64,000 bases of DNA, taken from contig NC_021313.1 of NCBI RefSeq assembly GCF_000403645.1, positions 620,001 through 684,000 of the forward strand, written 5' to 3'. Both the position numbers and the translations under genes were made by a program. Origin of the DNA: Salinarchaeum sp. Harcht-Bsk1. Its GTDB lineage: Archaea > Halobacteriota > Halobacteria > Halobacteriales > Salinarchaeaceae. Under the pieces are notes generated by a model. That model had not been told where the DNA came from, did not search any database, and worked only from the letters and a program-made list of their open reading frames with translations. How positions within the stretch are numbered: position 1 is the stretch's first letter; the number at the start of each line of letters is the position of its first letter. This document shows positions 1 to 64,000 of the stretch, one piece after another.

Positions 1-1630
1 GGCGACGTTCTTCGGCGTTCGACGCAAGGTCAGACGTGTCGGTGAGCCGCTCGACCGACTCGGCGACGTCGCCGAGTGCAGCGGTCTGTTCCTCCGCAGA
101 TGCAGCGAGTGATTCGGTCTCGCTGGCGACGCGGTCGGCCGCGTCGGCGAGGCCGTCCATCTCCGCCGCGATCGCCTCGGCGCTTCGGGCCTGTTGCTCG
201 GTCGCCTGCTCGATTTCCGCCATGCCGTCGGCGGTCTCGTCGGCCGCACCGTGGACGGTGTCGAGCCGCTCGCCGAGGGATTCGACCTGCTCGGAACTGT
301 CCTCGAGCTGGGCGGCGGCGGCGTCGATCGCGTCCGAGACCTCCCGGGCGATCCCTCGGAGCTCCTCGACCGTCTCCGGAAGCGCCTGGAGTTGCTCGCT
401 GGTTTCCTCGGCGAACGACCGCACCTCCTCGCCGAGGACGTCGAGCGCCTCGCTCGAGGCGTCGCTTCGGCTCGCCTCGACCCGGGCGTTCGCGGCGAGG
501 ATCTTCGTCTGGTTCGTGACCTCCTCGATCGTCTCGACGACGTCGTCGATGCGATCGGCCTGCTGTTCGAGGCGCTCGGTCGCCGCCACGGCGGCCTGCG
601 TCTCTTCCCGGAGGTCGTCCATCGCGGCGACGGTCTCCTCGGCCTCAGCAACGCCCTCGCTGGCGACCTCCTCGGTGCGCTCGCCGAGCGTCCGAACGTT
701 CCCCGCGGTGCCGGCGATCTCCTCGACGGTCGCGCTCAGGTCCTCGGCCTCCTCGGCGGCGGTCCGCACGCCCTGTGACTGGTCGGTCGTCAGTTCGTGG
801 ATCGTCTCCGCGCCCTCCGCCACGGTTCCTGCCGCGTCGTGGAGGTCGCCGATCGGTTCCTGGACGTCGGTCTCGACCTCGCTGGCGAGCCGCTGTCGTC
901 GCTGGATCTCCGCTTCGAGCCGGTTGCTGTAGGAGTCGACGTAGGTGTCACAGGCCACCTGCACGTCGAGGTTGATGATCCGGAGCAGCGCCAGCAGGTC
1001 CGCGACGCCGTCGTGGATCGCGTCTCTGACCGTCGACTCGAAGTCCTCGTCCAGGTCGCCCGGATCGTCCGCGTCGTCGCCGAGCGCCCCCAGAACGCTC
1101 CCGAAGAGCCCGTCCGAGCGCTCTGCCTCGGCCCGCTCGACCGCCCAGTCTTCGATGGCCGCGACCACCTGATTCTGGATCCGATCGTCGAGTCGCTCGA
1201 ACAGCAGGTCGTAGTAGACGCCGTACTGTCCGATGTAGTGTTTGAGCGGCATGTCCAGCAGCTCGTGGAGCTTCCCGATCCGCGCCCGATTCCGGAAGTA
1301 GGCCTCGTCGTACTCGCCGGTCGCGAGCGTCACCATGTAGGCCTGCTGGGTCTGCTTGAGTTGCTCGACGGATTTCTCGGAGCGGCCGATCACGTCGGTC
1401 GTCTGCTCGTACTGCGTGAGATTCTCGTAGAACCGCTCCGCGATCTCCTCGCGATGCTCGCGGAGCAAGGGTTCCATCGACGCGAGGCGGCGCTCGTCCT
1501 CGGCATCGAAGCCGATGAACTCCTTTCGCCACGCGATCTCGTCGCGATCCAGCCCGATGTCGTCGGTCAACTGGTCGGCGTCGACGTTCGCGTTCAATCC
1601 CCCGCGGCCGAAGACCTCCTCCGGGTTCAT
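1..1630 (-). CDS. hemAT: HemAT-type globin-coupled methyl-accepting transducer (3' end outside window)
   Basis: Soluble aerotaxis transducer: a heme globin sensor domain joined to a methyl-accepting signalling domain that would talk to CheA/CheW. The frame is open from the ATG at 1630 to the left edge, so 543 codons are visible and the C-terminus is missing. Residues about 30-180 form the globin. The likely proximal heme ligand is His122 in the motif GKLHELL, followed by HYIGQY, as in HemAT; Tyr68 in RFYENL sits where the distal Tyr of Bacillus HemAT lies. From about residue 230 the protein is a long heptad-rich coiled coil with the conserved signalling tip (EEVTNQTKILAANARVEAS). No membrane segment is present, as expected for HemAT. 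GGAGGT abuts the ATG with no spacing. Assignment is by motif recognition; the oxygen-sensing role is known for the family. Confidence 0.9.
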   Translation of the reverse strand, partial: MNPEEVFGRGGLNANVDADQLTDDIGLDRDEIAWRKEFIGFDAEDERRLASMEPLLREHREEIAERFYENLTQYEQTTDVIGRSEKSVEQLKQTQQAYMVTLATGEYDEAYFRNRARIGKLHELLDMPLKHYIGQYGVYYDLLFERLDDRIQNQVVAAIEDWAVERAEAERSDGLFGSVLGALGDDADDPGDLDEDFESTVRDAIHDGVADLLALLRIINLDVQVACDTYVDSYSNRLEAEIQRRQRLASEVETDVQEPIGDLHDAAGTVAEGAETIHELTTDQSQGVRTAAEEAEDLSATVEEIAGTAGNVRTLGERTEEVASEGVAEAEETVAAMDDLREETQAAVAATERLEQQADRIDDVVETIEEVTNQTKILAANARVEASRSDASSEALDVLGEEVRSFAEETSEQLQALPETVEELRGIAREVSDAIDAAAAQLEDSSEQVESLGERLDTVHGAADETADGMAEIEQATEQQARSAEAIAAEMDGLADAADRVASETESLAASAEEQTAALGDVAESVERLTDTSDLASNAEERR

Positions 1631-1700
1631 ACCTCCCGGTCGGACGTCCTGTTTCAAAACCAGTCAGCCGGGTTCCTCCAGCGCGAGAACGGGGCAGTCG

Positions 1701-1708
1701 TTTAAAAC
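1701..1708 (-). promoter_or_regulatory. Candidate TATA element for hemAT
   Basis: TTTTAAA in the hemAT direction, about 70 nt before the ATG, the only AT-rich stretch in the otherwise GC-rich spacer. It would give a transcript with a leader of roughly 45 nt. Confidence 0.4.
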
Positions 1709-1734
1709 GGGTCCCGAAGATGTGCGGACGTGTG

Positions 1735-1751
1735 CCCGGTGGCCGACCGGG
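1735..1751 (-). terminator. Possible hairpin after the PiT permease gene
   Basis: A perfect 6-bp stem CCCGGT/ACCGGG around a 5-nt loop lies 12 nt past the permease stop codon. No T-run follows directly, so termination is only a guess. Confidence 0.25.
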
Positions 1752-1763
1752 AGCGATCGGCAG

Positions 1764-2945
1764 TTAGACCAGCGAGAGCACCACGATCGCGACGTACCCG
1801 ACGACGAACGCCAGCACGAACGAGCCAGCCCACGCGGCGAGCGTCATCCCGATCTTCCGCGGATCGACCGCGGCGCCGCCGCCGACCGCGGCGCCGCTCC
1901 CGATGATCGCGCTGACGACGATCTCGTTGAACGAGACCGGCACGCCGAGCACGACGGCGAGTTGGGCGATCAGGAATGAGGGGACCAGCGCGGCGATCGA
2001 TCGTCTGGGACCGAGCGAGGAGTAGTCCTGCGCGAGCGACTTGATCATCCGCGGCGCACCGGTCCAGGAGCCCACGAGCATCCCGAGGCCGCCGCCGAAC
2101 AGGACGACGATCGGCGATATCGCGCCGACCTCGTCGAGCAACGGGAGCAAGGGTCCGACCGCGAGGCCGACCTGGCTACCACCCGCGGAAAACGCGACGA
2201 GCGAGCCCAGCGAGAGCAGCACTCGTCGGAGCCCGCCGGCCTCATCGCGGGCGACGTCCCAGCGAACGAGTGCTGCGACGGCCAGCGCGGCCGCTAGCGT
2301 CGCGGCCAGCAACGGGGCGGCCCCGTCGACCCCGACGGTGCGCTGGATCGCACCGACGATCGAGCCGGCGGACGTGCCCGGACCGACGAACGCGAACTGC
2401 AGGTTGACCACGACCGCGGCGACGAGACCGGCGAGGAACGGAATGCTCAGTCGCTCGGGGACGTCCGATCGTGGCAGCACACTCGCGATGGTGAACGCGA
2501 TGCCACCGCCCACGAACGGCGTGAGCAACCAGACCGCTCCGATCTGCCGGTAGGTCGCCCATTCGGGCGTACCGCCGAGTGCGAGGCCGACGCCCACGAC
2601 GGCGCCGGTGACCGTGAACGCCGTCGCGATCGGATAGCCGGTCTTGATCCCGACAGCCATCAGGCCTGCACCGATGCCCAGCGCGACGATCACGCCCGTC
2701 GCGGGCAGCGAAACGCCGCCGACCAGCCCGCTCCCGAGCGTCTCGGAGACGTTCGCGCCCTGCGTGATCGCGCCAACGAAGCCGAAGATGCCGACGACGA
2801 ACGCGGCACGCATCGTGGAGATGGCGTTGGCGCCGACGGCTGGCGCGAACGGCGTGGCGCCGCTGGATCCCGCGCCGATGACCCACGCCATGAACGTGCT
2901 GGCGAGGGCCGCGATCAGGAACAGGGCGACGATCGTGGGATCCAT
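1764..2945 (-). CDS. PiT-family permease, possibly for a sulfur oxyanion
   Basis: A 393-residue protein with about ten hydrophobic helices and the inverted-repeat layout of the PiT family (phosphate permeases, and CysP-type sulfate permeases). The first signature region reads GAGSSGATPFAPAVGANAIS and the second lies around GSWTGAPRMIKSLAQDYSS. The GANDVAN Asp of typical phosphate transporters is not evident in either. The gene sits directly before two YeeE/YedE sulfur-transport genes and a persulfide dioxygenase, all on the same strand. Family membership is clear. A sulfate or thiosulfate substrate is my inference from context and the altered signature; phosphate remains possible. Confidence 0.8.
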   Translation of the reverse strand: MDPTIVALFLIAALASTFMAWVIGAGSSGATPFAPAVGANAISTMRAAFVVGIFGFVGAITQGANVSETLGSGLVGGVSLPATGVIVALGIGAGLMAVGIKTGYPIATAFTVTGAVVGVGLALGGTPEWATYRQIGAVWLLTPFVGGGIAFTIASVLPRSDVPERLSIPFLAGLVAAVVVNLQFAFVGPGTSAGSIVGAIQRTVGVDGAAPLLAATLAAALAVAALVRWDVARDEAGGLRRVLLSLGSLVAFSAGGSQVGLAVGPLLPLLDEVGAISPIVVLFGGGLGMLVGSWTGAPRMIKSLAQDYSSLGPRRSIAALVPSFLIAQLAVVLGVPVSFNEIVVSAIIGSGAAVGGGAAVDPRKIGMTLAAWAGSFVLAFVVGYVAIVVLSLV

Positions 2946-3010
2946 CTATGACTGGTGGAAGTGCGGTGACCTGCTGGAGAAACTGGGAAACAGCGTTGGT
3001 GGGGTAATCG

Positions 3011-3481
3011 TCAGTCGGCGCTGGCCGGTGTGGCCTCGTCGCTGGGCGATCGGCTGCGGAACACGCCCTGGGCGTAGGCGCCGATGAACATCCCGGCGAT
3101 CGCCCAGAGGATCGTGAAGTTACCGATGCCGACGCTGGCGTAGGCGGCGCCCGGGCAGATGCCGGAGAGCCCCCAGCCGACGCCGAAGATGGCGCCGCCG
3201 ACGAGCACGTTCCGGTCGAAGGGCTTGAGCCGGCGCTCGAAGTCGTCGCCGGACAGGACCGCCTGGCCGAGCAGTCGCGGCGCCAGGAAGTACGTGACGC
3301 CGGTGACGGCCGCGCCACCGAACATCACGAACACCAGCCCGAAGTCCTCGAACTGGAGGAAGTCGAGCACGACCTCCGGTCGCGCCATGTGGCTGTAGGC
3401 GAGCCCGAAGCCGAAGATCAGGCCGCCGAGGATCACCAGCGGCGCGAACAGCGGGTGCCGCTGCGAGGCGCTCCCCGCCAT
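3011..3481 (-). CDS. YeeE/YedE-type membrane protein, second half (DUF6691-like)
   Basis: A 156-residue membrane protein with about four helices, the second member of a split YeeE/YedE pair. One-piece bacterial YeeE (TsuA) imports thiosulfate using conserved cysteines in short re-entrant loops. The matching motif here is GLSGICPGAAYAS with Cys109. The ATG at 3481 overlaps the stop codon of the upstream half by one base (TGATG), so the two are probably translationally coupled and form one transporter. A longer reading reaching to 3688 was rejected because it runs through the upstream gene. Confidence 0.85.
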   Translation of the reverse strand: MAGSASQRHPLFAPLVILGGLIFGFGLAYSHMARPEVVLDFLQFEDFGLVFVMFGGAAVTGVTYFLAPRLLGQAVLSGDDFERRLKPFDRNVLVGGAIFGVGWGLSGICPGAAYASVGIGNFTILWAIAGMFIGAYAQGVFRSRSPSDEATPASAD

Positions 3482-4026
3482 CACGGCGTCACCCCCGCTG
3501 CTGCGACTAGCTGTGCGGTCACGATCGCGACCAAGAGGAAGGTCACGACCCCGGCGATCGACGTCTTCGACGCGGAGCCGACCCCGCAGACGCCGTGCCC
3601 GGAGGTACAGCCCTTGCCGACGCGGGTGCCCACGCCGACGAAGATGCCGCCGACCAGGAGCCGCCACGGGTGGACGTCGGTCGTCCACGCGCCGCCCTGG
3701 ATCGTCACGGCGTATACGGCCGCGCCCAGGACGATGCTGCCCGTGAACAGGAGCCGCCAGTCACGCGAGGCGACGTACCGCTGGAAGCGGGACTGCCCCG
3801 AGACGTAGGACAGCGTCGACTCGAGGAACGTGCTCGCGCCGGCGCTGATGCCGGTCCCGAGGTAGATCACCGCGGTCCCGAGGCCGACCAGCAGCCCGCC
3901 GACGGCGTACCGACTGATCCCGTTGGGGAACGGGTCGGACGCGATCGAGGCGGGCGCGATGTCGACCGCACTGGTGGCGGCGACCAGGTCGGCCGCGAGC
4001 GCTACGGTGATGAGGTCGGACAGCAT
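3481..4026 (-). CDS. YeeE/YedE-type membrane protein, first half
   Basis: A 181-residue protein with about five hydrophobic helices. It carries the loop motif GKGCTSGHGVCG with Cys140 and Cys147, the signature of YeeE/YedE (thiosulfate or sulfane-sulfur transport) proteins. It starts 11 nt after the stop codon of the persulfide dioxygenase gene and overlaps the second half by one base. Sulfur import or export across the membrane is the family role; direction and exact substrate cannot be read from the sequence. Confidence 0.87.
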   Translation of the reverse strand: MLSDLITVALAADLVAATSAVDIAPASIASDPFPNGISRYAVGGLLVGLGTAVIYLGTGISAGASTFLESTLSYVSGQSRFQRYVASRDWRLLFTGSIVLGAAVYAVTIQGGAWTTDVHPWRLLVGGIFVGVGTRVGKGCTSGHGVCGVGSASKTSIAGVVTFLLVAIVTAQLVAAAGVTP

Positions 4027-4037
4027 TGGCTACGCGC

Positions 4038-5231
4038 TTAGTCCCCCGCGAGCGACTCCTGGCTCGCCGCGCAGTTGTTCGGGCCGAGTTCGAGGGTGAA
4101 CGCTTCCTCGTCGTCGACCGCGTTCTGGCCGAGGTTCGTCGCGATGATGTCCTCGTAGTTCGCCGGGCGGGGCGGCATGTCCGAGAGGATCAGCTCGACG
4201 AAGTCCGCTTCCTCCATCGAGAGCGCGTCCATGCGCTCCTTCAGGTCGCCGATCGGCGCCGTGTAGGTGTCGTCGTCGGCCGGAACTGCCGCGTCGCTGA
4301 AGTGCGCGCCGCCGACGAGCGTCTCGTCGGGCAGCGTGAGGACGCGCTCCTGGAGCGACTCGTAGAGCATCCGGGCCGCGTCGGGTGCGCCGTCGTCGCC
4401 CTCTTCGAGGTCGGGGCGCGCGACGCTCTCGATGAACAGGCCGTCGCCGGTAGCAAGCAGACTGTCGTCGACGAGGTACGAGGTCATCCCGGTCGTGTGG
4501 CCGGGAGTGTAGACCGTCTCGATCGTGGCGTCGCCGACGGTGAACTCGTCGCCGTCGTCGGCGAGCGTCAGATCGTCGGCGTAGGTGACCCCGCGGTCGA
4601 CCGCTGCGGCGGGAATGACGCCCTCGACGCCCGCTGCGTCGAGGTCGCGAACGCCGGAAATGTGGTCGGCGTGGATGTGGGTGTCGATCGCATACTGGAG
4701 CTCAGCACTGTAGTTCTCGGCGTCGTCGAGGTACCGATCGGTGAACGCCCGCAGGGGGTCGATCACCGCGGCCTCGTCGCCCTCGACGAGGAGATAACCG
4801 AGACAGCCCGAGGAGGGCCGCTGGTACTGGTAGAGCGTGCCGGCGCCGTCGTAGTCGCTGACCTCGACGGACTCGTAGATGCGCGCCCAGCCGTTCATCC
4901 CGTCCTCCAGGTGAACGACGTCGTAGCCTTCCTCGATGAGTCGGCCCGCGACGTACTCGCTGGCGCCGCCCTTCGCACACAGGGCGACGATCTCCTCGTC
5001 CTCGGGGAGCTGCTCGAAGACGTCCTCGTCGATCTCGTCCTCGAGGAACTCGAAGTACGGAACGTTGATCGATTCGACGTTCTCGCCGTCGATGCGCCAC
5101 TCCTCGTAGTCGGAGGTCATCCGAGCGTCGAGGATGGTGAGGTCCTCACCGGCGTCGACGCGTTCCTTGAGCTGTGCTGGTTCGACCGATTCCACCGCCA
5201 CGTCGGGCGTGGGGAAGTCGTCAGCGTTCAT
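4038..5231 (-). CDS. Rhodanese-metallo-beta-lactamase fusion, persulfide dioxygenase type
   Basis: A 397-residue two-domain protein. Residues about 12-120 are a rhodanese domain with active-site Cys85 in the loop CAKGGAS. Residues about 130-395 are a metallo-beta-lactamase domain with THIHADH (His185, His187, Asp189, His190), then His245, Asp263 and His310. The single-iron persulfide dioxygenases (ETHE1, CstB group) use the His/His/Asp set matching His185, His245 and Asp263 to turn low-molecular-weight persulfide into sulfite, and rhodanese then moves sulfur between thiols and sulfite. The rhodanese-first order is unlike ETHE1-rhodanese fusions with the rhodanese at the C-terminus. The ATG at 5231 was chosen over one 16 codons upstream because it lies about 31-38 nt from a TATA-like element. 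First gene of a four-gene sulfur operon. Confidence 0.88.
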   Translation of the reverse strand: MNADDFPTPDVAVESVEPAQLKERVDAGEDLTILDARMTSDYEEWRIDGENVESINVPYFEFLEDEIDEDVFEQLPEDEEIVALCAKGGASEYVAGRLIEEGYDVVHLEDGMNGWARIYESVEVSDYDGAGTLYQYQRPSSGCLGYLLVEGDEAAVIDPLRAFTDRYLDDAENYSAELQYAIDTHIHADHISGVRDLDAAGVEGVIPAAAVDRGVTYADDLTLADDGDEFTVGDATIETVYTPGHTTGMTSYLVDDSLLATGDGLFIESVARPDLEEGDDGAPDAARMLYESLQERVLTLPDETLVGGAHFSDAAVPADDDTYTAPIGDLKERMDALSMEEADFVELILSDMPPRPANYEDIIATNLGQNAVDDEEAFTLELGPNNCAASQESLAGD

Positions 5232-5262
5232 GTGTCGTGTACCCCCAGTTTCCAGAGCCGGG

Positions 5263-5269
5263 CACATAA
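5263..5269 (-). promoter_or_regulatory. Candidate TATA element for the persulfide dioxygenase operon
   Basis: TTATGTG in the operon direction, 32-38 nt before the ATG at 5231, the usual distance for a short-leader or leaderless haloarchaeal promoter. Confidence 0.45.
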
Positions 5270-5293
5270 GGGTTTGCATAGTAGTTCGTCAAT

Positions 5294-5303
5294 CGCACAA
5301 TAC
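5294..5303 (-). promoter_or_regulatory. Inverted-repeat operator candidate, left half-site
   Basis: Reads GTATTGTGCG in the direction of the persulfide dioxygenase gene. An exact copy lies in the opposite orientation at 5448-5457 in front of tusA, so each divergent gene has the word in the same orientation relative to itself. Confidence 0.4.
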
Positions 5304-5447
5304 AGTGTTCGGAACCCACCGTGCAGAGGTGCCGCCAACCGCGAGAGTACCGAGCAACACGCCCATACGTATGAATTATAGAAACAAGCGACATCTCAGT
5401 AATTCACCGACCGCACAAGAACCGATATCCTTTAGTGATCGGCCTTG

Positions 5448-5457
5448 GTATTGTGCG
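5448..5457 (+). promoter_or_regulatory. Inverted-repeat operator candidate, right half-site
   Basis: GTATTGTGCG, 36-45 nt before the tusA ATG, matching the site at 5294-5303 perfectly over 10 bp. The shorter core GTATTGT is also at 15228-15234, 34-40 nt before the second tusA gene, but in the opposite orientation relative to that gene. Confidence 0.4.
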
Positions 5458-5492
5458 TTAACTCCAATACAAACCAACGGAGTGATACACCG

Positions 5493-5738
5493 ATGACAGA
5501 CGCAATCGACGTTACGGAGACGCTCGACGTGAAGGGAGCATCGTGTCCAATGCCGGTCGTCAAGACGAAGTCCGCGATCGACGACCTCGCCGAAGGTGAG
5601 GTCCTCGAGGTACTCGCGACGGACTCCGGCAGCATGAGCGACATCGACGGGTGGGCGAGCGGGACGGACGGCGTCTCGCTCCTCGACCAGATCGAGGACG
5701 GCGACCTCTACAAACACTACGTGGAGAAGACCGCATAG
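5493..5738 (+). CDS. tusA: TusA-family sulfur carrier
   Basis: An 81-residue single-domain protein with the TusA signature KGASCPMPVV. Cys18 of the CPxP motif carries sulfane sulfur as a protein persulfide. In the cell it would take sulfur from a rhodanese or DsrE-like donor and pass it on for oxidation, thiolation or cofactor synthesis. The ATG at 5493 is preceded by GGAGTGAT at a normal ribosome-binding distance. The stop codon is directly followed by the ATG of the DsrE-like gene with no spacer. It diverges from the persulfide dioxygenase operon across a 261-bp shared control region. Confidence 0.92.
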   Translation: MTDAIDVTETLDVKGASCPMPVVKTKSAIDDLAEGEVLEVLATDSGSMSDIDGWASGTDGVSLLDQIEDGDLYKHYVEKTA

Positions 5739-6347
5739 ATGAGCACCGACGCAGCCGAAACGGAGGAGGCGCCCGACGAGGAGGCCGCAGCGACTGCGGA
5801 CGTCCCAGAGACCGAGGCGGAGCTACAGGCCCGCATCGAGGAACTGGAGGATACGGTCGCGACGCTCGAGAGCGAGGTCGACGACGGTCCGAAGAAGATG
5901 ACGATCATCGCGACGAAGGGCACGCTCGACATGGCCTACCCGCCGCTGATCCTCGCGAGCACCGCGGCCGCCTTCGGCTGGGACGTCGTGGTCTTCCACA
6001 CGTTCTGGGGCCTGGACATCCTCCACGAGGAGAAGTCCTCGAACCTCCAGCTGTCCTCCGTCGGCAACCCGAATATGCCCGTTCCGAACGCGCTCGCCGC
6101 GCTCCCGGGCATGGACAAGGTCACGACGAAGATGATGGAGAAGAAGATCGACGACAACAACACCGCGACGATCGAGGAACTCATCGAAGTCTCCCTCGAG
6201 CAGGGCGTCGAGATGCAGGCCTGCCAGATGACCATCGAGCTGATGGACTACGACGAGGACGCGTTCTACGACGACGTCACCGTCGGCGTCGGCGCGGCGA
6301 CCGCACTCGAGCACATGGCCGAGTCGGACGTGCAGCTCCTCGTCTGA
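5739..6347 (+). CDS. DsrE/DsrF-like (DsrE2-type) sulfurtransferase
   Basis: A 202-residue protein. Residues about 22-48 form a short acidic coiled coil. The rest is a DsrE-like alpha/beta domain beginning KKMTIIATKGTLDMAYPPLI and containing the conserved Cys162 in MQACQMT, the position used for persulfide carriage in DsrE2 proteins. It begins immediately after tusA (TAGATG) and must be co-transcribed with it. TusA-DsrE2 pairs move sulfane sulfur in archaeal and bacterial sulfur oxidation; that role is inferred from family and context. Confidence 0.88.
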   Translation: MSTDAAETEEAPDEEAAATADVPETEAELQARIEELEDTVATLESEVDDGPKKMTIIATKGTLDMAYPPLILASTAAAFGWDVVVFHTFWGLDILHEEKSSNLQLSSVGNPNMPVPNALAALPGMDKVTTKMMEKKIDDNNTATIEELIEVSLEQGVEMQACQMTIELMDYDEDAFYDDVTVGVGAATALEHMAESDVQLLV

Positions 6348-6658
6348 ATCGCGCTGTAAATCCGGCCTGACCAGCCCCACCGTTCACTTCTCAGGAACAG
6401 TTGACCGCTGAGCCGTGGCGCGTATTCTGCTCAAAAACAGCGGCGTGCGATCGCTGTAGCCCATTGATGGACAGCCATTCATCACCCTCTATAACTTAGA
6501 AAATAAGAAAGATGTGGTGCCAATAATCGATGATTGATTTAGCATATCGGACGCCATTATTCCATACTATTCTGATTGGGTCATCTGCCAGTTGAATCTG
6601 CAAGGCATGAATGGAGGGACAGGAATAAAGCCCGTGCCGGAGAAACTGCCTATACTCA
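6348..6658. other. Gene-free left flank of the AT-rich accessory island
   Basis: About 310 bp without a credible gene. Base composition changes within it: GC-rich to about 6450, then clearly AT-rich from about 6480 up to the ATPase start. A 10-bp word CTGTAAATCC at 6354-6363 recurs in the same orientation at 8723-8732, just beyond the ATPase-TOPRIM pair. Nothing else is recognised. Confidence 0.5.
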
Positions 6659-8005
6659 ATGGTCCGGCTCACAAATATTGATGTCAAGGGGTTCAAAGGG
6701 ATTCAGTCAACCTCGATAGAGCCGGGTCAACTAAATATTATTACGGGCCGGAATAACGCAGGGAAAACATCGCTTCTTGAAGCTATCGCAGTGCTTTCTG
6801 ATCCTACTACGCTTGAAGACTTCGGAGACCGAGCTACATCAGTCATCAACAAACAAAGAGAGGAGACATCTCTACATGGCAAATATTGGCGGGAACAACT
6901 ATCACTTAAACAATATGATGCAGAAGGAAACCCAAGCGATCCGCTTACCAAGTCAGTCAAGATTCGACAGGCTACCGATAAAGAAGTATATGAAATTGCA
7001 ATACAGAAATTCAATCAAAATATTCCAAAAGAAACGGCCCAAGTAAGCCTATTCCCATTACACCGCGGAGATTTGCATCTACGCCAAGATAAACGTAGTA
7101 ATAACCAATCAGATGAGGCAGCTCTCGCAAAGATTCTGAACGAGACACTTTCAGATTCACTACTATCGATACCTGAGGAAGATATTATTGAGGTTCTATC
7201 GGATGACGTTCTGGCTGTCAAGGTTCAAGACCAACAGCTGTATCTTTTTTCTTCTACTGAAGGTTATCGGGAAATCATTCTCCAGATTGTTGATAGTGCC
7301 ACAGAGACGCTAGTTGACGATAATCGAATTATCAGTGAAGCATCTAAGAGGGAGTCCAAATCGCAAGCCATTCACCGTCTAATCAGGTCTGTACTTTCTC
7401 CAAAACGTCGAAAAAGAGCACAGCTTTTTGGCGGATCTCCAACCACGGTGAGTGGTATTCATTATCTCGATGAAATTCCCACAAAGGCAGGGGAAATCGA
7501 TTTCGAAGACAATCCAATCAGAGTAAATAAGGTCGAAAATTACCTGCAAAAACACGATATTGCAGGCCCATTAGAAGATTTCTCCTTCACAGACCTTGTG
7601 TTTCAAAAGGATGAGGAGCCACCATATGATGTCCCCTTTGAATTCATGGGAGATGGGTTCAAAACTATAGTTGGCATACTTTGGGAGCTGTTTGATGAGT
7701 CCAACGACGGTGATGTTCTCTTAATCGAAGAGCCGGAGCAGCATATGCATCCCGGATACATAGAACAATTAACACGTGTTCTAATACAAATATCGAAAGA
7801 AGAGAAATTGCAATTATTCATCACAACACATAATACAGACTTCCTGGAATCATTTATTTCCAAAGAAGTTGAGAATCAGCACGGAGAGTATCTGCAAAAG
7901 GAGTTCCAACTATTCCAACTAACAGAACCCATCAACCGGTCATTATCCTACGAGGATGCAAAAGAGGATATGAATAACCTCAACTTGGACTTGAGAGGTC
8001 CATAA
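6659..8005 (+). CDS. OLD/AAA-type ABC ATPase of a two-gene, probably defensive, system
   Basis: A 448-residue protein of the AAA15/AAA21 OLD-like ATPase group. Walker A is GRNNAGKTS at residues 30-38. The signature-like stretch FMGDGFKTIVGIL is near 329-341. Walker B is DVLLIEEPEQHMHP at 352-365, and the H-loop is TTHNTDF with His391. The nucleotide-binding fold is interrupted by a large middle region (about 95-300) with no recognised domain. Unlike full OLD nucleases it has no C-terminal TOPRIM domain; a TOPRIM-like protein is encoded by the next gene, overlapping by one base (TAATG). Codon and base use is AT-rich, unlike the genome around it, which suggests transfer. Such ATPases drive anti-phage systems (OLD, Gabija, PARIS); which of these, if any, is open. 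Confidence 0.85.
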   Translation: MVRLTNIDVKGFKGIQSTSIEPGQLNIITGRNNAGKTSLLEAIAVLSDPTTLEDFGDRATSVINKQREETSLHGKYWREQLSLKQYDAEGNPSDPLTKSVKIRQATDKEVYEIAIQKFNQNIPKETAQVSLFPLHRGDLHLRQDKRSNNQSDEAALAKILNETLSDSLLSIPEEDIIEVLSDDVLAVKVQDQQLYLFSSTEGYREIILQIVDSATETLVDDNRIISEASKRESKSQAIHRLIRSVLSPKRRKRAQLFGGSPTTVSGIHYLDEIPTKAGEIDFEDNPIRVNKVENYLQKHDIAGPLEDFSFTDLVFQKDEEPPYDVPFEFMGDGFKTIVGILWELFDESNDGDVLLIEEPEQHMHPGYIEQLTRVLIQISKEEKLQLFITTHNTDFLESFISKEVENQHGEYLQKEFQLFQLTEPINRSLSYEDAKEDMNNLNLDLRGP

Positions 8006-8598
8006 TGCAGGGGGACACCATTGTCCTCACTGAAGGAATCAATGACTTGGCCTTTCTTGAGCAGCTTCACTCTCGATCTGGTGTGGGAGAATATTGTGAC
8101 CGGTTCAATAATCAAGAAAGTGATGAAACACAAACACAGCGAATACGTCAGCATCGAATAGGGACTTCGATTACATATTTATACAAGTGTGAGGGAGGAC
8201 GGTCAGAAGTTGAGAAAATTTATGCTCGTGAAGGACCCTCAATTGGCGAAAAAGGCTTACGAACGGTACTAATGTTCGACATGGACGATGATAGTAGTTT
8301 TAGCGATGTATTAGATAGCCTGAACAGTTCTTTGTGGAAAGAATGGAGGAACCGAATTTCGTTATCCGCAAATAGACATATAGACATTACCTCTGATTTT
8401 ATAATTAAAGAATGTACTTTGGGGGGCAATGGGGAAATTTTTGATGAGCCCATTGTCATCACATTTTTCAACGATATGGAAACGGCTACGGGCATGTCTT
8501 ATGGAGCGCCGTTCAGTAAGAAAAAACAGGAAGCCGAACAATATTTCAGAGATCGACCAAATGAAACTGAGTCGCTTATTGACGCATTGTATTCGTAG
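8005..8598 (+). CDS. TOPRIM-like partner protein of the OLD-type ATPase
   Basis: A 197-residue protein, translationally coupled to the ATPase gene. The pattern fits a TOPRIM fold: Glu10 in IVLTEGINDLAFLEQL, then a strand ending in FDMDDD with Asp92 and Asp94 as the DxD pair. The rest (about 95-197) has no motif I know. It could be the nuclease or effector of the pair, as TOPRIM domains are in OLD nucleases and in AriB of PARIS, or a DUF3226/DUF4435-like relative. AT-rich composition matches the ATPase gene and not the surroundings. The TOPRIM call rests on two short motifs and needs a profile search. Confidence 0.65.
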   Translation: MQGDTIVLTEGINDLAFLEQLHSRSGVGEYCDRFNNQESDETQTQRIRQHRIGTSITYLYKCEGGRSEVEKIYAREGPSIGEKGLRTVLMFDMDDDSSFSDVLDSLNSSLWKEWRNRISLSANRHIDITSDFIIKECTLGGNGEIFDEPIVITFFNDMETATGMSYGAPFSKKKQEAEQYFRDRPNETESLIDALYS

Positions 8599-8763
8599 AA
8601 ATGTCTAGTAATACAGCCATTAACTCCCAGCCCAGTAGTCAATGATTGAGAACCCGAGTAATTCGGTTGGTGTTGATGGGATGCGCACTCCATTCAGCAG
8701 GGGCGAATAGAGTAGTCAAAAACTGTAAATCCAACAGAACGATTCGGACGGAACTAGACTGTC

Positions 8764-9060
8764 TCAGATCTCGCCTTCCAGCCCCTCCAGCAACCGATCC
8801 ACCTCCTCCGCCGTATTAACAGCGTGAACCGACGCCCGGATCGCATCCGGGAAGGGCAGCGGCCGGACGACGATCCCGTCCTCTCGCAGCCGCTCGACCG
8901 TCGCCTCGGGATCGGGCACGTCGATCGTCACGAGCCCGGACTCCGGTTCGCTGGGACTCAGCAGCCGCTCCTCCGGCACCCCACCCGCGAGCCGGCCTGC
9001 CAGATCGAGCGTGCGCTCCTCCATCCGATCGACGCCGACCTCGAAGCGCTTTGCGCCGGG
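8764..9060 (-). pseudogene. Displaced 3' fragment of the class V aminotransferase gene
   Basis: This stretch is collinear with 11970-12329, the last 360 bp of the intact aminotransferase gene, in the same orientation and with its own stop codon. The 83-residue tail shared with the intact protein differs at only a few places, while many codons differ silently. The only length difference is a 63-bp (21-codon) gap, located exactly between two copies of GCCGACCTCG that are both present in the intact gene (12240-12249 and 12303-12312). Beyond 9060 similarity stops abruptly. It lacks the PLP lysine region and a natural start, so it is a relic. Confidence 0.9.
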
Positions 9061-9275
9061 ATGCAGGTCGACGCGCTACGAACTGACGACGAGTTCGTCC
9101 GCGATGGTATGATCCGGATGGGCGGGCAAGCGTCTAAATTGTTGCCCGGGGACTGGCGAGCACCAGTCCTACCGTGTCCGGCTGTGCGATGACGGCCAGA
9201 AGGAGGCAACGGCCTGGGGTGATCCAGTGGTCGTCCAGCGTGATCCAACGAGGTCGACCGACCCGGTAGGCCCAG
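9061..9275. other. Gene-free segment at the fragment junction
   Basis: About 215 bp between the aminotransferase fragment and the next gene. Open frames exist on both strands but none resembles a known family. It may hold further relics; nothing can be supported. Confidence 0.3.
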
Positions 9276-9641
9276 CTATGCGCCGCAACCACCCGTCCAG
9301 AGATAATACGTGTCATTACGGTAGGAAACCGTATAGAACTGCACCTCGTCGCTGTATTCGAACTCTGGCGGGTCGTCACTTGCATCGTAGAATTGATAGT
9401 CTCCGTCCTCTCGCGCACGATCGAAGATTGACTGGGCGTCGGAACTCATGTTCGCGTAGTCGTAGTGAGTGGAGTGGCCGCTTGAGAAGGAGATACCTTC
9501 GACCTCGTCCGGATCCTCGTAGACATGTGTTGTGCGCCGGCAGTCCGCGTCGTCGTCGAATATAGGTGCGATAAACATCATGACCAGTCCCAGACATAAG
9601 AGAACAGCGACAAGCCCTCCGAATAGTGCCTTCGAATTCAT
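9276..9641 (-). CDS. Small membrane-anchored extracellular protein, unknown function
   Basis: A 121-residue protein. Residues about 7-27 form one hydrophobic helix, followed by DDDADC and an acidic, Tyr-rich domain ending TYYLWTGGCGA. The single N-terminal helix suggests an anchored protein with its domain outside the cell. The body looks like the short beta-rich haloarchaeal domains annotated as DUF7979 or similar, but I hold that loosely. It starts 15 nt after the stop of the zincin-like gene, so it is the third gene of an island operon. Its GC content is lower than that of the genome core. Confidence 0.6.
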   Translation of the reverse strand: MNSKALFGGLVAVLLCLGLVMMFIAPIFDDDADCRRTTHVYEDPDEVEGISFSSGHSTHYDYANMSSDAQSIFDRAREDGDYQFYDASDDPPEFEYSDEVQFYTVSYRNDTYYLWTGGCGA

Positions 9642-9656
9642 CGGTTGGTGGTACTC

Positions 9657-10370
9657 CTAATGTTGCCCCGCATCATGGGCTGCAGAGGCTTCCAGCGCCT
9701 CGACTGTGCATGACGAGCACTCAGTAATTTTATCGGTGGTCCAAGCCCAGTCACTGCAATTTCCGGCTGTAGCCTCGCATTGACCGTACCACCCCAGCAT
9801 CGGTGTCGCTTCGTCACCCCAATAACTCGTATGAGCCGTTCCAAGATTGTGATCCTCCGAACTTGAACAACCAGTGTCACCATCTAATATCTGGTTGATC
9901 ACAACGGAACACTCGTCAGTGTGTAGGTAATTATGGAGTCCTTCATGTATGGCTTGTACACCTAAGCCGTGTGGTTGGCGAGCGTGCTCAGCAACGAAAG
10001 CTACAGTTGGTTCTTTCCATGAAGATCCACCCCAGGCGAACATGTCTGAATCGCCATATGTACAGACGTCATTTAGAAATACGTAGCTTCCTGGCGCATT
10101 CAAATTTTCATCGTCCAGCCAATTTAACGCATCTTCTCCCATTAATTCCCGTGTCGCACAGCCAGGGTCGTAAGTAGTATCATACTTTCTAGCAATATAT
10201 CCATCGATTGATGAATTATTATATATGCGCTCCAACTCAATACTCACATAATCAAACATTATGTCCCAGGCGCCGGAACCCGTGTTAGGCGTACGCATGA
10301 TATTGATGACAAGTAATTCGCCGCTGGACATATCGCCCCCAAGCCGGACATCTTCGAGAGTAGCCCCCAT
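9657..10370 (-). CDS. Zincin-like metalloprotease candidate
   Basis: A 237-residue protein. The motif AIHEGLHNYLHTDEC gives His142, Glu143, His146 and His150, the HExxHxxxH pattern of zinc metallopeptidases of the gluzincin/metzincin type. It has many cysteines (about 11), typical of an exported, disulfide-stabilised protein. It has no signal peptide of its own: the frame begins MGATLEDVRL one base after the stop of a gene that does carry a Tat signal. Either the two are co-exported or they are halves of one broken gene. No close family recognised. Confidence 0.65.
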   Translation of the reverse strand: MGATLEDVRLGGDMSSGELLVINIMRTPNTGSGAWDIMFDYVSIELERIYNNSSIDGYIARKYDTTYDPGCATRELMGEDALNWLDDENLNAPGSYVFLNDVCTYGDSDMFAWGGSSWKEPTVAFVAEHARQPHGLGVQAIHEGLHNYLHTDECSVVINQILDGDTGCSSSEDHNLGTAHTSYWGDEATPMLGWYGQCEATAGNCSDWAWTTDKITECSSCTVEALEASAAHDAGQH

Positions 10371-10371
10371 A

Positions 10372-11133
10372 TCAGATCACCTCACTTGGGTTCTCGACGA
10401 TTTGATACGGTAGCTCACCGCGATTCTGAACAGCTATTATAGGTGTAGCTATCACTTCCTCAGATTCATACCCAACTCTCATCGCTTCCTGACCCTCTCG
10501 AGGGCCATTCGTTTCTCGGCCCAATGGAACGACCTTTCTCCGCTTCACCGTCACTGACCGAGGTTCCAGTTCCACACTCATTTCGGATTCGGGTGACAGA
10601 CGACGAACGTTTCCGGAAGTGATGATTTTGATGTCGCGACCAGCTGTAACAACTCGGGCCGTCGGTTGCGAGTGATCGCCCTGGACAGTGACGCCTTTGG
10701 AGGGCCTGAGATCACTCCCAAGATTAGTCGGCAGATATGGCTTGTTCGCAAGTCTCAGCTCTCGAACAGGTAGCGAGTGGAACCGGTCAGTAGCAACCAC
10801 ATTCTCTCGCTCACGAACTCTCGATCGTTCTGCCTCACTGAGGTTATTTTGAAACAGGAAGACTTCATCACGTCGTTGCATCCAGCTTCTGGCTGAACAG
10901 TCAGTCACAGTTTCGATTTCGACATCGTCCTCAATCCGATACACGAGTCCAACGGTTGAGAATCGGACTGTATCGTCAGGGGACGATCCAGCTACCTGTT
11001 GGCCCAGCGTACTCAGACCTGCGCCGACGCCGGCTGATTTCAACAGATGACGTCGATTGAGTCCATCAACGACATCTGACCTGTCTACGTTCCCTTTCCC
11101 TTTCCTTTCGGATGATGATTCCTTAGTTGCGTC
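10372..11133 (-). CDS. Tat-signal protein without a standard start codon, unknown function
   Basis: The frame is open from a stop at 11134-11136 down to 10372. It encodes a clear haloarchaeal twin-arginine signal, LNRRHLLKSAGVGAGLSTLG, followed by a beta-rich domain of about 200 residues with no recognised family. No ATG or GTG exists in frame between the upstream stop and the RR motif; the first usual alternative, TTG at 11043, falls inside the signal and would remove the arginines. The gene may use a rare start or may be damaged at its 5' end. It sits one base before the zincin-like gene, so the two are coupled. The spacer upstream (to about 11300) is strongly AT-rich and probably carries the promoter. 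Confidence 0.55.
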   Translation of the reverse strand, partial: DATKESSSERKGKGNVDRSDVVDGLNRRHLLKSAGVGAGLSTLGQQVAGSSPDDTVRFSTVGLVYRIEDDVEIETVTDCSARSWMQRRDEVFLFQNNLSEAERSRVRERENVVATDRFHSLPVRELRLANKPYLPTNLGSDLRPSKGVTVQGDHSQPTARVVTAGRDIKIITSGNVRRLSPESEMSVELEPRSVTVKRRKVVPLGRETNGPREGQEAMRVGYESEEVIATPIIAVQNRGELPYQIVENPSEVI

Positions 11134-11304
11134 TTAAGGCATACGAACACAGTAGAAAGTAATGGTAATAATTGTTGGCTAGTGTCAATGGTAATACACC
11201 AATATTATATTATCAATATACATCACTCGGGCACGTATAGATGTCAAAACCGGACTGCTTAACGACTCAGGAATATGTATCGCCTTCCCAGTAGCTGTCG
11301 CTAA

Positions 11305-11944
11305 ATATCAAAATTACTAGAAAGTGAAGCGGGCGGGTACGGTTGGTACAGACGAAACTAGCCCGCTTAACCAGTCGGTCCATTTCGCTCGCTCAATAAG
11401 ACGTCGACGGAAACTCGAGACCTGCGTTTCGGCGCGACGAACGCGGCTATGCCCACTGAGTCTATATCTCGATTGACGGCCTCAAAACGTATCTCGATCT
11501 TCTGTACCGGCGGCTACTGGACGGGCAGTACGAGATGCCGAGAGTCAGTCGAATTCTAGACATAGAACGGATCAATCATCCCGAATTAACCACCGTCTGA
11601 TGGCGGATACAGGGACTGAAAAATGTCGATCTGGCGGCAGCTGTCGCAGCTCTCTGCAGACCTCCACGAGACTGGCGAGGTCCAGGCCATCGAGGCAACC
11701 GGGTGAGATAGGCGTGGAGCGAGTCGTCGCTACGCCAGACGGACGAATACTACAATTCACTGCGAGAAGCGGGCGTAAGAGTAGGGATCAAACGGGGTTT
11801 CTACGCGAGACGCCGCTCATAACGCCAGACTCGACGACCCAATCAAATTCTTCATCGCTCACAACGGACTCCTTCGAGTGGTGACTATGCGCCTTCTCTG
11901 CAGCACGACTTCTTAGAACCGCCAGCAACCAATAATTTCGATAT
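11305..11944 (+). mobile_element. Decayed IS5-type (ISH) insertion sequence
   Basis: The segment is bounded by imperfect inverted ends: ATATCAAAATTACT at 11305-11318 and, reversed, ATATCGAAATTATT at 11931-11944 (12 of 14 positions equal). The inside contains the broken transposase frames listed separately. The word GTCGCT flanks both ends (11297-11302 and 11946-11951) but may be chance. The element is about 640 bp, shorter than an intact IS5-family ISH element, so part of it is deleted. Confidence 0.65.
11352..11916 (+). pseudogene. IS5-family transposase relic
   Basis: Translation in changing frames gives consecutive pieces typical of haloarchaeal IS5-family transposases: TKLARLTSRSISLAQ, then GLKTYLDLLYRRLLDGQYEM, then MSIWRQLSQLSADLHETG and DRRGASRRYARRTN, then LREAGVRVGIKRGFYAR and AAHNARLDDP. 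Stops at about 11397 and 11457 and several frameshifts interrupt it. The catalytic core between the RRTN block and LREAGV is missing. No function is expected. Confidence 0.75.
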
Positions 11945-11969
11945 AGTCGCTCAAAACGACGCGTAAAAC

Positions 11970-13121
11970 TCAGAACTCGTCTTCGAGCCCAGCCAACAAC
12001 CGATCCACCTCTTCCGCCGTGTTCACCGCGTGCACAGACGCCCGAATCGCATCCGGGAACGGCAGCGGCCGAACGACGATCCCGTCCTCGCGCAGCCGCT
12101 CGACCGTCGCTTCGGGATCGGGCACGTCGATCGTGACGAGCCCGGACTCCGGCTCTGCGGGGCTCAGCAGCCGCTCCTCCGGCACCCCACCCGCGAGCCG
12201 GCCTGCCAGGTCGAGCGTGCGCTCCTCCATCCGATCGACGCCGACCTCGTCAATCGCCTCGATCGCCTCGGCGAGCGCGACGTGGGACGCCGGGTTCGCG
12301 GAGCCGACCTCGAAGCGCTTCGCGCCGGGTTCGAATTCGAACACGTCGGCCGTCGGTTTCTCGACGCTCCGATACCCGACGGTGCGCGGTTCGAGTTCCT
12401 CTGCAGCCTCGCGATCCACGTGGAGGAAGCCGCCGCCCCAGAGCCCGAGGAGCCACTTGTGGCCCGCGGCTGCGACGGCGTCGGCGCCCCACTCGGAGAC
12501 GTCCAGTTCTGCCTGGCCGGGGATCTGCACCGCGTCGACCAGCGTGAACGCGCCGGCGTCGTTGGCGATGTCGACGAGGTCGGCGACCGGCAGGCGGGTC
12601 CCGTGGGTCCAGGTGAGCGCGCTGAAGCAGGCGAGGTCGGCGCCGTCGACGGCCTCGGCGAACTCCTCTGGATCGACGCGGCCGTCGGTGGTCTCGACGA
12701 CCCGTACCTCCACGCCCTCGCGTTCGAGGCGCTGCCAGGCGAGGATGCCGGCGGGATGTTCGAGGTCGGTGCGGACGACCACGTCCCATGGCTCCCAGTC
12801 GATCGCCCCGGCGATCGCGTTGATACCGGCGGTGGTGCTCTCCGTGAGCGCGATCTCCTCGGCCTCGGCACCGACGAAGTCCGCGACCGCCTCGCGGACC
12901 ATCTCGAACGTGTCGAAGGCCGTTTCGTACGGGTCGTCGAGGATCGGCGACTCGTACTCGTGACTCTCGAGGAACGCCTCGGCGGCCTCGACGACGAACC
13001 GCGGACTGGGGCCGTGCGCGCCGAAGTTGAAGTACGCGCCCTCCTGCAGGGCGGGCACGTCGGCGCGAAGTTCCAGCGGCGTCATCGCGTCGTCGGCGTG
13101 TCTGGTGTCCGAAGGCGTCAT
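11970..13121 (-). CDS. Class V aminotransferase-fold PLP enzyme
   Basis: A 383-residue fold-type I PLP enzyme of the aminotransferase class V group (cysteine desulfurase and isopenicillin N epimerase relatives). Asp196 in LVDAVQIPG and the PLP-binding Lys222 in AAGHKWLLG are present. The catalytic Cys loop of true NifS/SufS desulfurases is not evident near the C-terminus, which reads RASVHAVNTAEEVDRLL. So it may be an epimerase, a lyase or a desulfurase-like enzyme with another chemistry. The ATG overlaps the stop of the DUF1641 gene (ATGA), placing it last in the tusA-SQR operon. Its 3' end is duplicated at 8764-9060. Confidence 0.85.
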   Translation of the reverse strand: MTPSDTRHADDAMTPLELRADVPALQEGAYFNFGAHGPSPRFVVEAAEAFLESHEYESPILDDPYETAFDTFEMVREAVADFVGAEAEEIALTESTTAGINAIAGAIDWEPWDVVVRTDLEHPAGILAWQRLEREGVEVRVVETTDGRVDPEEFAEAVDGADLACFSALTWTHGTRLPVADLVDIANDAGAFTLVDAVQIPGQAELDVSEWGADAVAAAGHKWLLGLWGGGFLHVDREAAEELEPRTVGYRSVEKPTADVFEFEPGAKRFEVGSANPASHVALAEAIEAIDEVGVDRMEERTLDLAGRLAGGVPEERLLSPAEPESGLVTIDVPDPEATVERLREDGIVVRPLPFPDAIRASVHAVNTAEEVDRLLAGLEDEF

Positions 13122-13807
13122 TGCGACGATGCGTCCTCGGCTCGTGCTCGACCGATCGCTCGTGCCATAGCTAGCACGTAGCCCAGCCCGTACTTCACTT
13201 CGGGGTCGCGGATGGCCCTCGCCATCCCGATCGCGCCGACGGGCTCGGGTTCGGCGCGCTGGGCTTCGCCGATCCCCTCGAGCATGGTCTCGATGCCGTC
13301 CCGCGTCTCGGGCGCCGCCGCCGTGTCGGCGACCTCGCCGAGCGAACCGCCCATCGCCGCGAGCGAGCGGACCATCTCGTCGTCGAGGGCGGCCGTGGCC
13401 AGCGAGCCGACCGACGCCAGCTCCGCGAGGTCGTCGAGCGTTCCGGTGCGCTGGAGTTCGAGCATCGTCTCGAGGGCCGCCTGGAGCTCCTCGCCGTTGT
13501 CACCGACGGTCTCCGCGAGCGCCACCGTCTCGTCGGTCGCGAGACCGTCGGCGGACTCCGCGAGGGTGGCCCCCGTCCCGGCGAGTTCCGTGACCATCTC
13601 GTCGGTCATCGCGCTCTCGCCGAGCGCGACGACGTCCAGCAGTTCGTTGACGGCGTCCAGTCGGCGGACGAACTCGGCGACCGCCTCGGGGTTCTCCTCG
13701 ATGGCGGCCTCGAGGGGATCGGCCTCGGCGCTCTCGGCGACCCCGCCGTCCGCCGCCTGCTCCTCCACAGCGTCTCGGTCGTCGGCCGCTCTAGGTTCGT
13801 CGGTCAT
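13118..13807 (-). CDS. DUF1641-domain protein
   Basis: A 229-residue acidic, helix-rich protein. The C-terminal part, about 180-225, has the DUF1641 look (GMARAIRDPEVKYGLGYVLA). DUF1641 proteins accompany sulfide:quinone oxidoreductase-like and formate dehydrogenase genes in archaea and bacteria; their biochemical role is unknown to me. The start at 13807 lies 3 nt after the SQR-like stop codon, and the stop overlaps the aminotransferase start, so it is translated as part of the operon. Confidence 0.82.
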   Translation of the reverse strand: MTDEPRAADDRDAVEEQAADGGVAESAEADPLEAAIEENPEAVAEFVRRLDAVNELLDVVALGESAMTDEMVTELAGTGATLAESADGLATDETVALAETVGDNGEELQAALETMLELQRTGTLDDLAELASVGSLATAALDDEMVRSLAAMGGSLGEVADTAAAPETRDGIETMLEGIGEAQRAEPEPVGAIGMARAIRDPEVKYGLGYVLAMARAIGRARAEDASSQ

Positions 13808-13809
13808 GC

Positions 13810-14955
13810 TTAGAGCAGCCCCCGTGCGGTGAGCCAGTAGGACTCGTTGTACGACAGCTTCGACCAGTGCAGCGCCTGGGACGGCGGCGCGGGCGACGGC
13901 GGGTTCTCGTAGTCGAACTCGACGAAGCTGGCCTCGTCCATCCCGGTCTCGATGAAGCACAGCGTCTTGCCGTCGTAGGTCGCCGTCGCCGGTCGCCCGC
14001 GCACCTCGCTGGCGATCCGCTGGGCGACGACGCCGGCCTGGTAGTGCGCGACGCTGCCGGCCTTCGGGACGCCGGTGTCTGCGGTGTCGCCGAGCGCGTA
14101 GACGTCCTCGGCCTCGGTCGCCTCGAGCGTATTGCTATCGACGTCGACCCACCCCTCGTCACCGAGGCCGGCCTCGGTGATCAGGTCAACGCCCTCGTGG
14201 GGCGGAATCGTGACGAGGAGGTCGTAGTCGATGGAGTCGCCCTCCATCGTCTCGATCGTCTCCGCGTCGGGATCGACGGACTCGGCGTTGACGAACGTCT
14301 GCACCTCGATGTCGCGTTCGTGCATGAGCGGCTCCGCCCACTCCGCGATGTGGGGGTTACCGTGAACGCGCTGGATCGGGTAGGTGTAGACGACCTCGAC
14401 GTCGTCGCGCATCCCGCGCTCGCGGAACCAGTCGTCGACCATGAACGCGAACTCCAGGGGCGCCGCGGGGCACATGTGGGGCGTTCCGACGACGCTGAGG
14501 ACGACCCGCCCCTCCTCGAAGGAGAGGAGGTCCTCGCGGAGCGCCTCGGCCCCGTCCTGGCTGTAGAAGTTGTGGCCCGCCTCCGCGAGGCCGGGGACGA
14601 CCTCGGGCGCGAGCGTGGAACCGGTCGCCAGCACGAGGTGGTCGTACGACACAGTGCCGGCGGCGTCGCGGGTCCGCAGTTCCTTTGCGTCGGTGTCGAT
14701 ATCGGTGATCCGATCGATCCGGAGGTCGACCCGGTCGTCGACGAGGTCCGAGAGGGGCCGGCGGCCGTCCTCGGGTTCCCGGAGTCCGAAGGGAACGTAC
14801 AGCCAGACCGGTTTGTAGACGTGGTCTGGATCGTCGTTGTAGAGGGTGACCTCGATGTCACCCGCGTCGATCTCCCGTTCCAGTCGGTCCGCGAGGTCGT
14901 TGGCGAGGACGGTCCCACCGGTCCCCGCGCCGACGATGACGACGTGCTCGGTCAT
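13810..14955 (-). CDS. Sulfide:quinone oxidoreductase-like flavoprotein
   Basis: A 381-residue FAD-dependent oxidoreductase. The N-terminal dinucleotide-binding motif is VGAGTGG at residues 8-14, and a second flavin motif lies at EDVYALGDTAD. Cys162 in TPHMCPAAPLEFAF and Cys333 in GKTLCFIETG fall where SQR enzymes have the redox cysteines that carry polysulfide. The reaction would be oxidation of sulfide to persulfide/polysulfide with electrons to the membrane quinone. The start overlaps the stop of tusA by four bases. Related FCSD- or NDH-like flavoproteins are possible, but the cysteines and neighbours favour SQR. Confidence 0.87.
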   Translation of the reverse strand: MTEHVVIVGAGTGGTVLANDLADRLEREIDAGDIEVTLYNDDPDHVYKPVWLYVPFGLREPEDGRRPLSDLVDDRVDLRIDRITDIDTDAKELRTRDAAGTVSYDHLVLATGSTLAPEVVPGLAEAGHNFYSQDGAEALREDLLSFEEGRVVLSVVGTPHMCPAAPLEFAFMVDDWFRERGMRDDVEVVYTYPIQRVHGNPHIAEWAEPLMHERDIEVQTFVNAESVDPDAETIETMEGDSIDYDLLVTIPPHEGVDLITEAGLGDEGWVDVDSNTLEATEAEDVYALGDTADTGVPKAGSVAHYQAGVVAQRIASEVRGRPATATYDGKTLCFIETGMDEASFVEFDYENPPSPAPPSQALHWSKLSYNESYWLTARGLL

Positions 14956-15194
14956 GCCTTCTGGACGTAGATCGCGTAGTGGTCCTCGGTCTCCTCGACC
15001 TCGAGCACCTCGTTGCCCGACTCCTCGGCCCACTCGGGCACGTCGGTCAGCGACTGCTCGTTGTCGCTCAGGAGCCGCACGACGGCGCCGGAGTCGAGAC
15101 CACGGATCGCCCCGATGAGGTCCATGAGCGGTCCCGGGCAGCTAGCGCCTCGCGAGTCGACAGTTTTCGCCGGATCGATATCGGTACTTGGCAT
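14952..15194 (-). CDS. tusA: TusA-family sulfur carrier, second copy
   Basis: An 80-residue protein with SRGASCPGPLMDL; Cys19 is the persulfide-carrying residue. It is clearly different from the TusA at 5493 (CPGP instead of CPMP). As first gene of the tusA-SQR-DUF1641-aminotransferase operon it could accept the sulfur that SQR takes from sulfide. The ATG at 15194 is preferred over a GTG two codons upstream. Confidence 0.9.
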   Translation of the reverse strand: MPSTDIDPAKTVDSRGASCPGPLMDLIGAIRGLDSGAVVRLLSDNEQSLTDVPEWAEESGNEVLEVEETEDHYAIYVQKA

Positions 15195-15352
15195 TGTCAC
15201 AGGTGGATCTACGCAGCCCCCACATTAGTATTGTCCCATCGTTCCAAGATTGTGGAAATCCGATTTGTGGGGGTCGTGTCCACGTTCACCCTGTACGCCC
15301 GGCGGTCCGCCGGCCGGTGGAGGTTTTACCCTGGGGAGCGCGACTCCCGAGC

Positions 15353-16681
15353 GTGCTCGATCGTAGATCGGTCCTGCGCCGCGCCGGCGGAGCCCTCACG
15401 ACGGCGACGCTCGCGAGTTCGGCGGGGTGTTTCTTCACTGTCGGCTCTTCCAGTAGCTCTGCGTCCAGTACCTTCCTGACGCCGCTCCCGAATCCGCTAC
15501 CGGGGGTCGCCCCGAACTTCCACTGCGCGTACGGGTACGACCCGGCAGCGATCCAGCGAACCCTCGGCGGGACGGACGCAATGCCCAGCCTCGCCGGGCA
15601 GTTCGTGACCGTGGTCGATCAGCTACGGGGCACGGCGGTGGAGGACGTCGATCGGCTCTCCGGCCAGACCGTGCGGCAGGTCGGCCACCCGGGGAGCGAC
15701 CTGGGCGTGGTTGCGTCGGACGGAACGGATCTCGTTGCCGAGGGGTCGATCGACGTCGACGGCGCCGTCGACTGGCTCGCCACGCGCGAGCAACTCGAGA
15801 ACCTCGGTCGGTCGCGGGGCTATCGGCGCTTCGGCAACGGTGGAGCGACCGTCGAGGGGTTCGCCGTCGACGAAGACGCCATGACGTTCGGGAATCGGCG
15901 GGCGACCTCGCTCTCCGCAGCCGACGTGACCGCTGCTGCGATCGAGGGGCTACAGAGCGACGCGGCCGCCGCTGCTGAGACCACGCCCACCCTCGCGGCG
16001 ACGGTCGACGAACTCCCCAGTGGCAGTGCAACGATCGCGACCGCCTTCGACCTCGTCGCCGAGCGTCCCGATACGGGAAGCGAGGCCTACGACGGCACTG
16101 CGTCCTCGTTGCTGGCCGCGGGCCTGTCCGCGAACGTCGGCGACGAGACGACCGCCATCACGCGAGTACTGCGATACCGCCGCGGACGGGTCGCGTCCGT
16201 CGACTCGGTCCGCGCTGCGGTCGACGAAGCCGTCGCTGCCGGATACCTCACTGACGTCGAGTGGACCGTCAGCGCCAGCGGTCGCTCCGTTCGAATCGAG
16301 GGGTCGGTCTCGACCGCCACGCTGGCCGACGCGCCGGAGCTGCTCCGTCGCGGCGTCCCTGTCCCCGCGTACGACGGTTTGCCGACGCCGGTGGATCCCC
16401 GGGAACTCGGCAGGGACGCACCACCGAGAGTCGCGTGGGAGCTCTCCATGCTCGACGACGGCCGGGTCGCGGTCGTCCACGGGGGCGGTCCCGACGTCGA
16501 GGGCATCACCGTCGCCTACACCGTCGATGGCGAGCGGGTGCGCGAGGATTGGCAGGGACCCGTCTCGTCGGAGGACCGGTTCGAGACGAGCGAAGCGCCC
16601 GACGCCGGCAGCGTCGTGGACGTCGTCTGGGCGCGCGGAACGGCGAACGAGACGATCCTGATCCGCGCCGAGCTGTCCTGA
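15353..16681 (+). CDS. Tat-exported lipoprotein, unknown function
   Basis: A 442-residue protein starting at GTG 15353. The N-terminus, LDRRSVLRRAGGALTTATLA followed by SSAGC, is a twin-arginine signal with a lipobox cysteine, so it is a lipid-anchored surface protein. Residues 60-170 contain a unit (about VAEGSIDVDGAVDWL to AMTFGNRRATS) resembling a segment of the lipoprotein at 32799. The C-terminal 80 residues look like a beta-sandwich. No catalytic motif seen. An upstream in-frame extension to 15188 was rejected because it lacks coding character and would bury the signal. Confidence 0.8.
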   Translation: MLDRRSVLRRAGGALTTATLASSAGCFFTVGSSSSSASSTFLTPLPNPLPGVAPNFHCAYGYDPAAIQRTLGGTDAMPSLAGQFVTVVDQLRGTAVEDVDRLSGQTVRQVGHPGSDLGVVASDGTDLVAEGSIDVDGAVDWLATREQLENLGRSRGYRRFGNGGATVEGFAVDEDAMTFGNRRATSLSAADVTAAAIEGLQSDAAAAAETTPTLAATVDELPSGSATIATAFDLVAERPDTGSEAYDGTASSLLAAGLSANVGDETTAITRVLRYRRGRVASVDSVRAAVDEAVAAGYLTDVEWTVSASGRSVRIEGSVSTATLADAPELLRRGVPVPAYDGLPTPVDPRELGRDAPPRVAWELSMLDDGRVAVVHGGGPDVEGITVAYTVDGERVREDWQGPVSSEDRFETSEAPDAGSVVDVVWARGTANETILIRAELS

Positions 16682-16756
16682 CTGTCGAGAGACGCGGCGG
16701 GCGCTGTCGGTCGCTGGCAACGGTCCCCCACTCGATCCCCCTGCCACGACCACACA

Positions 16757-16763
16757 CGGTTAA
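16757..16763 (+). promoter_or_regulatory. TATA element, leaderless promoter of the MBL hydrolase
   Basis: GGTTAAG lies 30-36 nt before the ATG at 16793, the standard spacing for a leaderless or very short-leader haloarchaeal transcript. Confidence 0.5.
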
Positions 16764-16792
16764 GGGCCTCTCTGCCGAATTTCCTCGTGGCT

Positions 16793-17515
16793 ATGGAGCT
16801 CACCTGGCACGGTCACTCGACCTGGCACGTCACCGTCGGCGACACGTCGATCCTGATCGACCCGTTCTTCGACAACCCCCACACAGACCTGTCGCCGGAC
16901 GACCTCGACGCGCCGGACTACCTCCTGCTCACGCACGGCCACGCCGACCACATCGCTCACGCCGCCGAGTTCGCTGACTCGGCCGTCGTCTGTGGCACCC
17001 CCGAGATCACCGGGTATCTCGACGACGAGCACGAGACCCAGGAGACGATCGGGATGAACATCGGCGGGACGGTCGAGGCCGGCGACGCGTTCGTGACGAT
17101 GGTTCAGGCGATGCACACCAACGGCATCGAGACTGGCTACGGCATGGACGCCGGGATTCCCGCCGGATACGTGATCAGCGACACCAAGCCGACCCAGCTC
17201 GCGGACGAGGAGAGCGAGACGTTCTACCACGCCGGCGACACCGCGCTCATGACCGAGATGCGCGACGTCTTCGGCCCCTACCTCCAGCCCGACGCCGCGG
17301 CAGTCCCCTGCGGCGATCACTTCACGATGGGGCCACAGCAGGCCGCCATCGCGATCGACTGGCTCGACGTCGATCACGCGTTCCCGATGCACTACGACAC
17401 CTTCCCGCCGATCGAGATCGAGGTGCAGGACTTCGTCAACGAGGTCCGGGGCACCGGCAGCGACGCCGAGGTCCACGTCCTCGACGGCGACGAGACGTTC
17501 ACGCTCGAGGGCTGA
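16793..17515 (+). CDS. UPF0173 metal-dependent hydrolase
   Basis: A 240-residue metallo-beta-lactamase-fold protein of the UPF0173 (YtkL-like) family. It begins [11 protein letters not shown], a hallmark of the family, and carries LLTHGHADH with His48, His50, Asp52 and His53 as metal ligands. Later metal-site residues are in FYHAGDTAL and PMHYDTFPP. Substrate unknown for the family. The length is typical. The ATG at 16793 is favoured over GTG 16787 by promoter spacing. Confidence 0.9.
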
Positions 17516-17572
17516 TCACCCCTCCCGAGCGCACCCGGGAATCGCCCTCGCCCGGATTCCGGAAGGCGTACA

Positions 17573-17581
17573 GGGTTTATC
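17573..17581 (+). promoter_or_regulatory. TATA element for the site-2 protease gene
   Basis: GGTTTATCA lies 26-34 nt before the ATG at 17607, indicating a leaderless transcript. Confidence 0.5.
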
Positions 17582-17606
17582 AGGCGGGAGCCGCTACGAG
17601 GCACCG

Positions 17607-18914
17607 ATGCCCTCCGAGGACCCCGGTCGGGGAGTCGGTCCGCGTGACCGCGACGGCCGGGACGGCACCGAACGCGATCGAGAGCCCTCGGACCGTCGGG
17701 ATCGGTCGGAGCGTCAGTCGCGATGGGGAGCGGCGTCGGCCAACGGCGGTACGGCGGACCTCGGGCCCGGCTCCCTCGACGCCGAGCAGCCTGGTGGTCC
17801 GGGGACCGACGCCAATCGACCGCCACCACCGTCTGCGATCGATCACGCCTTCCACGTGACGGAGGTGCGGACCGAGGGCGACCGCGTCTACTACTTCGGC
17901 CACGCGCTCGTCGGCGACGATCTCGAAGCAGCGATCACGCCGGCCTTCCGGAACGCCGGGTACGCCATCTCCCACGTCGAACGGGCTGGCGAGGACGTCG
18001 TCGTCGCGCGACCGGCTGCCTCGGGCGTCGACGGCGTCCCCTGGACGCACCTGCTGTTGTTCGTGCTCACGATCGGGTCGACGCTGATCGCGGGGTCGAT
18101 GTGGTTCTTCGTCAATCCGATCCAGGAGCCCACCCAGATCTGGAAGGGATGGCCCTTCTCCGTCGGGATCATGACCGTCCTCGGGGTGCACGAGATGGGC
18201 CACTACGTGATGACGCGCCGCCACGACGTCGACGCGACCCTGCCCTACTTCATCCCCGTCCCGACGCTCATCGGCACGATGGGTGCGGTGATCCGGATGA
18301 AAGGGTCCATGCCCGATCGGAAGGCCCTGTTCGACATCGGCGTCGCTGGGCCGATCGCTGGCCTGATCGCCACGGTCGCGGTGACAGTCGTCGGGCTCTA
18401 CCTCGATCCGGTCACCGCGCCCGCGGAACTCGCGACCTCCGAGAACGCCCAGGAGATCGCGATCGGGTTCCCGCCGCTGTTGCACTTCCTCTCCTGGCTC
18501 ACCGGGCAGCCACTGTACTACGACGATCCGCTGACCACGGTCCACCCGGTCGTCGTCGCCGGCTGGGTCGGGATGTTCGTCACGTTCCTGAACCTCATTC
18601 CCGTCGGCCAACTCGACGGGGGCCACGTCGTCCGCGCGATCGCACCCGAGTACCAGGCGACGATCGCAGCGGTGGTGCCGGGGGTGCTCTACGCGCTGGC
18701 GGGGTACCTCCTGCTCGTGCGCGACCTCGCGCCGCGGAACGTCACGCTCTGGATCGTCTGGGGCACGATCGCACTCGCACTGGCGTTCGTCGGCCCAGCG
18801 ACGCCGACGGACGACAGCACCGACATCGGCTGGAAACGGACGGTCGTCGGTATCGCGACGTTCGTCGTCGGGATGACCTGTTTCGCGCCGGTGCCGATCG
18901 CGATCGTGAGTTGA
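17607..18914 (+). CDS. Site-2 protease family (M50) intramembrane metalloprotease
   Basis: A 435-residue protein. Residues 1-75 are a disordered, Asp/Arg-rich tail and 77-140 a small cytoplasmic domain. About seven hydrophobic helices follow. Zinc-site residues are HEMGH at 195-199 and the LIPVGQLDGGH motif near 322-332, the two signatures of M50 proteases. It would cleave membrane-embedded substrates such as anti-sigma-like or signal proteins; the haloarchaeal target is unknown. Confidence 0.92.
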   Translation: MPSEDPGRGVGPRDRDGRDGTERDREPSDRRDRSERQSRWGAASANGGTADLGPGSLDAEQPGGPGTDANRPPPPSAIDHAFHVTEVRTEGDRVYYFGHALVGDDLEAAITPAFRNAGYAISHVERAGEDVVVARPAASGVDGVPWTHLLLFVLTIGSTLIAGSMWFFVNPIQEPTQIWKGWPFSVGIMTVLGVHEMGHYVMTRRHDVDATLPYFIPVPTLIGTMGAVIRMKGSMPDRKALFDIGVAGPIAGLIATVAVTVVGLYLDPVTAPAELATSENAQEIAIGFPPLLHFLSWLTGQPLYYDDPLTTVHPVVVAGWVGMFVTFLNLIPVGQLDGGHVVRAIAPEYQATIAAVVPGVLYALAGYLLLVRDLAPRNVTLWIVWGTIALALAFVGPATPTDDSTDIGWKRTVVGIATFVVGMTCFAPVPIAIVS

Positions 18915-18961
18915 GGAAGCAGCCGCCGACGACCCCGACGCGGCAGTCGCTCGTCGAGCGC

Positions 18962-19888
18962 TCAGTCCCCACCGTGGGTGTAGCCACGGTCCGGAAGCGC
19001 CGCACCGTCCATCGTCAGCGCCGGTTGCTCCGTCGCGTCGGCGGGTCCCGGCTCCGTGACGTCGCCGACCTTCGTGAGCGGGATCGGACAGGCAGCCTGC
19101 GCCGCGTCCAGATCCGCCGCCGGAACGGTCAGGACGAGTTCGAAGTCCTCGCCGAAGAAGGTGGTCAGTTCCAGGCGGTCCTCGGCGTCCATCGCGACGG
19201 CTTCGATACCGTCGTGGACCGGGAGTCGGTCGGAATCGATCGCCACGCCGCAGTCGCTCGCTTCTGCGATCTGGTGGAGCGACCGGGCGAGGCCGTCGCT
19301 GGAATCCATCATCGAGGAGGCGTACTCGGCGAGCGCCCCACCGGCGGCGACGCGTGGCGGGAACTGGAACAGGTCGTTCGCTCGCTCGAGCGCCGCCTCG
19401 TCGCCGTCGTCCTGCCAGCGCTGGAAGTACCGGAAGCCCGCACCAGAGCGCCCGAGAGCACCGGTGACGCAGACGGCGTCGCCCGGTTCCGCACCGCTCC
19501 GGAGGACCGGATCCTCGGTCTCGCCGAGCGCAGTGGTCGCGACGGTGAACTCGACGTGCTGGTCGAGGTCGCCGCCGACGTAGGCGGCGTCGACGGACTC
19601 GCAGACGTCGCTCGCGCCCGCCACGAAGTCCAGCAGTTCGGACTCGTCGAACTCTGGGGCGGCGTAGACCGCGACGGCTGAGGTGGCCTCCGCGCCCATC
19701 GCCGCGACGTCGGAGAGCGAAGCCCCGACGGATCGCCAGCCGGCGGTGTAGCGCGTGGTGCCGTCCGGAAAGTCCGTCGCGTCGTGGAGCATGTCGGTCG
19801 TCACGACCTGCCCGTCCACGACCGCCGCGTCGTCGCCGGCGCTGGGCAGCGCCGTATCGAGCATCCGGAGGGCTGCGCGCTCGTCCAT
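18962..19888 (-). CDS. thiL: Thiamine-monophosphate kinase
   Basis: A 308-residue protein of the ThiL/PurM fold. Motifs include GDDAAVVDG near residue 18, TTDMLHDATDF, the glycine-rich YVGGDLDQ and MMDSSDGLARSLHQIAE. It phosphorylates thiamine monophosphate to thiamine diphosphate with ATP in the last step of thiamine cofactor synthesis. The ATG at 19888 was chosen because upstream sequence reads through the control region of the divergent zinc-ribbon gene. A thiamine regulator gene is at 37432, not linked. Confidence 0.92.
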   Translation of the reverse strand: MDERAALRMLDTALPSAGDDAAVVDGQVVTTDMLHDATDFPDGTTRYTAGWRSVGASLSDVAAMGAEATSAVAVYAAPEFDESELLDFVAGASDVCESVDAAYVGGDLDQHVEFTVATTALGETEDPVLRSGAEPGDAVCVTGALGRSGAGFRYFQRWQDDGDEAALERANDLFQFPPRVAAGGALAEYASSMMDSSDGLARSLHQIAEASDCGVAIDSDRLPVHDGIEAVAMDAEDRLELTTFFGEDFELVLTVPAADLDAAQAACPIPLTKVGDVTEPGPADATEQPALTMDGAALPDRGYTHGGD

Positions 19889-20008
19889 GTGTCTCGGTTC
19901 GTGGTGGGGACGGCGGCTGGTAAAAGGGTGCGGTCGCGGGCTCCGTCCGATCCCCGTCCAATGCGACGGTACACTGAAGCCACTCTCCGTGGGATACACC
20001 CGATAGCA

Positions 20009-20299
20009 ATGGCCTGTCCGGTCTGTGATAGCACGGAGACCTCGACGATCAACGTCCGCGTATCGAAGGAGAGCGACGTCAGCAAGCTGGTTGGGAGCAC
20101 GTGGGGCGGTCGAAACGTCGCCCGCTGCGACGGCTGCGGCGTGCTCTACGACCACCAGGTCGCAGCGAACGGGGCGGACGCCGACGAGAGTCAAGCGACG
20201 GACCGTTCCATCAACTGTCCGGACTGTGGATCGCCAAACCCGTCGAATCGGGCGAACTGCACGTACTGCGATTCGGCGCTGGAGCCCGCCCGAGAGTGA
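20009..20299 (+). CDS. Small double zinc-ribbon protein
   Basis: A 96-residue protein with two zinc-ribbon-like cysteine sets: CPVC (3-6) with CDGCG near residue 40, and CPDC with CTYC near the C-terminus. Such small ribbons bind nucleic acids or act as protein adaptors; no specific function known. It diverges from thiL. Confidence 0.8.
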   Translation: MACPVCDSTETSTINVRVSKESDVSKLVGSTWGGRNVARCDGCGVLYDHQVAANGADADESQATDRSINCPDCGSPNPSNRANCTYCDSALEPARE

Positions 20300-20368
20300 T
20301 TGATCCGAGAACCGCCGAGACGGACGGTTCGGCCCGGGTAGGAGCGGGATCGTGTCGATCCATCGTCG

Positions 20369-21007
20369 TCACCCGGTCCGCGCCTCGACCCCGGTCAGAA
20401 TCCCGAAGAGCGCCGTCCAGTGCGATTCCACCGTCAGCGGCGAGTCCTCCACGATTTCCAGTGGCTCCTGCGTCCAGCGGCAGGCGTGCTTCTCGAAGTG
20501 CGCCTCGGCACGCCAGTCCTGGAACTTCGCGATCGGCCAGACGCTGCTCCGGCCGTGTTCGAGCAGAAGCACCTGGCCGTCGGGCCGACAGACGCGGTGC
20601 ATCTCCGAGAGCGCGGCGTGGGGGTCGGGGAAGGTGCACGTCGAGAGCGAGGAGATCACCGTGTCGAAGCTGTCGTCGGGGAAATCGAGGTCCTGGGCGT
20701 CCATCTCGTACAGGTCCTCGCCGCGTTCGAGGTCGTCGTGGCGCTTCGCGGCCTGCTCGATCATCTCGGGGCTGACGTCGATGCCGGTGTACTCCGTAGC
20801 GTTCGGGACGAAGCCGCGATTCGTCCCGAGACCGCAGGCGACGTCGAGGACTGCACCCTCGGCGGATTCGAACGCCCGCCGGCGATACCGGCCGCTGAGG
20901 AGACGGTTCAGGAACGCGAACCGGGCGAACGTCGACGCCTGGTCGGCGTAGACGTCACGGACGTGCCCGAGGGTGCTCGACCGGGAGTAGGCAGAGTCCT
21001 GGGACAT
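20369..21007 (-). CDS. Class I SAM-dependent methyltransferase (UbiE/MenG-like)
   Basis: A 212-residue Rossmann methyltransferase. SAM-binding motif I reads LDVACGLGTN, followed by YTGIDVSPEMI and the post-motif ISSLSTCTFPDPHAALSEMHRV. Length and order resemble small-molecule methyltransferases of the UbiE/Methyltransf_11 group. The substrate cannot be told. The start at 21007 (MSQDSAYS) fits a typical N-terminus. Confidence 0.87.
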   Translation of the reverse strand: MSQDSAYSRSSTLGHVRDVYADQASTFARFAFLNRLLSGRYRRRAFESAEGAVLDVACGLGTNRGFVPNATEYTGIDVSPEMIEQAAKRHDDLERGEDLYEMDAQDLDFPDDSFDTVISSLSTCTFPDPHAALSEMHRVCRPDGQVLLLEHGRSSVWPIAKFQDWRAEAHFEKHACRWTQEPLEIVEDSPLTVESHWTALFGILTGVEARTG

Positions 21008-21134
21008 GGCTCGATACGCGAATCGACGGCTGGAACGTCCAAAACGGTGTCCCCAGTCTGTGAGGGAGTTTTTAAGCCGCGGTCGACGTGAGTGGTATCT
21101 CACGCGGACTGCTCCCCACCCCGAATCCGATGCC

Positions 21135-21140
21135 CTTTAA
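21135..21140 (+). promoter_or_regulatory. TATA element for rps19e
   Basis: CTTTAA lies 25-30 nt before the S19e ATG at 21165, consistent with a leaderless mRNA. Confidence 0.5.
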
Positions 21141-21164
21141 TGCCGCGCCGGGGAAGCAGACGCC

Positions 21165-21620
21165 ATGACGACGCTCTACGACGTCCCCGCCGAGGACCTC
21201 AACGAGGCGGTCGCCGAGGAACTCGCGGACCGACTCGAGGCACCGGAGTGGGCCCAGTTCGCCAAGACGGGCGCCGACAACGAACTGCCGCCGGAACAGG
21301 AGGAGTTCTGGAGCCACCGCGCCGCCAGCGTCCTGCGCAAGGTCGCCACCGACGGCCCGGTCGGCGTCGAGCGCCTCTCCACGGCCTACGGCGGCACCAA
21401 GCGCGGCTCCAACCGCTACGTCGTCTCGCCGCCGAGCCGCGAGGACGGCTCCAAGAACGTCATCCGGACGATCCTGCAGGACCTCGAGGAGGAGGGCCTC
21501 GTCGAGCAGGCCGGCTCCGAGGGTCGGATCGTCTCCGACGAGGGCAGCGCGCTGCTGGACGAGACTGCCGACGCGGTCATGGAGGAGCTCGACCGCCCCG
21601 ACCTCGAGCGCTACGCCTGA
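21165..21620 (+). CDS. rps19e: Ribosomal protein S19e
   Basis: A 151-residue protein of the archaeal/eukaryotic S19e family, a winged-helix protein of the small ribosomal subunit. Recognised from the start TTLYDVPAEDLNEAVAEEL, the motif FWSHRAASVLRK, and GGTKRGSNRYVVSPPSREDG. Length is standard. It stands alone here; the gene after it is on the far side of a 580-bp non-coding space. Confidence 0.97.
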   Translation: MTTLYDVPAEDLNEAVAEELADRLEAPEWAQFAKTGADNELPPEQEEFWSHRAASVLRKVATDGPVGVERLSTAYGGTKRGSNRYVVSPPSREDGSKNVIRTILQDLEEEGLVEQAGSEGRIVSDEGSALLDETADAVMEELDRPDLERYA

Positions 21621-21835
21621 ATTCTCGGCTGAATATTTTTGCTTCCGCCTTTGATAGATACTTAGCAGCTGCTGCGACTTCCGATAGCCCCACCCGGTAG
21701 CCACGTCCTCCCCAACCGATTGCGCTGCTCGGGTTCGCTCCGCTCACCACTTCGCTGCTCATCCCTCGCACGCTGGCTGGCGACGGCGGCTCGCCCGCTT
21801 CGGGGCTCGCCGCCACGCCAGCGCGCGCCGACGTG

Positions 21836-22082
21836 GACCACCGGGGTTTCGCGGATCTCGGGAACCAACCGGGCGGGGCTTCGGAAGGGGCCGACCGGTC
21901 GATCCGGCCCCGGCGAAGTAAGCACTGCAGTGAGCGAGCGTAGCGAGCGAACGAAGCGCGCAGCGTCCTCGCGAGACGAAGTCGAGCGAGTGGCTCGAGA
22001 GTCGCAGCCCGGGAACGAGCGATGCGAGTGACCCGGAACGTCTCTCGGCGAGTCGCGGCCGGTCGAGCGGGAGGGGGCTTCC
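21836..22082 (-). repeat. Dispersed non-coding repeat element, copy A
   Basis: Lies in the 580-bp gene-free space between S19e and the helicase. Read on the minus strand it starts GGAAGCCCCCTCCCGCTCGA, continues CCGGCCGCGACTCG, then after an extra stretch of about 90 bp TTCGCTCGCTACGCTCGCTC, ACTGCAGTGCTT, and ends with a GC-rich hairpin GGGGCCG/CGGCCCC. The same order of blocks is found on the plus strand at 43344-43500. Small frames through it show no protein similarity. The remainder of the 21621-22200 space shows nothing else apart from the short upstream region of the helicase. Confidence 0.75.
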
Positions 22083-22200
22083 GTGAGGGGCTGCTGCGGC
22101 TGCTACAGGAACAAAAACTCTCGAATTCAACTTCCACATTCACTCCGCACGGTGCAGGGACGGAAACGCCTATGAGCGACCCCGTCCCCGAAAGGGGTAG

Positions 22201-24537
22201 ATGGAAGTCGCCGAAGTGCTGCCGTCCTTTGCCGACGCGTTCGCCTTCGACGAGTTCAACGCGATGCAGCGCGCCGCGATCCCGGGGATTCTCGAGTCCG
22301 ACGAGAACGTGGTCGCGAGCGCGCCGACGGCGAGCGGCAAGACTGCGATCGCCGAACTGGCGATCTGCAAGACCCTCGATCGCAGCGGGACCGCCCTGTT
22401 CGTCGCGCCGATGCGCGCGCTGACGAACGAGAAGGAAGCGGAGTGGGACCGCTTCGAGGAACTCGGCTACTCGGTGTACGTCGTCACGGGCGAGCGGGAC
22501 CTGAATCCCCGGCGCGCACGCAGGGCGGACATCCTCGTGATGACGCCGGAGAAGCTCGACTCGGCGACGCGGAAGCACGACACCCACCGCTACGACTTCG
22601 TGACCGACGTCGACACCGTCGTCGTCGACGAGGTCCACCTGCTCGATTCCGAGCGCCGGGGCTCCGCGCTGGAGGTCACGATCTCACGGCTCCGCCGGCT
22701 CTGTGACCCCCGGATCGTCGCGCTCTCGGCGACGATGCCCAACGTGGAGGAGGTCGCCGCATGGCTCGACGCGCCCGACGCGACCACGTTCGACTTCGAC
22801 GACGATCACCGCCCAGTCGAACTCAACGCCGACGTCAAGACCTACAGCCACGGCGAGAACTCCTTCGCCGACAAGTACCGCCGGCTCTACCGCGCGCTCG
22901 ACCTCGCCCAGCCCCACCTCGAGGAGGACGGCCAGGCGCTCGTCTTCGTCGCATCGCGACAGGACACTCAGCGCGCCGCGGCGAAGACGAGGGACGAACT
23001 CGCCGAACGGGACATCCGGATCGGCGCCCGCGGCGACTACGACTTCCACACCGAGACCGAGCGCCTGGAGAACGACGAACTCAGACAGGGCGTCCTCGAC
23101 GGCGTCGCCTTCCACCACGCCGGCCTCTCGAAGAACGATCGCGACCTGATCGAGGAGTGGTTCAAGCAGGGGAAGATCGAACTGCTCTTCTCGACCTCGA
23201 CGCTCGCCTGGGGCGTCAACCTCCCCGCGCGCTGCGTGATCATCCGCGACACGAAGTACCACGATCCGCTGGAGGGCGAGGTCGAGATGAGTCCCCTCGA
23301 CGTGCTCCAGATGCTCGGCCGCGCAGGCAGGCCGGGCTACGACGACGTGGGCTACGGCTGGGTGATCACCGACCGCGCCGACGCCGATCGCTACCGCCGA
23401 CTCCTTCGCGAGGGGACCGAGATCGACTCGAATCTCGCGGACGACCTGCCCGAGCACTGTCTCGCGGAGTGTTGCGTGGGCACGATCGAGTCCCGCGACG
23501 ACGCGATCGCCTGGCTCCAGACGACGTTCTACGCGGTGCGCGCGGCGGGCGACGACGACGAGCAACTCGAGGCCCGCGTCGACGACACCCTCGCGTCCCT
23601 CGCCGGCGACGGCTTCCTGGATCTCGACGGGCCGGGCGGGACCGACGGCGTCGCACCCACCGCACTGGGCCGCCTCGCCTCCAGGTTCTACCTCAGACTC
23701 GACACCGCCCGGGGCTTCCACGACCTCGCGACCCGCGAGCAGATCGACGATGCAGGGATCCTCCGCGCGGTCGCGACCGCCGTCGAGTTCGACGACGTGG
23801 CCGCCCGGAGCGACGAGGCCGACGCCGTCGACGCAGTCCTCGGCGAGCGAGCGACGGACCTGCCCGACGGCCAGCGGAAGGTGCTCGCGATCCTCCAGGC
23901 CGCCGTGGCTGGAACGACGCCCAACTCGCTCCGGTCGGACGCCTGGATCATCCGCCAGAACGCACTCCGGATGCTCGCCGCGCTCGGCGCCGTGCTGGGG
24001 GAGTTCGCCGGCCCAGCCGCAGCCAACGAGTGTCGACGGCTCGAAGCCAGAATCGAGCACGGCGTCGGCCCCGACGCCGCCGCGCTCACCGCGATCGAGG
24101 GCGTCGGCGAAGGGCGCGCCCGGTCCCTGGCCCAAGCCGGCTTCGAATCGCCGGCAGAAATCGCCGCAGCGACGCCGGCGACGGTGGCCGCGGCGGGGGT
24201 CGGCGACGGCGTCGCCGAGCGCATCGTCGATGCCGCGGCCGACCTCCCGCGGATCGAAATCGAGTGGGGCGACCTCCCCGACTCGATTCCGGCCGGCGAC
24301 CGCGACTTTTCGGAGGCGACGATCCACAATCGCGGCGATGGCGCCCAGGCCGGCGTTCGAGTGACCGTCAACGGCGTCGAGATGACCGCCGACGAGACGT
24401 ACCTCTCGGACGCGACGACGGTGCCACTCGCGCTCTTTGGCGCCGACGCCGACGAACTCGAACTCGCCGTCGAAGTCGTCTTCCCGGAGCTTCCGCTGCA
24501 GCCGATCGAGGACCGCCGGACCGTCGCCGTCGAGTGA
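22201..24537 (+). CDS. Ski2/Hel308-like superfamily 2 DNA or RNA helicase
   Basis: A 778-residue SF2 helicase. Motif I is APTASGKTA (41-49), motif II DEVH (143-146), motif III SATMP near 174. The second RecA domain has FSTSTLAWGVNLPAR and the motif VI QMLGRAGRPGYDD. A winged-helix/ratchet region follows, then helix-hairpin-helix repeats (LTAIEGVGEGRARSLAQAG, about 635-680), then about 90 residues of beta structure. The layout is that of Hel308/Brr2-type helicases, which remodel stalled forks in archaea. It is a Hel308-like paralogue candidate rather than a sure Hel308. Confidence 0.88.
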   Translation: MEVAEVLPSFADAFAFDEFNAMQRAAIPGILESDENVVASAPTASGKTAIAELAICKTLDRSGTALFVAPMRALTNEKEAEWDRFEELGYSVYVVTGERDLNPRRARRADILVMTPEKLDSATRKHDTHRYDFVTDVDTVVVDEVHLLDSERRGSALEVTISRLRRLCDPRIVALSATMPNVEEVAAWLDAPDATTFDFDDDHRPVELNADVKTYSHGENSFADKYRRLYRALDLAQPHLEEDGQALVFVASRQDTQRAAAKTRDELAERDIRIGARGDYDFHTETERLENDELRQGVLDGVAFHHAGLSKNDRDLIEEWFKQGKIELLFSTSTLAWGVNLPARCVIIRDTKYHDPLEGEVEMSPLDVLQMLGRAGRPGYDDVGYGWVITDRADADRYRRLLREGTEIDSNLADDLPEHCLAECCVGTIESRDDAIAWLQTTFYAVRAAGDDDEQLEARVDDTLASLAGDGFLDLDGPGGTDGVAPTALGRLASRFYLRLDTARGFHDLATREQIDDAGILRAVATAVEFDDVAARSDEADAVDAVLGERATDLPDGQRKVLAILQAAVAGTTPNSLRSDAWIIRQNALRMLAALGAVLGEFAGPAAANECRRLEARIEHGVGPDAAALTAIEGVGEGRARSLAQAGFESPAEIAAATPATVAAAGVGDGVAERIVDAAADLPRIEIEWGDLPDSIPAGDRDFSEATIHNRGDGAQAGVRVTVNGVEMTADETYLSDATTVPLALFGADADELELAVEVVFPELPLQPIEDRRTVAVE

Positions 24538-24570
24538 GGTCGCTACGCCGGGCGGAAATCCTGGCTTCCC

Positions 24571-24654
24571 CGATCGAAACCCGCCCGCGATCCTGACCCG
24601 TCCGTGATCGAATCCTCCCGCGATTGTAACCCGCCCTCGACCGAAGCCCGCTCA
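24571..24654. repeat. Degenerate 17-bp tandem repeat
   Basis: Five consecutive units of 17, 17, 16, 17 and 17 bp with the pattern CGATCGAAACCCGCCCG, differing at several places. They sit in the spacer after the helicase stop, 50 bp before the esterase gene. Confidence 0.75.
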
Positions 24655-24703
24655 CCTCGCCGCCACCCGACGCCATTTTACTCCGGGGACCGTCGATCCG
24701 GGT

Positions 24704-25375
24704 ATGAGCGATCCCCACGGCGAAGCGACCGTCGTCACTGCCGGCGCCGCCCTCGAGGACGCCAGTGCAGCCGTCGTCGCGATGCACGGCCGTGGCGCGA
24801 CCGCCCGGAGCGTCGTGGATCTCGTCGAGCAAGCCGCCGCACGACGTGACGTGTCGGACCTCGCGATCCGGGCGCCCCAGGCACACCGGAACACCTGGTA
24901 TCCCAACTCCTTCCTCGCGCCGATCGACGCCAACGAACCCCACCTCTCGAGTGCGTTGGGGCTGGTCGAGCGAACGGTCGCGGAGGCAGCCGAGGCCGTC
25001 GGGCGCGAGCAGGTCGTCCTCCTGGGCTTCTCCCAGGGCGGCTGCCTCGCCAGCGAATTCGTCGCGAGAAATCCGGCTCGCTACGGCGGCCTGGTCGCCC
25101 TCTCCGGGGGGCGCATCGGGCCCGAGGGCATCGAGTGGGACGAGGAGGCGACGCTCGCGACAGCAGAGCGTGACCTCGAGGGGACGCCGGCGTTCCTGGG
25201 CTGCAGCGACGTCGATCCCCACATCCCAGCGGAGCGCGTCCACGAGACCGCCGAGTCGCTGGAAGCCCTCGGTGGAGACGTGACGGTGGAGCTCTACCCC
25301 GGCATGGGCCACACCGTGAACGAGGACGAACTCGAAGGCGTGGCGGGGATGCTCGCGAGCGCGACGCCAGGGTAG
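24704..25375 (+). CDS. Alpha/beta-hydrolase, phospholipase/carboxylesterase family
   Basis: A 223-residue serine hydrolase. The nucleophile is Ser110 in LLGFSQGG, with an acid in GCSDVDPHIP (about Asp171) and His203 in GMGHTV. Oxyanion-hole region AMHGRGA is near residue 27. Family members hydrolyse short acyl esters or lysophospholipids; the natural substrate is unknown. Length is normal. Confidence 0.9.
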   Translation: MSDPHGEATVVTAGAALEDASAAVVAMHGRGATARSVVDLVEQAAARRDVSDLAIRAPQAHRNTWYPNSFLAPIDANEPHLSSALGLVERTVAEAAEAVGREQVVLLGFSQGGCLASEFVARNPARYGGLVALSGGRIGPEGIEWDEEATLATAERDLEGTPAFLGCSDVDPHIPAERVHETAESLEALGGDVTVELYPGMGHTVNEDELEGVAGMLASATPG

Positions 25376-25510
25376 CCCGCATTCTCGCTGTCGAACCGAC
25401 GACCGCGCTGCCCGTTCGATCCCGTATCGACCGGTTCCAACCCAGCGATGCTTACCACCATCACAGCGTTTAGGGCGAGTGCGTCGCAGACTCGGTCTAG
25501 ACGTCGCCTC

Positions 25511-26461
25511 ATGTCGGACCCCGTCGAACGCGCGGTCGGAAGCGCGCTCCCCAGTTGCACCGTCGCGACCATCGAGCCACAGACGGTTCGCCCCGGCAAC
25601 CACACAGCACGCGTCGACTTCGAGAACGCCGACCCCGTCTACGTCAAGACGGCGACCGACACGAGTCGGCGACTCGAACGGGAGATCGCCGCGACGCGCT
25701 ACGCCGCAGCCCACTCCGGCGTCGAGACGCCACCGATCGTCGCGGCCGACGCCGGGGGCGAGCCACCGTACCTCGCCACCGAACCACTCCCGGGAACGAT
25801 CTTCAACGACGCCTGGCGCGACGACGGTGACCGAGGGCGACTGCTCCGGCTGGTCGGCCGAGCCATCGCTGGCGTCCACGAAGCCAGGTTCGATCGATCG
25901 GGCGTCGTCGAGGGCGGCGACCGGACCGGCCTCGACCTGGTGGGCGAGGACTGGGCCGACGTCCTCTGTCGAACGGTCGAGTGGCGGGCCGACGACTGGT
26001 TCCCGGATCGCTTCGACGACCTGCCGGAGCGCCTCGTCTCGGTGATCCGGGAGTTCGACCCAGCAGTCGCGGGGACGCCGACGCTGCTGCACTGCGATCC
26101 GAGCCGGATCAACGTCCACTTCGAGCCACTGGGGATGCTCGACTGGGAGCGTGCGATGGTCGGCGATCCCGCCTTCGGACTCGTCGAGGCCGCCTTCCAT
26201 CACCTGGAACAACCGGACGTGAGCGAGGAGGAACGGCGGGAACTGGAGGCCGCCTTGCACGAGGGGTATCGCGAGCGGGCCGGGGACCTTCCGACAGGGC
26301 TGGAACGCAACCGCCCGCTCTACCGGGCGATCTCGCACATGCTCGTCCCACAGGCCTTCGAAGACTGGTCTTCCGACGTGGATCGGCCGAACGACGAACT
26401 CGCCGCGAACGTCCGCGAAGCGTTCACGGACCGTCTGGAACGGGCACGGGCAGCAGCCTGA
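25511..26461 (+). CDS. APH-type phosphotransferase
   Basis: A 316-residue kinase-fold protein of the aminoglycoside phosphotransferase/choline kinase superfamily. The catalytic loop is LLHCDPSRINV with Asp196 and Asn201 (Brenner motif), and the metal-binding Asp211 is in MLDWERAM. Substrate unknown; small hydroxylated metabolites are typical. The ATG at 25511 was preferred to one 21 codons upstream because the extension is Arg/Thr-rich and lacks the acidic coding bias. Confidence 0.85.
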   Translation: MSDPVERAVGSALPSCTVATIEPQTVRPGNHTARVDFENADPVYVKTATDTSRRLEREIAATRYAAAHSGVETPPIVAADAGGEPPYLATEPLPGTIFNDAWRDDGDRGRLLRLVGRAIAGVHEARFDRSGVVEGGDRTGLDLVGEDWADVLCRTVEWRADDWFPDRFDDLPERLVSVIREFDPAVAGTPTLLHCDPSRINVHFEPLGMLDWERAMVGDPAFGLVEAAFHHLEQPDVSEEERRELEAALHEGYRERAGDLPTGLERNRPLYRAISHMLVPQAFEDWSSDVDRPNDELAANVREAFTDRLERARAAA

Positions 26462-26576
26462 CCCGAGACGATCCCGGCGGAGCGTCGTTCCTGCGGTGAC
26501 CGAACGAGTTGCTCGGTCGGTGGTAGCCCGGACTGCTCCCTTTGCCGTCGATAAAATCCGGGAAACGCGCGAAGCG

Positions 26577-27236
26577 CTACTGGTCCCCGCCGAACTCCCG
26601 GTCGCTGCCGATCCGCGAGGCCTGCGGGCCAGTCTGCCCCTGGTACTTCGAGCCGCGCTCCTCTCCGTAGGGGCGCTCGGCCGCAGAGGAGAGTTTCGTG
26701 AAGGTGAGCTGGGAGATTCGCATATCGGGTTTCAGCGCGACCGGTGCAGTGCCGAGATTCGAGAGTTCGAGCGTGATCTGACCCTCGTAGCCGGGGTCGA
26801 CGATGCCCGCGGTCGCGTGGACGACGATCGCGAGTCGGCCTAGCGACGAGCGTCCCTCGACGTGAGCGATGAGGTCGTCGGGGATGGCGACGCGCTCCTT
26901 CGTCGTCGCGAGCACGAAGTCGCCGGGGTGGAGGATGAACTCCTCGTCGATCGTGTCGGTCTCCTCGTCGGCGTCGTCGGCGACGTCCTGGAGGGTCCGC
27001 TGGCCGCCGCTCTGGCTCGAATCGGGGATCGTCGTCCGCGTCGTGTACTCGGAGGCGTCGGCCGCCCGATCCGGGCGGATACAGGGGATGTTCGACTGCT
27101 CGAAGGTGAGAAACTCCCGGCCGAGGCGCATGTCGACGCTCGCCGGCTGAATCTGCATCTCGGGGTCGTCGAGGGGCTCGATCGAGAGGTCGCCGTCGTT
27201 GAGCCGACGGCGGATGTCCCGGTCCGAGAGGATCAT
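26577..27236 (-). CDS. dcd: dCTP deaminase
   Basis: A 219-residue trimeric dUTPase-fold enzyme that turns dCTP into dUTP for thymidylate synthesis. Recognised from [12 protein letters not shown] at the start, [10 protein letters not shown], the motif [10 protein letters not shown] (128-137) and the catalytic Glu151 in [12 protein letters not shown]. An acidic insert at about 60-98 makes it a little longer than the bacterial enzyme, as in other haloarchaea. The ATG at 27236 matches the conserved N-terminus; a GTG five codons upstream is possible. Confidence 0.95.
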
Positions 27237-27412
27237 ACCTTCCTCACTCACAGCCTAGGCCTTCAGTGATTCGGACAGGCACTGATCCTCCGCGCGATGA
27301 CGACGGGCGTCGACGATCAGCGATCGCCAACCGTCCACCACCAACCGCCCACCGCCGACCGGCCACAGCCGGCCGCTCACTGCCCCGCAATCGCTCGTTG
27401 GCCATCGCCAAC

Positions 27413-27496
27413 CGCCAATCGCCAACCGTCCATCGTCGACCGCCAATCGCCAACCGTCCATCGTCGACCGCCAATCGCCAACCGTCCATCGTCGAC
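27413..27496. repeat. Three perfect 28-bp tandem repeats before dna2
   Basis: Three identical 28-bp units beginning CGCCAATCGCCAACCGTCCA sit at 27413-27440, 27441-27468 and 27469-27496. The last ends 49 bp before the dna2 GTG. Looser copies of the words CGCCAACCGTCCA and ACCGCC extend upstream to about 27318. This fills most of the 308-bp divergent spacer between dcd and dna2; perfect identity implies recent expansion. Confidence 0.9.
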
Positions 27497-27544
27497 CGCC
27501 GGGGTGCGACAGCGTTTAGGCCGAAGCCGCTCCGAGATTCGACC

Positions 27545-30451
27545 GTGCTTCGCGGCAGGGTCCTCGAGATCGGCGACGTCCGGGAGGTCACCACCCAGCG
27601 CGGGACGAGCGAACTCGTCGAGGTGACGCTCCGCAGCGACGAGTACGGTCCCGTTACCGTGACCCTCTGGAACCGCTGGACGGAGACCGCCGCCTACCTC
27701 GAACCCGGAATGGAACTCGGCGTGACCGATCCCGACTGGGGCGAGCCACCCGAGCCGATCGCAGACGAATCCGACGCCGCGGCGGAATCGGCCGGCAGCG
27801 ACGGAGAAAACGTGCCGAGTGGACCGGGCGCGAGCGGCGACGGATCCGGGCCGACGCCCGACGGCGGGACCACCGCAGAACCGGGGACCGACACCGTCCA
27901 ATCGGCCTCGACGACGCCGGACTCCCTGGTCGTCGTCGAGCCCGATTTCCTCGTCGACGTGACCGACGTCCGCGAGTGGGTCCAGTGCCCCCGGCAGTAC
28001 TACCTCTCGAAGATCGACGACGCGGAACTCGCCGAACCGCTCGTCCTCGGGACCATCGTCCACGAGGTGTTCGGCGACCTTCTCCGGGGCGTCGACGTCG
28101 AGGCGGCCGTCGACGATCGGATCGAGGGCGCCGGGCTCAACCTCGGCCTGCTCGGGCTCGACCCCGACGCCGTCACCGATACCGTGACCAAACACGCCGA
28201 GGCGATCCAGGGCTGGCTGAACCAGGGCACCCTCACCGACGGCGACGACTGGCGCTCCGAACAGTTGCTGATCTCCGAACGACTGGGCCTCAAGGGACGC
28301 GCCGACGCCGTCCGGCGGGGCATGCCAGTCGAACTCAAGACCGGGAAGAACACCCGCTCGGATCCACGATTCCACGACAAGATCCAGGCCGCTCTCTACG
28401 CGCTGATGCTCCGCGAACGCGGCGTGCCGGTCGACACCGGAATCCTCCTCTACACCAAGAACGCCACGCTGGACCGCGCGGAGACGGGTGGGGACCTCTC
28501 GCCGGCCAAGGAGTTCGCGCTCAACGACGGCCTGCTCGACTTCGCGCTCCGGTCGCGCAACGAACTCGCCGCGATGGAGGCCGACGTCTCGGTTCCCACC
28601 GGCCACGAGGCCGACGCCAACTGCGACCGCTGCTTCGTCCAGGACACCTGCATGGTCGTCGCGGGCCGCCTCGGCCAGGAGTCCAAAGCCGGCGCGATCG
28701 GGCGGCAGGTCCCCGACGCCGAGCGCGATTACTTCGACGCGTTCTACCGCGCGATCGAACTCGAACGTCGCGCCATCCACGACGAGTACCGGAAGCTCTG
28801 GGAGCAAACTCCCGCCGAGCGAGCGGCCGACGATCGGGCGCTCGTGGACCTCCAGTTCGAGGGGAAGGAGCCGCTCCCCGGCGGGCGCTGGCGCCTCACT
28901 GCTCGACGGCCCAGCGCCGCCGTCTCGAAGCTCCGGGAGGGTGACTTCGCGCTCGCCAGCGACGGCGACCCGATCGAAGGGCACGCCGAGTTCTGCCGGA
29001 TCCAGCGGCTCGATCCCGAACTGGTCGTCGTGACTGCAGACGAGCCGGTCGAACTCACCCGGCTCGACCAGTACCCCTCCGAAATCACGGCCGATCGGAT
29101 GCTCTCCGCGCTGATGGACGGGATCCTCAAAGGGGACCAGCGCCGGAAGGACGTGCTCTTCGAGCGCGCCGATCCGGAGTTCGACGACGCACTGCTTGGT
29201 GAGGACGGGCCGCAATTCGTGCCCAACAACGACGCCCAGAACGGGGCCGTCCAGCGGGCCGTCGCCGCGGAGGACTTCTCCCTGATCCACGGGCCGCCGG
29301 GGACCGGCAAGACCTACACCATCGCCCGGCTGGTCCGCGCGCTCGTCGACCGAGGCGATCGGGTGCTCCTCTCGGCGTTCACGAACCGCGCGGTGGACAA
29401 CGCCCTGGAAGCCCTCCACGACCAGGGCTTCGACGACGCGATCCGAGTCGGCTCCGCAAACGGCGTGCGCGAGGACATGCAGGACGTCAGGCTCGAGCGG
29501 CGCGGCGACCCAGACGAACTCGTCGACGCACTCGAATCAGCACCGGTCGTCGCCGCGACGGCCGCCTCCTGTGGTTCGACGGTGATGAGCGAGCAGGCGT
29601 TCGACGTCGCCGTCGTGGACGAGGCCTCCCAGTTGACGGAGCCGGGCACCCTCGCCGCCATCGAACGTGCCGACCGGTTCGTCCTCGTCGGCGATCACGA
29701 GCAGCTGCCCCCCGTCGTCCAGGCCGAGTCCGGCCCGCAGGAGGCACCGAGCACGCCCTTCGAGGTCGATCTCTCGCGGTCGCTGTTCCAGCGCCTCCTC
29801 GAGACCTCCCCCGAGGCCGGCGTGTCGCTGGAGGAACAGTACCGGATGGCGCAGGCGATCCAGGCGTTCTCCTCCCGGGAGTTCTACGACGGCGCACTCC
29901 GTCCCGCGACGGGAGAGGTCGCCGCACACGCGCTGGCGGACCTCGACGGCGTCGCTGCCGACGCCCTTCCCGCCGAACTCGGCGACCGCGTGAGTTTCCT
30001 CGACGTCGGCGGCGACGACGCGGGGCGGACCGACGCCGTCGAGGCCGAGCGCATCGCCGACCTGATCGACACCTACCTCGACGCCGGCCTCGATCCGCGC
30101 GACGTCGGCGTCATCGCACCGTATCGCGCCCAGGTCGCGACGATCGGCGACCGGCTCGAGGACCTGCTCGCCGACCGGGCCGACCGCGACGCTGACGACC
30201 CCGGCGACGACGTCGCAGACGAGAGTCCGATCGCCGTCGACACGGTCGACCGGTTCCAGGGTTCGAGCAAGGAGGTCATCGTCGTCTCCTTCGTCGCGAC
30301 GGACGACCTCGACAGCCCCATCTTCGAGGACTACCGCCGGGTGAACGTCGCGTTGACCCGGGCGAAACGCCAACTCGTCCTCGTCGGCGACGCCGACGCG
30401 CTCCGGTCGGATCCGGTGTACGCGCGGATGGTCGAGTGGGCACAGGGCTGA
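27545..30451 (+). CDS. dna2: Dna2-type nuclease-helicase
   Basis: A 968-residue protein starting at GTG 27545. Residues 1-65 look like an OB-type domain, followed by an acidic linker. Residues about 135-370 are a RecB/Cas4-like PD-(D/E)XK nuclease with His173, Asp253 and Glu263-Leu-Lys265. The four cysteines for an iron-sulfur cluster are Cys148 and Cys360, Cys363, Cys369. The C-terminal half is an SF1 helicase with Walker A HGPPGTGKT (582-590), VVDEASQ (690-696), and the later motifs VDTVDRFQGSSKE and VALTRAK. It processes flaps and DNA ends in replication and repair. An in-frame extension to 27266 is rejected because it runs through the tandem repeats. Confidence 0.93.
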   Translation: MLRGRVLEIGDVREVTTQRGTSELVEVTLRSDEYGPVTVTLWNRWTETAAYLEPGMELGVTDPDWGEPPEPIADESDAAAESAGSDGENVPSGPGASGDGSGPTPDGGTTAEPGTDTVQSASTTPDSLVVVEPDFLVDVTDVREWVQCPRQYYLSKIDDAELAEPLVLGTIVHEVFGDLLRGVDVEAAVDDRIEGAGLNLGLLGLDPDAVTDTVTKHAEAIQGWLNQGTLTDGDDWRSEQLLISERLGLKGRADAVRRGMPVELKTGKNTRSDPRFHDKIQAALYALMLRERGVPVDTGILLYTKNATLDRAETGGDLSPAKEFALNDGLLDFALRSRNELAAMEADVSVPTGHEADANCDRCFVQDTCMVVAGRLGQESKAGAIGRQVPDAERDYFDAFYRAIELERRAIHDEYRKLWEQTPAERAADDRALVDLQFEGKEPLPGGRWRLTARRPSAAVSKLREGDFALASDGDPIEGHAEFCRIQRLDPELVVVTADEPVELTRLDQYPSEITADRMLSALMDGILKGDQRRKDVLFERADPEFDDALLGEDGPQFVPNNDAQNGAVQRAVAAEDFSLIHGPPGTGKTYTIARLVRALVDRGDRVLLSAFTNRAVDNALEALHDQGFDDAIRVGSANGVREDMQDVRLERRGDPDELVDALESAPVVAATAASCGSTVMSEQAFDVAVVDEASQLTEPGTLAAIERADRFVLVGDHEQLPPVVQAESGPQEAPSTPFEVDLSRSLFQRLLETSPEAGVSLEEQYRMAQAIQAFSSREFYDGALRPATGEVAAHALADLDGVAADALPAELGDRVSFLDVGGDDAGRTDAVEAERIADLIDTYLDAGLDPRDVGVIAPYRAQVATIGDRLEDLLADRADRDADDPGDDVADESPIAVDTVDRFQGSSKEVIVVSFVATDDLDSPIFEDYRRVNVALTRAKRQLVLVGDADALRSDPVYARMVEWAQG

Positions 30452-30524
30452 TCGACCCCAGTAGCAGTCGGTGGAATCGCCACGGGTCGCACACCTTTTG
30501 GCGCAGCCGAGCAGAGGCACCGGC

Positions 30525-31814
30525 ATGGAACTCCCGCTGGGCGAGGGAACGATCGACGTCGACCTGCCCGACTGCGACGTGACGGTTGCCGAACCGCCGG
30601 GCGGCGAGCCCGTCGACGTTCCCGCGGCCGCCGAACGAGCGCTGGATCGGCCGCTCGGCCCGTCGATCGCGAACCGCGCGTTCCCGGGGGACGACGTCGC
30701 GATCGTCGTGACCGACGTGACGCGAGCGACGCCGGACGACGTCCTGCTCGACGCGTTGATCGGACGGCTGACGAACGCGGGCGTCGAGAGATCGGACGTG
30801 ACGATCGTCGTGGGCCTCGGCCTGCACCGGCCGCTCACCGACGACGAGATCGCGGAGGCCTACGGCGAGTACGCCGACCTCGTGGTGAACCACGATCCAG
30901 ACGAAGCGACTGCCGTCGGGCACATCGACCCGGCCGTCGCGGGCGAGGCCGAGCGAGGATCGGCAGGCGCGCTGGGAGCGCAGGGCGTCCCAATCGAGGT
31001 GAACCCCGCCGTGGCTTCGGCCGACCTCGTGCTCGCGACGGGGATGGTCGAGCCACACCAGTACGCGGGCTTCTCCGGCGGAGCGAAGACCGTCGTCGTC
31101 GGTGCGGGCGGCGAACCACTGATCCGGTACACGCACGGGCCGGAGCTGCTCGGCCGGGACGGCGTCCGGCTCGGTCGGATCGAGGGGAATCCGTTCCGCG
31201 ACTTTCTGGACCGAGCGGGGGAACTCGCCGGGCCCGACTTCTGCCTGAACGTGACCCACGGCCCGAGCGGGATCCTCGACGTCGCGGCGGGCTCGCCGCG
31301 ACCGGTCGTGCGGGAACTGGCGGATTCCGCGAGGGAGGCGCTCTCCGTGCCGGTCGATCGGGCGTACGACGCCGTGGTCGCGGGCGTCGGCGCGCCGAAG
31401 GACGCGAATCTCTACCAGGCGAGTCGGGCAGCGACGTACGTGGCGCTCGGCGATCGCAACCCGCTCCGCGAGGGCGGACGGATCGTCGTGCCCGCAGCGC
31501 TCCCCGAGGGCGCCGGCGAGGGGACTGGCGAGCGACGATTCCTGGAGTGGCTTTCCAACGGATCCAGCGCCGACGCGGTCTACGAGGCGATGGCGAACGG
31601 GTACGAACCCGGCGCCCAGCGGGCGTTCGTCCTCGCGCGGGTCCTCCGCGAGTTCGACGTGTACGTGACGAACAGCCAGGCGCCGGCGATCGTCGAGGAT
31701 TGCCTCATGCGGGCCGAGGAGACGGTCGCCGACGCGATCGAACCCGGTAGCGACGTGCTCATCGTACCCGACGCCATCGACACCCTGCTGGTCGACCCGG
31801 ATCGGTCGAAGTAG
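30525..31814 (+). CDS. LarA-type nickel-pincer racemase/epimerase
   Basis: A 429-residue DUF2088/LarA family protein. All four residues used by lactate racemase for catalysis and for the nickel-pincer cofactor appear at matching spacing: His101, His178, Lys188 (in AGFSGGAK) and His204. LarA racemises or epimerises 2-hydroxy acids; homologues act on several hydroxy acids, so the substrate here is open. No LarB, LarC or LarE (pincer synthesis) gene lies within the window. The ATG at 30525 agrees with the family N-terminus. Confidence 0.87.
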   Translation: MELPLGEGTIDVDLPDCDVTVAEPPGGEPVDVPAAAERALDRPLGPSIANRAFPGDDVAIVVTDVTRATPDDVLLDALIGRLTNAGVERSDVTIVVGLGLHRPLTDDEIAEAYGEYADLVVNHDPDEATAVGHIDPAVAGEAERGSAGALGAQGVPIEVNPAVASADLVLATGMVEPHQYAGFSGGAKTVVVGAGGEPLIRYTHGPELLGRDGVRLGRIEGNPFRDFLDRAGELAGPDFCLNVTHGPSGILDVAAGSPRPVVRELADSAREALSVPVDRAYDAVVAGVGAPKDANLYQASRAATYVALGDRNPLREGGRIVVPAALPEGAGEGTGERRFLEWLSNGSSADAVYEAMANGYEPGAQRAFVLARVLREFDVYVTNSQAPAIVEDCLMRAEETVADAIEPGSDVLIVPDAIDTLLVDPDRSK

Positions 31815-31885
31815 CCACTCGATCGCGATAGGATGCCTGCAGGGCAGCGGGATTGCGCCGTTGCCGCGTCCCGCCCACATCAACA

Positions 31886-31895
31886 GATAGAAAAA
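31886..31895 (+). promoter_or_regulatory. TATA element for the secE-spt5 operon
   Basis: The AT-rich stretch ATAGAAAAA lies about 28-37 nt before the secE ATG, fitting leaderless transcription. Confidence 0.45.
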
Positions 31896-31922
31896 CCGCG
31901 CTGGAGTAGCCCAGACAAGACC

Positions 31923-32090
31923 ATGCGCGTTCCAACCGACCTCAGCTCGTACGTCCGGGTGCTCCGGATGGCGAGTACCCCGTCCTGGGAGGAGTTCTCC
32001 CAGGTCGCCAAGATCGCGGGGGCAGGGATCTTGCTGATCGGCATGCTCGGCTTCGTGATCTTCCTGGCGATGAGCCTCCTCCCCTCCTGA
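31923..32090 (+). CDS. secE: Protein translocase subunit SecE (Sec61 gamma)
   Basis: A 55-residue protein with one C-terminal transmembrane helix (about 31-52) and the preceding amphipathic segment RVLRMASTPSWEEFSQVAKI typical of archaeal SecE/Sec61-gamma. It clamps the SecY channel. The stop is 2 nt before the spt5 ATG, the conserved archaeal pairing, which supports this very short gene. Confidence 0.93.
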   Translation: MRVPTDLSSYVRVLRMASTPSWEEFSQVAKIAGAGILLIGMLGFVIFLAMSLLPS

Positions 32091-32092
32091 CC

Positions 32093-32545
32093 ATGCCAAT
32101 CTTCCACGTCAAAACCACGGCCAGCCAGGAGCAGACCGTCGCGGACATGATCGTCAACCGCGAGGAGGAGACCATTCACGCCGTCCTCGCGCCCGACTCG
32201 GTCACCAGCTACGTGATGGTCGAGGCCGACAGCGCCGCTGTCTTCGAGCGCATCCTCGACGAGATCCCCCACGCACGCGGCGTCGTCCAGCGCGACGGCG
32301 AGGCAGCCGGCAGCGGGTTCTCCGAGGTCGAGCACTTCCTCTCGCCGAAGCCCGACGTCGAGGGCATCGCCGAGGGCGACATCGTCGAACTCGTCGCCGG
32401 CCCGTTCAAGGGCGAGAAGGCACAGGTCCAGCGCCTCGACGAGGGCAAGGATCAGGTCACCGTCGAACTCTACGAGGCGACCGTCCCGATTCCGGTCACC
32501 GTCCGCGGCGACCAGATCCGGGTGCTGGACTCCGAAGAGCGATAA
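32093..32545 (+). CDS. spt5: Transcription elongation factor Spt5 (NusG family)
   Basis: A 150-residue protein with an N-terminal NGN domain (IFHVKTTASQEQTVADMI) and a C-terminal KOW domain (about 95-148, IAEGDIVELVAGPFKGEKA). It binds the RNA polymerase clamp with Spt4 and promotes processive elongation. Co-transcribed with secE. Confidence 0.96.
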   Translation: MPIFHVKTTASQEQTVADMIVNREEETIHAVLAPDSVTSYVMVEADSAAVFERILDEIPHARGVVQRDGEAAGSGFSEVEHFLSPKPDVEGIAEGDIVELVAGPFKGEKAQVQRLDEGKDQVTVELYEATVPIPVTVRGDQIRVLDSEER

Positions 32546-32686
32546 CCGGCGGCGTTCGCTTCTTTGCTCTTCACAGTGGGTAGCGCGGCTTTTCGCCCAC
32601 GTTTTCGGCGAAGCGGGCGCGTCAGCGCCCGCGAGCCGATAAAGGTGGGAGCGGATCCACGTGCCGGACTCCGAAGAGCGGTACCC
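32515..32686 (+). repeat. Partial duplication of the spt5 3' end
   Basis: The last 33 bp around the spt5 stop (32515-32547, core GGACTCCGAAGAGCG) recur at 32654-32686 with five mismatches, 139 bp downstream and in the same orientation. The second copy has lost the stop codon and codes for nothing I can support. Confidence 0.6.
32613..32632 (+). terminator. Strong GC hairpin after spt5
   Basis: A perfect 8-bp stem GCGGGCGC/GCGCCCGC with a 4-nt loop GTCA, about 70 bp past the spt5 stop and inside the duplicated segment. No T-run follows it, so a terminator role is uncertain. Confidence 0.35.
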
Positions 32687-32798
32687 AGCTGCGATCCGGT
32701 TCTGCGTCCGCTGCACGCAACAGCGCGGACAAGTCGAACAGCTCCTCGCATCCTATCAGCCAAAACGTATTTTGAGCAGTCGTCGGTGACTTTCGCCC

Positions 32799-33629
32799 AT
32801 GACCGATTCGCAGCGGCGACAGTTCCTCGTGGGCGTGGGCGGGCTCGGGGCGGCCACGCTCGCGGGCTGTAGCGGGATCCTGGGTGACGGGAGCGGAAAC
32901 AGCGGCGGGTCGATCCCGGCGTACGCCGACTGGGTGCCAGCGACGGTGCGCACGGAGAACTGGGAGTACGGCGTGAGCGCCGTGGACGTGGATCGCTTCA
33001 AACGAGAACTTCCGGCCGCCCGCAGCAGTCGGTTCCGGAGCGACGTTTCGAGCTTCGCCCAGGCGCTCGGCGTCGAAGAGAGCCGGTTCGATACCGTCGT
33101 CCAGATCGAAGAAGCGGAGCAACCCACCCACACGATCATCACGGGCTCCTTCGACGTCGACGCGATTCAATCGCGGCTGGAGAGCTCCTTCGAGAACGAA
33201 GCGTACAGAGGGTACAGGGTACTCGGCATCCGGTTGGCGATCTCCCAGGACGCGATCGTCTCGAGTACGTCGTTCGAAGACGTGATCGACGCGAAAGAGG
33301 GCGTCGTCGACCGAATCTACGAACGGCCCAACGCGTGGAGCGATGCGCTCAGGGATGCGGGCACGGCAACCCTGAGCAGCGTGAGCAGGCACTCCGGAGA
33401 GCCCTATCAGTTACTCGCGACGGCCATCACGAGTCCGGACGGCGACGCACTCGACGTCGTCGGACACGCCCACTTCCCAGACGCGGAGGCCGCGAACACC
33501 TACTCGGCGGAAGTCGGTCCCGCGATGGAGGAGCACGGCGAAGACGTCGGTCCCCTCGAAATCCGGACCGTCCAGACGAACGGTGCCGTGGTCCGCGTCG
33601 AGGCGCGTGCGACGAGCTACGACTTCTGA
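32799..33629 (+). CDS. Tat-exported lipoprotein, unknown function
   Basis: A 276-residue protein. The N-terminus QRRQFLVGVGGLGAATLAGC is a twin-arginine signal ending in a lipobox Cys, so the protein is anchored on the outer face of the membrane. The pattern in the middle (ITGSFDVDAIQSRL, then a Tyr-Gly-Tyr stretch, then LAISQDAIVSST) matches the arrangement in the lipoprotein at 15353. No enzymatic motif seen. Confidence 0.82.
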   Translation: MTDSQRRQFLVGVGGLGAATLAGCSGILGDGSGNSGGSIPAYADWVPATVRTENWEYGVSAVDVDRFKRELPAARSSRFRSDVSSFAQALGVEESRFDTVVQIEEAEQPTHTIITGSFDVDAIQSRLESSFENEAYRGYRVLGIRLAISQDAIVSSTSFEDVIDAKEGVVDRIYERPNAWSDALRDAGTATLSSVSRHSGEPYQLLATAITSPDGDALDVVGHAHFPDAEAANTYSAEVGPAMEEHGEDVGPLEIRTVQTNGAVVRVEARATSYDF

Positions 33630-33692
33630 CCAGCGACGGCCGAGTCGAGCAGGTTCACCTCGATCGAGGAAACGGCGACACCGACGCGAGGC

Positions 33693-35114
33693 TCACTGGT
33701 CGATTGCCACGGGGGAGTCCGTGAGACCAGCGTCGACGACCGACTCCCGCCAGGTGCCCCGCATGAACCAGGGAACTGCGACGAGAGCACCGACGACGTC
33801 GCCGACCGACATGCCGATCCAGATGCCGAGCGATCCCCAGTCGAGGACGATCGCGAGCCCGTAGGTCGCGGGGAGGCGAGCGACCCACAGGATCAGGAGT
33901 GCGACCGCGAGGGCGTGCTTGGTGTTGCCCGCACCGCGGAATCCACCGAGGACGACCTGCAGGACGCCCATGAACACGAACTCGATCGAGCGGATCCGGA
34001 GGTACTGACTGCCGAGGCGGATCGACTCGGCGGTGTGCTCGGAGTCGGCACCGAGGATGGCGGCGACGATGGGTTCGGGGAACGCCGCCGCGACGATGGC
34101 GACGACGAGCATCGTCCCGCCGACGACCGCCGACCCGAGCCAGACTGCCCGCTCCGCTCGATCTGGTTTCTCCGCGCCGAGGTTCTGCCCGACGACGGTC
34201 TCGGTCGCCTGCCCGACGCCGATCGCCGGGAGGACGACCAGCGAGACGAGCCGATTGACGACGCCGTAGGCGGCCGCGACGGGCGGTGCGAACAGCGCGA
34301 CCAGCGCAGTCAGGAGCACCATGGCGACTGCCACCATCGACTGCTCGAGCGCGGTCGGCGTCCCGATGCGGACGATTTCGCGGACGGTCGGGAGTTCGAG
34401 TCGGAGGTCCCCGAGCGCGATGTCCGGGCCGCGATTCGTCCGGAAGAGGACGTACATCCCGGCGACCGTCGCGAGGCTCCGGGAGAACACCGACGCCATC
34501 GCCGCGCCCTCGATGCCGAGTTCCGGTGCGGGCCCCAGGCCGAAGATCACGATCGGGTCGAGGACGACGTTGATCGCGACGCTGATCGCCATGATCCGCA
34601 TCGGCGTGTGGGTGTCCCCGTAGCCCCGCATCAGGGCGGTGAAGACGTAGAAACCGAAGATGAACGGCGTGCCGAGGAAGACGATCGTCAGGTAGTCGCT
34701 CATCAGCGGCAGCACCTCCGCGCCGGTGTCCGGGTCCGCCGGGAGGGCACCGAGCAGCGGGTCGGTTACCAGCACGCCGAGGATCCCCAGCCCGATCGAG
34801 AGGAGGCCGACGAACGCGATCGCCTGGCCGGCGATTCGGCCAGCGTCCTCGCTCCCTTCGGCGCCGGTGTACTGCGCCACGAGGATCGCCGCGGCGGTCG
34901 TGAAGCCGCCCGCGACGGAGAGCAGGAGGAAGAGAATCGGGAACCCGAGGCTGATCGCGGCGACCGCCGTCGGATCGTACCACCCCAGGAACACCGTGTC
35001 CGCGAGGTTGTAGGTGACCTGGAGGAGCTGGATCGTGACGATCGGCCACGCGAGGTGGAACAGCGGCCGCGCGAGGCTGCCCTCGGTCAGGTTCCGTCGT
35101 GGGTCTCCGGGCAC
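33693..35114 (-). CDS. MATE-family multidrug/cation antiporter
   Basis: A 473-residue integral membrane protein with about twelve helices in two similar halves, MATE (MatE) family. Typical pieces are EGSLARPLFHLAWPIVTIQLLQVTYN near the start (shown here only by position 10-35), FTALMRGYGDT and GGFRGAGNTKHAL. It would export organic cations or drugs in exchange for sodium or protons. The start is set at GTG 35114, because the TATA-like TTCTTA lies about 28 nt upstream and the family begins close to this point; TTG 35183 is the alternative. Confidence 0.88.
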   Translation of the reverse strand: MPGDPRRNLTEGSLARPLFHLAWPIVTIQLLQVTYNLADTVFLGWYDPTAVAAISLGFPILFLLLSVAGGFTTAAAILVAQYTGAEGSEDAGRIAGQAIAFVGLLSIGLGILGVLVTDPLLGALPADPDTGAEVLPLMSDYLTIVFLGTPFIFGFYVFTALMRGYGDTHTPMRIMAISVAINVVLDPIVIFGLGPAPELGIEGAAMASVFSRSLATVAGMYVLFRTNRGPDIALGDLRLELPTVREIVRIGTPTALEQSMVAVAMVLLTALVALFAPPVAAAYGVVNRLVSLVVLPAIGVGQATETVVGQNLGAEKPDRAERAVWLGSAVVGGTMLVVAIVAAAFPEPIVAAILGADSEHTAESIRLGSQYLRIRSIEFVFMGVLQVVLGGFRGAGNTKHALAVALLILWVARLPATYGLAIVLDWGSLGIWIGMSVGDVVGALVAVPWFMRGTWRESVVDAGLTDSPVAIDQ

Positions 35115-35259
35115 TGGTCGGACTGCGTCGCCGTCCCGTAAGAATCTTCCAGAACCCGTCGGTTTCGTGGCCGACTCAAACAATGTGGACCCGACGCTCG
35201 GGCAACCCCGGTCCGACGAAGCGGTGCGCTCACAAACCTTCGGGTGGTACTACCACGTA

Positions 35260-36024
35260 ATGGTCGATCGCGTGTCGCTGTACGCTGCGCCGACGACGGT
35301 CGCTGAAGTCGAGCCGATCGCAGAGTGGCTAGACTCGCGCATCGACGCCGACGTCGCGGTCCGCGATCGGTTCCTCGACGTGCACCGTACCGAGGACCTC
35401 CCCGAGCGCTTCGCCGAGGCGAGAGTCGCCGATCCCCACGACCCCGCCACCGGGAACACGATGCTCGGAATCGTGCGCTACGAGGAACGCGCACTCGAGG
35501 ACCCCGAACGCGAGGGCGGCGTACTCTACGATGGCACCCAGGTCCAGTCGGCGCTCAACGCCGCGGTGCCAGCGGCGGAATCCGGACTCGAACACGCCCA
35601 CGTCGCACTCCTCGATCGTGCGATCGGCACCTGGGGCGATCACGACGGCCGCTGGCACAAGCGCGTCGCCGTGCTCGGCCAGCCGGCGATCGTCTCCGTA
35701 CCGGGCCTCTACGAGGCGCCCGCCAAGCCAGAGGCCTACTACAAGGAAAAGCAGCGGCACGCGCTGCTCTCTGGTGATTCGCCGCCCCGGGAAGTGCTCG
35801 AGAACCAGGTCGAGGGCGACTTCCTGATCGAGGACGACCCACGGACGACCGAGGCGCTGTGTGGGTACGTCCTTGCAGCGTTCCACCTCCTCGATACCGG
35901 CGAGGCTTTCTGCGACGCCGAGGGTTGCCGACTGTTCGACGCCCATTATCAGGCCGATCTGGTCGATGCGCAACTTCGGGAGCCCGAGTTCTGCGATGCG
36001 CACGCCGAACGCTACGGCCGGTAG
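35260..36024 (+). CDS. Haloarchaeal conserved protein, putative metallopeptidase-like (DUF6775/DUF7001-like)
   Basis: A 254-residue acidic cytoplasmic protein. The middle region contains GLYEAPAKPEAYYKEKQRHAL, given here as about residues 150-170. The C-terminal 40 residues carry Cys/His pairs, FCDAEGCRLFDAHYQADLV and FCDAHAERYG, that look like a metal site. I connect it by memory to haloarchaeal families named DUF7001 or DUF6775 (putative metallopeptidase), without certainty. The ATG at 35260 follows an AT-rich stretch; the MATE gene diverges upstream. Confidence 0.7.
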   Translation: MVDRVSLYAAPTTVAEVEPIAEWLDSRIDADVAVRDRFLDVHRTEDLPERFAEARVADPHDPATGNTMLGIVRYEERALEDPEREGGVLYDGTQVQSALNAAVPAAESGLEHAHVALLDRAIGTWGDHDGRWHKRVAVLGQPAIVSVPGLYEAPAKPEAYYKEKQRHALLSGDSPPREVLENQVEGDFLIEDDPRTTEALCGYVLAAFHLLDTGEAFCDAEGCRLFDAHYQADLVDAQLREPEFCDAHAERYGR

Positions 36025-36030
36025 CGCCGC

Positions 36031-36160
36031 TTCGAAGTCGTCGGCTTTCCTCCCGTTTCGAAGTCGTCGGCTTTCCTCCCGTTTCGAAGTCGTCGGCCCT
36101 CGTCCCGTTTGGAAGTCGTCTGACTCACTCCCGCTTCGAGATCGTCTGTACCGCTCCCCT
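36031..36160. repeat. Degenerate 26-bp tandem repeat
   Basis: Five units with exact 26-bp spacing begin at 36031, 36057, 36083, 36109 and 36135, each starting TTCGAAGTCGTCGG or a close variant. The first two are identical. The array begins 7 bp after the stop codon at 36024 and precedes the thioesterase gene. Confidence 0.85.
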
Positions 36161-36220
36161 GGCGCCGGCGAGCACCTCGCCCACCGCCGGGTTGATGCCA
36201 CGGCCCGCCGATCTCCAGGC

Positions 36221-36613
36221 ATGGCCATCACGACGGAAATCGACGTTCGCTACCGTGACCTCGACATCCTCGCCCACGTCAACAACGCCGTGATCGCGAC
36301 CTACGTCGAGGAGGCACGCCTGGAGTATCTCGATCGGGTGTTCGACGTCGGGTTCGAGGACTACACGTTCGTCATCGCACACATCGAGATCGACTTCGAG
36401 CGCCCGATCGAGACGGACGGGTCGGTCACGGTGACCGCCGAGGTGCCGGAACTCGGGACGAGCAGCGTGCCGATGCGCTACGAGATCGTCGCCGACGGCG
36501 AACGATCTGCGACGGCGGAGACCACGCTCGTGTTTCTCGACCAGGCAGGGGAGTCCACCGTGCAGATCCCCGACGACGTTCGGGCGCGCATCGAAGCACA
36601 CGAGGGGCTGTAG
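36221..36613 (+). CDS. Hotdog-fold acyl-CoA thioesterase (4HBT family)
   Basis: A 130-residue 4HBT protein. The active-site region VRYRDLDILAHVNNAVIATY has the conserved Asp and the HVNN motif. It would hydrolyse acyl-CoA thioesters; the acyl chain preferred is unknown. Length normal. Confidence 0.9.
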   Translation: MAITTEIDVRYRDLDILAHVNNAVIATYVEEARLEYLDRVFDVGFEDYTFVIAHIEIDFERPIETDGSVTVTAEVPELGTSSVPMRYEIVADGERSATAETTLVFLDQAGESTVQIPDDVRARIEAHEGL

Positions 36614-36643
36614 CTGCCGAAAAGTCGTTCCACGGCGTGGCGT

Positions 36644-37435
36644 TCAGCGCCGTCGGCCGGCCGTAAGCTCGACGAGATCGAACAGGTGTGACTCAGTGAG
36701 CGTCGGGTCGGTCCGTTCGTGGACGACGTCCCCGGCCGCTCGCACGCGAGCGTCCAGCGCGTGTGACAGGTCGCGCTCGTAGCGAAGCTTCGTCGTCGGA
36801 GGGGTCGAGAGTATCGTCGCCACGGACAGTGCCGAGTTCGCGAGCGGCGCGAAGGCGTGCTCACTCCGCCGGAGGTGAAGCAGGGCGACGTGACCGTCGG
36901 GCCCGAGGTGGTCGATCCACTGGTCGACCGACGCAGCTGGCTCCTCGAGCATCCCGACCACGAAGGTCGCGAGCACGCCGTCGAGTCCGGGGTCCTCCGG
37001 TCCGGTCTCGGACCCGGGCGCGGCGAGCGGCAGTTGCGTTCCGTCGGCCCGGAGCACCTCGACCTGGGGGTACCCCCGCGCGTTCCGCCTGGCCCGTTCG
37101 AGCACGCCGCGCGAGCGGTCGACCCCGATCACGGTCCCGCGGGGACCGACCTCGCGAGCGAGCAGCTGGAGGTTCGCACCGGTGCCACAGCCGATCTCGA
37201 GGACGGTGTCGCCACGTTCGAGGCAGAGCGCGTCGATCGCGCGACGGCGGAGCCGGCCGACGAACGGCGCGTACGTCGCGAGCAGATCGTACAGACTCGC
37301 CCAGCGGTCGTAGAACCGTGTCGCGTCGTCGGCATCCTGCGCGAGACGCTGCTGATCGGAGCCGTGGAATCGGGCGGCAGACCTCGAGGGCGACCCAGAA
37401 GAGGCACGACGGCTCTGACCGCCCGTGTCGCTCAT
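36644..37435 (-). CDS. Class I SAM-dependent methyltransferase
   Basis: A 263-residue protein with a disordered Ser/Arg-rich N-terminus, then RFYDRWASLYDLL and SAM motif I VLEIGCGTGANLQLLA, followed by IGVDRSRGVLERA. This is the UbiE/Methyltransf_25 pattern. Its ATG overlaps the stop of the ThiR-like gene (ATGA), so the two are co-transcribed. Substrate unknown. Confidence 0.87.
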   Translation of the reverse strand: MSDTGGQSRRASSGSPSRSAARFHGSDQQRLAQDADDATRFYDRWASLYDLLATYAPFVGRLRRRAIDALCLERGDTVLEIGCGTGANLQLLAREVGPRGTVIGVDRSRGVLERARRNARGYPQVEVLRADGTQLPLAAPGSETGPEDPGLDGVLATFVVGMLEEPAASVDQWIDHLGPDGHVALLHLRRSEHAFAPLANSALSVATILSTPPTTKLRYERDLSHALDARVRAAGDVVHERTDPTLTESHLFDLVELTAGRRR

Positions 37436-38334
37436 GCTCGGCAGACCTCTCGGATCGTCTGCGCGAGCGATTCCGGGTCCGGTCCGAGCACGTAGACGTT
37501 CGGTTCGACGCCGAACCCGCCGGTCTGGTAGGCGACGGTCGCGTCGGGGTTCGACGCAACGACCTCGCCGACGGCCTCGTCGGTGGGCTCTTCAGCGGGG
37601 AACTCGATGGTCTCGTGGCCGAGGGACTCCAGCGTCGCCACGATCTCGGGGTCGTACCGAACGTTGATCGCCGCGCGGGCGTCGCTGCCAGCTTCCCTGG
37701 CGGCGAGGAGGACGCCCGCGACGTGCTCGCTGACGCCGAACTCCGGATCCCCGGAGCCCGTCGCTCTGCCCTTGACGTCGACGATCCGCCCCGGCACCGC
37801 GGCGACGTCGTCGATGGTCGTCGCACCCGGGACGCAGGCCACGAGGTTCGAGCCGACGTTCGGCAGGAGGCCAGCGAAGCCCGACGTCGATTCGAGGGTG
37901 CGGAGGCCGCGTCGGAGCGAGGCGAGCGTGCGCTCGCTCGTGCGGAGTTCGCTGTCGGGGTCGTGGACGCGGAAAGCGCCCCCGTGCTCGGAGAGTTCCG
38001 GGACGACCGCCTCGTGCATCGCCGCGAGCAGGTCGCCGTCCTCGAGTTCGCGGATCAGGACCTCGAGTTCGATCAGCGCCTGGACGCGGGTGATCTCGCC
38101 GCTCGCGAGTCCGTCGGCGAGTTCGTCGACCGTCTCGCGGACGCGCTGGTCCGACTCGATCCGTTCGGTGCGTTCCACCCCGCCGCCGGCGTACTTCGAG
38201 ACGGCGCTCTGGGAGATTCCGAGGAGTTCGGCGACTTCACGCTGGGTTCGCCCGGCCTCGAGGAGCCGTTCGGCGAGCATCGCCCGGACGGTGGGAAGGA
38301 AGTCGTCGACGACGATCTCTTCGACGAATCGCAT
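37432..38334 (-). CDS. thiR: ThiR-like regulator: HTH plus ThiN domain
   Basis: A 300-residue protein. The N-terminus RFVEEIVVDDFLPTVR and the helix-turn-helix AGRTQREVAELLGISQSAVS (about 26-45) match archaeal ThiR. The C-terminal ~170 residues are a ThiN (thiamine-phosphate synthase-type) domain with LPNVGSNLVACVPGA and TGGFGVEPNVYVLG. ThiR represses thiamine genes and uses the ThiN domain to sense thiamine phosphate. The ATG at 38334 is chosen because the family begins MRF; an ATG five codons upstream is possible. Confidence 0.88.
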   Translation of the reverse strand: MRFVEEIVVDDFLPTVRAMLAERLLEAGRTQREVAELLGISQSAVSKYAGGGVERTERIESDQRVRETVDELADGLASGEITRVQALIELEVLIRELEDGDLLAAMHEAVVPELSEHGGAFRVHDPDSELRTSERTLASLRRGLRTLESTSGFAGLLPNVGSNLVACVPGATTIDDVAAVPGRIVDVKGRATGSGDPEFGVSEHVAGVLLAAREAGSDARAAINVRYDPEIVATLESLGHETIEFPAEEPTDEAVGEVVASNPDATVAYQTGGFGVEPNVYVLGPDPESLAQTIREVCRA

Positions 38335-38471
38335 GCTCGCTCGAACCATCGCTCCGCCGCCAGATAACTCCCTGGCATCGGGCTGTATCTCGCGATGGAC
38401 AGCGGGCTCCTGCATCTATCCGTGGCCGTCGACCCCACCGCTTACGTCGATCGCGGGCGCACCCTCCGGCC

Positions 38472-39971
38472 GTGTTCGCCGGCCCCGAGGACTACTGGCT
38501 CGTTCGCTTCCTCCTCCAGCGCGGGCTGGCACTCCTCTACCTGCTGGCCTTCCTCGTCGCAGCCACCCAGTTCCGACCGCTCGCGGGCGAAGACGGGATC
38601 CTGCCCCTCGATCGCTACGTCGAGCACGCCGAGTTCGCCGAGCGCCCGAGCCTGTTCTACTACGTCCCCAGCGACCGCGCCATCGGGATCGCAGCCTGGA
38701 GCGGCGTCGCCCTCTCCGCGGTCGCGCTGCTCGCGGGGCCGTACTGGCTCGCGGTCTGGCTCCCCGGCTGGACCGCGATTCCGGCGTCGATGGCGCTCTG
38801 GCTCCTCCTCTGGGGCCTCTACCTCTCCTTCGTCAACGCCGGGCAGTTGTTCTATGGCTACGGCTGGGAGTCGATGTTGCTGGAAACCGGCTTCCTCGCG
38901 GTGTTCCTGGGCGCGGGCCCGGCTGGCCCGCCGGTCGTGGTCGTCTGGCTCGTGAAGTGGGTCTGCTTCCGCAACATGTTCGGAGCGGGGCTGATCAAAC
39001 TCCGCGGCGACGAGTGCTGGCGCGACCTCACCGCGATGGACTACCACTACGAGACCCAGCCGATCCCGAATCCCGTCTCGTGGTTCGCCCACCACCTCCC
39101 GGATCGATTCCACCGCGTCGAGGTGCTCGGCAACCACGTCGTCGAACTCGCCGTGCCCTTCCTGCTGTTCGCGCCCCAGCCCTACGCGAGTCTCGGCGGC
39201 GCGGCCATCGTCGGTTTCCAGGCCTGGCTCATGCTGACCGGGAACTTCTCCTGGCTCAACGCGCTGACGATCGTCCAGGCCGTCGCGGCGTTCACTGACA
39301 GCGTCCTCGCCGCGGCGTTCGTTCCGGTGGGGACGATCACGGCGGCACTACCGGCAGGCCCGAGTGCCGTCGGCGCCGCGCCGTCGCCGCTGATTCCCCT
39401 CCAGATCGCCGCAGTGGCGCTCGCGCTGGTGGTCGCGTTCCTGAGCGTCAGGCCCGTCCAGAACATGCTCTCCGAGCGCCAGGTGATGAACACTGCCTAC
39501 GACCCGCTCAGTCTCGTGAACACCTACGGCGCGTTCGGTTCGATCACGCGCGATCGCCACGAACTCGTGATCCAGGGGACGACCGACGAGCGGATTACCG
39601 AGGACACGGAGTGGCAAACCTACGAATTCCAGGGCAAGCCGACGGACGTGAGCCAGCGGCCACGCCAGGTCGCGCCGTATCACCTCCGACTCGACTGGCA
39701 ACTCTGGTTCGCGGCGATGCGCCGGACGCCACGCCGGGTTCCGTGGTTCACCCGGTTCCTCGGAAAGCTACTCGCTGCGGACGAGGCGACCCTGGCGCTG
39801 CTCGAGACGGATCCCTTCGACGGCGATGCACCGACCTACGTCCGCGTCGAGCGCTATCGCTACCGGTACACCACGCCCGAGGAGCGGGCGGAAACCGGCG
39901 ACTGGTGGGTGCGAAATCAGGTCAACACGTACGTGCCCCCGGTGGCAGTCGAGGAGCTCCAGCGCGGTTGA
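38472..39971 (+). CDS. Lipase maturation factor-like membrane protein
   Basis: A 499-residue protein starting at GTG, with about eight hydrophobic helices in the first 330 residues and a soluble C-terminal domain. Family-typical pieces are LFYYVPSDRAI, GYGWESMLLETGFLA, FRNMFGAGLIKLRGDECWRD and, in the C-terminal part, WQTYEFQGKPTDVSQRPRQV. In animals LMF1 helps fold lipases; the archaeal role is unknown. The DCC-family thiol protein gene lies convergently just downstream, a neighbourhood seen for related HTTM/LMF proteins. Confidence 0.88.
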   Translation: MFAGPEDYWLVRFLLQRGLALLYLLAFLVAATQFRPLAGEDGILPLDRYVEHAEFAERPSLFYYVPSDRAIGIAAWSGVALSAVALLAGPYWLAVWLPGWTAIPASMALWLLLWGLYLSFVNAGQLFYGYGWESMLLETGFLAVFLGAGPAGPPVVVVWLVKWVCFRNMFGAGLIKLRGDECWRDLTAMDYHYETQPIPNPVSWFAHHLPDRFHRVEVLGNHVVELAVPFLLFAPQPYASLGGAAIVGFQAWLMLTGNFSWLNALTIVQAVAAFTDSVLAAAFVPVGTITAALPAGPSAVGAAPSPLIPLQIAAVALALVVAFLSVRPVQNMLSERQVMNTAYDPLSLVNTYGAFGSITRDRHELVIQGTTDERITEDTEWQTYEFQGKPTDVSQRPRQVAPYHLRLDWQLWFAAMRRTPRRVPWFTRFLGKLLAADEATLALLETDPFDGDAPTYVRVERYRYRYTTPEERAETGDWWVRNQVNTYVPPVAVEELQRG

Positions 39972-40015
39972 GTGAGACGCTGGGAGGCAGGCTGCATCGA
40001 CGAACCGAGCGGGAC

Positions 40016-40393
40016 TCAGTCCCCGCTCCGCGCCGGCGGCGGTCGCGAGACGAACTTCCCGAGCGTGGCGCGGTGGTCCGCGACCCACCGGTAGCCCGCC
40101 TCGCGAACGCGGTCGTACTCCTCGAAGCCGCTGGCGAACCGGACGGCGTCGGCGACCGGCCCGCCCAGGCCAGTCATGAGGAACGCCTGCTCCATCGCGG
40201 CGCCACAGGAGTAGATTTCGCCGTCGGTGACGAGGTGGGCACACTCCTCGTAGTCCTCGGGCAGCCGCTCGCGGAGGTCTTCGGAGAGCTCCGAGAATCC
40301 CACGATCGTGACGTCGGAGCGTTCGGCGACGAACTCCACCCAGTACGTACAGAAGCCACAGTCGTCGTCGAAGACCAGCGTCGGTGGGTTCAT
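40016..40393 (-). CDS. DCC-family thiol-disulfide oxidoreductase-like protein (DUF393)
   Basis: A 125-residue protein beginning NPPTLVFDDDCGFCTYWVEF. Cys12 and Cys15 form the CxxC-type motif that, with the Asp-Asp-Cys start, defines the DCC (DUF393) family, a thioredoxin-related fold. Often found near LMF/HTTM or carotenoid genes. Redox partner unknown. Confidence 0.88.
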   Translation of the reverse strand: MNPPTLVFDDDCGFCTYWVEFVAERSDVTIVGFSELSEDLRERLPEDYEECAHLVTDGEIYSCGAAMEQAFLMTGLGGPVADAVRFASGFEEYDRVREAGYRWVADHRATLGKFVSRPPPARSGD

Positions 40394-40576
40394 ACTCGAC
40401 GGGTTGGGACGGAAGACGGATGCCCGTTACGGCGACGAACCCCCGATGGCCAGGGACGTGACGACTGATCGGGATCCGGAGGGCCCGCGACCGGTGGAAC
40501 GGGCCGGAGCGTACACAGTGGTCCGGGCCGACCCAGCGCACCGAACACCGAAGGGGACGGGCACGCACGACGTGGT

Positions 40577-40762
40577 ATGGAGCGATCGATCGAGTCGATC
40601 GTCGCGGGGGGACTCGCGCTGCTCGCCGGCCTCTGGACACTCGAAGCCGCACAGTTCGTCGGCCGGTGGCATCTCGCAGGCGGCGTCGTTGCGGTACTCG
40701 GACTGCTCGCGATCGGCGCGGGGATCGCCCGCGACCTGCACTACGGTCCACTCGCAGAGTGA
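40577..40762 (+). CDS. Small two-helix membrane protein
   Basis: A 61-residue protein with two hydrophobic helices (about 8-28 and 32-52) separated by FVGRWH, ending DLHYGPLAE. No family recognised. The clean ATG, helix pattern and acidic tail support it as real. Confidence 0.55.
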   Translation: MERSIESIVAGGLALLAGLWTLEAAQFVGRWHLAGGVVAVLGLLAIGAGIARDLHYGPLAE

Positions 40763-40861
40763 CCCAGTGCCCTGGCGATCCGCTGTCTCCCGAGGCTCCC
40801 AGGCTCTCCAGGCCGGCTGCAAGCGCAAGGCATAGGACCAGCCTCGCCCGACACTGGGGTA

Positions 40862-41356
40862 ATGGAGATCAGCTCGCGCCACCACCTGCGCAGCGACGAG
40901 GTGTCCGCGATCGAGGACGCGATGGCCGACCAACTGGGCGTCGAGGTCGACGGCGACAGCTACGAACTCGTCGAACTGGCCGACAGCGAGTTCGACCTCG
41001 TGCTCGTCGACGGCGAGCCGGACGTCCTCTACGTCGAGGACGAGGCCGGCGAGGCCGAACCGTTCCTGACCGTTCGCGGCGCGAACCGGTTCGAGCCCGA
41101 GACCCACGTCGTTACCGTCGACGCCGGCGCTGTGTCGTTCGTCTCGGACGGCGCGGACGTGATGCGGCCGGGGATCGTCGAGGCCGACGAATCGATCGAG
41201 GAAGGTGACCTCGTCGCGATCGCCGAGGAGTCACACGGCAAAGTGCTCGGCATCGGCCGCGCGATGGTCGGCGGCGAGGACATGGTCGGCGACAGCGGGA
41301 AGGTGGTGAAGTCGGTCCACCACGTCGGCGACGATCTGTACCAGTTCGTGGTCTGA
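40862..41356 (+). CDS. PUA-domain RNA-binding protein (archaeal MCT-1-like)
   Basis: A 164-residue protein. The C-terminal ~80 residues are a PUA domain (VTVDAGAVSFVSDGADVMRPGIV, at about 81-103, then EGDLVAIAEESHGKVLGIG). The N-terminal ~75 residues resemble the pre-PUA domain of MCT-1/Tma20 proteins. The family binds RNA in translation or RNA modification. Function here not fixed. Confidence 0.85.
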   Translation: MEISSRHHLRSDEVSAIEDAMADQLGVEVDGDSYELVELADSEFDLVLVDGEPDVLYVEDEAGEAEPFLTVRGANRFEPETHVVTVDAGAVSFVSDGADVMRPGIVEADESIEEGDLVAIAEESHGKVLGIGRAMVGGEDMVGDSGKVVKSVHHVGDDLYQFVV

Positions 41357-41511
41357 GGGCTGCTGTAGTATCGTTCTCTGGCTGCGACACCGCGATAGCA
41401 GACGGCGGGGACCTTTCCCAGACTCACCCGACGACGGTTAGGGAGGGAAGCTACGATACGTTGGATCGCGTAGGCGACCGCAGGTAGCGCCCGCTGTGGC
41501 GGCGGCTGTCC

Positions 41512-42270
41512 TCACTCCTCGCCCGAGGCGTCGATATCGTCCTCCTCGTAGGCGTCGCCATAGCGTTCCAGGGTCTGCACGTAGCTGTCGTGGGCGAGTT
41601 CGTAGGTCTCGCGGAGGTCGTCGATCGGCGTCTCCGTGGCGTCGACGCGGAGGTCCGCGTAGGAGGGCGAGAACTCGCGGTCCTCCGTTCGGGTGACGAT
41701 GAGTGCGGCGGACTGGACAGTGAGTTCTTCGCGCTTGTCGCCGCCAGCCTCGTGGCCTGCTTCGAGGGCGTCGATCAGTCGTTCGGCGAGCGGCGCCGGG
41801 TCCGTACCGTCGGTGCCGGGGCGGGCAGGGCCAGCAGGCTCGTCGTGGCGCGATTCGGCGTATGCCTCGGCGGTCGCGTCGATCGTGTCCTCGCCGACGA
41901 GCAGGTTGCCGGCGACGGTGAAGTCGTCCTCCTCGCGGTGGCCGTACCAGGGTTTGCACTCCTCGCCGGAGAAGGTGAAGGTGCCGTCGCGGTCGACGCC
42001 GTGGAGCTGGCGCTGAGCCGAACCCTCGTCCGCGGCGAGGAGGGCATCGAGGGCGTCCTCGACGTGGAGTCCGTCGGCGAGGTACTCGATGCCGCGCTCG
42101 CCGAGTTCGACGTTGACCAGGCTCTGGGTCGCGACGGCGCCGTATTCGTTCGCGAACGGGCAGAGCGTTCCGACCGCGGCGAGCCTGGTGGTGACGGCAA
42201 CGCCGAAGCGGTACTGCTCCTCGCCGTCGGGGTCGGTGTACGGTTCCCGGACGCAGATACTGAATGTCAT
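41512..42270 (-). CDS. DUF1028 family protein (Ntn-hydrolase-like)
   Basis: A 252-residue protein starting TFSICVREPYTDPDGE, where the residue after Met is Thr, a possible N-terminal nucleophile. Family pieces are AVGTLCPFANEYGAVATQSL and AAFD-like helices later (QRQLHGVD, TFSGEECKPW). DUF1028 proteins adopt an Ntn-hydrolase fold with unknown substrate. The C-terminus is rich in acidic residues. Confidence 0.83.
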   Translation of the reverse strand: MTFSICVREPYTDPDGEEQYRFGVAVTTRLAAVGTLCPFANEYGAVATQSLVNVELGERGIEYLADGLHVEDALDALLAADEGSAQRQLHGVDRDGTFTFSGEECKPWYGHREEDDFTVAGNLLVGEDTIDATAEAYAESRHDEPAGPARPGTDGTDPAPLAERLIDALEAGHEAGGDKREELTVQSAALIVTRTEDREFSPSYADLRVDATETPIDDLRETYELAHDSYVQTLERYGDAYEEDDIDASGEE

Positions 42271-42420
42271 AGCATTGCGTTCACACCGGAGCACCGTGAG
42301 CGCTGGGACGAGCGAAGATATCGCACGGTCTGGACGAGGGATGCGCGCAGAGAGAGCGCGGGAGACGGCGAGACTCCGTCTGACGTAAGACCTTTACCGG
42401 TTCCGGCGGTCCGGACGCCT

Positions 42421-42780
42421 ATGGGACTGATGAGCAAGATCCTCGGCGGCCGGGGCTCCCGGGAGCTCGACGACTACGCCGAGCTCGACGTGGGCGGCGT
42501 CGACACCACGGTCGAGGACGCCTCCATGCAAGTCTACGTCGCGGAGATCGCCGACCAGCAGGACGCACTGGAGATCAAGGACGCCGTCTACGACGGCCAC
42601 CTCGTCGTCGCCGACATCACCCGCCTGCGCACCGAGGACCAGACGACCGAGCACATCGTCGAGGACCTCCGGCAGGTCGCCGACGAGGTCGGCGGCGACA
42701 TCGTCAAGAAGGGCGACGACCAGCTGATCGTCACGCCGGCGGGCGTGAAGATCAGCCGCGAGAAGCTCGGCAGTCGGTAA
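42421..42780 (+). CDS. sepF: Cell division protein SepF
   Basis: A 119-residue protein: a short amphipathic start (MGLMSKILGG) for membrane binding, a linker, then the SepF core (MQVYVAEIADQQDALEIKDA, DITRLRTEDQTTEHIVEDL). Archaeal SepF anchors FtsZ1/FtsZ2 rings to the membrane. A TATA-like CCTTTACC lies 26-33 nt upstream of the ATG. Starts upstream in the same frame lie in the control region of the divergent gene and are rejected. Confidence 0.93.
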   Translation: MGLMSKILGGRGSRELDDYAELDVGGVDTTVEDASMQVYVAEIADQQDALEIKDAVYDGHLVVADITRLRTEDQTTEHIVEDLRQVADEVGGDIVKKGDDQLIVTPAGVKISREKLGSR

Positions 42781-42887
42781 GCTGTTTCGCTCGTTCTCCC
42801 TGCAGTTTCGACTACTGGAATCGACGTCCGATCCGCAGCGGCGACACCTCTGGTGCGAGTAGCGACACCGAAAATCGATCGACCCGT

Positions 42888-43235
42888 TCAGGACCAGCGG
42901 CTGCCCTTCACGTCGCCGCGGCCGCCCTCGGTCCGGTCGATACCCATGATCGACTCCTCCTGATCGACGCCGAAGGACTCGCCACTCTCGGGGACACGGA
43001 CGGTGACCTCCTCGATCTCGTCCCAGGTGATCAGCTCCTGCTCGATGTTGCCCGACGTGATGTCACCGACGTCACAGCCGGCACAGCCGCCGCCGAGTTC
43101 GATGACGACTTCGCCGGTCTCGGGGTCGGCCTTTCGCACGTTCGAGGTCCCGCCGTGCATCTGGATGATCGGCATCTGGCGAGTGAGCCACTCCTCGACC
43201 CGCTCGGCCAGTTCCTCGTCGCGGACCTCGCTCAT
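42888..43235 (-). CDS. NifU C-terminal-domain iron-sulfur scaffold protein (Nfu)
   Basis: A 115-residue protein with the Nfu motif [13 protein letters not shown]; Cys51 and Cys54 bind a bridging 4Fe-4S cluster in a dimer and pass it to target proteins. The start at 43235 (MSEVRDEEL) was chosen over an upstream ATG because the extension has no coding character. Confidence 0.85.
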
Positions 43236-43343
43236 GTATCGGGGTTGGTGGTCGGCGTGGAAAGAGGTTCTGTTTGGGAAAGGGTCGAACGCTGTCGTTT
43301 GTTCACGCATGGACCGCATTGTGACAGCGACAGCAGACAGCTT

Positions 43344-43500
43344 GGAAGCCCCCTCCCGCTCGACCGGCCGCGACTCGTTGAGCGCTTCGTTCGCTCGCTA
43401 CGCTCGCTCACTGCAGTGCTTCCGTCGTCGGGGCCGGGTCGACCGGTCGGCCCCTTCCAGTCCCACCCGTGGTGGGTATCCGAATTCCCCGAAACCCGGC
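43344..43500 (+). repeat. Dispersed non-coding repeat element, copy B
   Basis: Plus-strand copy of the element at 21836-22082. It begins GGAAGCCCCCTCCCGCTCGA, then CCGGCCGCGACTCG, TTCGCTCGCTACGCTCGCTC, ACTGCAGTGCTT, and a hairpin GGGGCCG/CGGCCCC. It fills most of the 306-bp space between nfu and the LVIVD gene. Lacks the extra ~90-bp stretch present in copy A. Confidence 0.8.
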
Positions 43501-43541
43501 GGATCGTGTAAGCTCGCGTCGAACGGGGGCGAGGATCGCGC

Positions 43542-44861
43542 TCAGCACTCCCGAAGTCGCTGCTCGCCCTCCGGTGGCGCCGTCAGTTCGGGCGCGTTCG
43601 GCTGGCGCCCCTCGCGATCCGGAAAGACGTAGACGCGGCCGGGGATCGAATCGGCGTAGCCGGCGGCGTCGTCGGCACTGCTCGCGAGGAAGTACTCGCC
43701 GGGGACGGCGTGCTGGGCGGTCCAGAACGACGTTTCCTCGGGCTTTCGCCACCAGGTAAGCTCCTCGGGCGCCCCCGGATTGCTCACGTCGTGGACCTTC
43801 ACGCCGCCGAAGTACCACGAGGAGTAGCACCGGCCGTCCCGGAGGTCGACGTTGTGCGCGGTCGTGAACCAGCCGCTCCGCGTATTCGCGTAGGACTCGG
43901 GCGGGTCGATCGTCGCGTGGTGGGTGATCTCGGTCGGGTCGCTCGCGTCGTAGAGGTCGATCCCCGCGGGGCCGCCGACCGAGCAATCGCCCTGTGGAAC
44001 CGCCCAGGCCTCCCGACCGACGGCGATCAGGTCGCCGGACTCGTCTGGGGTGACGAAGTGACTGTTCCCCGGCGGCGCGAGGAGTCCCCGCTGGATCTCG
44101 ACGAGTCCGACGTCCGTCATCGCCGAGCGTCCGCGGACGCTGGTGTGTCCGAGGTAGCTCGGTGCGGTGGGGTCGCTCACGTCAACGAGGTAGGTTCCCG
44201 CGTCCCAGTAGGGCAGGTACGCGACGCCGTCCTGGACGGTGACGTCGTGGAGTTGCCGGAGCGCCGTGTGGACGTCCGACCACGCGGGATCGTGGTCGAA
44301 CAGCGACCAGCGACCGACCTCCGTGAGCACTCCATCCCCGGCATCGCAGATCACGAGGGGGTTCCCCTCCCCGTCGTACGCCGTGAGGTAGGCGTACCCG
44401 TCCTCGAGATAGCAGTTGTGGATCGGGAACTCCGTGCTGTAGACGTCGAGAAGCTGCGGATCGGCCGGATCCGCGACGTCGAAGAGGAGGGCAGCCTGGA
44501 GGGCGGAGCCGGGAACGGGCTGGGCGGGACCGGCGGCGAGCAGGCGATCGCCCGACAGCGAGACGTCCCAGACGAGGCCGAGCGGCCCGTCGGGGTCGTC
44601 GGCGAGGACGCCGCGGCGTTCGGCGAGGACCGTCGGGTCACTGGGCGTGGAGCAATCGACGGTCGCGATGCCGTCGTCAACGGCGAGGAAGGCCGTCGAG
44701 CCGTCGTCGCTCGACACCAGCTCCCGCGTGCCCTCGAGGTCGACGGAGCCGAGCGGCTCGTACGAGCCAGGATCCCCACTCGTCAGTACCGAGGCAGCGC
44801 CGTAGACCCCGATCGCTCCCGCAGCACCGGCGAGTCCAGCGAGCACGTCGCGTCGTCGCAT
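43542..44861 (-). CDS. Tat-exported LVIVD-repeat beta-propeller protein
   Basis: A 439-residue protein. The N-terminus RRRDVLAGLAGAAGA is a twin-arginine signal. The body has repeated strands of the LVIVD type (LLFDVADPADPQLL, YLVDVSDPTAPSYL, GGVKVHDVSNPGAPEEL), predicting a seven-bladed propeller outside the cell. LVIVD proteins are common on archaeal surfaces; ligand unknown. A WWRKPEET-HAVPGEYF stretch near the C-terminus is conserved in related haloarchaeal proteins as I recall them. Confidence 0.87.
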   Translation of the reverse strand: MRRRDVLAGLAGAAGAIGVYGAASVLTSGDPGSYEPLGSVDLEGTRELVSSDDGSTAFLAVDDGIATVDCSTPSDPTVLAERRGVLADDPDGPLGLVWDVSLSGDRLLAAGPAQPVPGSALQAALLFDVADPADPQLLDVYSTEFPIHNCYLEDGYAYLTAYDGEGNPLVICDAGDGVLTEVGRWSLFDHDPAWSDVHTALRQLHDVTVQDGVAYLPYWDAGTYLVDVSDPTAPSYLGHTSVRGRSAMTDVGLVEIQRGLLAPPGNSHFVTPDESGDLIAVGREAWAVPQGDCSVGGPAGIDLYDASDPTEITHHATIDPPESYANTRSGWFTTAHNVDLRDGRCYSSWYFGGVKVHDVSNPGAPEELTWWRKPEETSFWTAQHAVPGEYFLASSADDAAGYADSIPGRVYVFPDREGRQPNAPELTAPPEGEQRLREC

Positions 44862-45056
44862 TGGCGCGTCCTATCGGTCGACCGGTCCTAAACCTGTCCG
44901 TCGGCCTGCCAGTGGGTCTCCGGGACCTGGACCCCGGCAGGGTAGCCCGAGGTTCGAACGCGGCCTGGGCATCGGCAGCGGTAGTCCGGGTGTCATACCC
45001 ATCGCCCACGAGGACGGATGCGTGGCCTTTTGTCGCTCGCTTGACTACGAACGGCC

Positions 45057-46073
45057 ATGATATTCGAGGGGCTCCCCGGAACGCCGACCGCCGAGGAGCT
45101 CGAGGACCAGGCGTTCTCCCGGGCGGCCCGAGCGGGGCGGGCGAAGTCGGGCGTCGACGCCCAGCTCTCGATGCTCCAGACGGCGGCGAACGTGATCGGC
45201 GACAATCTCGAGAACGTGGTGAAGGGCTGGCCGGACTTCGAGCTGATGGACCCGTTCTACTACGAACTCGCCGACGCCGTACTTGCCGGAGAGGGAGTCG
45301 TCCGCCGGACGCGGGACGGCGAGGGCAACGTCGAGGAGACGACCGGGATCGACGCGCTCCGGCAGGCGCTCTCACAGGTGAGCTGGGCAAGCCGGAAGGC
45401 CACCGAGCTTCGCGACGAGTACCAGCCACGCGTCCACGGCGGCGGCAACACCGCCCGGAAGCACCGCAAGCAGGCGTTCGCACGGCTCGCCGACGTCGTC
45501 GAGCAGGTCGACGACGATCTGACGCTGATCCGCGACGCCCGCGAGCACCTCCGGACGCTGCCCGAACTGAACCCCGAGGAACCGGCGATCGTCGTCGCCG
45601 GCTATCCCAACGTCGGCAAGTCCTCCTTCGTCAACGCCGTGACGCGGGCGCGGAACGAGACCGCGGCCTATCCGTTCACGACGACCGGCATCGGCGTCGG
45701 TCACTTCGAGCGCGACCACGTCCGCTACCAGCTCGTCGACACCCCCGGTCTTCTCGATCGGCCCGCCGAGGAGCGCAACGAGATCGAAACCCAGGCGGTC
45801 AGCGCGCTGGAGCACCTCGCGGACTGCGTCCTCGTCTTCCTCGACGCCTCCGAGGCCGCCGGCTACCCCATCGAGGACCAAGTCGCACTCTACGAGGACG
45901 TCGCCGAGGAGTTCGAGGTCCCCGTCGTCTCCGTCTGCAACAAGAGCGATCTCTCGACCGACGTCGAGGCCGACCACTACGTCAGCGTGACCGGGGACGA
46001 GGGCCTCGACGAGCTGCTCGACGACGCAGTCGAGCGGATCGGTTTCGAGCCCGAGCTTCCCTACGACGGCTGA
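45057..46073 (+). CDS. NOG1-like GTPase
   Basis: A 338-residue GTPase of the NOG1/Obg group. Residues 1-170 are the helical NOG1 N-terminal domain. G1 is GYPNVGKSS (182-190), followed by the TTT switch I, DTPG, and NKSD as G4. NOG1 proteins act in large-subunit ribosome assembly. Length typical for archaea. Confidence 0.93.
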   Translation: MIFEGLPGTPTAEELEDQAFSRAARAGRAKSGVDAQLSMLQTAANVIGDNLENVVKGWPDFELMDPFYYELADAVLAGEGVVRRTRDGEGNVEETTGIDALRQALSQVSWASRKATELRDEYQPRVHGGGNTARKHRKQAFARLADVVEQVDDDLTLIRDAREHLRTLPELNPEEPAIVVAGYPNVGKSSFVNAVTRARNETAAYPFTTTGIGVGHFERDHVRYQLVDTPGLLDRPAEERNEIETQAVSALEHLADCVLVFLDASEAAGYPIEDQVALYEDVAEEFEVPVVSVCNKSDLSTDVEADHYVSVTGDEGLDELLDDAVERIGFEPELPYDG

Positions 46074-46120
46074 ACGCGGGCCGAGCCCGACGCAGTGCGC
46101 GCTTCGAACGGGAGCCGGCA

Positions 46121-46345
46121 GTTCGCCGAGTACGTCGGCCGATCAGGCAGCCTATCGAACAATCACGAAGCCTGTCGAACGAGCAGGCAGCCTCTCGGCC
46201 GACGATGCAGCTTGTCGGGCGATCGCTCATGCAACCGAACGGTCGCTCATCCAACCGAACGGTCGCTCATCCAACCGAACGGTCGCTCGTCACACCGAAA
46301 GATCCCTCATTCCACTGTACGACGCTCATCTCACCGGACGGTCGC
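46121..46345. repeat. Degenerate 20-bp tandem repeat
   Basis: About eleven units with near-exact 20-bp periodicity. The clearest are at 46221, 46241 and 46261 (GGTCGCTCATCCAACCGAAC, the last two identical), flanked by more diverged units such as GATCAGGCAGCCTATCGAAC at 46141. The right end reaches the stop codon of the convergent DUF389 gene. No spacers, so not a CRISPR array. Confidence 0.88.
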
Positions 46346-47632
46346 TCACGGCGGGGTCTGCACGTCCACGAACCGGACCTCGACGTCGACGTTCCTGCCG
46401 ACCCGATCGCTGATCCGACGCTCCAGCGTCGCGGCGATCGGCGGTGGCTCCGTGCTCGCGGGTTTTCCGACGGTGATCACGACCCCGTCCGGCCTGCCAG
46501 TGAGCGGGTTCGAGTCCTCCTCGACCGTCACATCGAGCACCCGCAGTCCGTCGTGCTCGGCGACGACGGACGCCGACTCCTCCCTGATCTGTTCCTCGGC
46601 CACGGCGCCCTGGTAGCCAGCGTAGGTCACCCCGCCCAGGAACACCGACAGGACGAGGATCACGGCGGCGAGCACCCCGATGCGCGTGAGCGTCTTCGTT
46701 CGCACGTCGTCCTCCCGGAACCAGTACTCCGGCCGGTACCCCTGGTACCAGAGCACCGCGAGCGCCGAGAGGTTGATCGAGAGGACGTTGACGAGGACGA
46801 GCACCGCCGAGCCCGTCGCGAGCGCCGGTTCACCCCAGGCGACGCCGATCCCGACGACCGCAGCGGGCGGGATCAACGCGACCGCGATCATGACGCCGAC
46901 GAGCGCCGCCGAGACGCCCGTCGAGAGGGAGAGCGCGCCGGCGACTCCCGCACCGAGAGCGATCGCGAGGGAGAGGAAATCCGGGGCGAGCCGCTCGCGG
47001 ATCTGGTCGATCGCGAGGACGTCGAGCCCCGGCGGGACCAGATTCGCCGCCTGGACGAGAGCAGCGAACAGCCCCGCGCTGAGGATCGCCGCGGCGATCC
47101 CCGACGCCTGCAGGGCCACGCCCCGCACCCTGAGCTCGTGGTCGTCGATCACCGTCCCCACGCTCGCCGCCAGGGCCGGGCCGACGAGCGGCGCGATGAC
47201 CATCGACCCGACGACGGTCGCAGGCGAATCCAGCAGGAGGCCAGCCGTCGCGACGATCGCGCTGACGACGGTGAGCACGTAGTAGTTCCGCGACGTCGGC
47301 ATCAGGCCGTCCGCGGCCGACTCCAACTCCTCCCGCGCGATCCGATCCTCGTCGGCGTCCTCGGCGTACTCCGTCTCCAACTCCTCGAACCGGCGGGAGA
47401 TCACCGTGTTCGCGTCGACGACGATCGTGTAGGCATCCTCGTCGAGGCCGGCCTCGCGCAGTCGTTCCAGGATCGGCTCGACCGCGTTGGCGGGCAGCGG
47501 GAAGTGCGCCACGGCGGCGTACTCCCGGCCGCTCGTCTCGTCGGAGAGGACGAAGTCGACGCCCTCGTCCTCGAGCGCGTCGGTGACCGCCTGCCGCTTG
47601 CCGGTCGGGATCGTTACCTGGACGAGTCGCAC
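46346..47632 (-). CDS. DUF389/TIGR00341 family membrane protein
   Basis: A 428-residue protein. Residues 1-110 are a cytoplasmic ferredoxin-like fold domain (RLVQVTIPTGKRQAVTDAL). Then come about seven hydrophobic helices with the family motif GSMVIAPLVGPALA and ALIPPAAVVGIGVAWG, then a C-terminal extracytoplasmic domain of ~90 residues. Function of the family is unknown; transport is suspected. Confidence 0.88.
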   Translation of the reverse strand: MRLVQVTIPTGKRQAVTDALEDEGVDFVLSDETSGREYAAVAHFPLPANAVEPILERLREAGLDEDAYTIVVDANTVISRRFEELETEYAEDADEDRIAREELESAADGLMPTSRNYYVLTVVSAIVATAGLLLDSPATVVGSMVIAPLVGPALAASVGTVIDDHELRVRGVALQASGIAAAILSAGLFAALVQAANLVPPGLDVLAIDQIRERLAPDFLSLAIALGAGVAGALSLSTGVSAALVGVMIAVALIPPAAVVGIGVAWGEPALATGSAVLVLVNVLSINLSALAVLWYQGYRPEYWFREDDVRTKTLTRIGVLAAVILVLSVFLGGVTYAGYQGAVAEEQIREESASVVAEHDGLRVLDVTVEEDSNPLTGRPDGVVITVGKPASTEPPPIAATLERRISDRVGRNVDVEVRFVDVQTPP

Positions 47633-47710
47633 GAGGGATGCGTGGCCCGGTGTCCTGATATAGCTGTGGTTGGCTGGCAGCCCCGGGACGGTGCCAGTGC
47701 CAGGCGGGGA

Positions 47711-47992
47711 TCAGATCCAGAGTGGGACGCGATCGAGCGCACCCTTCGCGAGCCGCGTCGCAGGGAAGGGCCGCTGTCCGCGGCCAGCGAGTGCCAGCGC
47801 GACCGCGAGCACGACCCCAGTGACGAGGCCCCCGACGAGCGCAACGAGTTCGAGGCGGGTACTCACCCACACCACGGGGACGGCGAACCACGCAGCGAGC
47901 GCCGCGGCGGAACCAGCCACGAGCGCATCGAGAAATGCGAGCAGCGCTCGCCCGACGACGTGGCCGATGGATCGTGAGGAGGTGCCGTTCAT
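47711..47992 (-). CDS. Small membrane protein, unknown
   Basis: A 93-residue protein with two or three hydrophobic stretches (about 16-42 and 46-68) and a basic C-terminus. No family recognised. It lies upstream of the DUF389 gene on the same strand. Confidence 0.6.
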
Positions 47993-48143
47993 GGTGGCCG
48001 ACTCGACGCTCCGGGCGGTAATCGTTTCGGCCGACCCCTCGTGCGGCCACGCAACGCAGTCCGATACGCCGTTCCGTCAGGACGGCACCGCTACGCCGGA
48101 GTCGAACCGCGTCGCCTATCCCGGACGGGTACCAAAACGGTCC

Positions 48144-48764
48144 ATGATCGAAGAGCGTCCGGATCGATCCACCGAAGTGGTCCTGCTCGGACGCTCGAAC
48201 GTCGGCAAGTCGACGCTGATGCGGGAACTGACCGGCCACAGCTTCGACACCGGCCGGCGGCCGGGCGTCACGCAGGCGGCGAACCACTACGACTGGACCG
48301 GCCCGGACTTCGTGTTGACCGACCTGCCCGGGTTCGGGTTCATGGAGGGCGTCGAGGCCGACCGTCGCGAGGAGATCAAGACCGCGATCGTTCGGTACCT
48401 CGAGGAGTACGCGGATCAGATCCTCGTCGGCATCCTCGTCCTCGACGCGAATAGCGCCGTCGAGATCATCGACCGCCACGCGGATCGCGGCGAGGTGCCC
48501 CACGACGTCGAGCTGTTCGGCTTCCTCCAGGAACTGGGCATCCCGACCGTCGTCGCCGTCAACAAGATGGACAAGGCCGACGACCGCGACGAGACGCTCG
48601 ACGCGATCGCCGAGCGACTGGGGCTCCACCCGCCCTGGCAGCAGTGGCAGGACACCATCGCGCCGATCACGGCCAAGCGCGGTTCGATCGAACCGATGAC
48701 CGAGGCCGTCGGCGAACACCTCCGGGACCAAAAGCGCGAGGACCTCCTGCAGTTCTTCAGTTGA
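48144..48764 (+). CDS. engB: EngB-like GTP-binding protein
   Basis: A 206-residue GTPase. G1 is GRSNVGKST (16-24), switch I region RRPGVTQ, G3 DLPGFG, G4 NKMD. This is the EngB/YsxC pattern; bacterial EngB assists large-subunit assembly. An upstream in-frame stretch is rejected because the family begins just before the G1 strand. Confidence 0.92.
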
Positions 48765-48835
48765 GCGGCTGCTGGGAGCGAAGGGCGCTGCCACGTAGCG
48801 GAGCGCCAGCAGCGGTCACACTGACCGAAAATGGG

Positions 48836-48946
48836 CGACCTGGCCAAGGGCCGAACTGACCAAGAGTTGCCGAACTGACGCAGCGTGGTCGAACTGGCCG
48901 AGAGATTTCGAAGTGGCCGAGAGAGGTCGAACCGACCGAGAGAAAG
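48836..48946. repeat. Degenerate 19-bp tandem repeat
   Basis: Units of 19 bp start at 48852, 48871, 48890, 48909 and 48928, each CGAACTGGCCGAGAGAnnn or a variant; a weaker unit precedes them. The array fills the space between the EngB gene and the convergent small membrane protein gene. Confidence 0.85.
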
Positions 48947-48977
48947 TAGGTGACGACGGATCGGACTGGACGGACCG

Positions 48978-49319
48978 CTACTCCTCGTCCGCGCCCGCGG
49001 TCTGGGGTTCAGGAATCGCCGAGGAACCCGTATTCTCGAGCGTGTCGTCGCCGGCGGCGTCGGGGGCTACGACGTCGGCCTGGCCGGGCGCCTCGATTGG
49101 TTCGTCTCGGCCGGGGATGACCTCCTTCGGGTCCGGGCCGGCGGGCGTTGTGTTCGACGTACCGAGTCGCTCGGCCCAGGACTCCGAGTAGGCGGGGAGC
49201 ACGGAGACGACGAGCATCGCGACGACGGCGAGTGACATCGCGATACCGCCCGCGATCCCTGCGTTCGCGATCAGGTCCTCGCGACCGAAGCCGAAAACGA
49301 GCAACAGCGGGTCGATCAT
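48978..49319 (-). CDS. Single-pass membrane protein, unknown
   Basis: A 113-residue protein. One or two hydrophobic stretches lie at about 3-12 and 20-42 (GIAGGIAMSLAVVAMLVVSV), followed by a disordered Pro/Asp/Glu-rich tail. No family recognised. The start at 49319 is chosen to begin just before the hydrophobic region. Confidence 0.65.
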   Translation of the reverse strand: MIDPLLLVFGFGREDLIANAGIAGGIAMSLAVVAMLVVSVLPAYSESWAERLGTSNTTPAGPDPKEVIPGRDEPIEAPGQADVVAPDAAGDDTLENTGSSAIPEPQTAGADEE

Positions 49320-49479
49320 GCCCGGGGATGGGAATGCGGCCCCACTAAGCGTTTCGGACCGTGCGTGCAGTCCATCCCCGTCGATGCGGACGACGCAATC
49401 GTGGTACGCAGTGGCGGTCGTGCATCGCGCCGACACCCGTGCGTCAGTGTTTTTCCGTACAGGGCCGTACGACCGGTCG

Positions 49480-49884
49480 ATGAGTGACACCGAGGACAGC
49501 GAGGTCGAAGCGATTCGCGAGCAGAAGCGCCAGGAACTCGTCGAGGCCGCGACGGGCAGCGACGCCCCGGACGAGCCGATCCACGTCGAGGACGAGGCCC
49601 ACTTCGAGGAGCTCCTCGAGACCCACGACGTCGTCCTCGTGGACTTCTACGCGGACTGGTGTGGCCCCTGCGACATGCTCGAGCCGATCGTCGAGGACGT
49701 CGCCGCCGAGAGCGACGCCGCGGTCGCGAAGCTCGACATCGACGCGCTCCAGCGCGTCGCCCAGTCCTACGGCGTCCGGAGCGTCCCGACGCTGATCGTC
49801 TTCGCCGACGGCGAGCAGGCCGAACAGATGGTCGGCGTCCAGCAGAAGGGCGCGATCATGAACCTGCTCGAGCGCGTGGCCTGA
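49480..49884 (+). CDS. trx: Thioredoxin
   Basis: A 134-residue thioredoxin with an extra N-terminal acidic helix of about 35 residues. The active site is FYADWCGPCDML and the cis-Pro loop is RSVPTLIVF. Reduces protein disulfides in the cytoplasm. A short inverted repeat CGTAC/GTACG lies just upstream of the start region. Confidence 0.93.
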   Translation: MSDTEDSEVEAIREQKRQELVEAATGSDAPDEPIHVEDEAHFEELLETHDVVLVDFYADWCGPCDMLEPIVEDVAAESDAAVAKLDIDALQRVAQSYGVRSVPTLIVFADGEQAEQMVGVQQKGAIMNLLERVA

Positions 49885-50051
49885 GCCAACGACCGCGGAC
49901 GACCGATTCTCACGGCTCCACAGACGCCCCGTCGGCCACAATACTCATATACAGGTAGCCGGCCGACCGTTTTCGCGACCGTTCAGCACCGTTCAACCGG
50001 GTGAAATTCGGATTAAGCGTGCTGAATTTCGGGTGAGGGCCGTCCCGGTTG

Positions 50052-51260
50052 ATGTACCCGAGGCTCAAGGGAGTGGGTATGGGACAGCAAGATCCTCCGT
50101 TGATCGACCGACGCGAATACATGCGACTGACAGGCGGCCTCGCCGCCGCGGCGACGGCCGGCCTCGCGGGGTGTTCGAGTAGCGTTCCCGGCACCGGCGA
50201 CGGAGACGGGAGTGGCTCCGGTGGCGGGACCGGCGACTCGTCCGCGACGGGACTGCTCTCCACGGCTGTCTCCGACAACCCCGGTGACATCGGCGACTTC
50301 GAGTCCTGTATCGTGACCATCGACGGCATCTGGGTCGGCCCCGAGGTCAGCGGCTCCGATGGCGACGGCGAGGTCGAAGACGGCGAGAACGAGACCGAGG
50401 TGGAGGATGGGGAGAACGATACTGAGGTCGAAGACGGCGAGAACGAGACCGACGCCGGGGAAGAGGATGGCGGGCCGCCCGAGGATTCCCCGGGCGGAAG
50501 CGATCAGCAGTCGAGCGGCGACGAGGCCTCCGGGTCCCAGGACGACGAGACGGAGACGACCGAGAACACCACGGAGGACGACGGCAACGTGACGGACGCC
50601 GAGCCGCCAGAGGATGACGATGACGGCGAGAACGAGACCGAGGACGACGAGGAAGAAGCCGAAGCGGAAGAAGAGGACGAAGCGGAAGACGAGGAAGCGG
50701 GCGACGACGATGAAGCGGGTGAAGCGGACGGCAACGGCCGGACCTACTACGAGTTCGACGAGTCGCAGGAAGCCGACCTCACCCAGCTCCAGGGCGAGGC
50801 CCAGCAGCTCGTCGGCGAGCACGAACTCTCGGTTGGAACCTACCAGTTCCTCCAGCTCGACATCGGCGGGATCCGTGGGACGCTCACCGACGGCAGCGAA
50901 GCGAGCGTCGAGACGCCCGGCAACGCACCCCTGAAGTTCAACGAGTCCTTCGACGTGCGCGAGGGCTACCGCACTACCTTCCTCGCGGACTTCACGCCGG
51001 TCAAGCGCGGCAACGGCTCGTTCCTGTTCCAGCCGGTCGCCTCAGAGACGGAGGTCAGCTACGAGGAGATCGAGTCGGGCAGCAGTGACGGCTCGACGGA
51101 CGACGGAAATACGACGGACGGTGACGGCGGAAACACCACCGATTCCGACGGCGAGAACACGAGCGACGGAGACGCTGGGAACACGAGCACGACTGACGAC
51201 AGCAACGCGACGGCGACGGACGACGACAACGCCAGCGACGACGGCAACCAGACCGCGTAG
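50052..51260 (+). CDS. DUF4382-type lipoprotein with a long acidic insert
   Basis: A 402-residue protein. The N-terminus has RREYMRLTGGLAAAATAGLAGC (residues 20-41 region): twin-arginine and lipobox Cys. The DUF4382 domain is split. Its first strands (FESCIVTIDGIWVGP) are followed by an insert of about 125 residues made almost only of Asp, Glu, Gly, Asn and Thr. The second half is LTQLQGEAQQLVGEHELSVG to FTPVKRGNGSFLFQPVAS. The C-terminal 60 residues are again a Thr/Asn/Asp low-complexity tail. Function unknown. ATG 50079 is an alternative start. Confidence 0.78.
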   Translation: MYPRLKGVGMGQQDPPLIDRREYMRLTGGLAAAATAGLAGCSSSVPGTGDGDGSGSGGGTGDSSATGLLSTAVSDNPGDIGDFESCIVTIDGIWVGPEVSGSDGDGEVEDGENETEVEDGENDTEVEDGENETDAGEEDGGPPEDSPGGSDQQSSGDEASGSQDDETETTENTTEDDGNVTDAEPPEDDDDGENETEDDEEEAEAEEEDEAEDEEAGDDDEAGEADGNGRTYYEFDESQEADLTQLQGEAQQLVGEHELSVGTYQFLQLDIGGIRGTLTDGSEASVETPGNAPLKFNESFDVREGYRTTFLADFTPVKRGNGSFLFQPVASETEVSYEEIESGSSDGSTDDGNTTDGDGGNTTDSDGENTSDGDAGNTSTTDDSNATATDDDNASDDGNQTA

Positions 51261-51410
51261 TCGAGCCCGATCCGGGCCGACTGCGACGGTCGATCACTTC
51301 GGGGGAAGTGGGTGAGGCGGCCGGTCGAGTGCGTTCGATCGACGGCGATCGGTGGGCGAAATGCCGACGGCAGCCGACCGTTTCTGGACGGTACCGACAT
51401 CCAGCAGGGA

Positions 51411-52715
51411 TTACTCCTCGGCGGCCGGGCCGGGCGTCGCGACGGACGCGGTTCCAGGGCGGACCGATCCTGTTTCTGCGTAGACGCCCACGACGAGGAC
51501 GACGGCAGCGATCGCCGGGAGGAACGCACACGCCGCGTAGATCGGACCGAATCCGACCACGTCGATCAGCGGGAGCGAAATCAGCGGCCCGAGGCCGCCA
51601 CCGACGTCGCCGAAGACGTTGTTCGTCCCCATCGCGCGTCCGGTCCGTTCGGCGGGCGTGAGATCCGCGAGGAGCGCCGTCATCGGCCCGCTGACGCCAC
51701 CCTGGCCGGCGCCGACGAAGACGCAGCCCACGACGAGCGCAACGGCCGGATCCACCACGCCGTCGAAGAGCCCTGCGTCGACGGCTGCGAGCAGCAGGAA
51801 CCCGATCACGGACACCCCGAGGAAGCCCAGGAGGATCGGCACCCTGGAGTCGCTGAGGTCACTCGCTTTGCCGCCACCGAGCATGCTCACTGCAGCGGCG
51901 AGGACTGTCACGGCCATGAAGACTCCCGAGGACCCCTGCGCGTTCAGGCCGAAGACGCCGACGTCGATCGCTTCCAGGAAGAGCACCAGCGTCGCGAACA
52001 GCGCCCCGATGTAGGCGAAGAGGACGGCGAAGTTCACCGCGCCGACGGTCAGGGTTGGAATCGCCGTGTCGACCTCCCAGGGCTTCACGGACGATCGCTC
52101 GCTCGCGACGTGCGTCTCGGGAACCGAGACGTGGGCGAGGACGCTCGCGAACAGCGCGAAGGCCGCGGCGATCCCGAAGGCGGCTTCGACGCTCGCCAGG
52201 TCGCTGACGACGCCGCCCATCACGAGCCCTGCGGGAAAACCGAGCAGGATGCCGCCGCGAACGATGCCCATGTCCATCCCCCTGGAACCGCCCGAGGAGA
52301 CGTCGGTCGCGATCGTGTAGGCCGTCGCGAACACCAGTGCGCTACCGAGGCCCCAGAGCACGCGCGCCAGGATGAACCACCACTCGGCGGCGGTGACGTC
52401 GACGCCGGCGACGCCCACGGGGCCAGCCGCGTCCATCCAGAGTGCGAGGAGGTACCCCGTGGTCGCGACGCCCTCGATCGCGAGCCCAGCGACGAACGGC
52501 GTCCGGGTGCCGATCCGATCGACCAGCGCACCGGCCGGCGCGTTGGCGACGAGTCTGACGAAGCGGTTCGTGCTGAGGATGACGCCGACCAGGAAGGGCG
52601 AGATCCCGAGGACGGTGCCGAGGTTCGGCAGGATCGGGAAGACGACCCCGCCGCCGAAGCCGACGAAGAAGGTGCTCGCGACGACGGCGGCGAGCACGCG
52701 TCGATCCGCGTTCAC
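51411..52715 (-). CDS. MFS transporter
   Basis: A 434-residue membrane protein with about twelve helices. Loop 2-3 carries APAGALVDRIGTRTPFVAG, the MFS motif A equivalent (GxLxDRxGxR), and LARVLWGLGSALVF follows. Drug-efflux-like; substrate unknown. Alone between tandem-repeat-containing spacers. Confidence 0.88.
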   Translation of the reverse strand: MNADRRVLAAVVASTFFVGFGGGVVFPILPNLGTVLGISPFLVGVILSTNRFVRLVANAPAGALVDRIGTRTPFVAGLAIEGVATTGYLLALWMDAAGPVGVAGVDVTAAEWWFILARVLWGLGSALVFATAYTIATDVSSGGSRGMDMGIVRGGILLGFPAGLVMGGVVSDLASVEAAFGIAAAFALFASVLAHVSVPETHVASERSSVKPWEVDTAIPTLTVGAVNFAVLFAYIGALFATLVLFLEAIDVGVFGLNAQGSSGVFMAVTVLAAAVSMLGGGKASDLSDSRVPILLGFLGVSVIGFLLLAAVDAGLFDGVVDPAVALVVGCVFVGAGQGGVSGPMTALLADLTPAERTGRAMGTNNVFGDVGGGLGPLISLPLIDVVGFGPIYAACAFLPAIAAVVLVVGVYAETGSVRPGTASVATPGPAAEE

Positions 52716-52877
52716 GTCACACCATGGAGCCGGAGGTGGCTCCAGTTGGGGGCGGACCGGTCACTCGGTCGGCCGTGCATCTACTGGTAGCACCGGCGAG
52801 TTCCCGAAAGTGGGTTTCGGTTCGAAACGTCGGCTCCGAGCGATCGGGCACCAGGGATCCGACGTCGCTGTCGCCGC

Positions 52878-52964
52878 CGATCTAACGCAACCGTCCTCGT
52901 CGACGGCGATCAACCGCATCCGTCTCCGTCGACGGCGAGCGAACTCGGTGGCCTCGGGCGACGG
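52878..52964. repeat. Degenerate 29-bp tandem repeat
   Basis: Three 29-bp units start at 52878, 52907 and 52936, each beginning CGA and ending CGACGG; units 1 and 2 are the most alike. They lie directly after the stop codon of the isoprenyl synthase gene (52973), in the 257-bp space before the MFS gene. Confidence 0.7.
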
Positions 52965-52972
52965 CAGCCAAA

Positions 52973-54037
52973 TCAGACGTCCCTGTCGACGACGAACTTC
53001 GTGAAGGCACGGAGGTCCGCCTCCGGGCCCTCCGCGAGGTCGAGGTCGTCGAGTTGCCCCCTGGCGTCGCTCGCGAGGTCGAGCGCCGTCTCGCGAGCGA
53101 AAGCGACGCTGTCGGCCGACTGGAGGATCTCGATCGCCTCGAGAATTTCGTCGCCGGAGTTCTCGTCCGCCGCGAGGATCGCGGCGAGTCGCTCCGCCTC
53201 CTCGGCCGGCGCGTGCTCGATGGCGTGGATCGCCATGAGCGTCTTCTTGCCCTCGCGGACGTCGTTGCCGAACTCCTTGCCGAACTCGCCGGCCTCGCCC
53301 AGCGAGTGCTCGACGTCGAGAATGTCGTCGCCGATCTGGAAGGCGATCGAGACCTGCTCCGCGTACCGGGCGACGGCCTCCTCGACCTGTTCGTCCTGGC
53401 CGGTGACGATCGCCGCGAGGCGGGCCACGATGCGACCGAGACAGCCAGTCTTGCACGCACACATCTCGAGGTACTCTGCCTCGTCCATGCGTACCTCCCG
53501 CTCGTTGTGCCAGCAGATGTCCATCCCCTGGCCGAGGTGGGTCCGATTGAGTTCGTGCATGAGCATCTCGTAGGCTCGCAGGCGCGTGTCGGCGCCGAGG
53601 TCGCCGGGGTCGTGCGTGATGATCTTCAGCGGGATGAAGTACATCGCGTTGCCGGCGTTGAGTGCGACGTCCTGGCCGAACTCGTGGTGGAGCGCGGGTT
53701 CGCCGCGGCGCTTCGACGCGCCGTCCTCGACGTCGTCGACGATGATCGTCCCGTTGTGGAGGATCTCGGGGATCGTCGCGTAGGGGAGGTACTCCTCTGG
53801 GTCCTCGCCGAAGGCGTCGACGAGCACGAGGAAGAGCACCGCGCGCCAGCGTTTGCCGCCCCGATCGAGGAGATCCCAGATGGGATCGGCGAGCGCGGTC
53901 TGGATAGCCTGCGCGTCGTAACTGTAGGTGGGCTCGCCGAAGTACTCCTCGAGGTAGGCTTCGTCGATCTCCCGTGGGAGGACGTCCTCGATGGCCTCGT
54001 CGACCACGGACCGCCACTCGGCGAGGGTCTCCCGCAT
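52973..54037 (-). CDS. idsA: Isoprenyl diphosphate synthase (geranylgeranyl-type)
   Basis: A 354-residue trans-prenyltransferase. First aspartate-rich motif is IIVDDVEDGAS (Asp101, Asp102, Asp105); the GKRWR motif is at about 61-65; the second is GDDILD (237-241). It condenses isopentenyl diphosphate with allylic diphosphates; in halophiles the product supplies archaeal membrane lipids and carotenoids. Acidic as expected. The start at 54037 fits family length. Confidence 0.9.
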   Translation of the reverse strand: MRETLAEWRSVVDEAIEDVLPREIDEAYLEEYFGEPTYSYDAQAIQTALADPIWDLLDRGGKRWRAVLFLVLVDAFGEDPEEYLPYATIPEILHNGTIIVDDVEDGASKRRGEPALHHEFGQDVALNAGNAMYFIPLKIITHDPGDLGADTRLRAYEMLMHELNRTHLGQGMDICWHNEREVRMDEAEYLEMCACKTGCLGRIVARLAAIVTGQDEQVEEAVARYAEQVSIAFQIGDDILDVEHSLGEAGEFGKEFGNDVREGKKTLMAIHAIEHAPAEEAERLAAILAADENSGDEILEAIEILQSADSVAFARETALDLASDARGQLDDLDLAEGPEADLRAFTKFVVDRDV

Positions 54038-54183
54038 ACCAGTGAGTGCAGTGGCGAGGTGCAAAAAGGTTCAGACACAGGCCAGGGGTCCGCGATGGCG
54101 ATATTCGCCGCGATTGCTGGCGATTCCTCGCCCGACGGGCACGGTCCACGGCGCATATAACCCGGGGGAGCATAGCGATCGAC

Positions 54184-54957
54184 ATGAACGAGGCCGTCTC
54201 CGTGATCGGCGTGCCGACGACGGAGGCGGCTGCCCGGCAGGACCTCGTGGACGCCGTGGAAGCCGCTGGCGCGGAGGCTCGTGTTGGGGCGCTCGGCGAC
54301 TTCCTCGCTGCCAGCAGCGATCCTGAATCGTCGGGCGTCGATGCCGTCGTCGCCGTCGGCGGCGACGGAGTACGTGCTGCTGCCACCCGTCGACCGTCGG
54401 TGCCGATCCTCCCGGTCGACGCGGATCCGGGACTCCGGAGCGTCCCCGCCGACGAAGCCGATCGAGCGATCGAGGCCGTCGTCGCAGGGGAGGCGACCAC
54501 CGAGGCGGCACCGCTACTCGAGGTCGCGGTCGACGACGCGATCCACACCACCGCGTACCGCGACGTCACGCTGATCACCGCCGAACCGGCCAAGATATCG
54601 GAGTTCGAGATCGCCCGCGCCGGGGGCGGTCACCTCGACACCGTGCGCGCCGACGGCGTCGTCGTTGCGACGCCCGTCGGGAGTCACGGCTATGCTGCAG
54701 CGGGAGAGGGGCCGTTGCTCGAACCGGGTACAGGGCTGGCGGTCGTTCCCGTCGCGCCGTTCCGCACGGATCGCAATCGATGGGTCGTTCCCGTCGAACG
54801 AGTGACCGTTCGCGTTCAGCGCGACGAGGCCGCGGTCACCGTCGAGGCCGACGGCGAGGTGCTGACGACGGTGGGGCGAGGCGCAACGCTGTCGCTGCGA
54901 CCGGCCGCTACAATGGGGGTCCTCGTGACCGAACAGAGCGTCCGCGGTCCGGCGTAG
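54184..54957 (+). CDS. NAD kinase-like protein
   Basis: A 257-residue ATP-NAD kinase-fold protein. The GGDG motif is at residues 59-62 (AVVAVGGDGVRAA), and the substrate loop reads VVATPVGSHGYAAAGEGP, weaker than the GSTAY of classical NAD kinases. It may phosphorylate NAD or have diverged; haloarchaea often carry a second NADK-like gene. Confidence 0.8.
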   Translation: MNEAVSVIGVPTTEAAARQDLVDAVEAAGAEARVGALGDFLAASSDPESSGVDAVVAVGGDGVRAAATRRPSVPILPVDADPGLRSVPADEADRAIEAVVAGEATTEAAPLLEVAVDDAIHTTAYRDVTLITAEPAKISEFEIARAGGGHLDTVRADGVVVATPVGSHGYAAAGEGPLLEPGTGLAVVPVAPFRTDRNRWVVPVERVTVRVQRDEAAVTVEADGEVLTTVGRGATLSLRPAATMGVLVTEQSVRGPA

Positions 54958-55048
54958 CGTCGGCAGCCCACCGGCTGGCGGTTCTGTCGTCCCGTTCTGG
55001 ACCCACGATTGGAAAGACACTAATGGGACGCCCGCCCTGTCATCGAAC

Positions 55049-55486
55049 ATGGATCCGACCTCGATCTTCGGGCCGCTGGATCTCCTCTATCCGCACGCGG
55101 CGTACGTGCTGTTCGTGCTGGTGTTACTCAACGCCATCACGCGGCAGGTTGCACATCGTCGCCACGTCAGTCAGTACGAGGAGGGCGGCGCCGAGGCGGT
55201 GGCGCGCTTCACTCCGCACACCATCTCGAACGCCCTGTTGTTCCTCGCTGCCGTCTACTACACGACGGTCAAGTTCGAAGCCGGGACGATCGTCGTCGTG
55301 CTCGTCATCGGCGTGATCATCACCGACTTCTTCGAGTTCGAGGCGCGCAAGGCCGAGGCCCGGACGGATCGCTCGCTCGACGTTCCCAAGGGTGCGCTGA
55401 CCGCCTGGGCAGTGGCCGCGACCTACATCAGCTACAAGGCGCTCCGCTTCATCGTCGACCCGCTCTGGGGCGTCATCGGCGGGTGA
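55049..55486 (+). CDS. Small membrane protein near the bc complex locus (DUF7313-like)
   Basis: A 145-residue protein with about four hydrophobic segments. Starts DPTSIFGPLDLLYPHAAYVL. I recall it as a haloarchaeal family (DUF7313) found beside the cytochrome bc genes; function unknown. The neighbour downstream encodes a universal stress protein. Confidence 0.72.
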   Translation: MDPTSIFGPLDLLYPHAAYVLFVLVLLNAITRQVAHRRHVSQYEEGGAEAVARFTPHTISNALLFLAAVYYTTVKFEAGTIVVVLVIGVIITDFFEFEARKAEARTDRSLDVPKGALTAWAVAATYISYKALRFIVDPLWGVIGG

Positions 55487-55636
55487 GGCCGCTCCGAGCG
55501 AGACCCCGCGTCGAGCACCGAGACTGATTCGTTGCGGTCCTTCCTGCGGTCTACTCCGATTCGTCAGCGACGCGACCGATGCGCCCGCCGTTCCGCGGCG
55601 GACAGGTATATGTCCGTCCTGACCCTCGCCTCAGCC

Positions 55637-56140
55637 ATGACGTTCGTCGTCCCGTTCGACGGGTCGGACCTCGCCAAGGCCGCACTGGTCCGTGCGGGCG
55701 CATTCGCGACCGTCCTCGACGAGGACGTGCTCGCCGTCACTGTCATTCCCAAACGCAACGCGGACTACGCTGCCAATCACGGCTGGATCGACCCCGGCAG
55801 CGACTACGACCTCGACACCATCCTGGATCGCCTGGGTTCGCAGGTCGAAGCGTGCTATCCCGCGGCGACGTTCCGCCACGAACTGGTCGACCGCTACGCG
55901 CCCGTCGGAACGATCAAGAACAGGCTCCGGCGCGTCATCCGCGAAGTCGATGCTTCGATGGTCTTCGTGGGGAGCGACAACGCCGGTCGGATGATCACCG
56001 CACTCGGGAGCGTCGGCGGTGGAATTGCGACCGGTGACGACTACGACGTCGTGATCGTGCGGCGCGCCGGCCCCTCGAAGGTGCCCCTCATCGACGACGT
56101 ATCGACGGAACTGGAGGACGTCGAGGACCTCACGGACTGA
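55637..56140 (+). CDS. Universal stress protein (UspA-like)
   Basis: A 167-residue protein of the USP fold: VVPFDGSDLAKAALVRAGA at the start (nucleotide-binding strand), and a C-terminal VGSDNAGRM-type loop that is less perfect than the ATP-binding GxxGxS. Role in stress response is only by family. Confidence 0.82.
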   Translation: MTFVVPFDGSDLAKAALVRAGAFATVLDEDVLAVTVIPKRNADYAANHGWIDPGSDYDLDTILDRLGSQVEACYPAATFRHELVDRYAPVGTIKNRLRRVIREVDASMVFVGSDNAGRMITALGSVGGGIATGDDYDVVIVRRAGPSKVPLIDDVSTELEDVEDLTD

Positions 56141-56271
56141 TCCGGCACGAGGAGGACGGTTTCACCGGACCGACGCAGAGGCCGCTCGTCGGCCACGAGC
56201 AGCGAGACGTTTCCACGGCGCGGAGTATCGACTGGCGATCGAATCGAACGCGTGAGAACAGCGGACGTCGC

Positions 56272-56538
56272 TTACTCGCCGTTGCCGGCGTAGCCAGCGC
56301 GGAGCTCTCGGGCGACCGGGATCAGGATCCAGAACGTGAGCGGGCCCAGAATCATGAACCAGAACATCGCGTCCATCAGCAGGTAGGCCATCTGCTCGTA
56401 GATGTTCGACGCCGGCGACACCGGCGCGGTGAGCTGGCGCCCGCCGAAGCTGGGCGTCCGGTACCAGCCCGCGAGGATCATCCAGATCATCCCGGCGCCG
56501 GAGAGGATCCCGAAGCCCTTGATGAATTCGTCAGCCAT
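56272..56538 (-). CDS. Small membrane protein of the bc operon (DUF7314-like)
   Basis: An 88-residue protein with two hydrophobic helices (about 10-26 and 48-75). Last gene of the bc complex operon, 4 nt after the preceding stop. Probably an accessory subunit; function unknown. Confidence 0.75.
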   Translation of the reverse strand: MADEFIKGFGILSGAGMIWMILAGWYRTPSFGGRQLTAPVSPASNIYEQMAYLLMDAMFWFMILGPLTFWILIPVARELRAGYAGNGE

Positions 56539-56542
56539 TGGC

Positions 56543-56914
56543 TTATCGTTCGTCGTCGCCGTCTTTAGGGTTTCCCATTCCCTCGGCGCGGAACCGTGCA
56601 GCGAAGGCGTAGGTCGCGGCACCGAGGACGATTGCGGCGACGCCGAGGAACGCGATCGGGAGGTTGACGTCCTCGACGGCGCGGCTCGCGCGACCCGTCG
56701 CGGCGTCGAGTGCGATCATCCCCCCGACGACCAGCGCGATCGCGAACAGTGTCGAGAACACCGTGATCGTCTTGTAGAGATCCATCGGGACGACGACCTC
56801 CGGACGGCCGGCGCGCTTGGCGGGCGCGTCGCTCCCGGGTTCTGGGGGTTCGAAAGGATCGTTCGAAGCAGCGTCGGTGGAACGTCGCTCGTCGTCGGTA
56901 CGGTCGTCGGTCAT
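56543..56914 (-). CDS. Membrane protein of the bc operon (DUF7315-like)
   Basis: A 123-residue protein with an acidic, Pro-rich start, then the segment VPMDLYKTITVFSTLFAIAL and a second helix near 85-108. Its ATG is 4 nt after the cytochrome b C-part stop. Accessory bc subunit candidate. Confidence 0.77.
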   Translation of the reverse strand: MTDDRTDDERRSTDAASNDPFEPPEPGSDAPAKRAGRPEVVVPMDLYKTITVFSTLFAIALVVGGMIALDAATGRASRAVEDVNLPIAFLGVAAIVLGAATYAFAARFRAEGMGNPKDGDDER

Positions 56915-56918
56915 CCGG

Positions 56919-57692
56919 CTACCGCGGCGGCCGCAGACGGTAGTACCGACGGTTGAGGTCGTACATGTACCCCTCTTGCATCGATTTGAGCACCGCGTAC
57001 GTGATCGTTCCCGTAACGATCGGGAGCGCGAAGCTCAGCCAGAGCTGCATGTGGCTGGTCAGCAGGGGCACCCGCGTCGCCATCAGGTTCTTGATCGCGA
57101 GCAGGCTCAGCGTGAACGACAGGACGACGCCGAACACGCCCACGGCCGCCCAGAACGGCTCTTCGACGGGCCGTCGCGCACTTCCCTTGTTGAGGAACGG
57201 CACGAGGAACAACATCAGGATGATGGGCCCGTGCAGGAGCACCGCGAACGTGCGGTCCGTGGCGAGCGTCTGGCCGCCGAGGATCGCGAGTTCGAGGTTG
57301 AGCGCCTGCGTCTTGAGGATCCCGAACGACCAGTAGAGGTACCAGTCGGGGAGGATGACCGCGGGCGTCGACGTCGGGTTCGCCGGCGCCTCCAGTGGCG
57401 GTGGCATCAACGCGGCGACGAACAGGATGACGCCCACGAAGAAGCTCGTGATCGAGAGGTTCCGGATCATCTCGTGGGGCCACGCCGGGAAGCCGAGCAC
57501 GTCGCGCTCGACGTAGTCCGAGTCGTCCCGGAGCACCTCGTCCTCGCGGCGAGAACGCTCGAAGTACTCGTAGGTCAGCCGGGAGAGGCCGTCCGTGCGC
57601 TCCTTGCGCTCGCGGAACGACGGCGAGTCGTCCGAAGGCGTAATCGCTCCACCGTCAGTGCGAACCTCGTCGGAATCAGGTGTTTCAGACAT
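56919..57692 (-). CDS. Cytochrome b, C-terminal part (subunit IV-like)
   Basis: A 257-residue protein with a soluble acidic N-terminus (about 1-70) and four hydrophobic helices. The quinol-site motif is PDWY at residues 115-118 (LPDWYLYWSF), in place of the usual PEWY. It corresponds to the C-terminal half of bc1 cytochrome b or to subunit IV of b6f. Starts 7 nt after the stop of the N-terminal part. Confidence 0.92.
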   Translation of the reverse strand: MSETPDSDEVRTDGGAITPSDDSPSFRERKERTDGLSRLTYEYFERSRREDEVLRDDSDYVERDVLGFPAWPHEMIRNLSITSFFVGVILFVAALMPPPLEAPANPTSTPAVILPDWYLYWSFGILKTQALNLELAILGGQTLATDRTFAVLLHGPIILMLFLVPFLNKGSARRPVEEPFWAAVGVFGVVLSFTLSLLAIKNLMATRVPLLTSHMQLWLSFALPIVTGTITYAVLKSMQEGYMYDLNRRYYRLRPPR

Positions 57693-57699
57693 TGGTCGA

Positions 57700-58506
57700 T
57701 CAGTGTGGTTCCGCGATGCCCTGCATCCAGACGATGCCCACGTGGATCGCGATCAGGCTGGTGACCACGAACGGCAACACGAACACGTGGAGGATGTACA
57801 TCCGCATGAGCGTCGGTGCCCCTGGCGAGAACCCGCCGAAGAGCAGCTGTGCTGCCCACTCGCCGATGAGCGGCACCGACAGCGCCATCTCCAGCCCGAT
57901 CTGTGCTGCCCAGAACGCCAGCTGGTTCCAGGGCAGCACGTAGCCGGAGTACCCGAACAGGAGCGTAAGCAGGATCAAGACGACCCCCAGGATCCAGTTC
58001 AGCTCGCGGGGTTCCTTGTACGCGCCCGTGAAGTAGACGCGGATCATGTGGAGGAAGACTGCTGCGACCATGAACTGGGCCGCCCACCGGTGGATCGACC
58101 GGAGCATGAACCCGAAGTTAAGGTCGGTCTGGATGAACACGATCTGGTTGTACGCGATCGTGGCTTCCTCGCCCGCCGCCGCGGTCGCCGATGGGGAGTA
58201 GTAAAAGCCCAGCAGCGCGCCCGATATCGCGAGTAACACGTACGATATGATCGAGAGTGATCCGAGCGAGTACAGGGGATACCAGTACCAGAACTTGTTG
58301 TCGAGGTTGTACTGCTCGGTGTGGCTCTTGGGCATCTGGAGGTTCGTCTTGTAGTACGCGTCCTCCAGCAGTTCCAGGTAATCGACGAGCCGGAACCGCT
58401 TGTCGAGCCACATCAGCGTGACCAGGTAGGTCCGCTCGACGCGGGAGAGGTCCTTGTTCTGCAGCCAGTCGCCGCGGTCGAACTCGTCGGTGCGTTCCAG
58501 ACTCAT
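57700..58506 (-). CDS. Cytochrome b, N-terminal part (b6-like), heme-binding
   Basis: A 268-residue protein with four main helices. Heme ligands are His139 and His153 in SIHRWAAQFMVAAVFLH (13 residues between) and His240 and His255 in LHVFVLPFVVTSLIAIH (14 between). The 14-residue spacing of the second pair is characteristic of cytochrome b6. The first ~70 residues are cytoplasmic and charged. It carries both b hemes of the quinol-oxidising complex. ATG is 2 nt after the Rieske stop. Confidence 0.94.
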   Translation of the reverse strand: MSLERTDEFDRGDWLQNKDLSRVERTYLVTLMWLDKRFRLVDYLELLEDAYYKTNLQMPKSHTEQYNLDNKFWYWYPLYSLGSLSIISYVLLAISGALLGFYYSPSATAAAGEEATIAYNQIVFIQTDLNFGFMLRSIHRWAAQFMVAAVFLHMIRVYFTGAYKEPRELNWILGVVLILLTLLFGYSGYVLPWNQLAFWAAQIGLEMALSVPLIGEWAAQLLFGGFSPGAPTLMRMYILHVFVLPFVVTSLIAIHVGIVWMQGIAEPH

Positions 58507-58508
58507 TG

Positions 58509-59360
58509 TTATTCAGACCGCGGGAGCGCGATCATGTCCTGTTGGATGATGGCGAACGGGTCGTAGACCGACTGGTGGCACTGGCAGTAGATCTTGTCGC
58601 CCGCGTTGTAGGCCAGCGCGTCGGTCTGGTCGGGGTCCTTGAACCCGGGCACGCAGCAGAAGTGCGTACACTGGTTGTGAACCGCCATGAAGCCGTCGAC
58701 GGTGCTGGCTGCGAGCCAGTCGTCGTTTTCGGCCTTCCGTTCGATGAGCGGACTCCGGATCAGCTGGACCGGGATGCGGTTCTTGGGCTCGAGCTCCGTC
58801 GAGCGCCAGGTGACCTTCGCCGGTTTGCCGACGCCGCCCTCGCCGATGTTGTTGCCCCAGTCGGCGTAGTCCTCGAAGTGCTCCTTGCGAACGGGATCGC
58901 CGGCACTGACCGCGTTGGACTGCCACTCGTAGGCCGGGTTGGCCGTGTAGCGGATCGTGTTGTCGAGGTCCGCGTCGGGCTTGATGGCGGGGTTGTTCTG
59001 GGAGCCACAGTACTGGTACCAGGTCGTGGAGTACGTCCGGCCACCGAGTTCCATCTCCGCGACGGGAACCGGACGGCCGCCGATCTCCTGCATCTCGACC
59101 TCGGGCCAGACACCTTTGAGATTGCCATCGGAGTCGTACTCGAGGGGAATCTGTGGCATCCCGCGCGGCGCCGGGCCCCCGGTCTTCTCGATGCCCATGT
59201 AGTCCGTCGGGCCACCACCGGCTCCCGGGGGCGCGGTGCTGATGTCGACGAGCGACGCGGAGGCGCCGATGACACCCGTGAGTGCGCCGGCACCGACGAC
59301 GCCCTTGACGAAACGCCTGCGATCGGAATCTTCGGGGTATTTGTCGTATGGGTCGTCCAT
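58509..59360 (-). CDS. Rieske iron-sulfur protein of the bc complex
   Basis: A 283-residue protein. The N-terminus has SDRRRFVKGVVGAGALTG, a twin-arginine signal that probably stays as the membrane anchor. The 2Fe-2S ligands are Cys231 and His233 in CTHFCC, and Cys259 and His262 in CQCHQS; Cys236 and Cys261 are placed to form the usual disulfide. The Gly of box 1 (CTHLGC) is Cys here. Passes electrons from quinol to the copper protein. ATG is 2 nt after the preceding gene's stop. Confidence 0.94.
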   Translation of the reverse strand: MDDPYDKYPEDSDRRRFVKGVVGAGALTGVIGASASLVDISTAPPGAGGGPTDYMGIEKTGGPAPRGMPQIPLEYDSDGNLKGVWPEVEMQEIGGRPVPVAEMELGGRTYSTTWYQYCGSQNNPAIKPDADLDNTIRYTANPAYEWQSNAVSAGDPVRKEHFEDYADWGNNIGEGGVGKPAKVTWRSTELEPKNRIPVQLIRSPLIERKAENDDWLAASTVDGFMAVHNQCTHFCCVPGFKDPDQTDALAYNAGDKIYCQCHQSVYDPFAIIQQDMIALPRSE

Positions 59361-59362
59361 GG

Positions 59363-59749
59363 TTACTTCTTGTAGTAGGGGTAGACGGCGCGCTTGAGGT
59401 TCTCGCCGAGGTCGCCCCCGAGCGTGTCGCCGTCGACGCTGTCCTCGGTGACGTAGAGGTCCTCCCACTTGCGACGGCGTTTCTTCACGATCATGACGTC
59501 CGGGAGGAACTCCTTGCGATACAGCGCGAGGATGATGCCGAGGTTGATGAACAGGAGGCCGAGGAGCGTGCCGAGGTAGATGTTCCCGGACTCGCGGATG
59601 CCCCAGCCCTCGACGAGGCCGTAGGTGAACAGGCCGGTGAGCGCGACCTCGATGACCGTCAGGAGGACGATCGCGATCGCCGCAGCGAGACTCTCGCGGG
59701 CGGGCTCGTAGCGGTGAATGTCGCCGTAGTTGCTTCCTTTCGTTGCCAT
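59363..59749 (-). CDS. Two-helix membrane protein of the bc operon (DUF7318-like)
   Basis: A 128-residue protein with two helices (about 22-44 and 55-77), then a basic stretch (KKRRRKWEDLY) and a C-terminal YPYYKK. Located between halocyanin and Rieske genes with 1-2 nt spacers, so it is almost surely a bc complex subunit. Confidence 0.8.
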   Translation of the reverse strand: MATKGSNYGDIHRYEPARESLAAAIAIVLLTVIEVALTGLFTYGLVEGWGIRESGNIYLGTLLGLLFINLGIILALYRKEFLPDVMIVKKRRRKWEDLYVTEDSVDGDTLGGDLGENLKRAVYPYYKK

Positions 59750-59750
59750 G

Positions 59751-60437
59751 TTAGTCCCTCTTGTTCGGTGCCGCGGTGTGGGCGGACTCGCCGTACTTCA
59801 GGAGGTAGAACGTGAACACGAGCGTCACGAAGATGCCCATGAAGGCGAGCGCTCCGACGAAGTGCTTCTGGATGGGAATGCCCATGTGCTCGGGATCCGG
59901 CGGCTCGTACCCGCCGCCACCGGCACCGCCACCAGCGTCGGCGGTGACGGTGATGCTCCCTTCCATGCCGGCGCTTCGGTGTGGCTCACAGTAGTAGTCG
60001 TAGGTTCCTTCGACGGTGAACGTATGCGAATACGTGAACCCAGTGTTCTCGACTGGTGTGTGTCCCTCCCAGTTCGCGCCCTCGGGCTGTCCGTCGGGAA
60101 CGACGTTGTGGGTGTCCGAATCCCACTCCCAGACGACCTGCGTTCCGGGCAGGATTTCGACGTCGGCTGGGTCGAAGACGAGTTCGCCGCCGGGTCCGGC
60201 GGTGATCGTCTGCGTCTGGCCGGCACCGGGGAGGCCGCCGCCGGCACTCTGGTTGCCGCCGTCCGTCTGATTCCCGCCGGTGTCGGTCTGATTCCCGCCG
60301 GACTGCGTCGTGTTACCACCGTCGTCCTGGATGGCGCTCACTCCGCCCTCCGCCGAGGCCGGCGACGCCGCGGCGCTCGCTGCCGTCGCGGCCCCGGCTG
60401 CCCCGCCGGCTGTACGGAGAAAGTCCCGCCGTTTCAT
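59751..60437 (-). CDS. Membrane-anchored halocyanin-like blue copper protein
   Basis: A 228-residue protein. The N-terminus KRRDFLRTAGGAAGAA is a twin-arginine signal. A Gly/Asn/Thr/Gln-rich linker (about 38-70) precedes the plastocyanin-like domain (75-166), whose copper ligands are His110, Cys150, His153 and Met158. Unusually, a transmembrane helix follows at about 192-214, with a short tail. It would accept electrons from Rieske and pass them to a terminal oxidase. First gene of the bc operon with its own leaderless promoter. Confidence 0.9.
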   Translation of the reverse strand: MKRRDFLRTAGGAAGAATAASAAASPASAEGGVSAIQDDGGNTTQSGGNQTDTGGNQTDGGNQSAGGGLPGAGQTQTITAGPGGELVFDPADVEILPGTQVVWEWDSDTHNVVPDGQPEGANWEGHTPVENTGFTYSHTFTVEGTYDYYCEPHRSAGMEGSITVTADAGGGAGGGGYEPPDPEHMGIPIQKHFVGALAFMGIFVTLVFTFYLLKYGESAHTAAPNKRD

Positions 60438-60463
60438 ACAGCCTGACGCTCGGGATTGGTCGC

Positions 60464-60471
60464 GTTTAAAG
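60464..60471 (-). promoter_or_regulatory. TATA element for the halocyanin-bc operon
   Basis: CTTTAAAC (operon direction) lies 27-34 nt before the halocyanin ATG. The spacing is ideal for a leaderless transcript covering the seven genes down to 56272. Confidence 0.6.
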
Positions 60472-60607
60472 CCACCGATGCGATCGGATCCGTCGGGGCT
60501 GTTCGGCGTCTGTGACGAGGTGACGACCCCCTGATTTTGCGGGTCCGGATCCGCCACCTCGCGGATCCGAGTCAACGGCGTGATCGCCACGAATCGATCC
60601 GTACGGG

Positions 60608-61558
60608 TCAGGCCTCACCGCGATCCTCGTCGGTCAACTCTCTGGTCGTCGATTCCGTCGGCAGGAACGCCGGGCGTTCGCCGTCGTCGAGGCCCATCCG
60701 GCGGAGCCGCTCGCGGTACTCCTCCGCACGGAACGCGTCTGACAGGCGGGCGTTCGCGACGGTGGCGAACAGCGTCAGGCCGACGCCGACGAAGACGAAC
60801 CCGATGACGATCGTCACCGCGAGTGCACCCCCGCCGGCGTTGGTCAGCCCAGCCACGCCGGGAGCGCCATAGGAAGCGGCCACCGCGTAGAAGGAAGCGA
60901 TGACGAGGAGGACGCCCGCGAGCGAAAGGACGCCAGCGACGACCTGCATCATCAGGTTCCCGAGTTCGTCGCTCCCCTCCGGGACCTCCTCGGGATGGGG
61001 CAGCAAGTAGTCCTCGTCGGGCATCGGCGCCACGTCGTAGCTCTCCATCGAACAGAGCGCGACGACCGGTTTCGTATCGCGGAGGACGGTGCCGAAGCCC
61101 TCGACGGAGCCGTCGGGCTCGACGAGTGCGTACCCCGAATCTGTGTAGGCCAGGACGCAGGGCTGCCCCTCGTGGGTGACTCGCTCGACGACGGCGAAGA
61201 CGTTCCGTGTCGCGACCCGGTTCTTGAGGTCGGCCTCGACGCGGTCGAGGAGTGCCTCGCCCGTGATCCAGGTATCGGCGTCGAAGGCCACGTCCCACTC
61301 CTCCGGGTCCATCTGCGCCATGTCCGCCGGCCCGAAGTCCTCGAAGTCGTACTCCTCCTCGACGCGCTGGCGGAGTTCGGCGAGTTCCTCGGACTCCTCC
61401 GTCCCGGCGGCCCGCGCTTCGGCGGAATGCCCGTCGGACTCGGCAGCCACCGCACCGTCGTCGAGGGCGTCCGCAGCCTCGCTTCCGGACGCCGCGTCCG
61501 TCGAGGCACCGTCCTTGGACGGAGGATCGGAAGCGGCGGGATCCGGCGAGTCGGTCAT
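60608..61558 (-). CDS. Membrane protein beside the bc operon (DUF7319-like)
   Basis: A 316-residue protein. Residues 1-60 are disordered, Asp/Glu/Ala-rich; 65-200 form an acidic soluble domain with EEYDFEDFGPADMAQMDP; two helices lie at about 205-230 and 243-268; and a basic tail follows. Same strand as the bc operon but 170 bp apart. Function unknown. Confidence 0.75.
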   Translation of the reverse strand: MTDSPDPAASDPPSKDGASTDAASGSEAADALDDGAVAAESDGHSAEARAAGTEESEELAELRQRVEEEYDFEDFGPADMAQMDPEEWDVAFDADTWITGEALLDRVEADLKNRVATRNVFAVVERVTHEGQPCVLAYTDSGYALVEPDGSVEGFGTVLRDTKPVVALCSMESYDVAPMPDEDYLLPHPEEVPEGSDELGNLMMQVVAGVLSLAGVLLVIASFYAVAASYGAPGVAGLTNAGGGALAVTIVIGFVFVGVGLTLFATVANARLSDAFRAEEYRERLRRMGLDDGERPAFLPTESTTRELTDEDRGEA

Positions 61559-61746
61559 TGGGTACCCGTTCGGCCGCGCGTGCCGTTAGGGTGACGGTTC
61601 GTCGTCCTATCCGGCGTGGGCCATCGGTCCACTGATGACCTTCGATGCTGACGAAATTCAGGACGAGATTGGGACTTTCCCCTGAGTTTTCGCGGCCGTA
61701 ACGGCGTCTCGTCTCTGATCGTCTCCTTCGTGTGGTCGTCCTCGCG

Positions 61747-62190
61747 ATGGTCGAAGACTTCCTGCTGATCTCCTCGGACGGCTCGGGCCTCCCCGACTTC
61801 GAGTCGTCCCGCGCCTTCGTTCAGGTGATCACCTGGTCGTTCTACGACGCCCACGCGGTTCCGATCACCGGGGGTACGGGCGATTTCAACCACCTCATGT
61901 TGCCCGATGGTGGCCGCCCGACGACCGCCTACTACCTAATTCCCGCACTGGGGCCGTTCGTGGGCGGTCGATCGATCGCCCGTTCGAACGGCCACGTCGA
62001 CATGTCAAACGAGGCCCTCGGCACGCTCGGCACGATGGTGGTCGCCGGCTACGGTGGCGTCATGTTCCTCGGCGTCTTCCTGACCGAGTGGTGCGGCATC
62101 GCAGCTACAACCGGCGAGGGGGTCCTCTTCGCCGCGATCGGCTTCCCGATCGTCTTCGGATTCCTCGGCGGCTATCTCGCCGACCGCTGA
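61747..62190 (+). CDS. Small membrane protein, possibly N-terminally truncated
   Basis: A 147-residue protein: VEDFLLISSDGSG, then FVQVITWSFYDAHAVPITG, and two C-terminal hydrophobic helices (about 93-114 and 120-145). Similar haloarchaeal membrane proteins have an additional helix before this region, which is absent here, so the gene may have lost its 5' end. The start is uncertain (GTG 61732 also in frame). Confidence 0.5.
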   Translation: MVEDFLLISSDGSGLPDFESSRAFVQVITWSFYDAHAVPITGGTGDFNHLMLPDGGRPTTAYYLIPALGPFVGGRSIARSNGHVDMSNEALGTLGTMVVAGYGGVMFLGVFLTEWCGIAATTGEGVLFAAIGFPIVFGFLGGYLADR

Positions 62191-62285
62191 CAACGATCGC
62201 TGCTCCGCACCGCGGCCCGGCATCCGTTCTCAGTCCCCGGGGCGTGTCTGTCCCTTTTTCAATGCGTCGCGCTAACCGCCACTCG

Positions 62286-62873
62286 ATGGCGATGGGACCG
62301 TCGATCGACGCCGTGGCGTCGTCGGCCGAGTTGTTCGTTGGCGCCAGCGTGCTGGCGAGCTACGGCGGCCTGATCGACGGCGTACCGAAATCGACGGAGA
62401 TCGCGACGGTCGTCGCGCTGTTCGTCACCGCGAGTCTCCCATTCTACCTCTACGGTGCGTGGATCGTGATCGACGCCGAAGTAGTGACGTGGTCGGTGCT
62501 CACGCACCACCTCAAGTTCATCAGCGTCGGCCTCACGCTGACGACCGTGCCGGTCGTGACCTGGATGGTTCCGCGGCTGATCGAGGGGTTCACTGGAACG
62601 GTGGCGATGCACGCATTCTTCGGCCTCCAGGCCTACGCCCTCCTGCTGTTCGCGCTCACCGGGATCTTCCACATCTTCCGGGCCAAGCGCGCACACTCGC
62701 TCTACGAGGACCCCGATCAGGACGTCGACATCTCCGAACTTCACGAGAACATGGGCGCGTGGCGGTTCCGCCTCCGCGTCGGCGTCTTCGGCTACGTGCT
62801 CACCTGGCTGATCGCCTGGCTCCTCGGACTCGTGATCCTGTTCCTCCGCTGGGAACGCTTCCTGCTCGGGTAG
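62286..62873 (+). CDS. Five-helix membrane protein with paired histidines (DUF7321-like)
   Basis: A 195-residue protein with about five hydrophobic helices. His residues occur in HHLKFIS (before helix 3) and at both ends of helix 4 (MHAFFGLQAYALLLFALTG to IFHIF), an arrangement reminiscent of heme-b-binding helices. Seen beside bc genes in other haloarchaea as far as I recall (DUF7321). Heme binding is speculation. Confidence 0.72.
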   Translation: MAMGPSIDAVASSAELFVGASVLASYGGLIDGVPKSTEIATVVALFVTASLPFYLYGAWIVIDAEVVTWSVLTHHLKFISVGLTLTTVPVVTWMVPRLIEGFTGTVAMHAFFGLQAYALLLFALTGIFHIFRAKRAHSLYEDPDQDVDISELHENMGAWRFRLRVGVFGYVLTWLIAWLLGLVILFLRWERFLLG

Positions 62874-62912
62874 CTCGCTCGCGAAGCCTGTGCGGAAAGC
62901 GACGGCAGGGCG

Positions 62913-63596
62913 CTACCAGGGCTCGCCGCTCGCGAGGTCGACCTCGCTGTCGCCCTGCTCGGAGGGACAGATGTCCGCGAGCACGCACGCCTCGCAGTCG
63001 ACAGATTGCGCGGAGCAAACCGCCCGCCCGTGGTCGATCAGCAGGTGCGTGAACTGGACCCAGCGATCCTCCGGCACCACCGGCATTAGATCCTCCTCGA
63101 TCGCCGGCGGGCGGGACTCTTCCGTGAGTCCGAGGCGCTGAGAGAGCCGCTGGACGTGCGTGTCGACGACGATCCCCTCGACGACGTCGTGGCCGTGCTG
63201 AAGCACGACGTTCGCGGTCTTTCGGCCGACGCCGGGGAGCTCCGTGAGCTCCTCCATCGTGTCCGGCACCTCGCCGTCGTGCTCCTCGACGATGATCTGG
63301 CAGGCCTCCCGGATGTAGGAGGTCTTGTTGTTGTAGAAGTTGATCGAGTTCAGGTCCTCCGCGAGTTCCTCCTGGGACACCTCGGCGTAGTCCTCGGCGG
63401 AGTCGTACTTCTCGAAGAGGTGCTCCGTCTCGGCATTCACGCGCTCGTCCGTGCACTGGGCGGAGAGGATCACCGCGATCAGGAGTTCGAGGCGATTCGA
63501 GAAGTGCAGCGAGATGGTGCTGTCGGGGTACTCCTCCGCCAGCCGGTCGACGACCTCGCGTGCTTGTGCTTCGCGTAGCTCCAGTGGCTCGCCCAT
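62913..63596 (-). CDS. nth: Endonuclease III
   Basis: A 227-residue DNA glycosylase/AP lyase for oxidised pyrimidines. The helix-hairpin-helix is LPGVGRKTANVVL with catalytic Lys126; catalytic Asp145 is in IVVDTHVQR. The 4Fe-4S cysteines are Cys194, Cys201, Cys204 and Cys210 (C-x6-C-x2-C-x5-C). All expected residues present; length standard. Confidence 0.96.
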   Translation of the reverse strand: MGEPLELREAQAREVVDRLAEEYPDSTISLHFSNRLELLIAVILSAQCTDERVNAETEHLFEKYDSAEDYAEVSQEELAEDLNSINFYNNKTSYIREACQIIVEEHDGEVPDTMEELTELPGVGRKTANVVLQHGHDVVEGIVVDTHVQRLSQRLGLTEESRPPAIEEDLMPVVPEDRWVQFTHLLIDHGRAVCSAQSVDCEACVLADICPSEQGDSEVDLASGEPW

Positions 63597-63701
63597 GGAA
63601 CGGGGATGCTGCGGAATCGGCTTTACGCCACCGGTTCCCCTCCCAGGCGAACGCGAGTTCGAACGCGGCGTTTATCCCCGAACCCTGCCAATTTCCCCGG
63701 T

Positions 63702-64000
63702 GTGACAGTCCGCCGGGACCGGACGCTCCTCGCCGTCGTCGTCGCCGCCGTCCTCTTCGCGCAGGTGCTCCTCTACCCGGGCATCGGGGACCTCGTGACC
63801 GCGCTCGGTGCGACGACGGAACTCGACGCGGGGATGTGGTTCCTCGCCGCGGAGTTCGGCGCGTTCGTCGTCTGCGTCCCGGTCTGGGGTGCCGTCTCCG
63901 ACGCGACGGGAAAGCGCGTGCCCTGGATCGTCCTCGGCGCGGCGGGCGCGGCGATCGGCTACGCGACGCTCGCCGTGCTCCCCGCCGCGATCGACCTGAC
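63702..64000 (+). CDS. MFS transporter, N-terminal part (runs off right edge)
   Basis: About 99 codons from a GTG start. Two or three hydrophobic helices are visible, with the MFS loop motif GAVSDATGKRVPW (motif A). A TATA-like TTTATCC lies about 26-32 nt before the start. The rest is outside the window. Confidence 0.8.
   Translation, partial: MTVRRDRTLLAVVVAAVLFAQVLLYPGIGDLVTALGATTELDAGMWFLAAEFGAFVVCVPVWGAVSDATGKRVPWIVLGAAGAAIGYATLAVLPAAIDL

What the first reader, a model, noticed from the sequence alone, without database searches (positions are those of the whole stretch)
9276..11133. Three-gene island operon for export: Tat protein, zincin-like protease, membrane-anchored protein
Three tightly spaced genes (1-nt and 15-nt gaps) encode a twin-arginine protein of unknown fold, a Cys-rich protein with HEGLHNYLH, and an anchored small domain. 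None matches a family I know well. The island location and composition suggest a secreted effector, halocin-like toxin, or surface-processing system acquired by transfer.
Basis: partly seen in the sequence, partly recalled or inferred. Interest (0 to 1): 0.6.

Follow-up and report, generated by a model that had tools for sequence, protein, structure and literature searches.

The report
Tat-escorted metalloprotease-like gene pair
In many salt-loving archaea a metalloprotease-like protein without an export signal sits next to a partner gene that carries a Tat export signal, whereas the relatives without that partner mostly carry the Tat signal themselves, which suggests that the partner ferries the enzyme out of the cell.

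Summary
The three minus-strand genes exist as described (9276-11142), but gene 1 has no usable start codon before its twin-arginine motif: the promoter-proximal ATG (11142) runs into TAA at codon 3. No curated family matches any of the three. Gene 2 belongs to an unnamed haloarchaeal family (92 of 392 class genomes). Its model (pLDDT 87, pTM 0.88) matches metzincins (ADAM, snake-venom proteases) in the PDB. Its conserved site is (H/Q)ExxH ... (D/E)HxLG ... Gene-1 homologues lie beside such proteins, and elsewhere beside canonical HExxHxxGxxH proteins, one above Pfam's Reprolysin_5 cut-off. Among 99 loci, 55 gene-2 homologues carry their own Tat signal, 35 have gene 1 next door, none has both, and 5 of the other 9 lie beside another Tat protein. 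The best reading is Tat hitchhiking: gene 1 escorts a signal-less metzincin-like protein. Gene 3 (membrane-anchored) is an optional third member. This copy lies in a variable island and may be inactive. Physical interaction, export, catalysis and biological purpose are untested.

The parts
10372..11142 (-). gene 1: Tat-signal protein with an all-beta mature domain (proposed Tat escort); ATG 11140-11142, in-frame TAA 11134-11136, open frame 11133-10375, stop TGA 10372-10374
11050..11055 (-). twin-arginine codons (CGA CGT) of gene 1; the only invariant columns of the 30-member gene-1 alignment
11165..11170 (-). TATA-like TTATTA, 23-28 nt upstream of the ATG at 11142 (promoter inferred from spacing)
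   Evidence: inference
9657..10370 (-). gene 2: metzincin-like protein of 237 aa without a signal peptide
9933..9947 (-). HExxH motif of gene 2 (residues 142-146, HEGLH)
   Evidence: H146 99/99, E143 98/99, H142 79 His and 19 Gln of 99
9840..9854 (-). DHxLG motif of gene 2 (residues 173-177), likely third metal ligand H174
   Evidence: H174 in 95/99
9798..9806 (-). TPM of gene 2 (residues 189-191), candidate Met-turn
9276..9641 (-). gene 3: 121-aa protein with N-terminal membrane anchor; optional third member
6458..11952 (.). variable low-GC island; the same-genus genome G001 has an unrelated 2.6-kb insert here
8763..9043 (.). 281-nt duplicate (91%) of the 3' end of the flanking aminotransferase-like gene (11969-12249), left edge of the three-gene segment

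Best explanation
Gene 2 is a metzincin-like (reprolysin-like) metal-binding protein that acts outside the cell but has no signal peptide of its own. Gene 1 is its dedicated partner: its Tat signal directs a folded gene1-gene2 complex through the Tat translocase (hitchhiker export). Gene 3, or a lipoprotein in its place in other genomes, may hold the exported protein at the membrane or protect the producer. Shown by computation: gene families, gene adjacency, Tat signals, predicted fold of gene 2, conservation of motifs. Inferred: complex formation, co-export, peptidase activity, role of gene 3. In this particular genome gene 1 probably cannot be made with its signal, so the module may be inactive here.
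For: Gene 2 fold: AF2 pLDDT 87.2, pTM 0.88; the 15 PDB hits at E <= 1e-3 and most of the 50 listed are adamalysin/ADAM-type metzincins, the rest TACE and fragilysin, best E 1.3e-4, prob 1.00, TM 0.50-0.56. Metal-site residues E143, H146, H174 almost invariant. Gene-1 homologues found by profile also sit beside canonical HExxHxx(G/D)xxH plus S(I/L)M proteins (L256, L259, L260, L261); one of these passes the Pfam Reprolysin_5 cut-off (27.4 against 27 bits), and their profile aligns to the window family with HExxH on HExxH (hhalign E 1.6e-6, prob 90). Export link: 99 loci, own Tat 55, gene 1 adjacent 35, both 0, neither 9; 5 of the 9 have another Tat protein next door on the same strand (background 3%). 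Own-Tat cases outside the large Natrialbaceae-type group: L042, L142, L156, L158, L159. RR is the only invariant feature of gene 1.
Against: No physical interaction, export or activity was tested. 19 of 99 have Gln and one Met in place of the first metal-binding His, and one locus has HNxxH, so some members may lack peptidase activity. The tree needs at least 8 changes of own-Tat but only 2 are forced by well-supported branches, so the number of independent switches is small and the sign test is not significant. Four loci (L151, L167, L203, L204) have neither own Tat nor a Tat neighbour. Gene 1's mature domain (about 200 aa, confident all-beta) is large for a mere carrier. The TM-score is moderate and HExxHxxGxxH spacing is not met in the window protein.
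Confidence: 0.6

Rival explanations
1. Gene 1 is an inhibitor, pro-segment in trans or folding chaperone of gene 2 rather than its export carrier; gene 2 leaves the cell by another route.
For: Gene 1 has a large, confidently folded mature domain and is an exclusive neighbour of metzincin-like proteins; proteases often come with inhibitors.
Against: Homologues with their own Tat signal never have gene 1 beside them (0 of 55), so gene 1 is dispensable exactly when the signal is in cis; RR is gene 1's only invariant feature; no other signal is seen on gene 2.
Confidence: 0.2
2. A secreted antagonism system: the metzincin-like protein attacks neighbouring haloarchaea and the membrane-anchored third protein protects the producer.
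For: Patchy, mobile, fast-diverging family: 92 of 392 genomes, near-identical plasmid copies in three species, 7 copies in one genome, and varied downstream membrane-anchored proteins or lipoproteins.
Against: No killing or immunity evidence; the third gene is missing in most loci; no halocin, toxin or defence family matches.
Confidence: 0.15
3. Gene 2 works in the cytoplasm and the adjacency to gene 1 reflects another functional link.
For: Gene 2 has no signal peptide.
Against: Most own-signal relatives carry a Tat signal on the same domain (55 loci); Cys 205 and Cys 221 are conserved in the gene-1-linked members (31 and 32 of 35), as expected of an exported disulfide protein.
Confidence: 0.07
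4. In this genome the module is a decaying insertion without function (compatible with the best explanation for the family as a whole).
For: Stop at codon 3 of gene 1 with no alternative start before the Tat signal; segment flanked by a partial gene duplication; broken copies elsewhere (L040, L049, L052, L155, L157).
Against: The rest of gene 1 and all of genes 2 and 3 are open with conserved motifs; a non-canonical start or a sequence error is possible.
Confidence: 0.45

Closest known systems
Metzincin metallopeptidases (reprolysin/adamalysin M12B type)
   Same: Predicted fold, HExxH at the end of the active-site helix, third His, candidate Met-turn; profile link to a Pfam Reprolysin_5 member
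   Different: Third His lies 28 residues after the second, not at HExxHxxGxxH spacing; first His is Gln in a fifth of members; no sequence match of the window protein to any Pfam, NCBIfam or PDB entry
Tat hitchhiker complexes (E. coli HybOC, PaoABC; PMC4273604)
   Same: A signal-less partner encoded beside a Tat-signal partner
   Different: Known cases are cofactor-containing redox enzymes; here the passenger is a metzincin-like protein, and the Tat signal can be in trans (gene 1) or in cis (own signal)
Archaemetzincins (M54; PMC3427221)
   Same: Archaeal metzincin-type proteins
   Different: No HExxHxxGxxHCx4CxM signature in the window protein
Halocin C8 type precursor and immunity proteins
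   Same: Tat export and Cys-rich product (recalled, not tested)
   Different: No family match; architecture is two or three separate genes with a metzincin-like fold

Membership tests
Metzincin | HExxH | tested here: met
   HEGLH in the window; E and second His in 98/99 and 99/99, first His in 79/99
Metzincin | extended HExxHxxGxx(H/D) | tested here: not met
   No Gly or His/Asp at these positions in the window family; third conserved His is residue 174. Met in gene-1-linked L256
Metzincin | Met-turn | tested here: inconclusive
   (S/T)P(M/I/L), Met in 65/99, aligned with SIM of canonical relatives; geometry not measured
Metzincin | catalytic-domain fold | tested here: inconclusive
   Foldseek prob 1.00, E 1.3e-4, but TM about 0.5 and rmsd 6.4 A
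Archaemetzincin (M54) | HExxHxxGxxHCx4CxMx17CxxC | tested here: not met
   Sequence of gene 2 and alignment A3
Tat hitchhiker complex | one partner with Tat signal | tested here: met
   RR invariant in 30 gene-1 homologues; in the window the signal is in frame but lacks a start codon
Tat hitchhiker complex | other partner without signal, encoded alongside | tested here: met
   35 loci with gene 1 adjacent, none with own Tat
Tat hitchhiker complex | stable complex and co-dependent export | not testable with these tools
   needs pull-down and deletion strains
Halocin (C8-like) | precursor releasing a Cys-rich peptide with cognate immunity | tested here: inconclusive
   No Pfam or NCBIfam match; no direct comparison made

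The most novel reading that the evidence does not exclude
Haloarchaea hold a large, unnamed class of metzincin-like proteins whose Tat signal is interchangeable between cis (own signal) and trans (a dedicated escort of new fold), part of a mobile three-part system with a membrane-anchored protein used in competition between cells.
Probability: 0.2. Interest if true: 0.8.

Novelty: new variant of a known kind. Interest (0 to 1): 0.6.

Why it matters
Haloarchaea send an unusual share of their secreted proteins through Tat (39-55% predicted, PMC2945643), yet a protein without a signal is normally counted as cytoplasmic. If right, a family present in about a quarter of sampled haloarchaeal genomes is exported, part of it invisible to secretome predictors, Tat hitchhiking extends beyond redox enzymes, and the matched cis/trans signal states give a clean experimental system.

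Tried and rejected
Pfam, NCBIfam, PADLOC and PHROGs: nothing significant for genes 2 and 3, only the Tat signal for gene 1. PDB sequence search with gene-2 profile: only chance hits. Pattern scans of genome contigs and viral contigs with gene 2: nothing. Phages: none. Gene-1 fold in PDB and viral libraries: no match at E <= 0.001. Rfam: nothing. 'One gene split by a frameshift' rejected: two genes in all relatives. 'HExxHxxxH' rejected: His 150 not conserved. L053, which matches both profiles, rejected as a meaningful fusion: it looks like a deletion joining gene-1 start to gene-2 end. Literature search for Tat hitchhiking in haloarchaea: no paper in the held library.

Full report
Observation. 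The frames lie where stated on the minus strand: gene 1 to 10372, gene 2 10370-9657, gene 3 9641-9276. The frame of gene 1 opens at 11133, directly after an in-frame TAA, and no ATG, GTG or TTG precedes the twin arginine; TTG 11043 would cut the signal off. The ATG at 11142 has a TATA-like TTATTA 23-28 nt upstream and lines up with the start of the nearest homologue (L037), so a nonsense codon at position 3 is the simplest reading; a sequence error or an unusual start cannot be excluded.

Context. The window is 620001-684000 of a single-contig 3.26-Mb genome of the haloarchaeal class (class inferred from its named relatives). The genes are in a low-GC stretch, 6458-11952, which in the same-genus genome G001 is replaced by an unrelated 2.6-kb insert, also of low GC. 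The three-gene segment is bordered by a 281-nt, 91% duplicate of the 3' end of the neighbouring aminotransferase-like gene, as expected if it arrived with or integrated at that gene end. The left part of the island holds an AAA ATPase with best defence-library matches to PDC-M38A, AbiLi and AriA type ATPases.

Gene 2. It has one copy here. Relatives were found in Halorussus, Halosimplex and Halobaculum plasmids and then, with profile A3, in 92 of 392 genomes of the class, 33 of 86 genera. A phylum-wide sample gave matches in 11 of 295 genomes, all of the same order as the window genome. No curated family matches the window protein. AlphaFold2 with 25 sequences gave pLDDT 87.2 and pTM 0.88; the PDB matches at E <= 1e-3 are ADAM33, ADAM8 and snake-venom metalloproteases, followed by TACE and fragilysin. 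Over 99 aligned homologues His146 is invariant, Glu143 98, His174 95, His142 79 with 19 Gln and one Met, and the TPM-like motif has Met in 65. A Gln at the first ligand with everything else kept is unusual; whether such members bind metal or cut protein is unknown. A survey of zincins reports that substituted HExxH sites are common and non-random (PMC3650047).

Gene 1. Thirty homologues share only the twin arginine as invariant columns. The mature part is predicted with high confidence as all-beta (pLDDT above 90 over most of it, pTM 0.74) and has no PDB or BFVD match at E <= 0.001. A separate class-wide scan with the gene-1 profile returned 20 loci scoring above 50 bits in the local re-scan; 19 lie beside a metzincin-like frame and the other, L258, is at a contig end. 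Some of these neighbours are a second subfamily with the canonical HExxHxx(G/D)xxH and S(I/L)M motifs; one reaches Pfam's Reprolysin_5 cut-off. Profile-profile comparison joins this subfamily to the window family at E 1.6e-6, with the HExxH motifs in register.

Signal in cis or in trans. For 99 loci the own-Tat state and the presence of gene 1 within 600 bases were recorded (Tat calls by a simple rule, 10 of them set by hand after inspection; four redundant, fused or truncated loci left out). Own Tat only: 55. Gene 1 only: 35, in 33 of them on the same strand. Both: 0. Neither: 9, of which L041, L044, L047, L140 and L145 have a different Tat-signal protein directly beside them on the same strand, while 3% of other frames in these loci do. 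Most own-Tat loci form one Natrialbaceae-type group (one member is Natronorubrum texcoconense), but L042, L142, L156, L158 and L159 lie elsewhere. At least 8 changes are needed on the best tree, 2 on supported branches only, so phylogenetic independence is limited.

Gene 3. Homologues lie directly downstream of gene 2 in L054 and L052 and overlap its end in L138; the domain also occurs alone. Elsewhere the third place is taken by a Tat lipoprotein (for example L256, where three genes follow each other with gaps of at most 4 bases; also L007, L134, L135, L140). It is missing in most loci.

Interpretation. The complementary distribution is what Tat hitchhiking predicts; the known bacterial cases are described in PMC4273604. 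That own-Tat relatives manage without gene 1 speaks against gene 1 being an obligatory inhibitor or foldase. What the exported protein does is open. Mobility, patchiness and divergence fit an accessory trait, possibly antagonism, but no evidence separates that from nutrition or surface processing.

Noticed in passing
window 6659-8598: AAA ATPase (AAA_15/AAA_21, matches PADLOC PDC-M38A, AbiLi, AriA models) followed with overlap by a 197-aa protein without family match: likely a two-gene defence system in the same island.
   Followed up: partly
window 8763-9043 and 11969-12249: 281-nt direct repeat (91%): duplicate of the 3' end of an aminotransferase-like gene flanking the three-gene segment.
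   Followed up: partly
L222 (G001), between the two flanks: Same-genus genome carries an unrelated low-GC 2.6-kb insert with two genes at the same site: an insertion hotspot.
   Followed up: partly
L004, L005, L006: Near-identical gene-2 copies (99.5-100% protein identity) flanked by transposases on plasmids of two Halorussus species and Halosimplex aquaticum; in L006 the gene-1 copy is gone and a transposase gene lies upstream.
   Followed up: partly
L049-L051, L056, L136-L137, L146, L150, L152, L155 and others: QExxH in place of HExxH in about a fifth of the family while Glu143, His146 and His174 mostly stay: a possible unusual metal site.
   Followed up: partly
L053: Short Tat protein matching the start of gene 1 and the end of gene 2: apparent deletion fusion.
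   Followed up: no
G010: Seven gene-2 homologues in one genome.
   Followed up: partly
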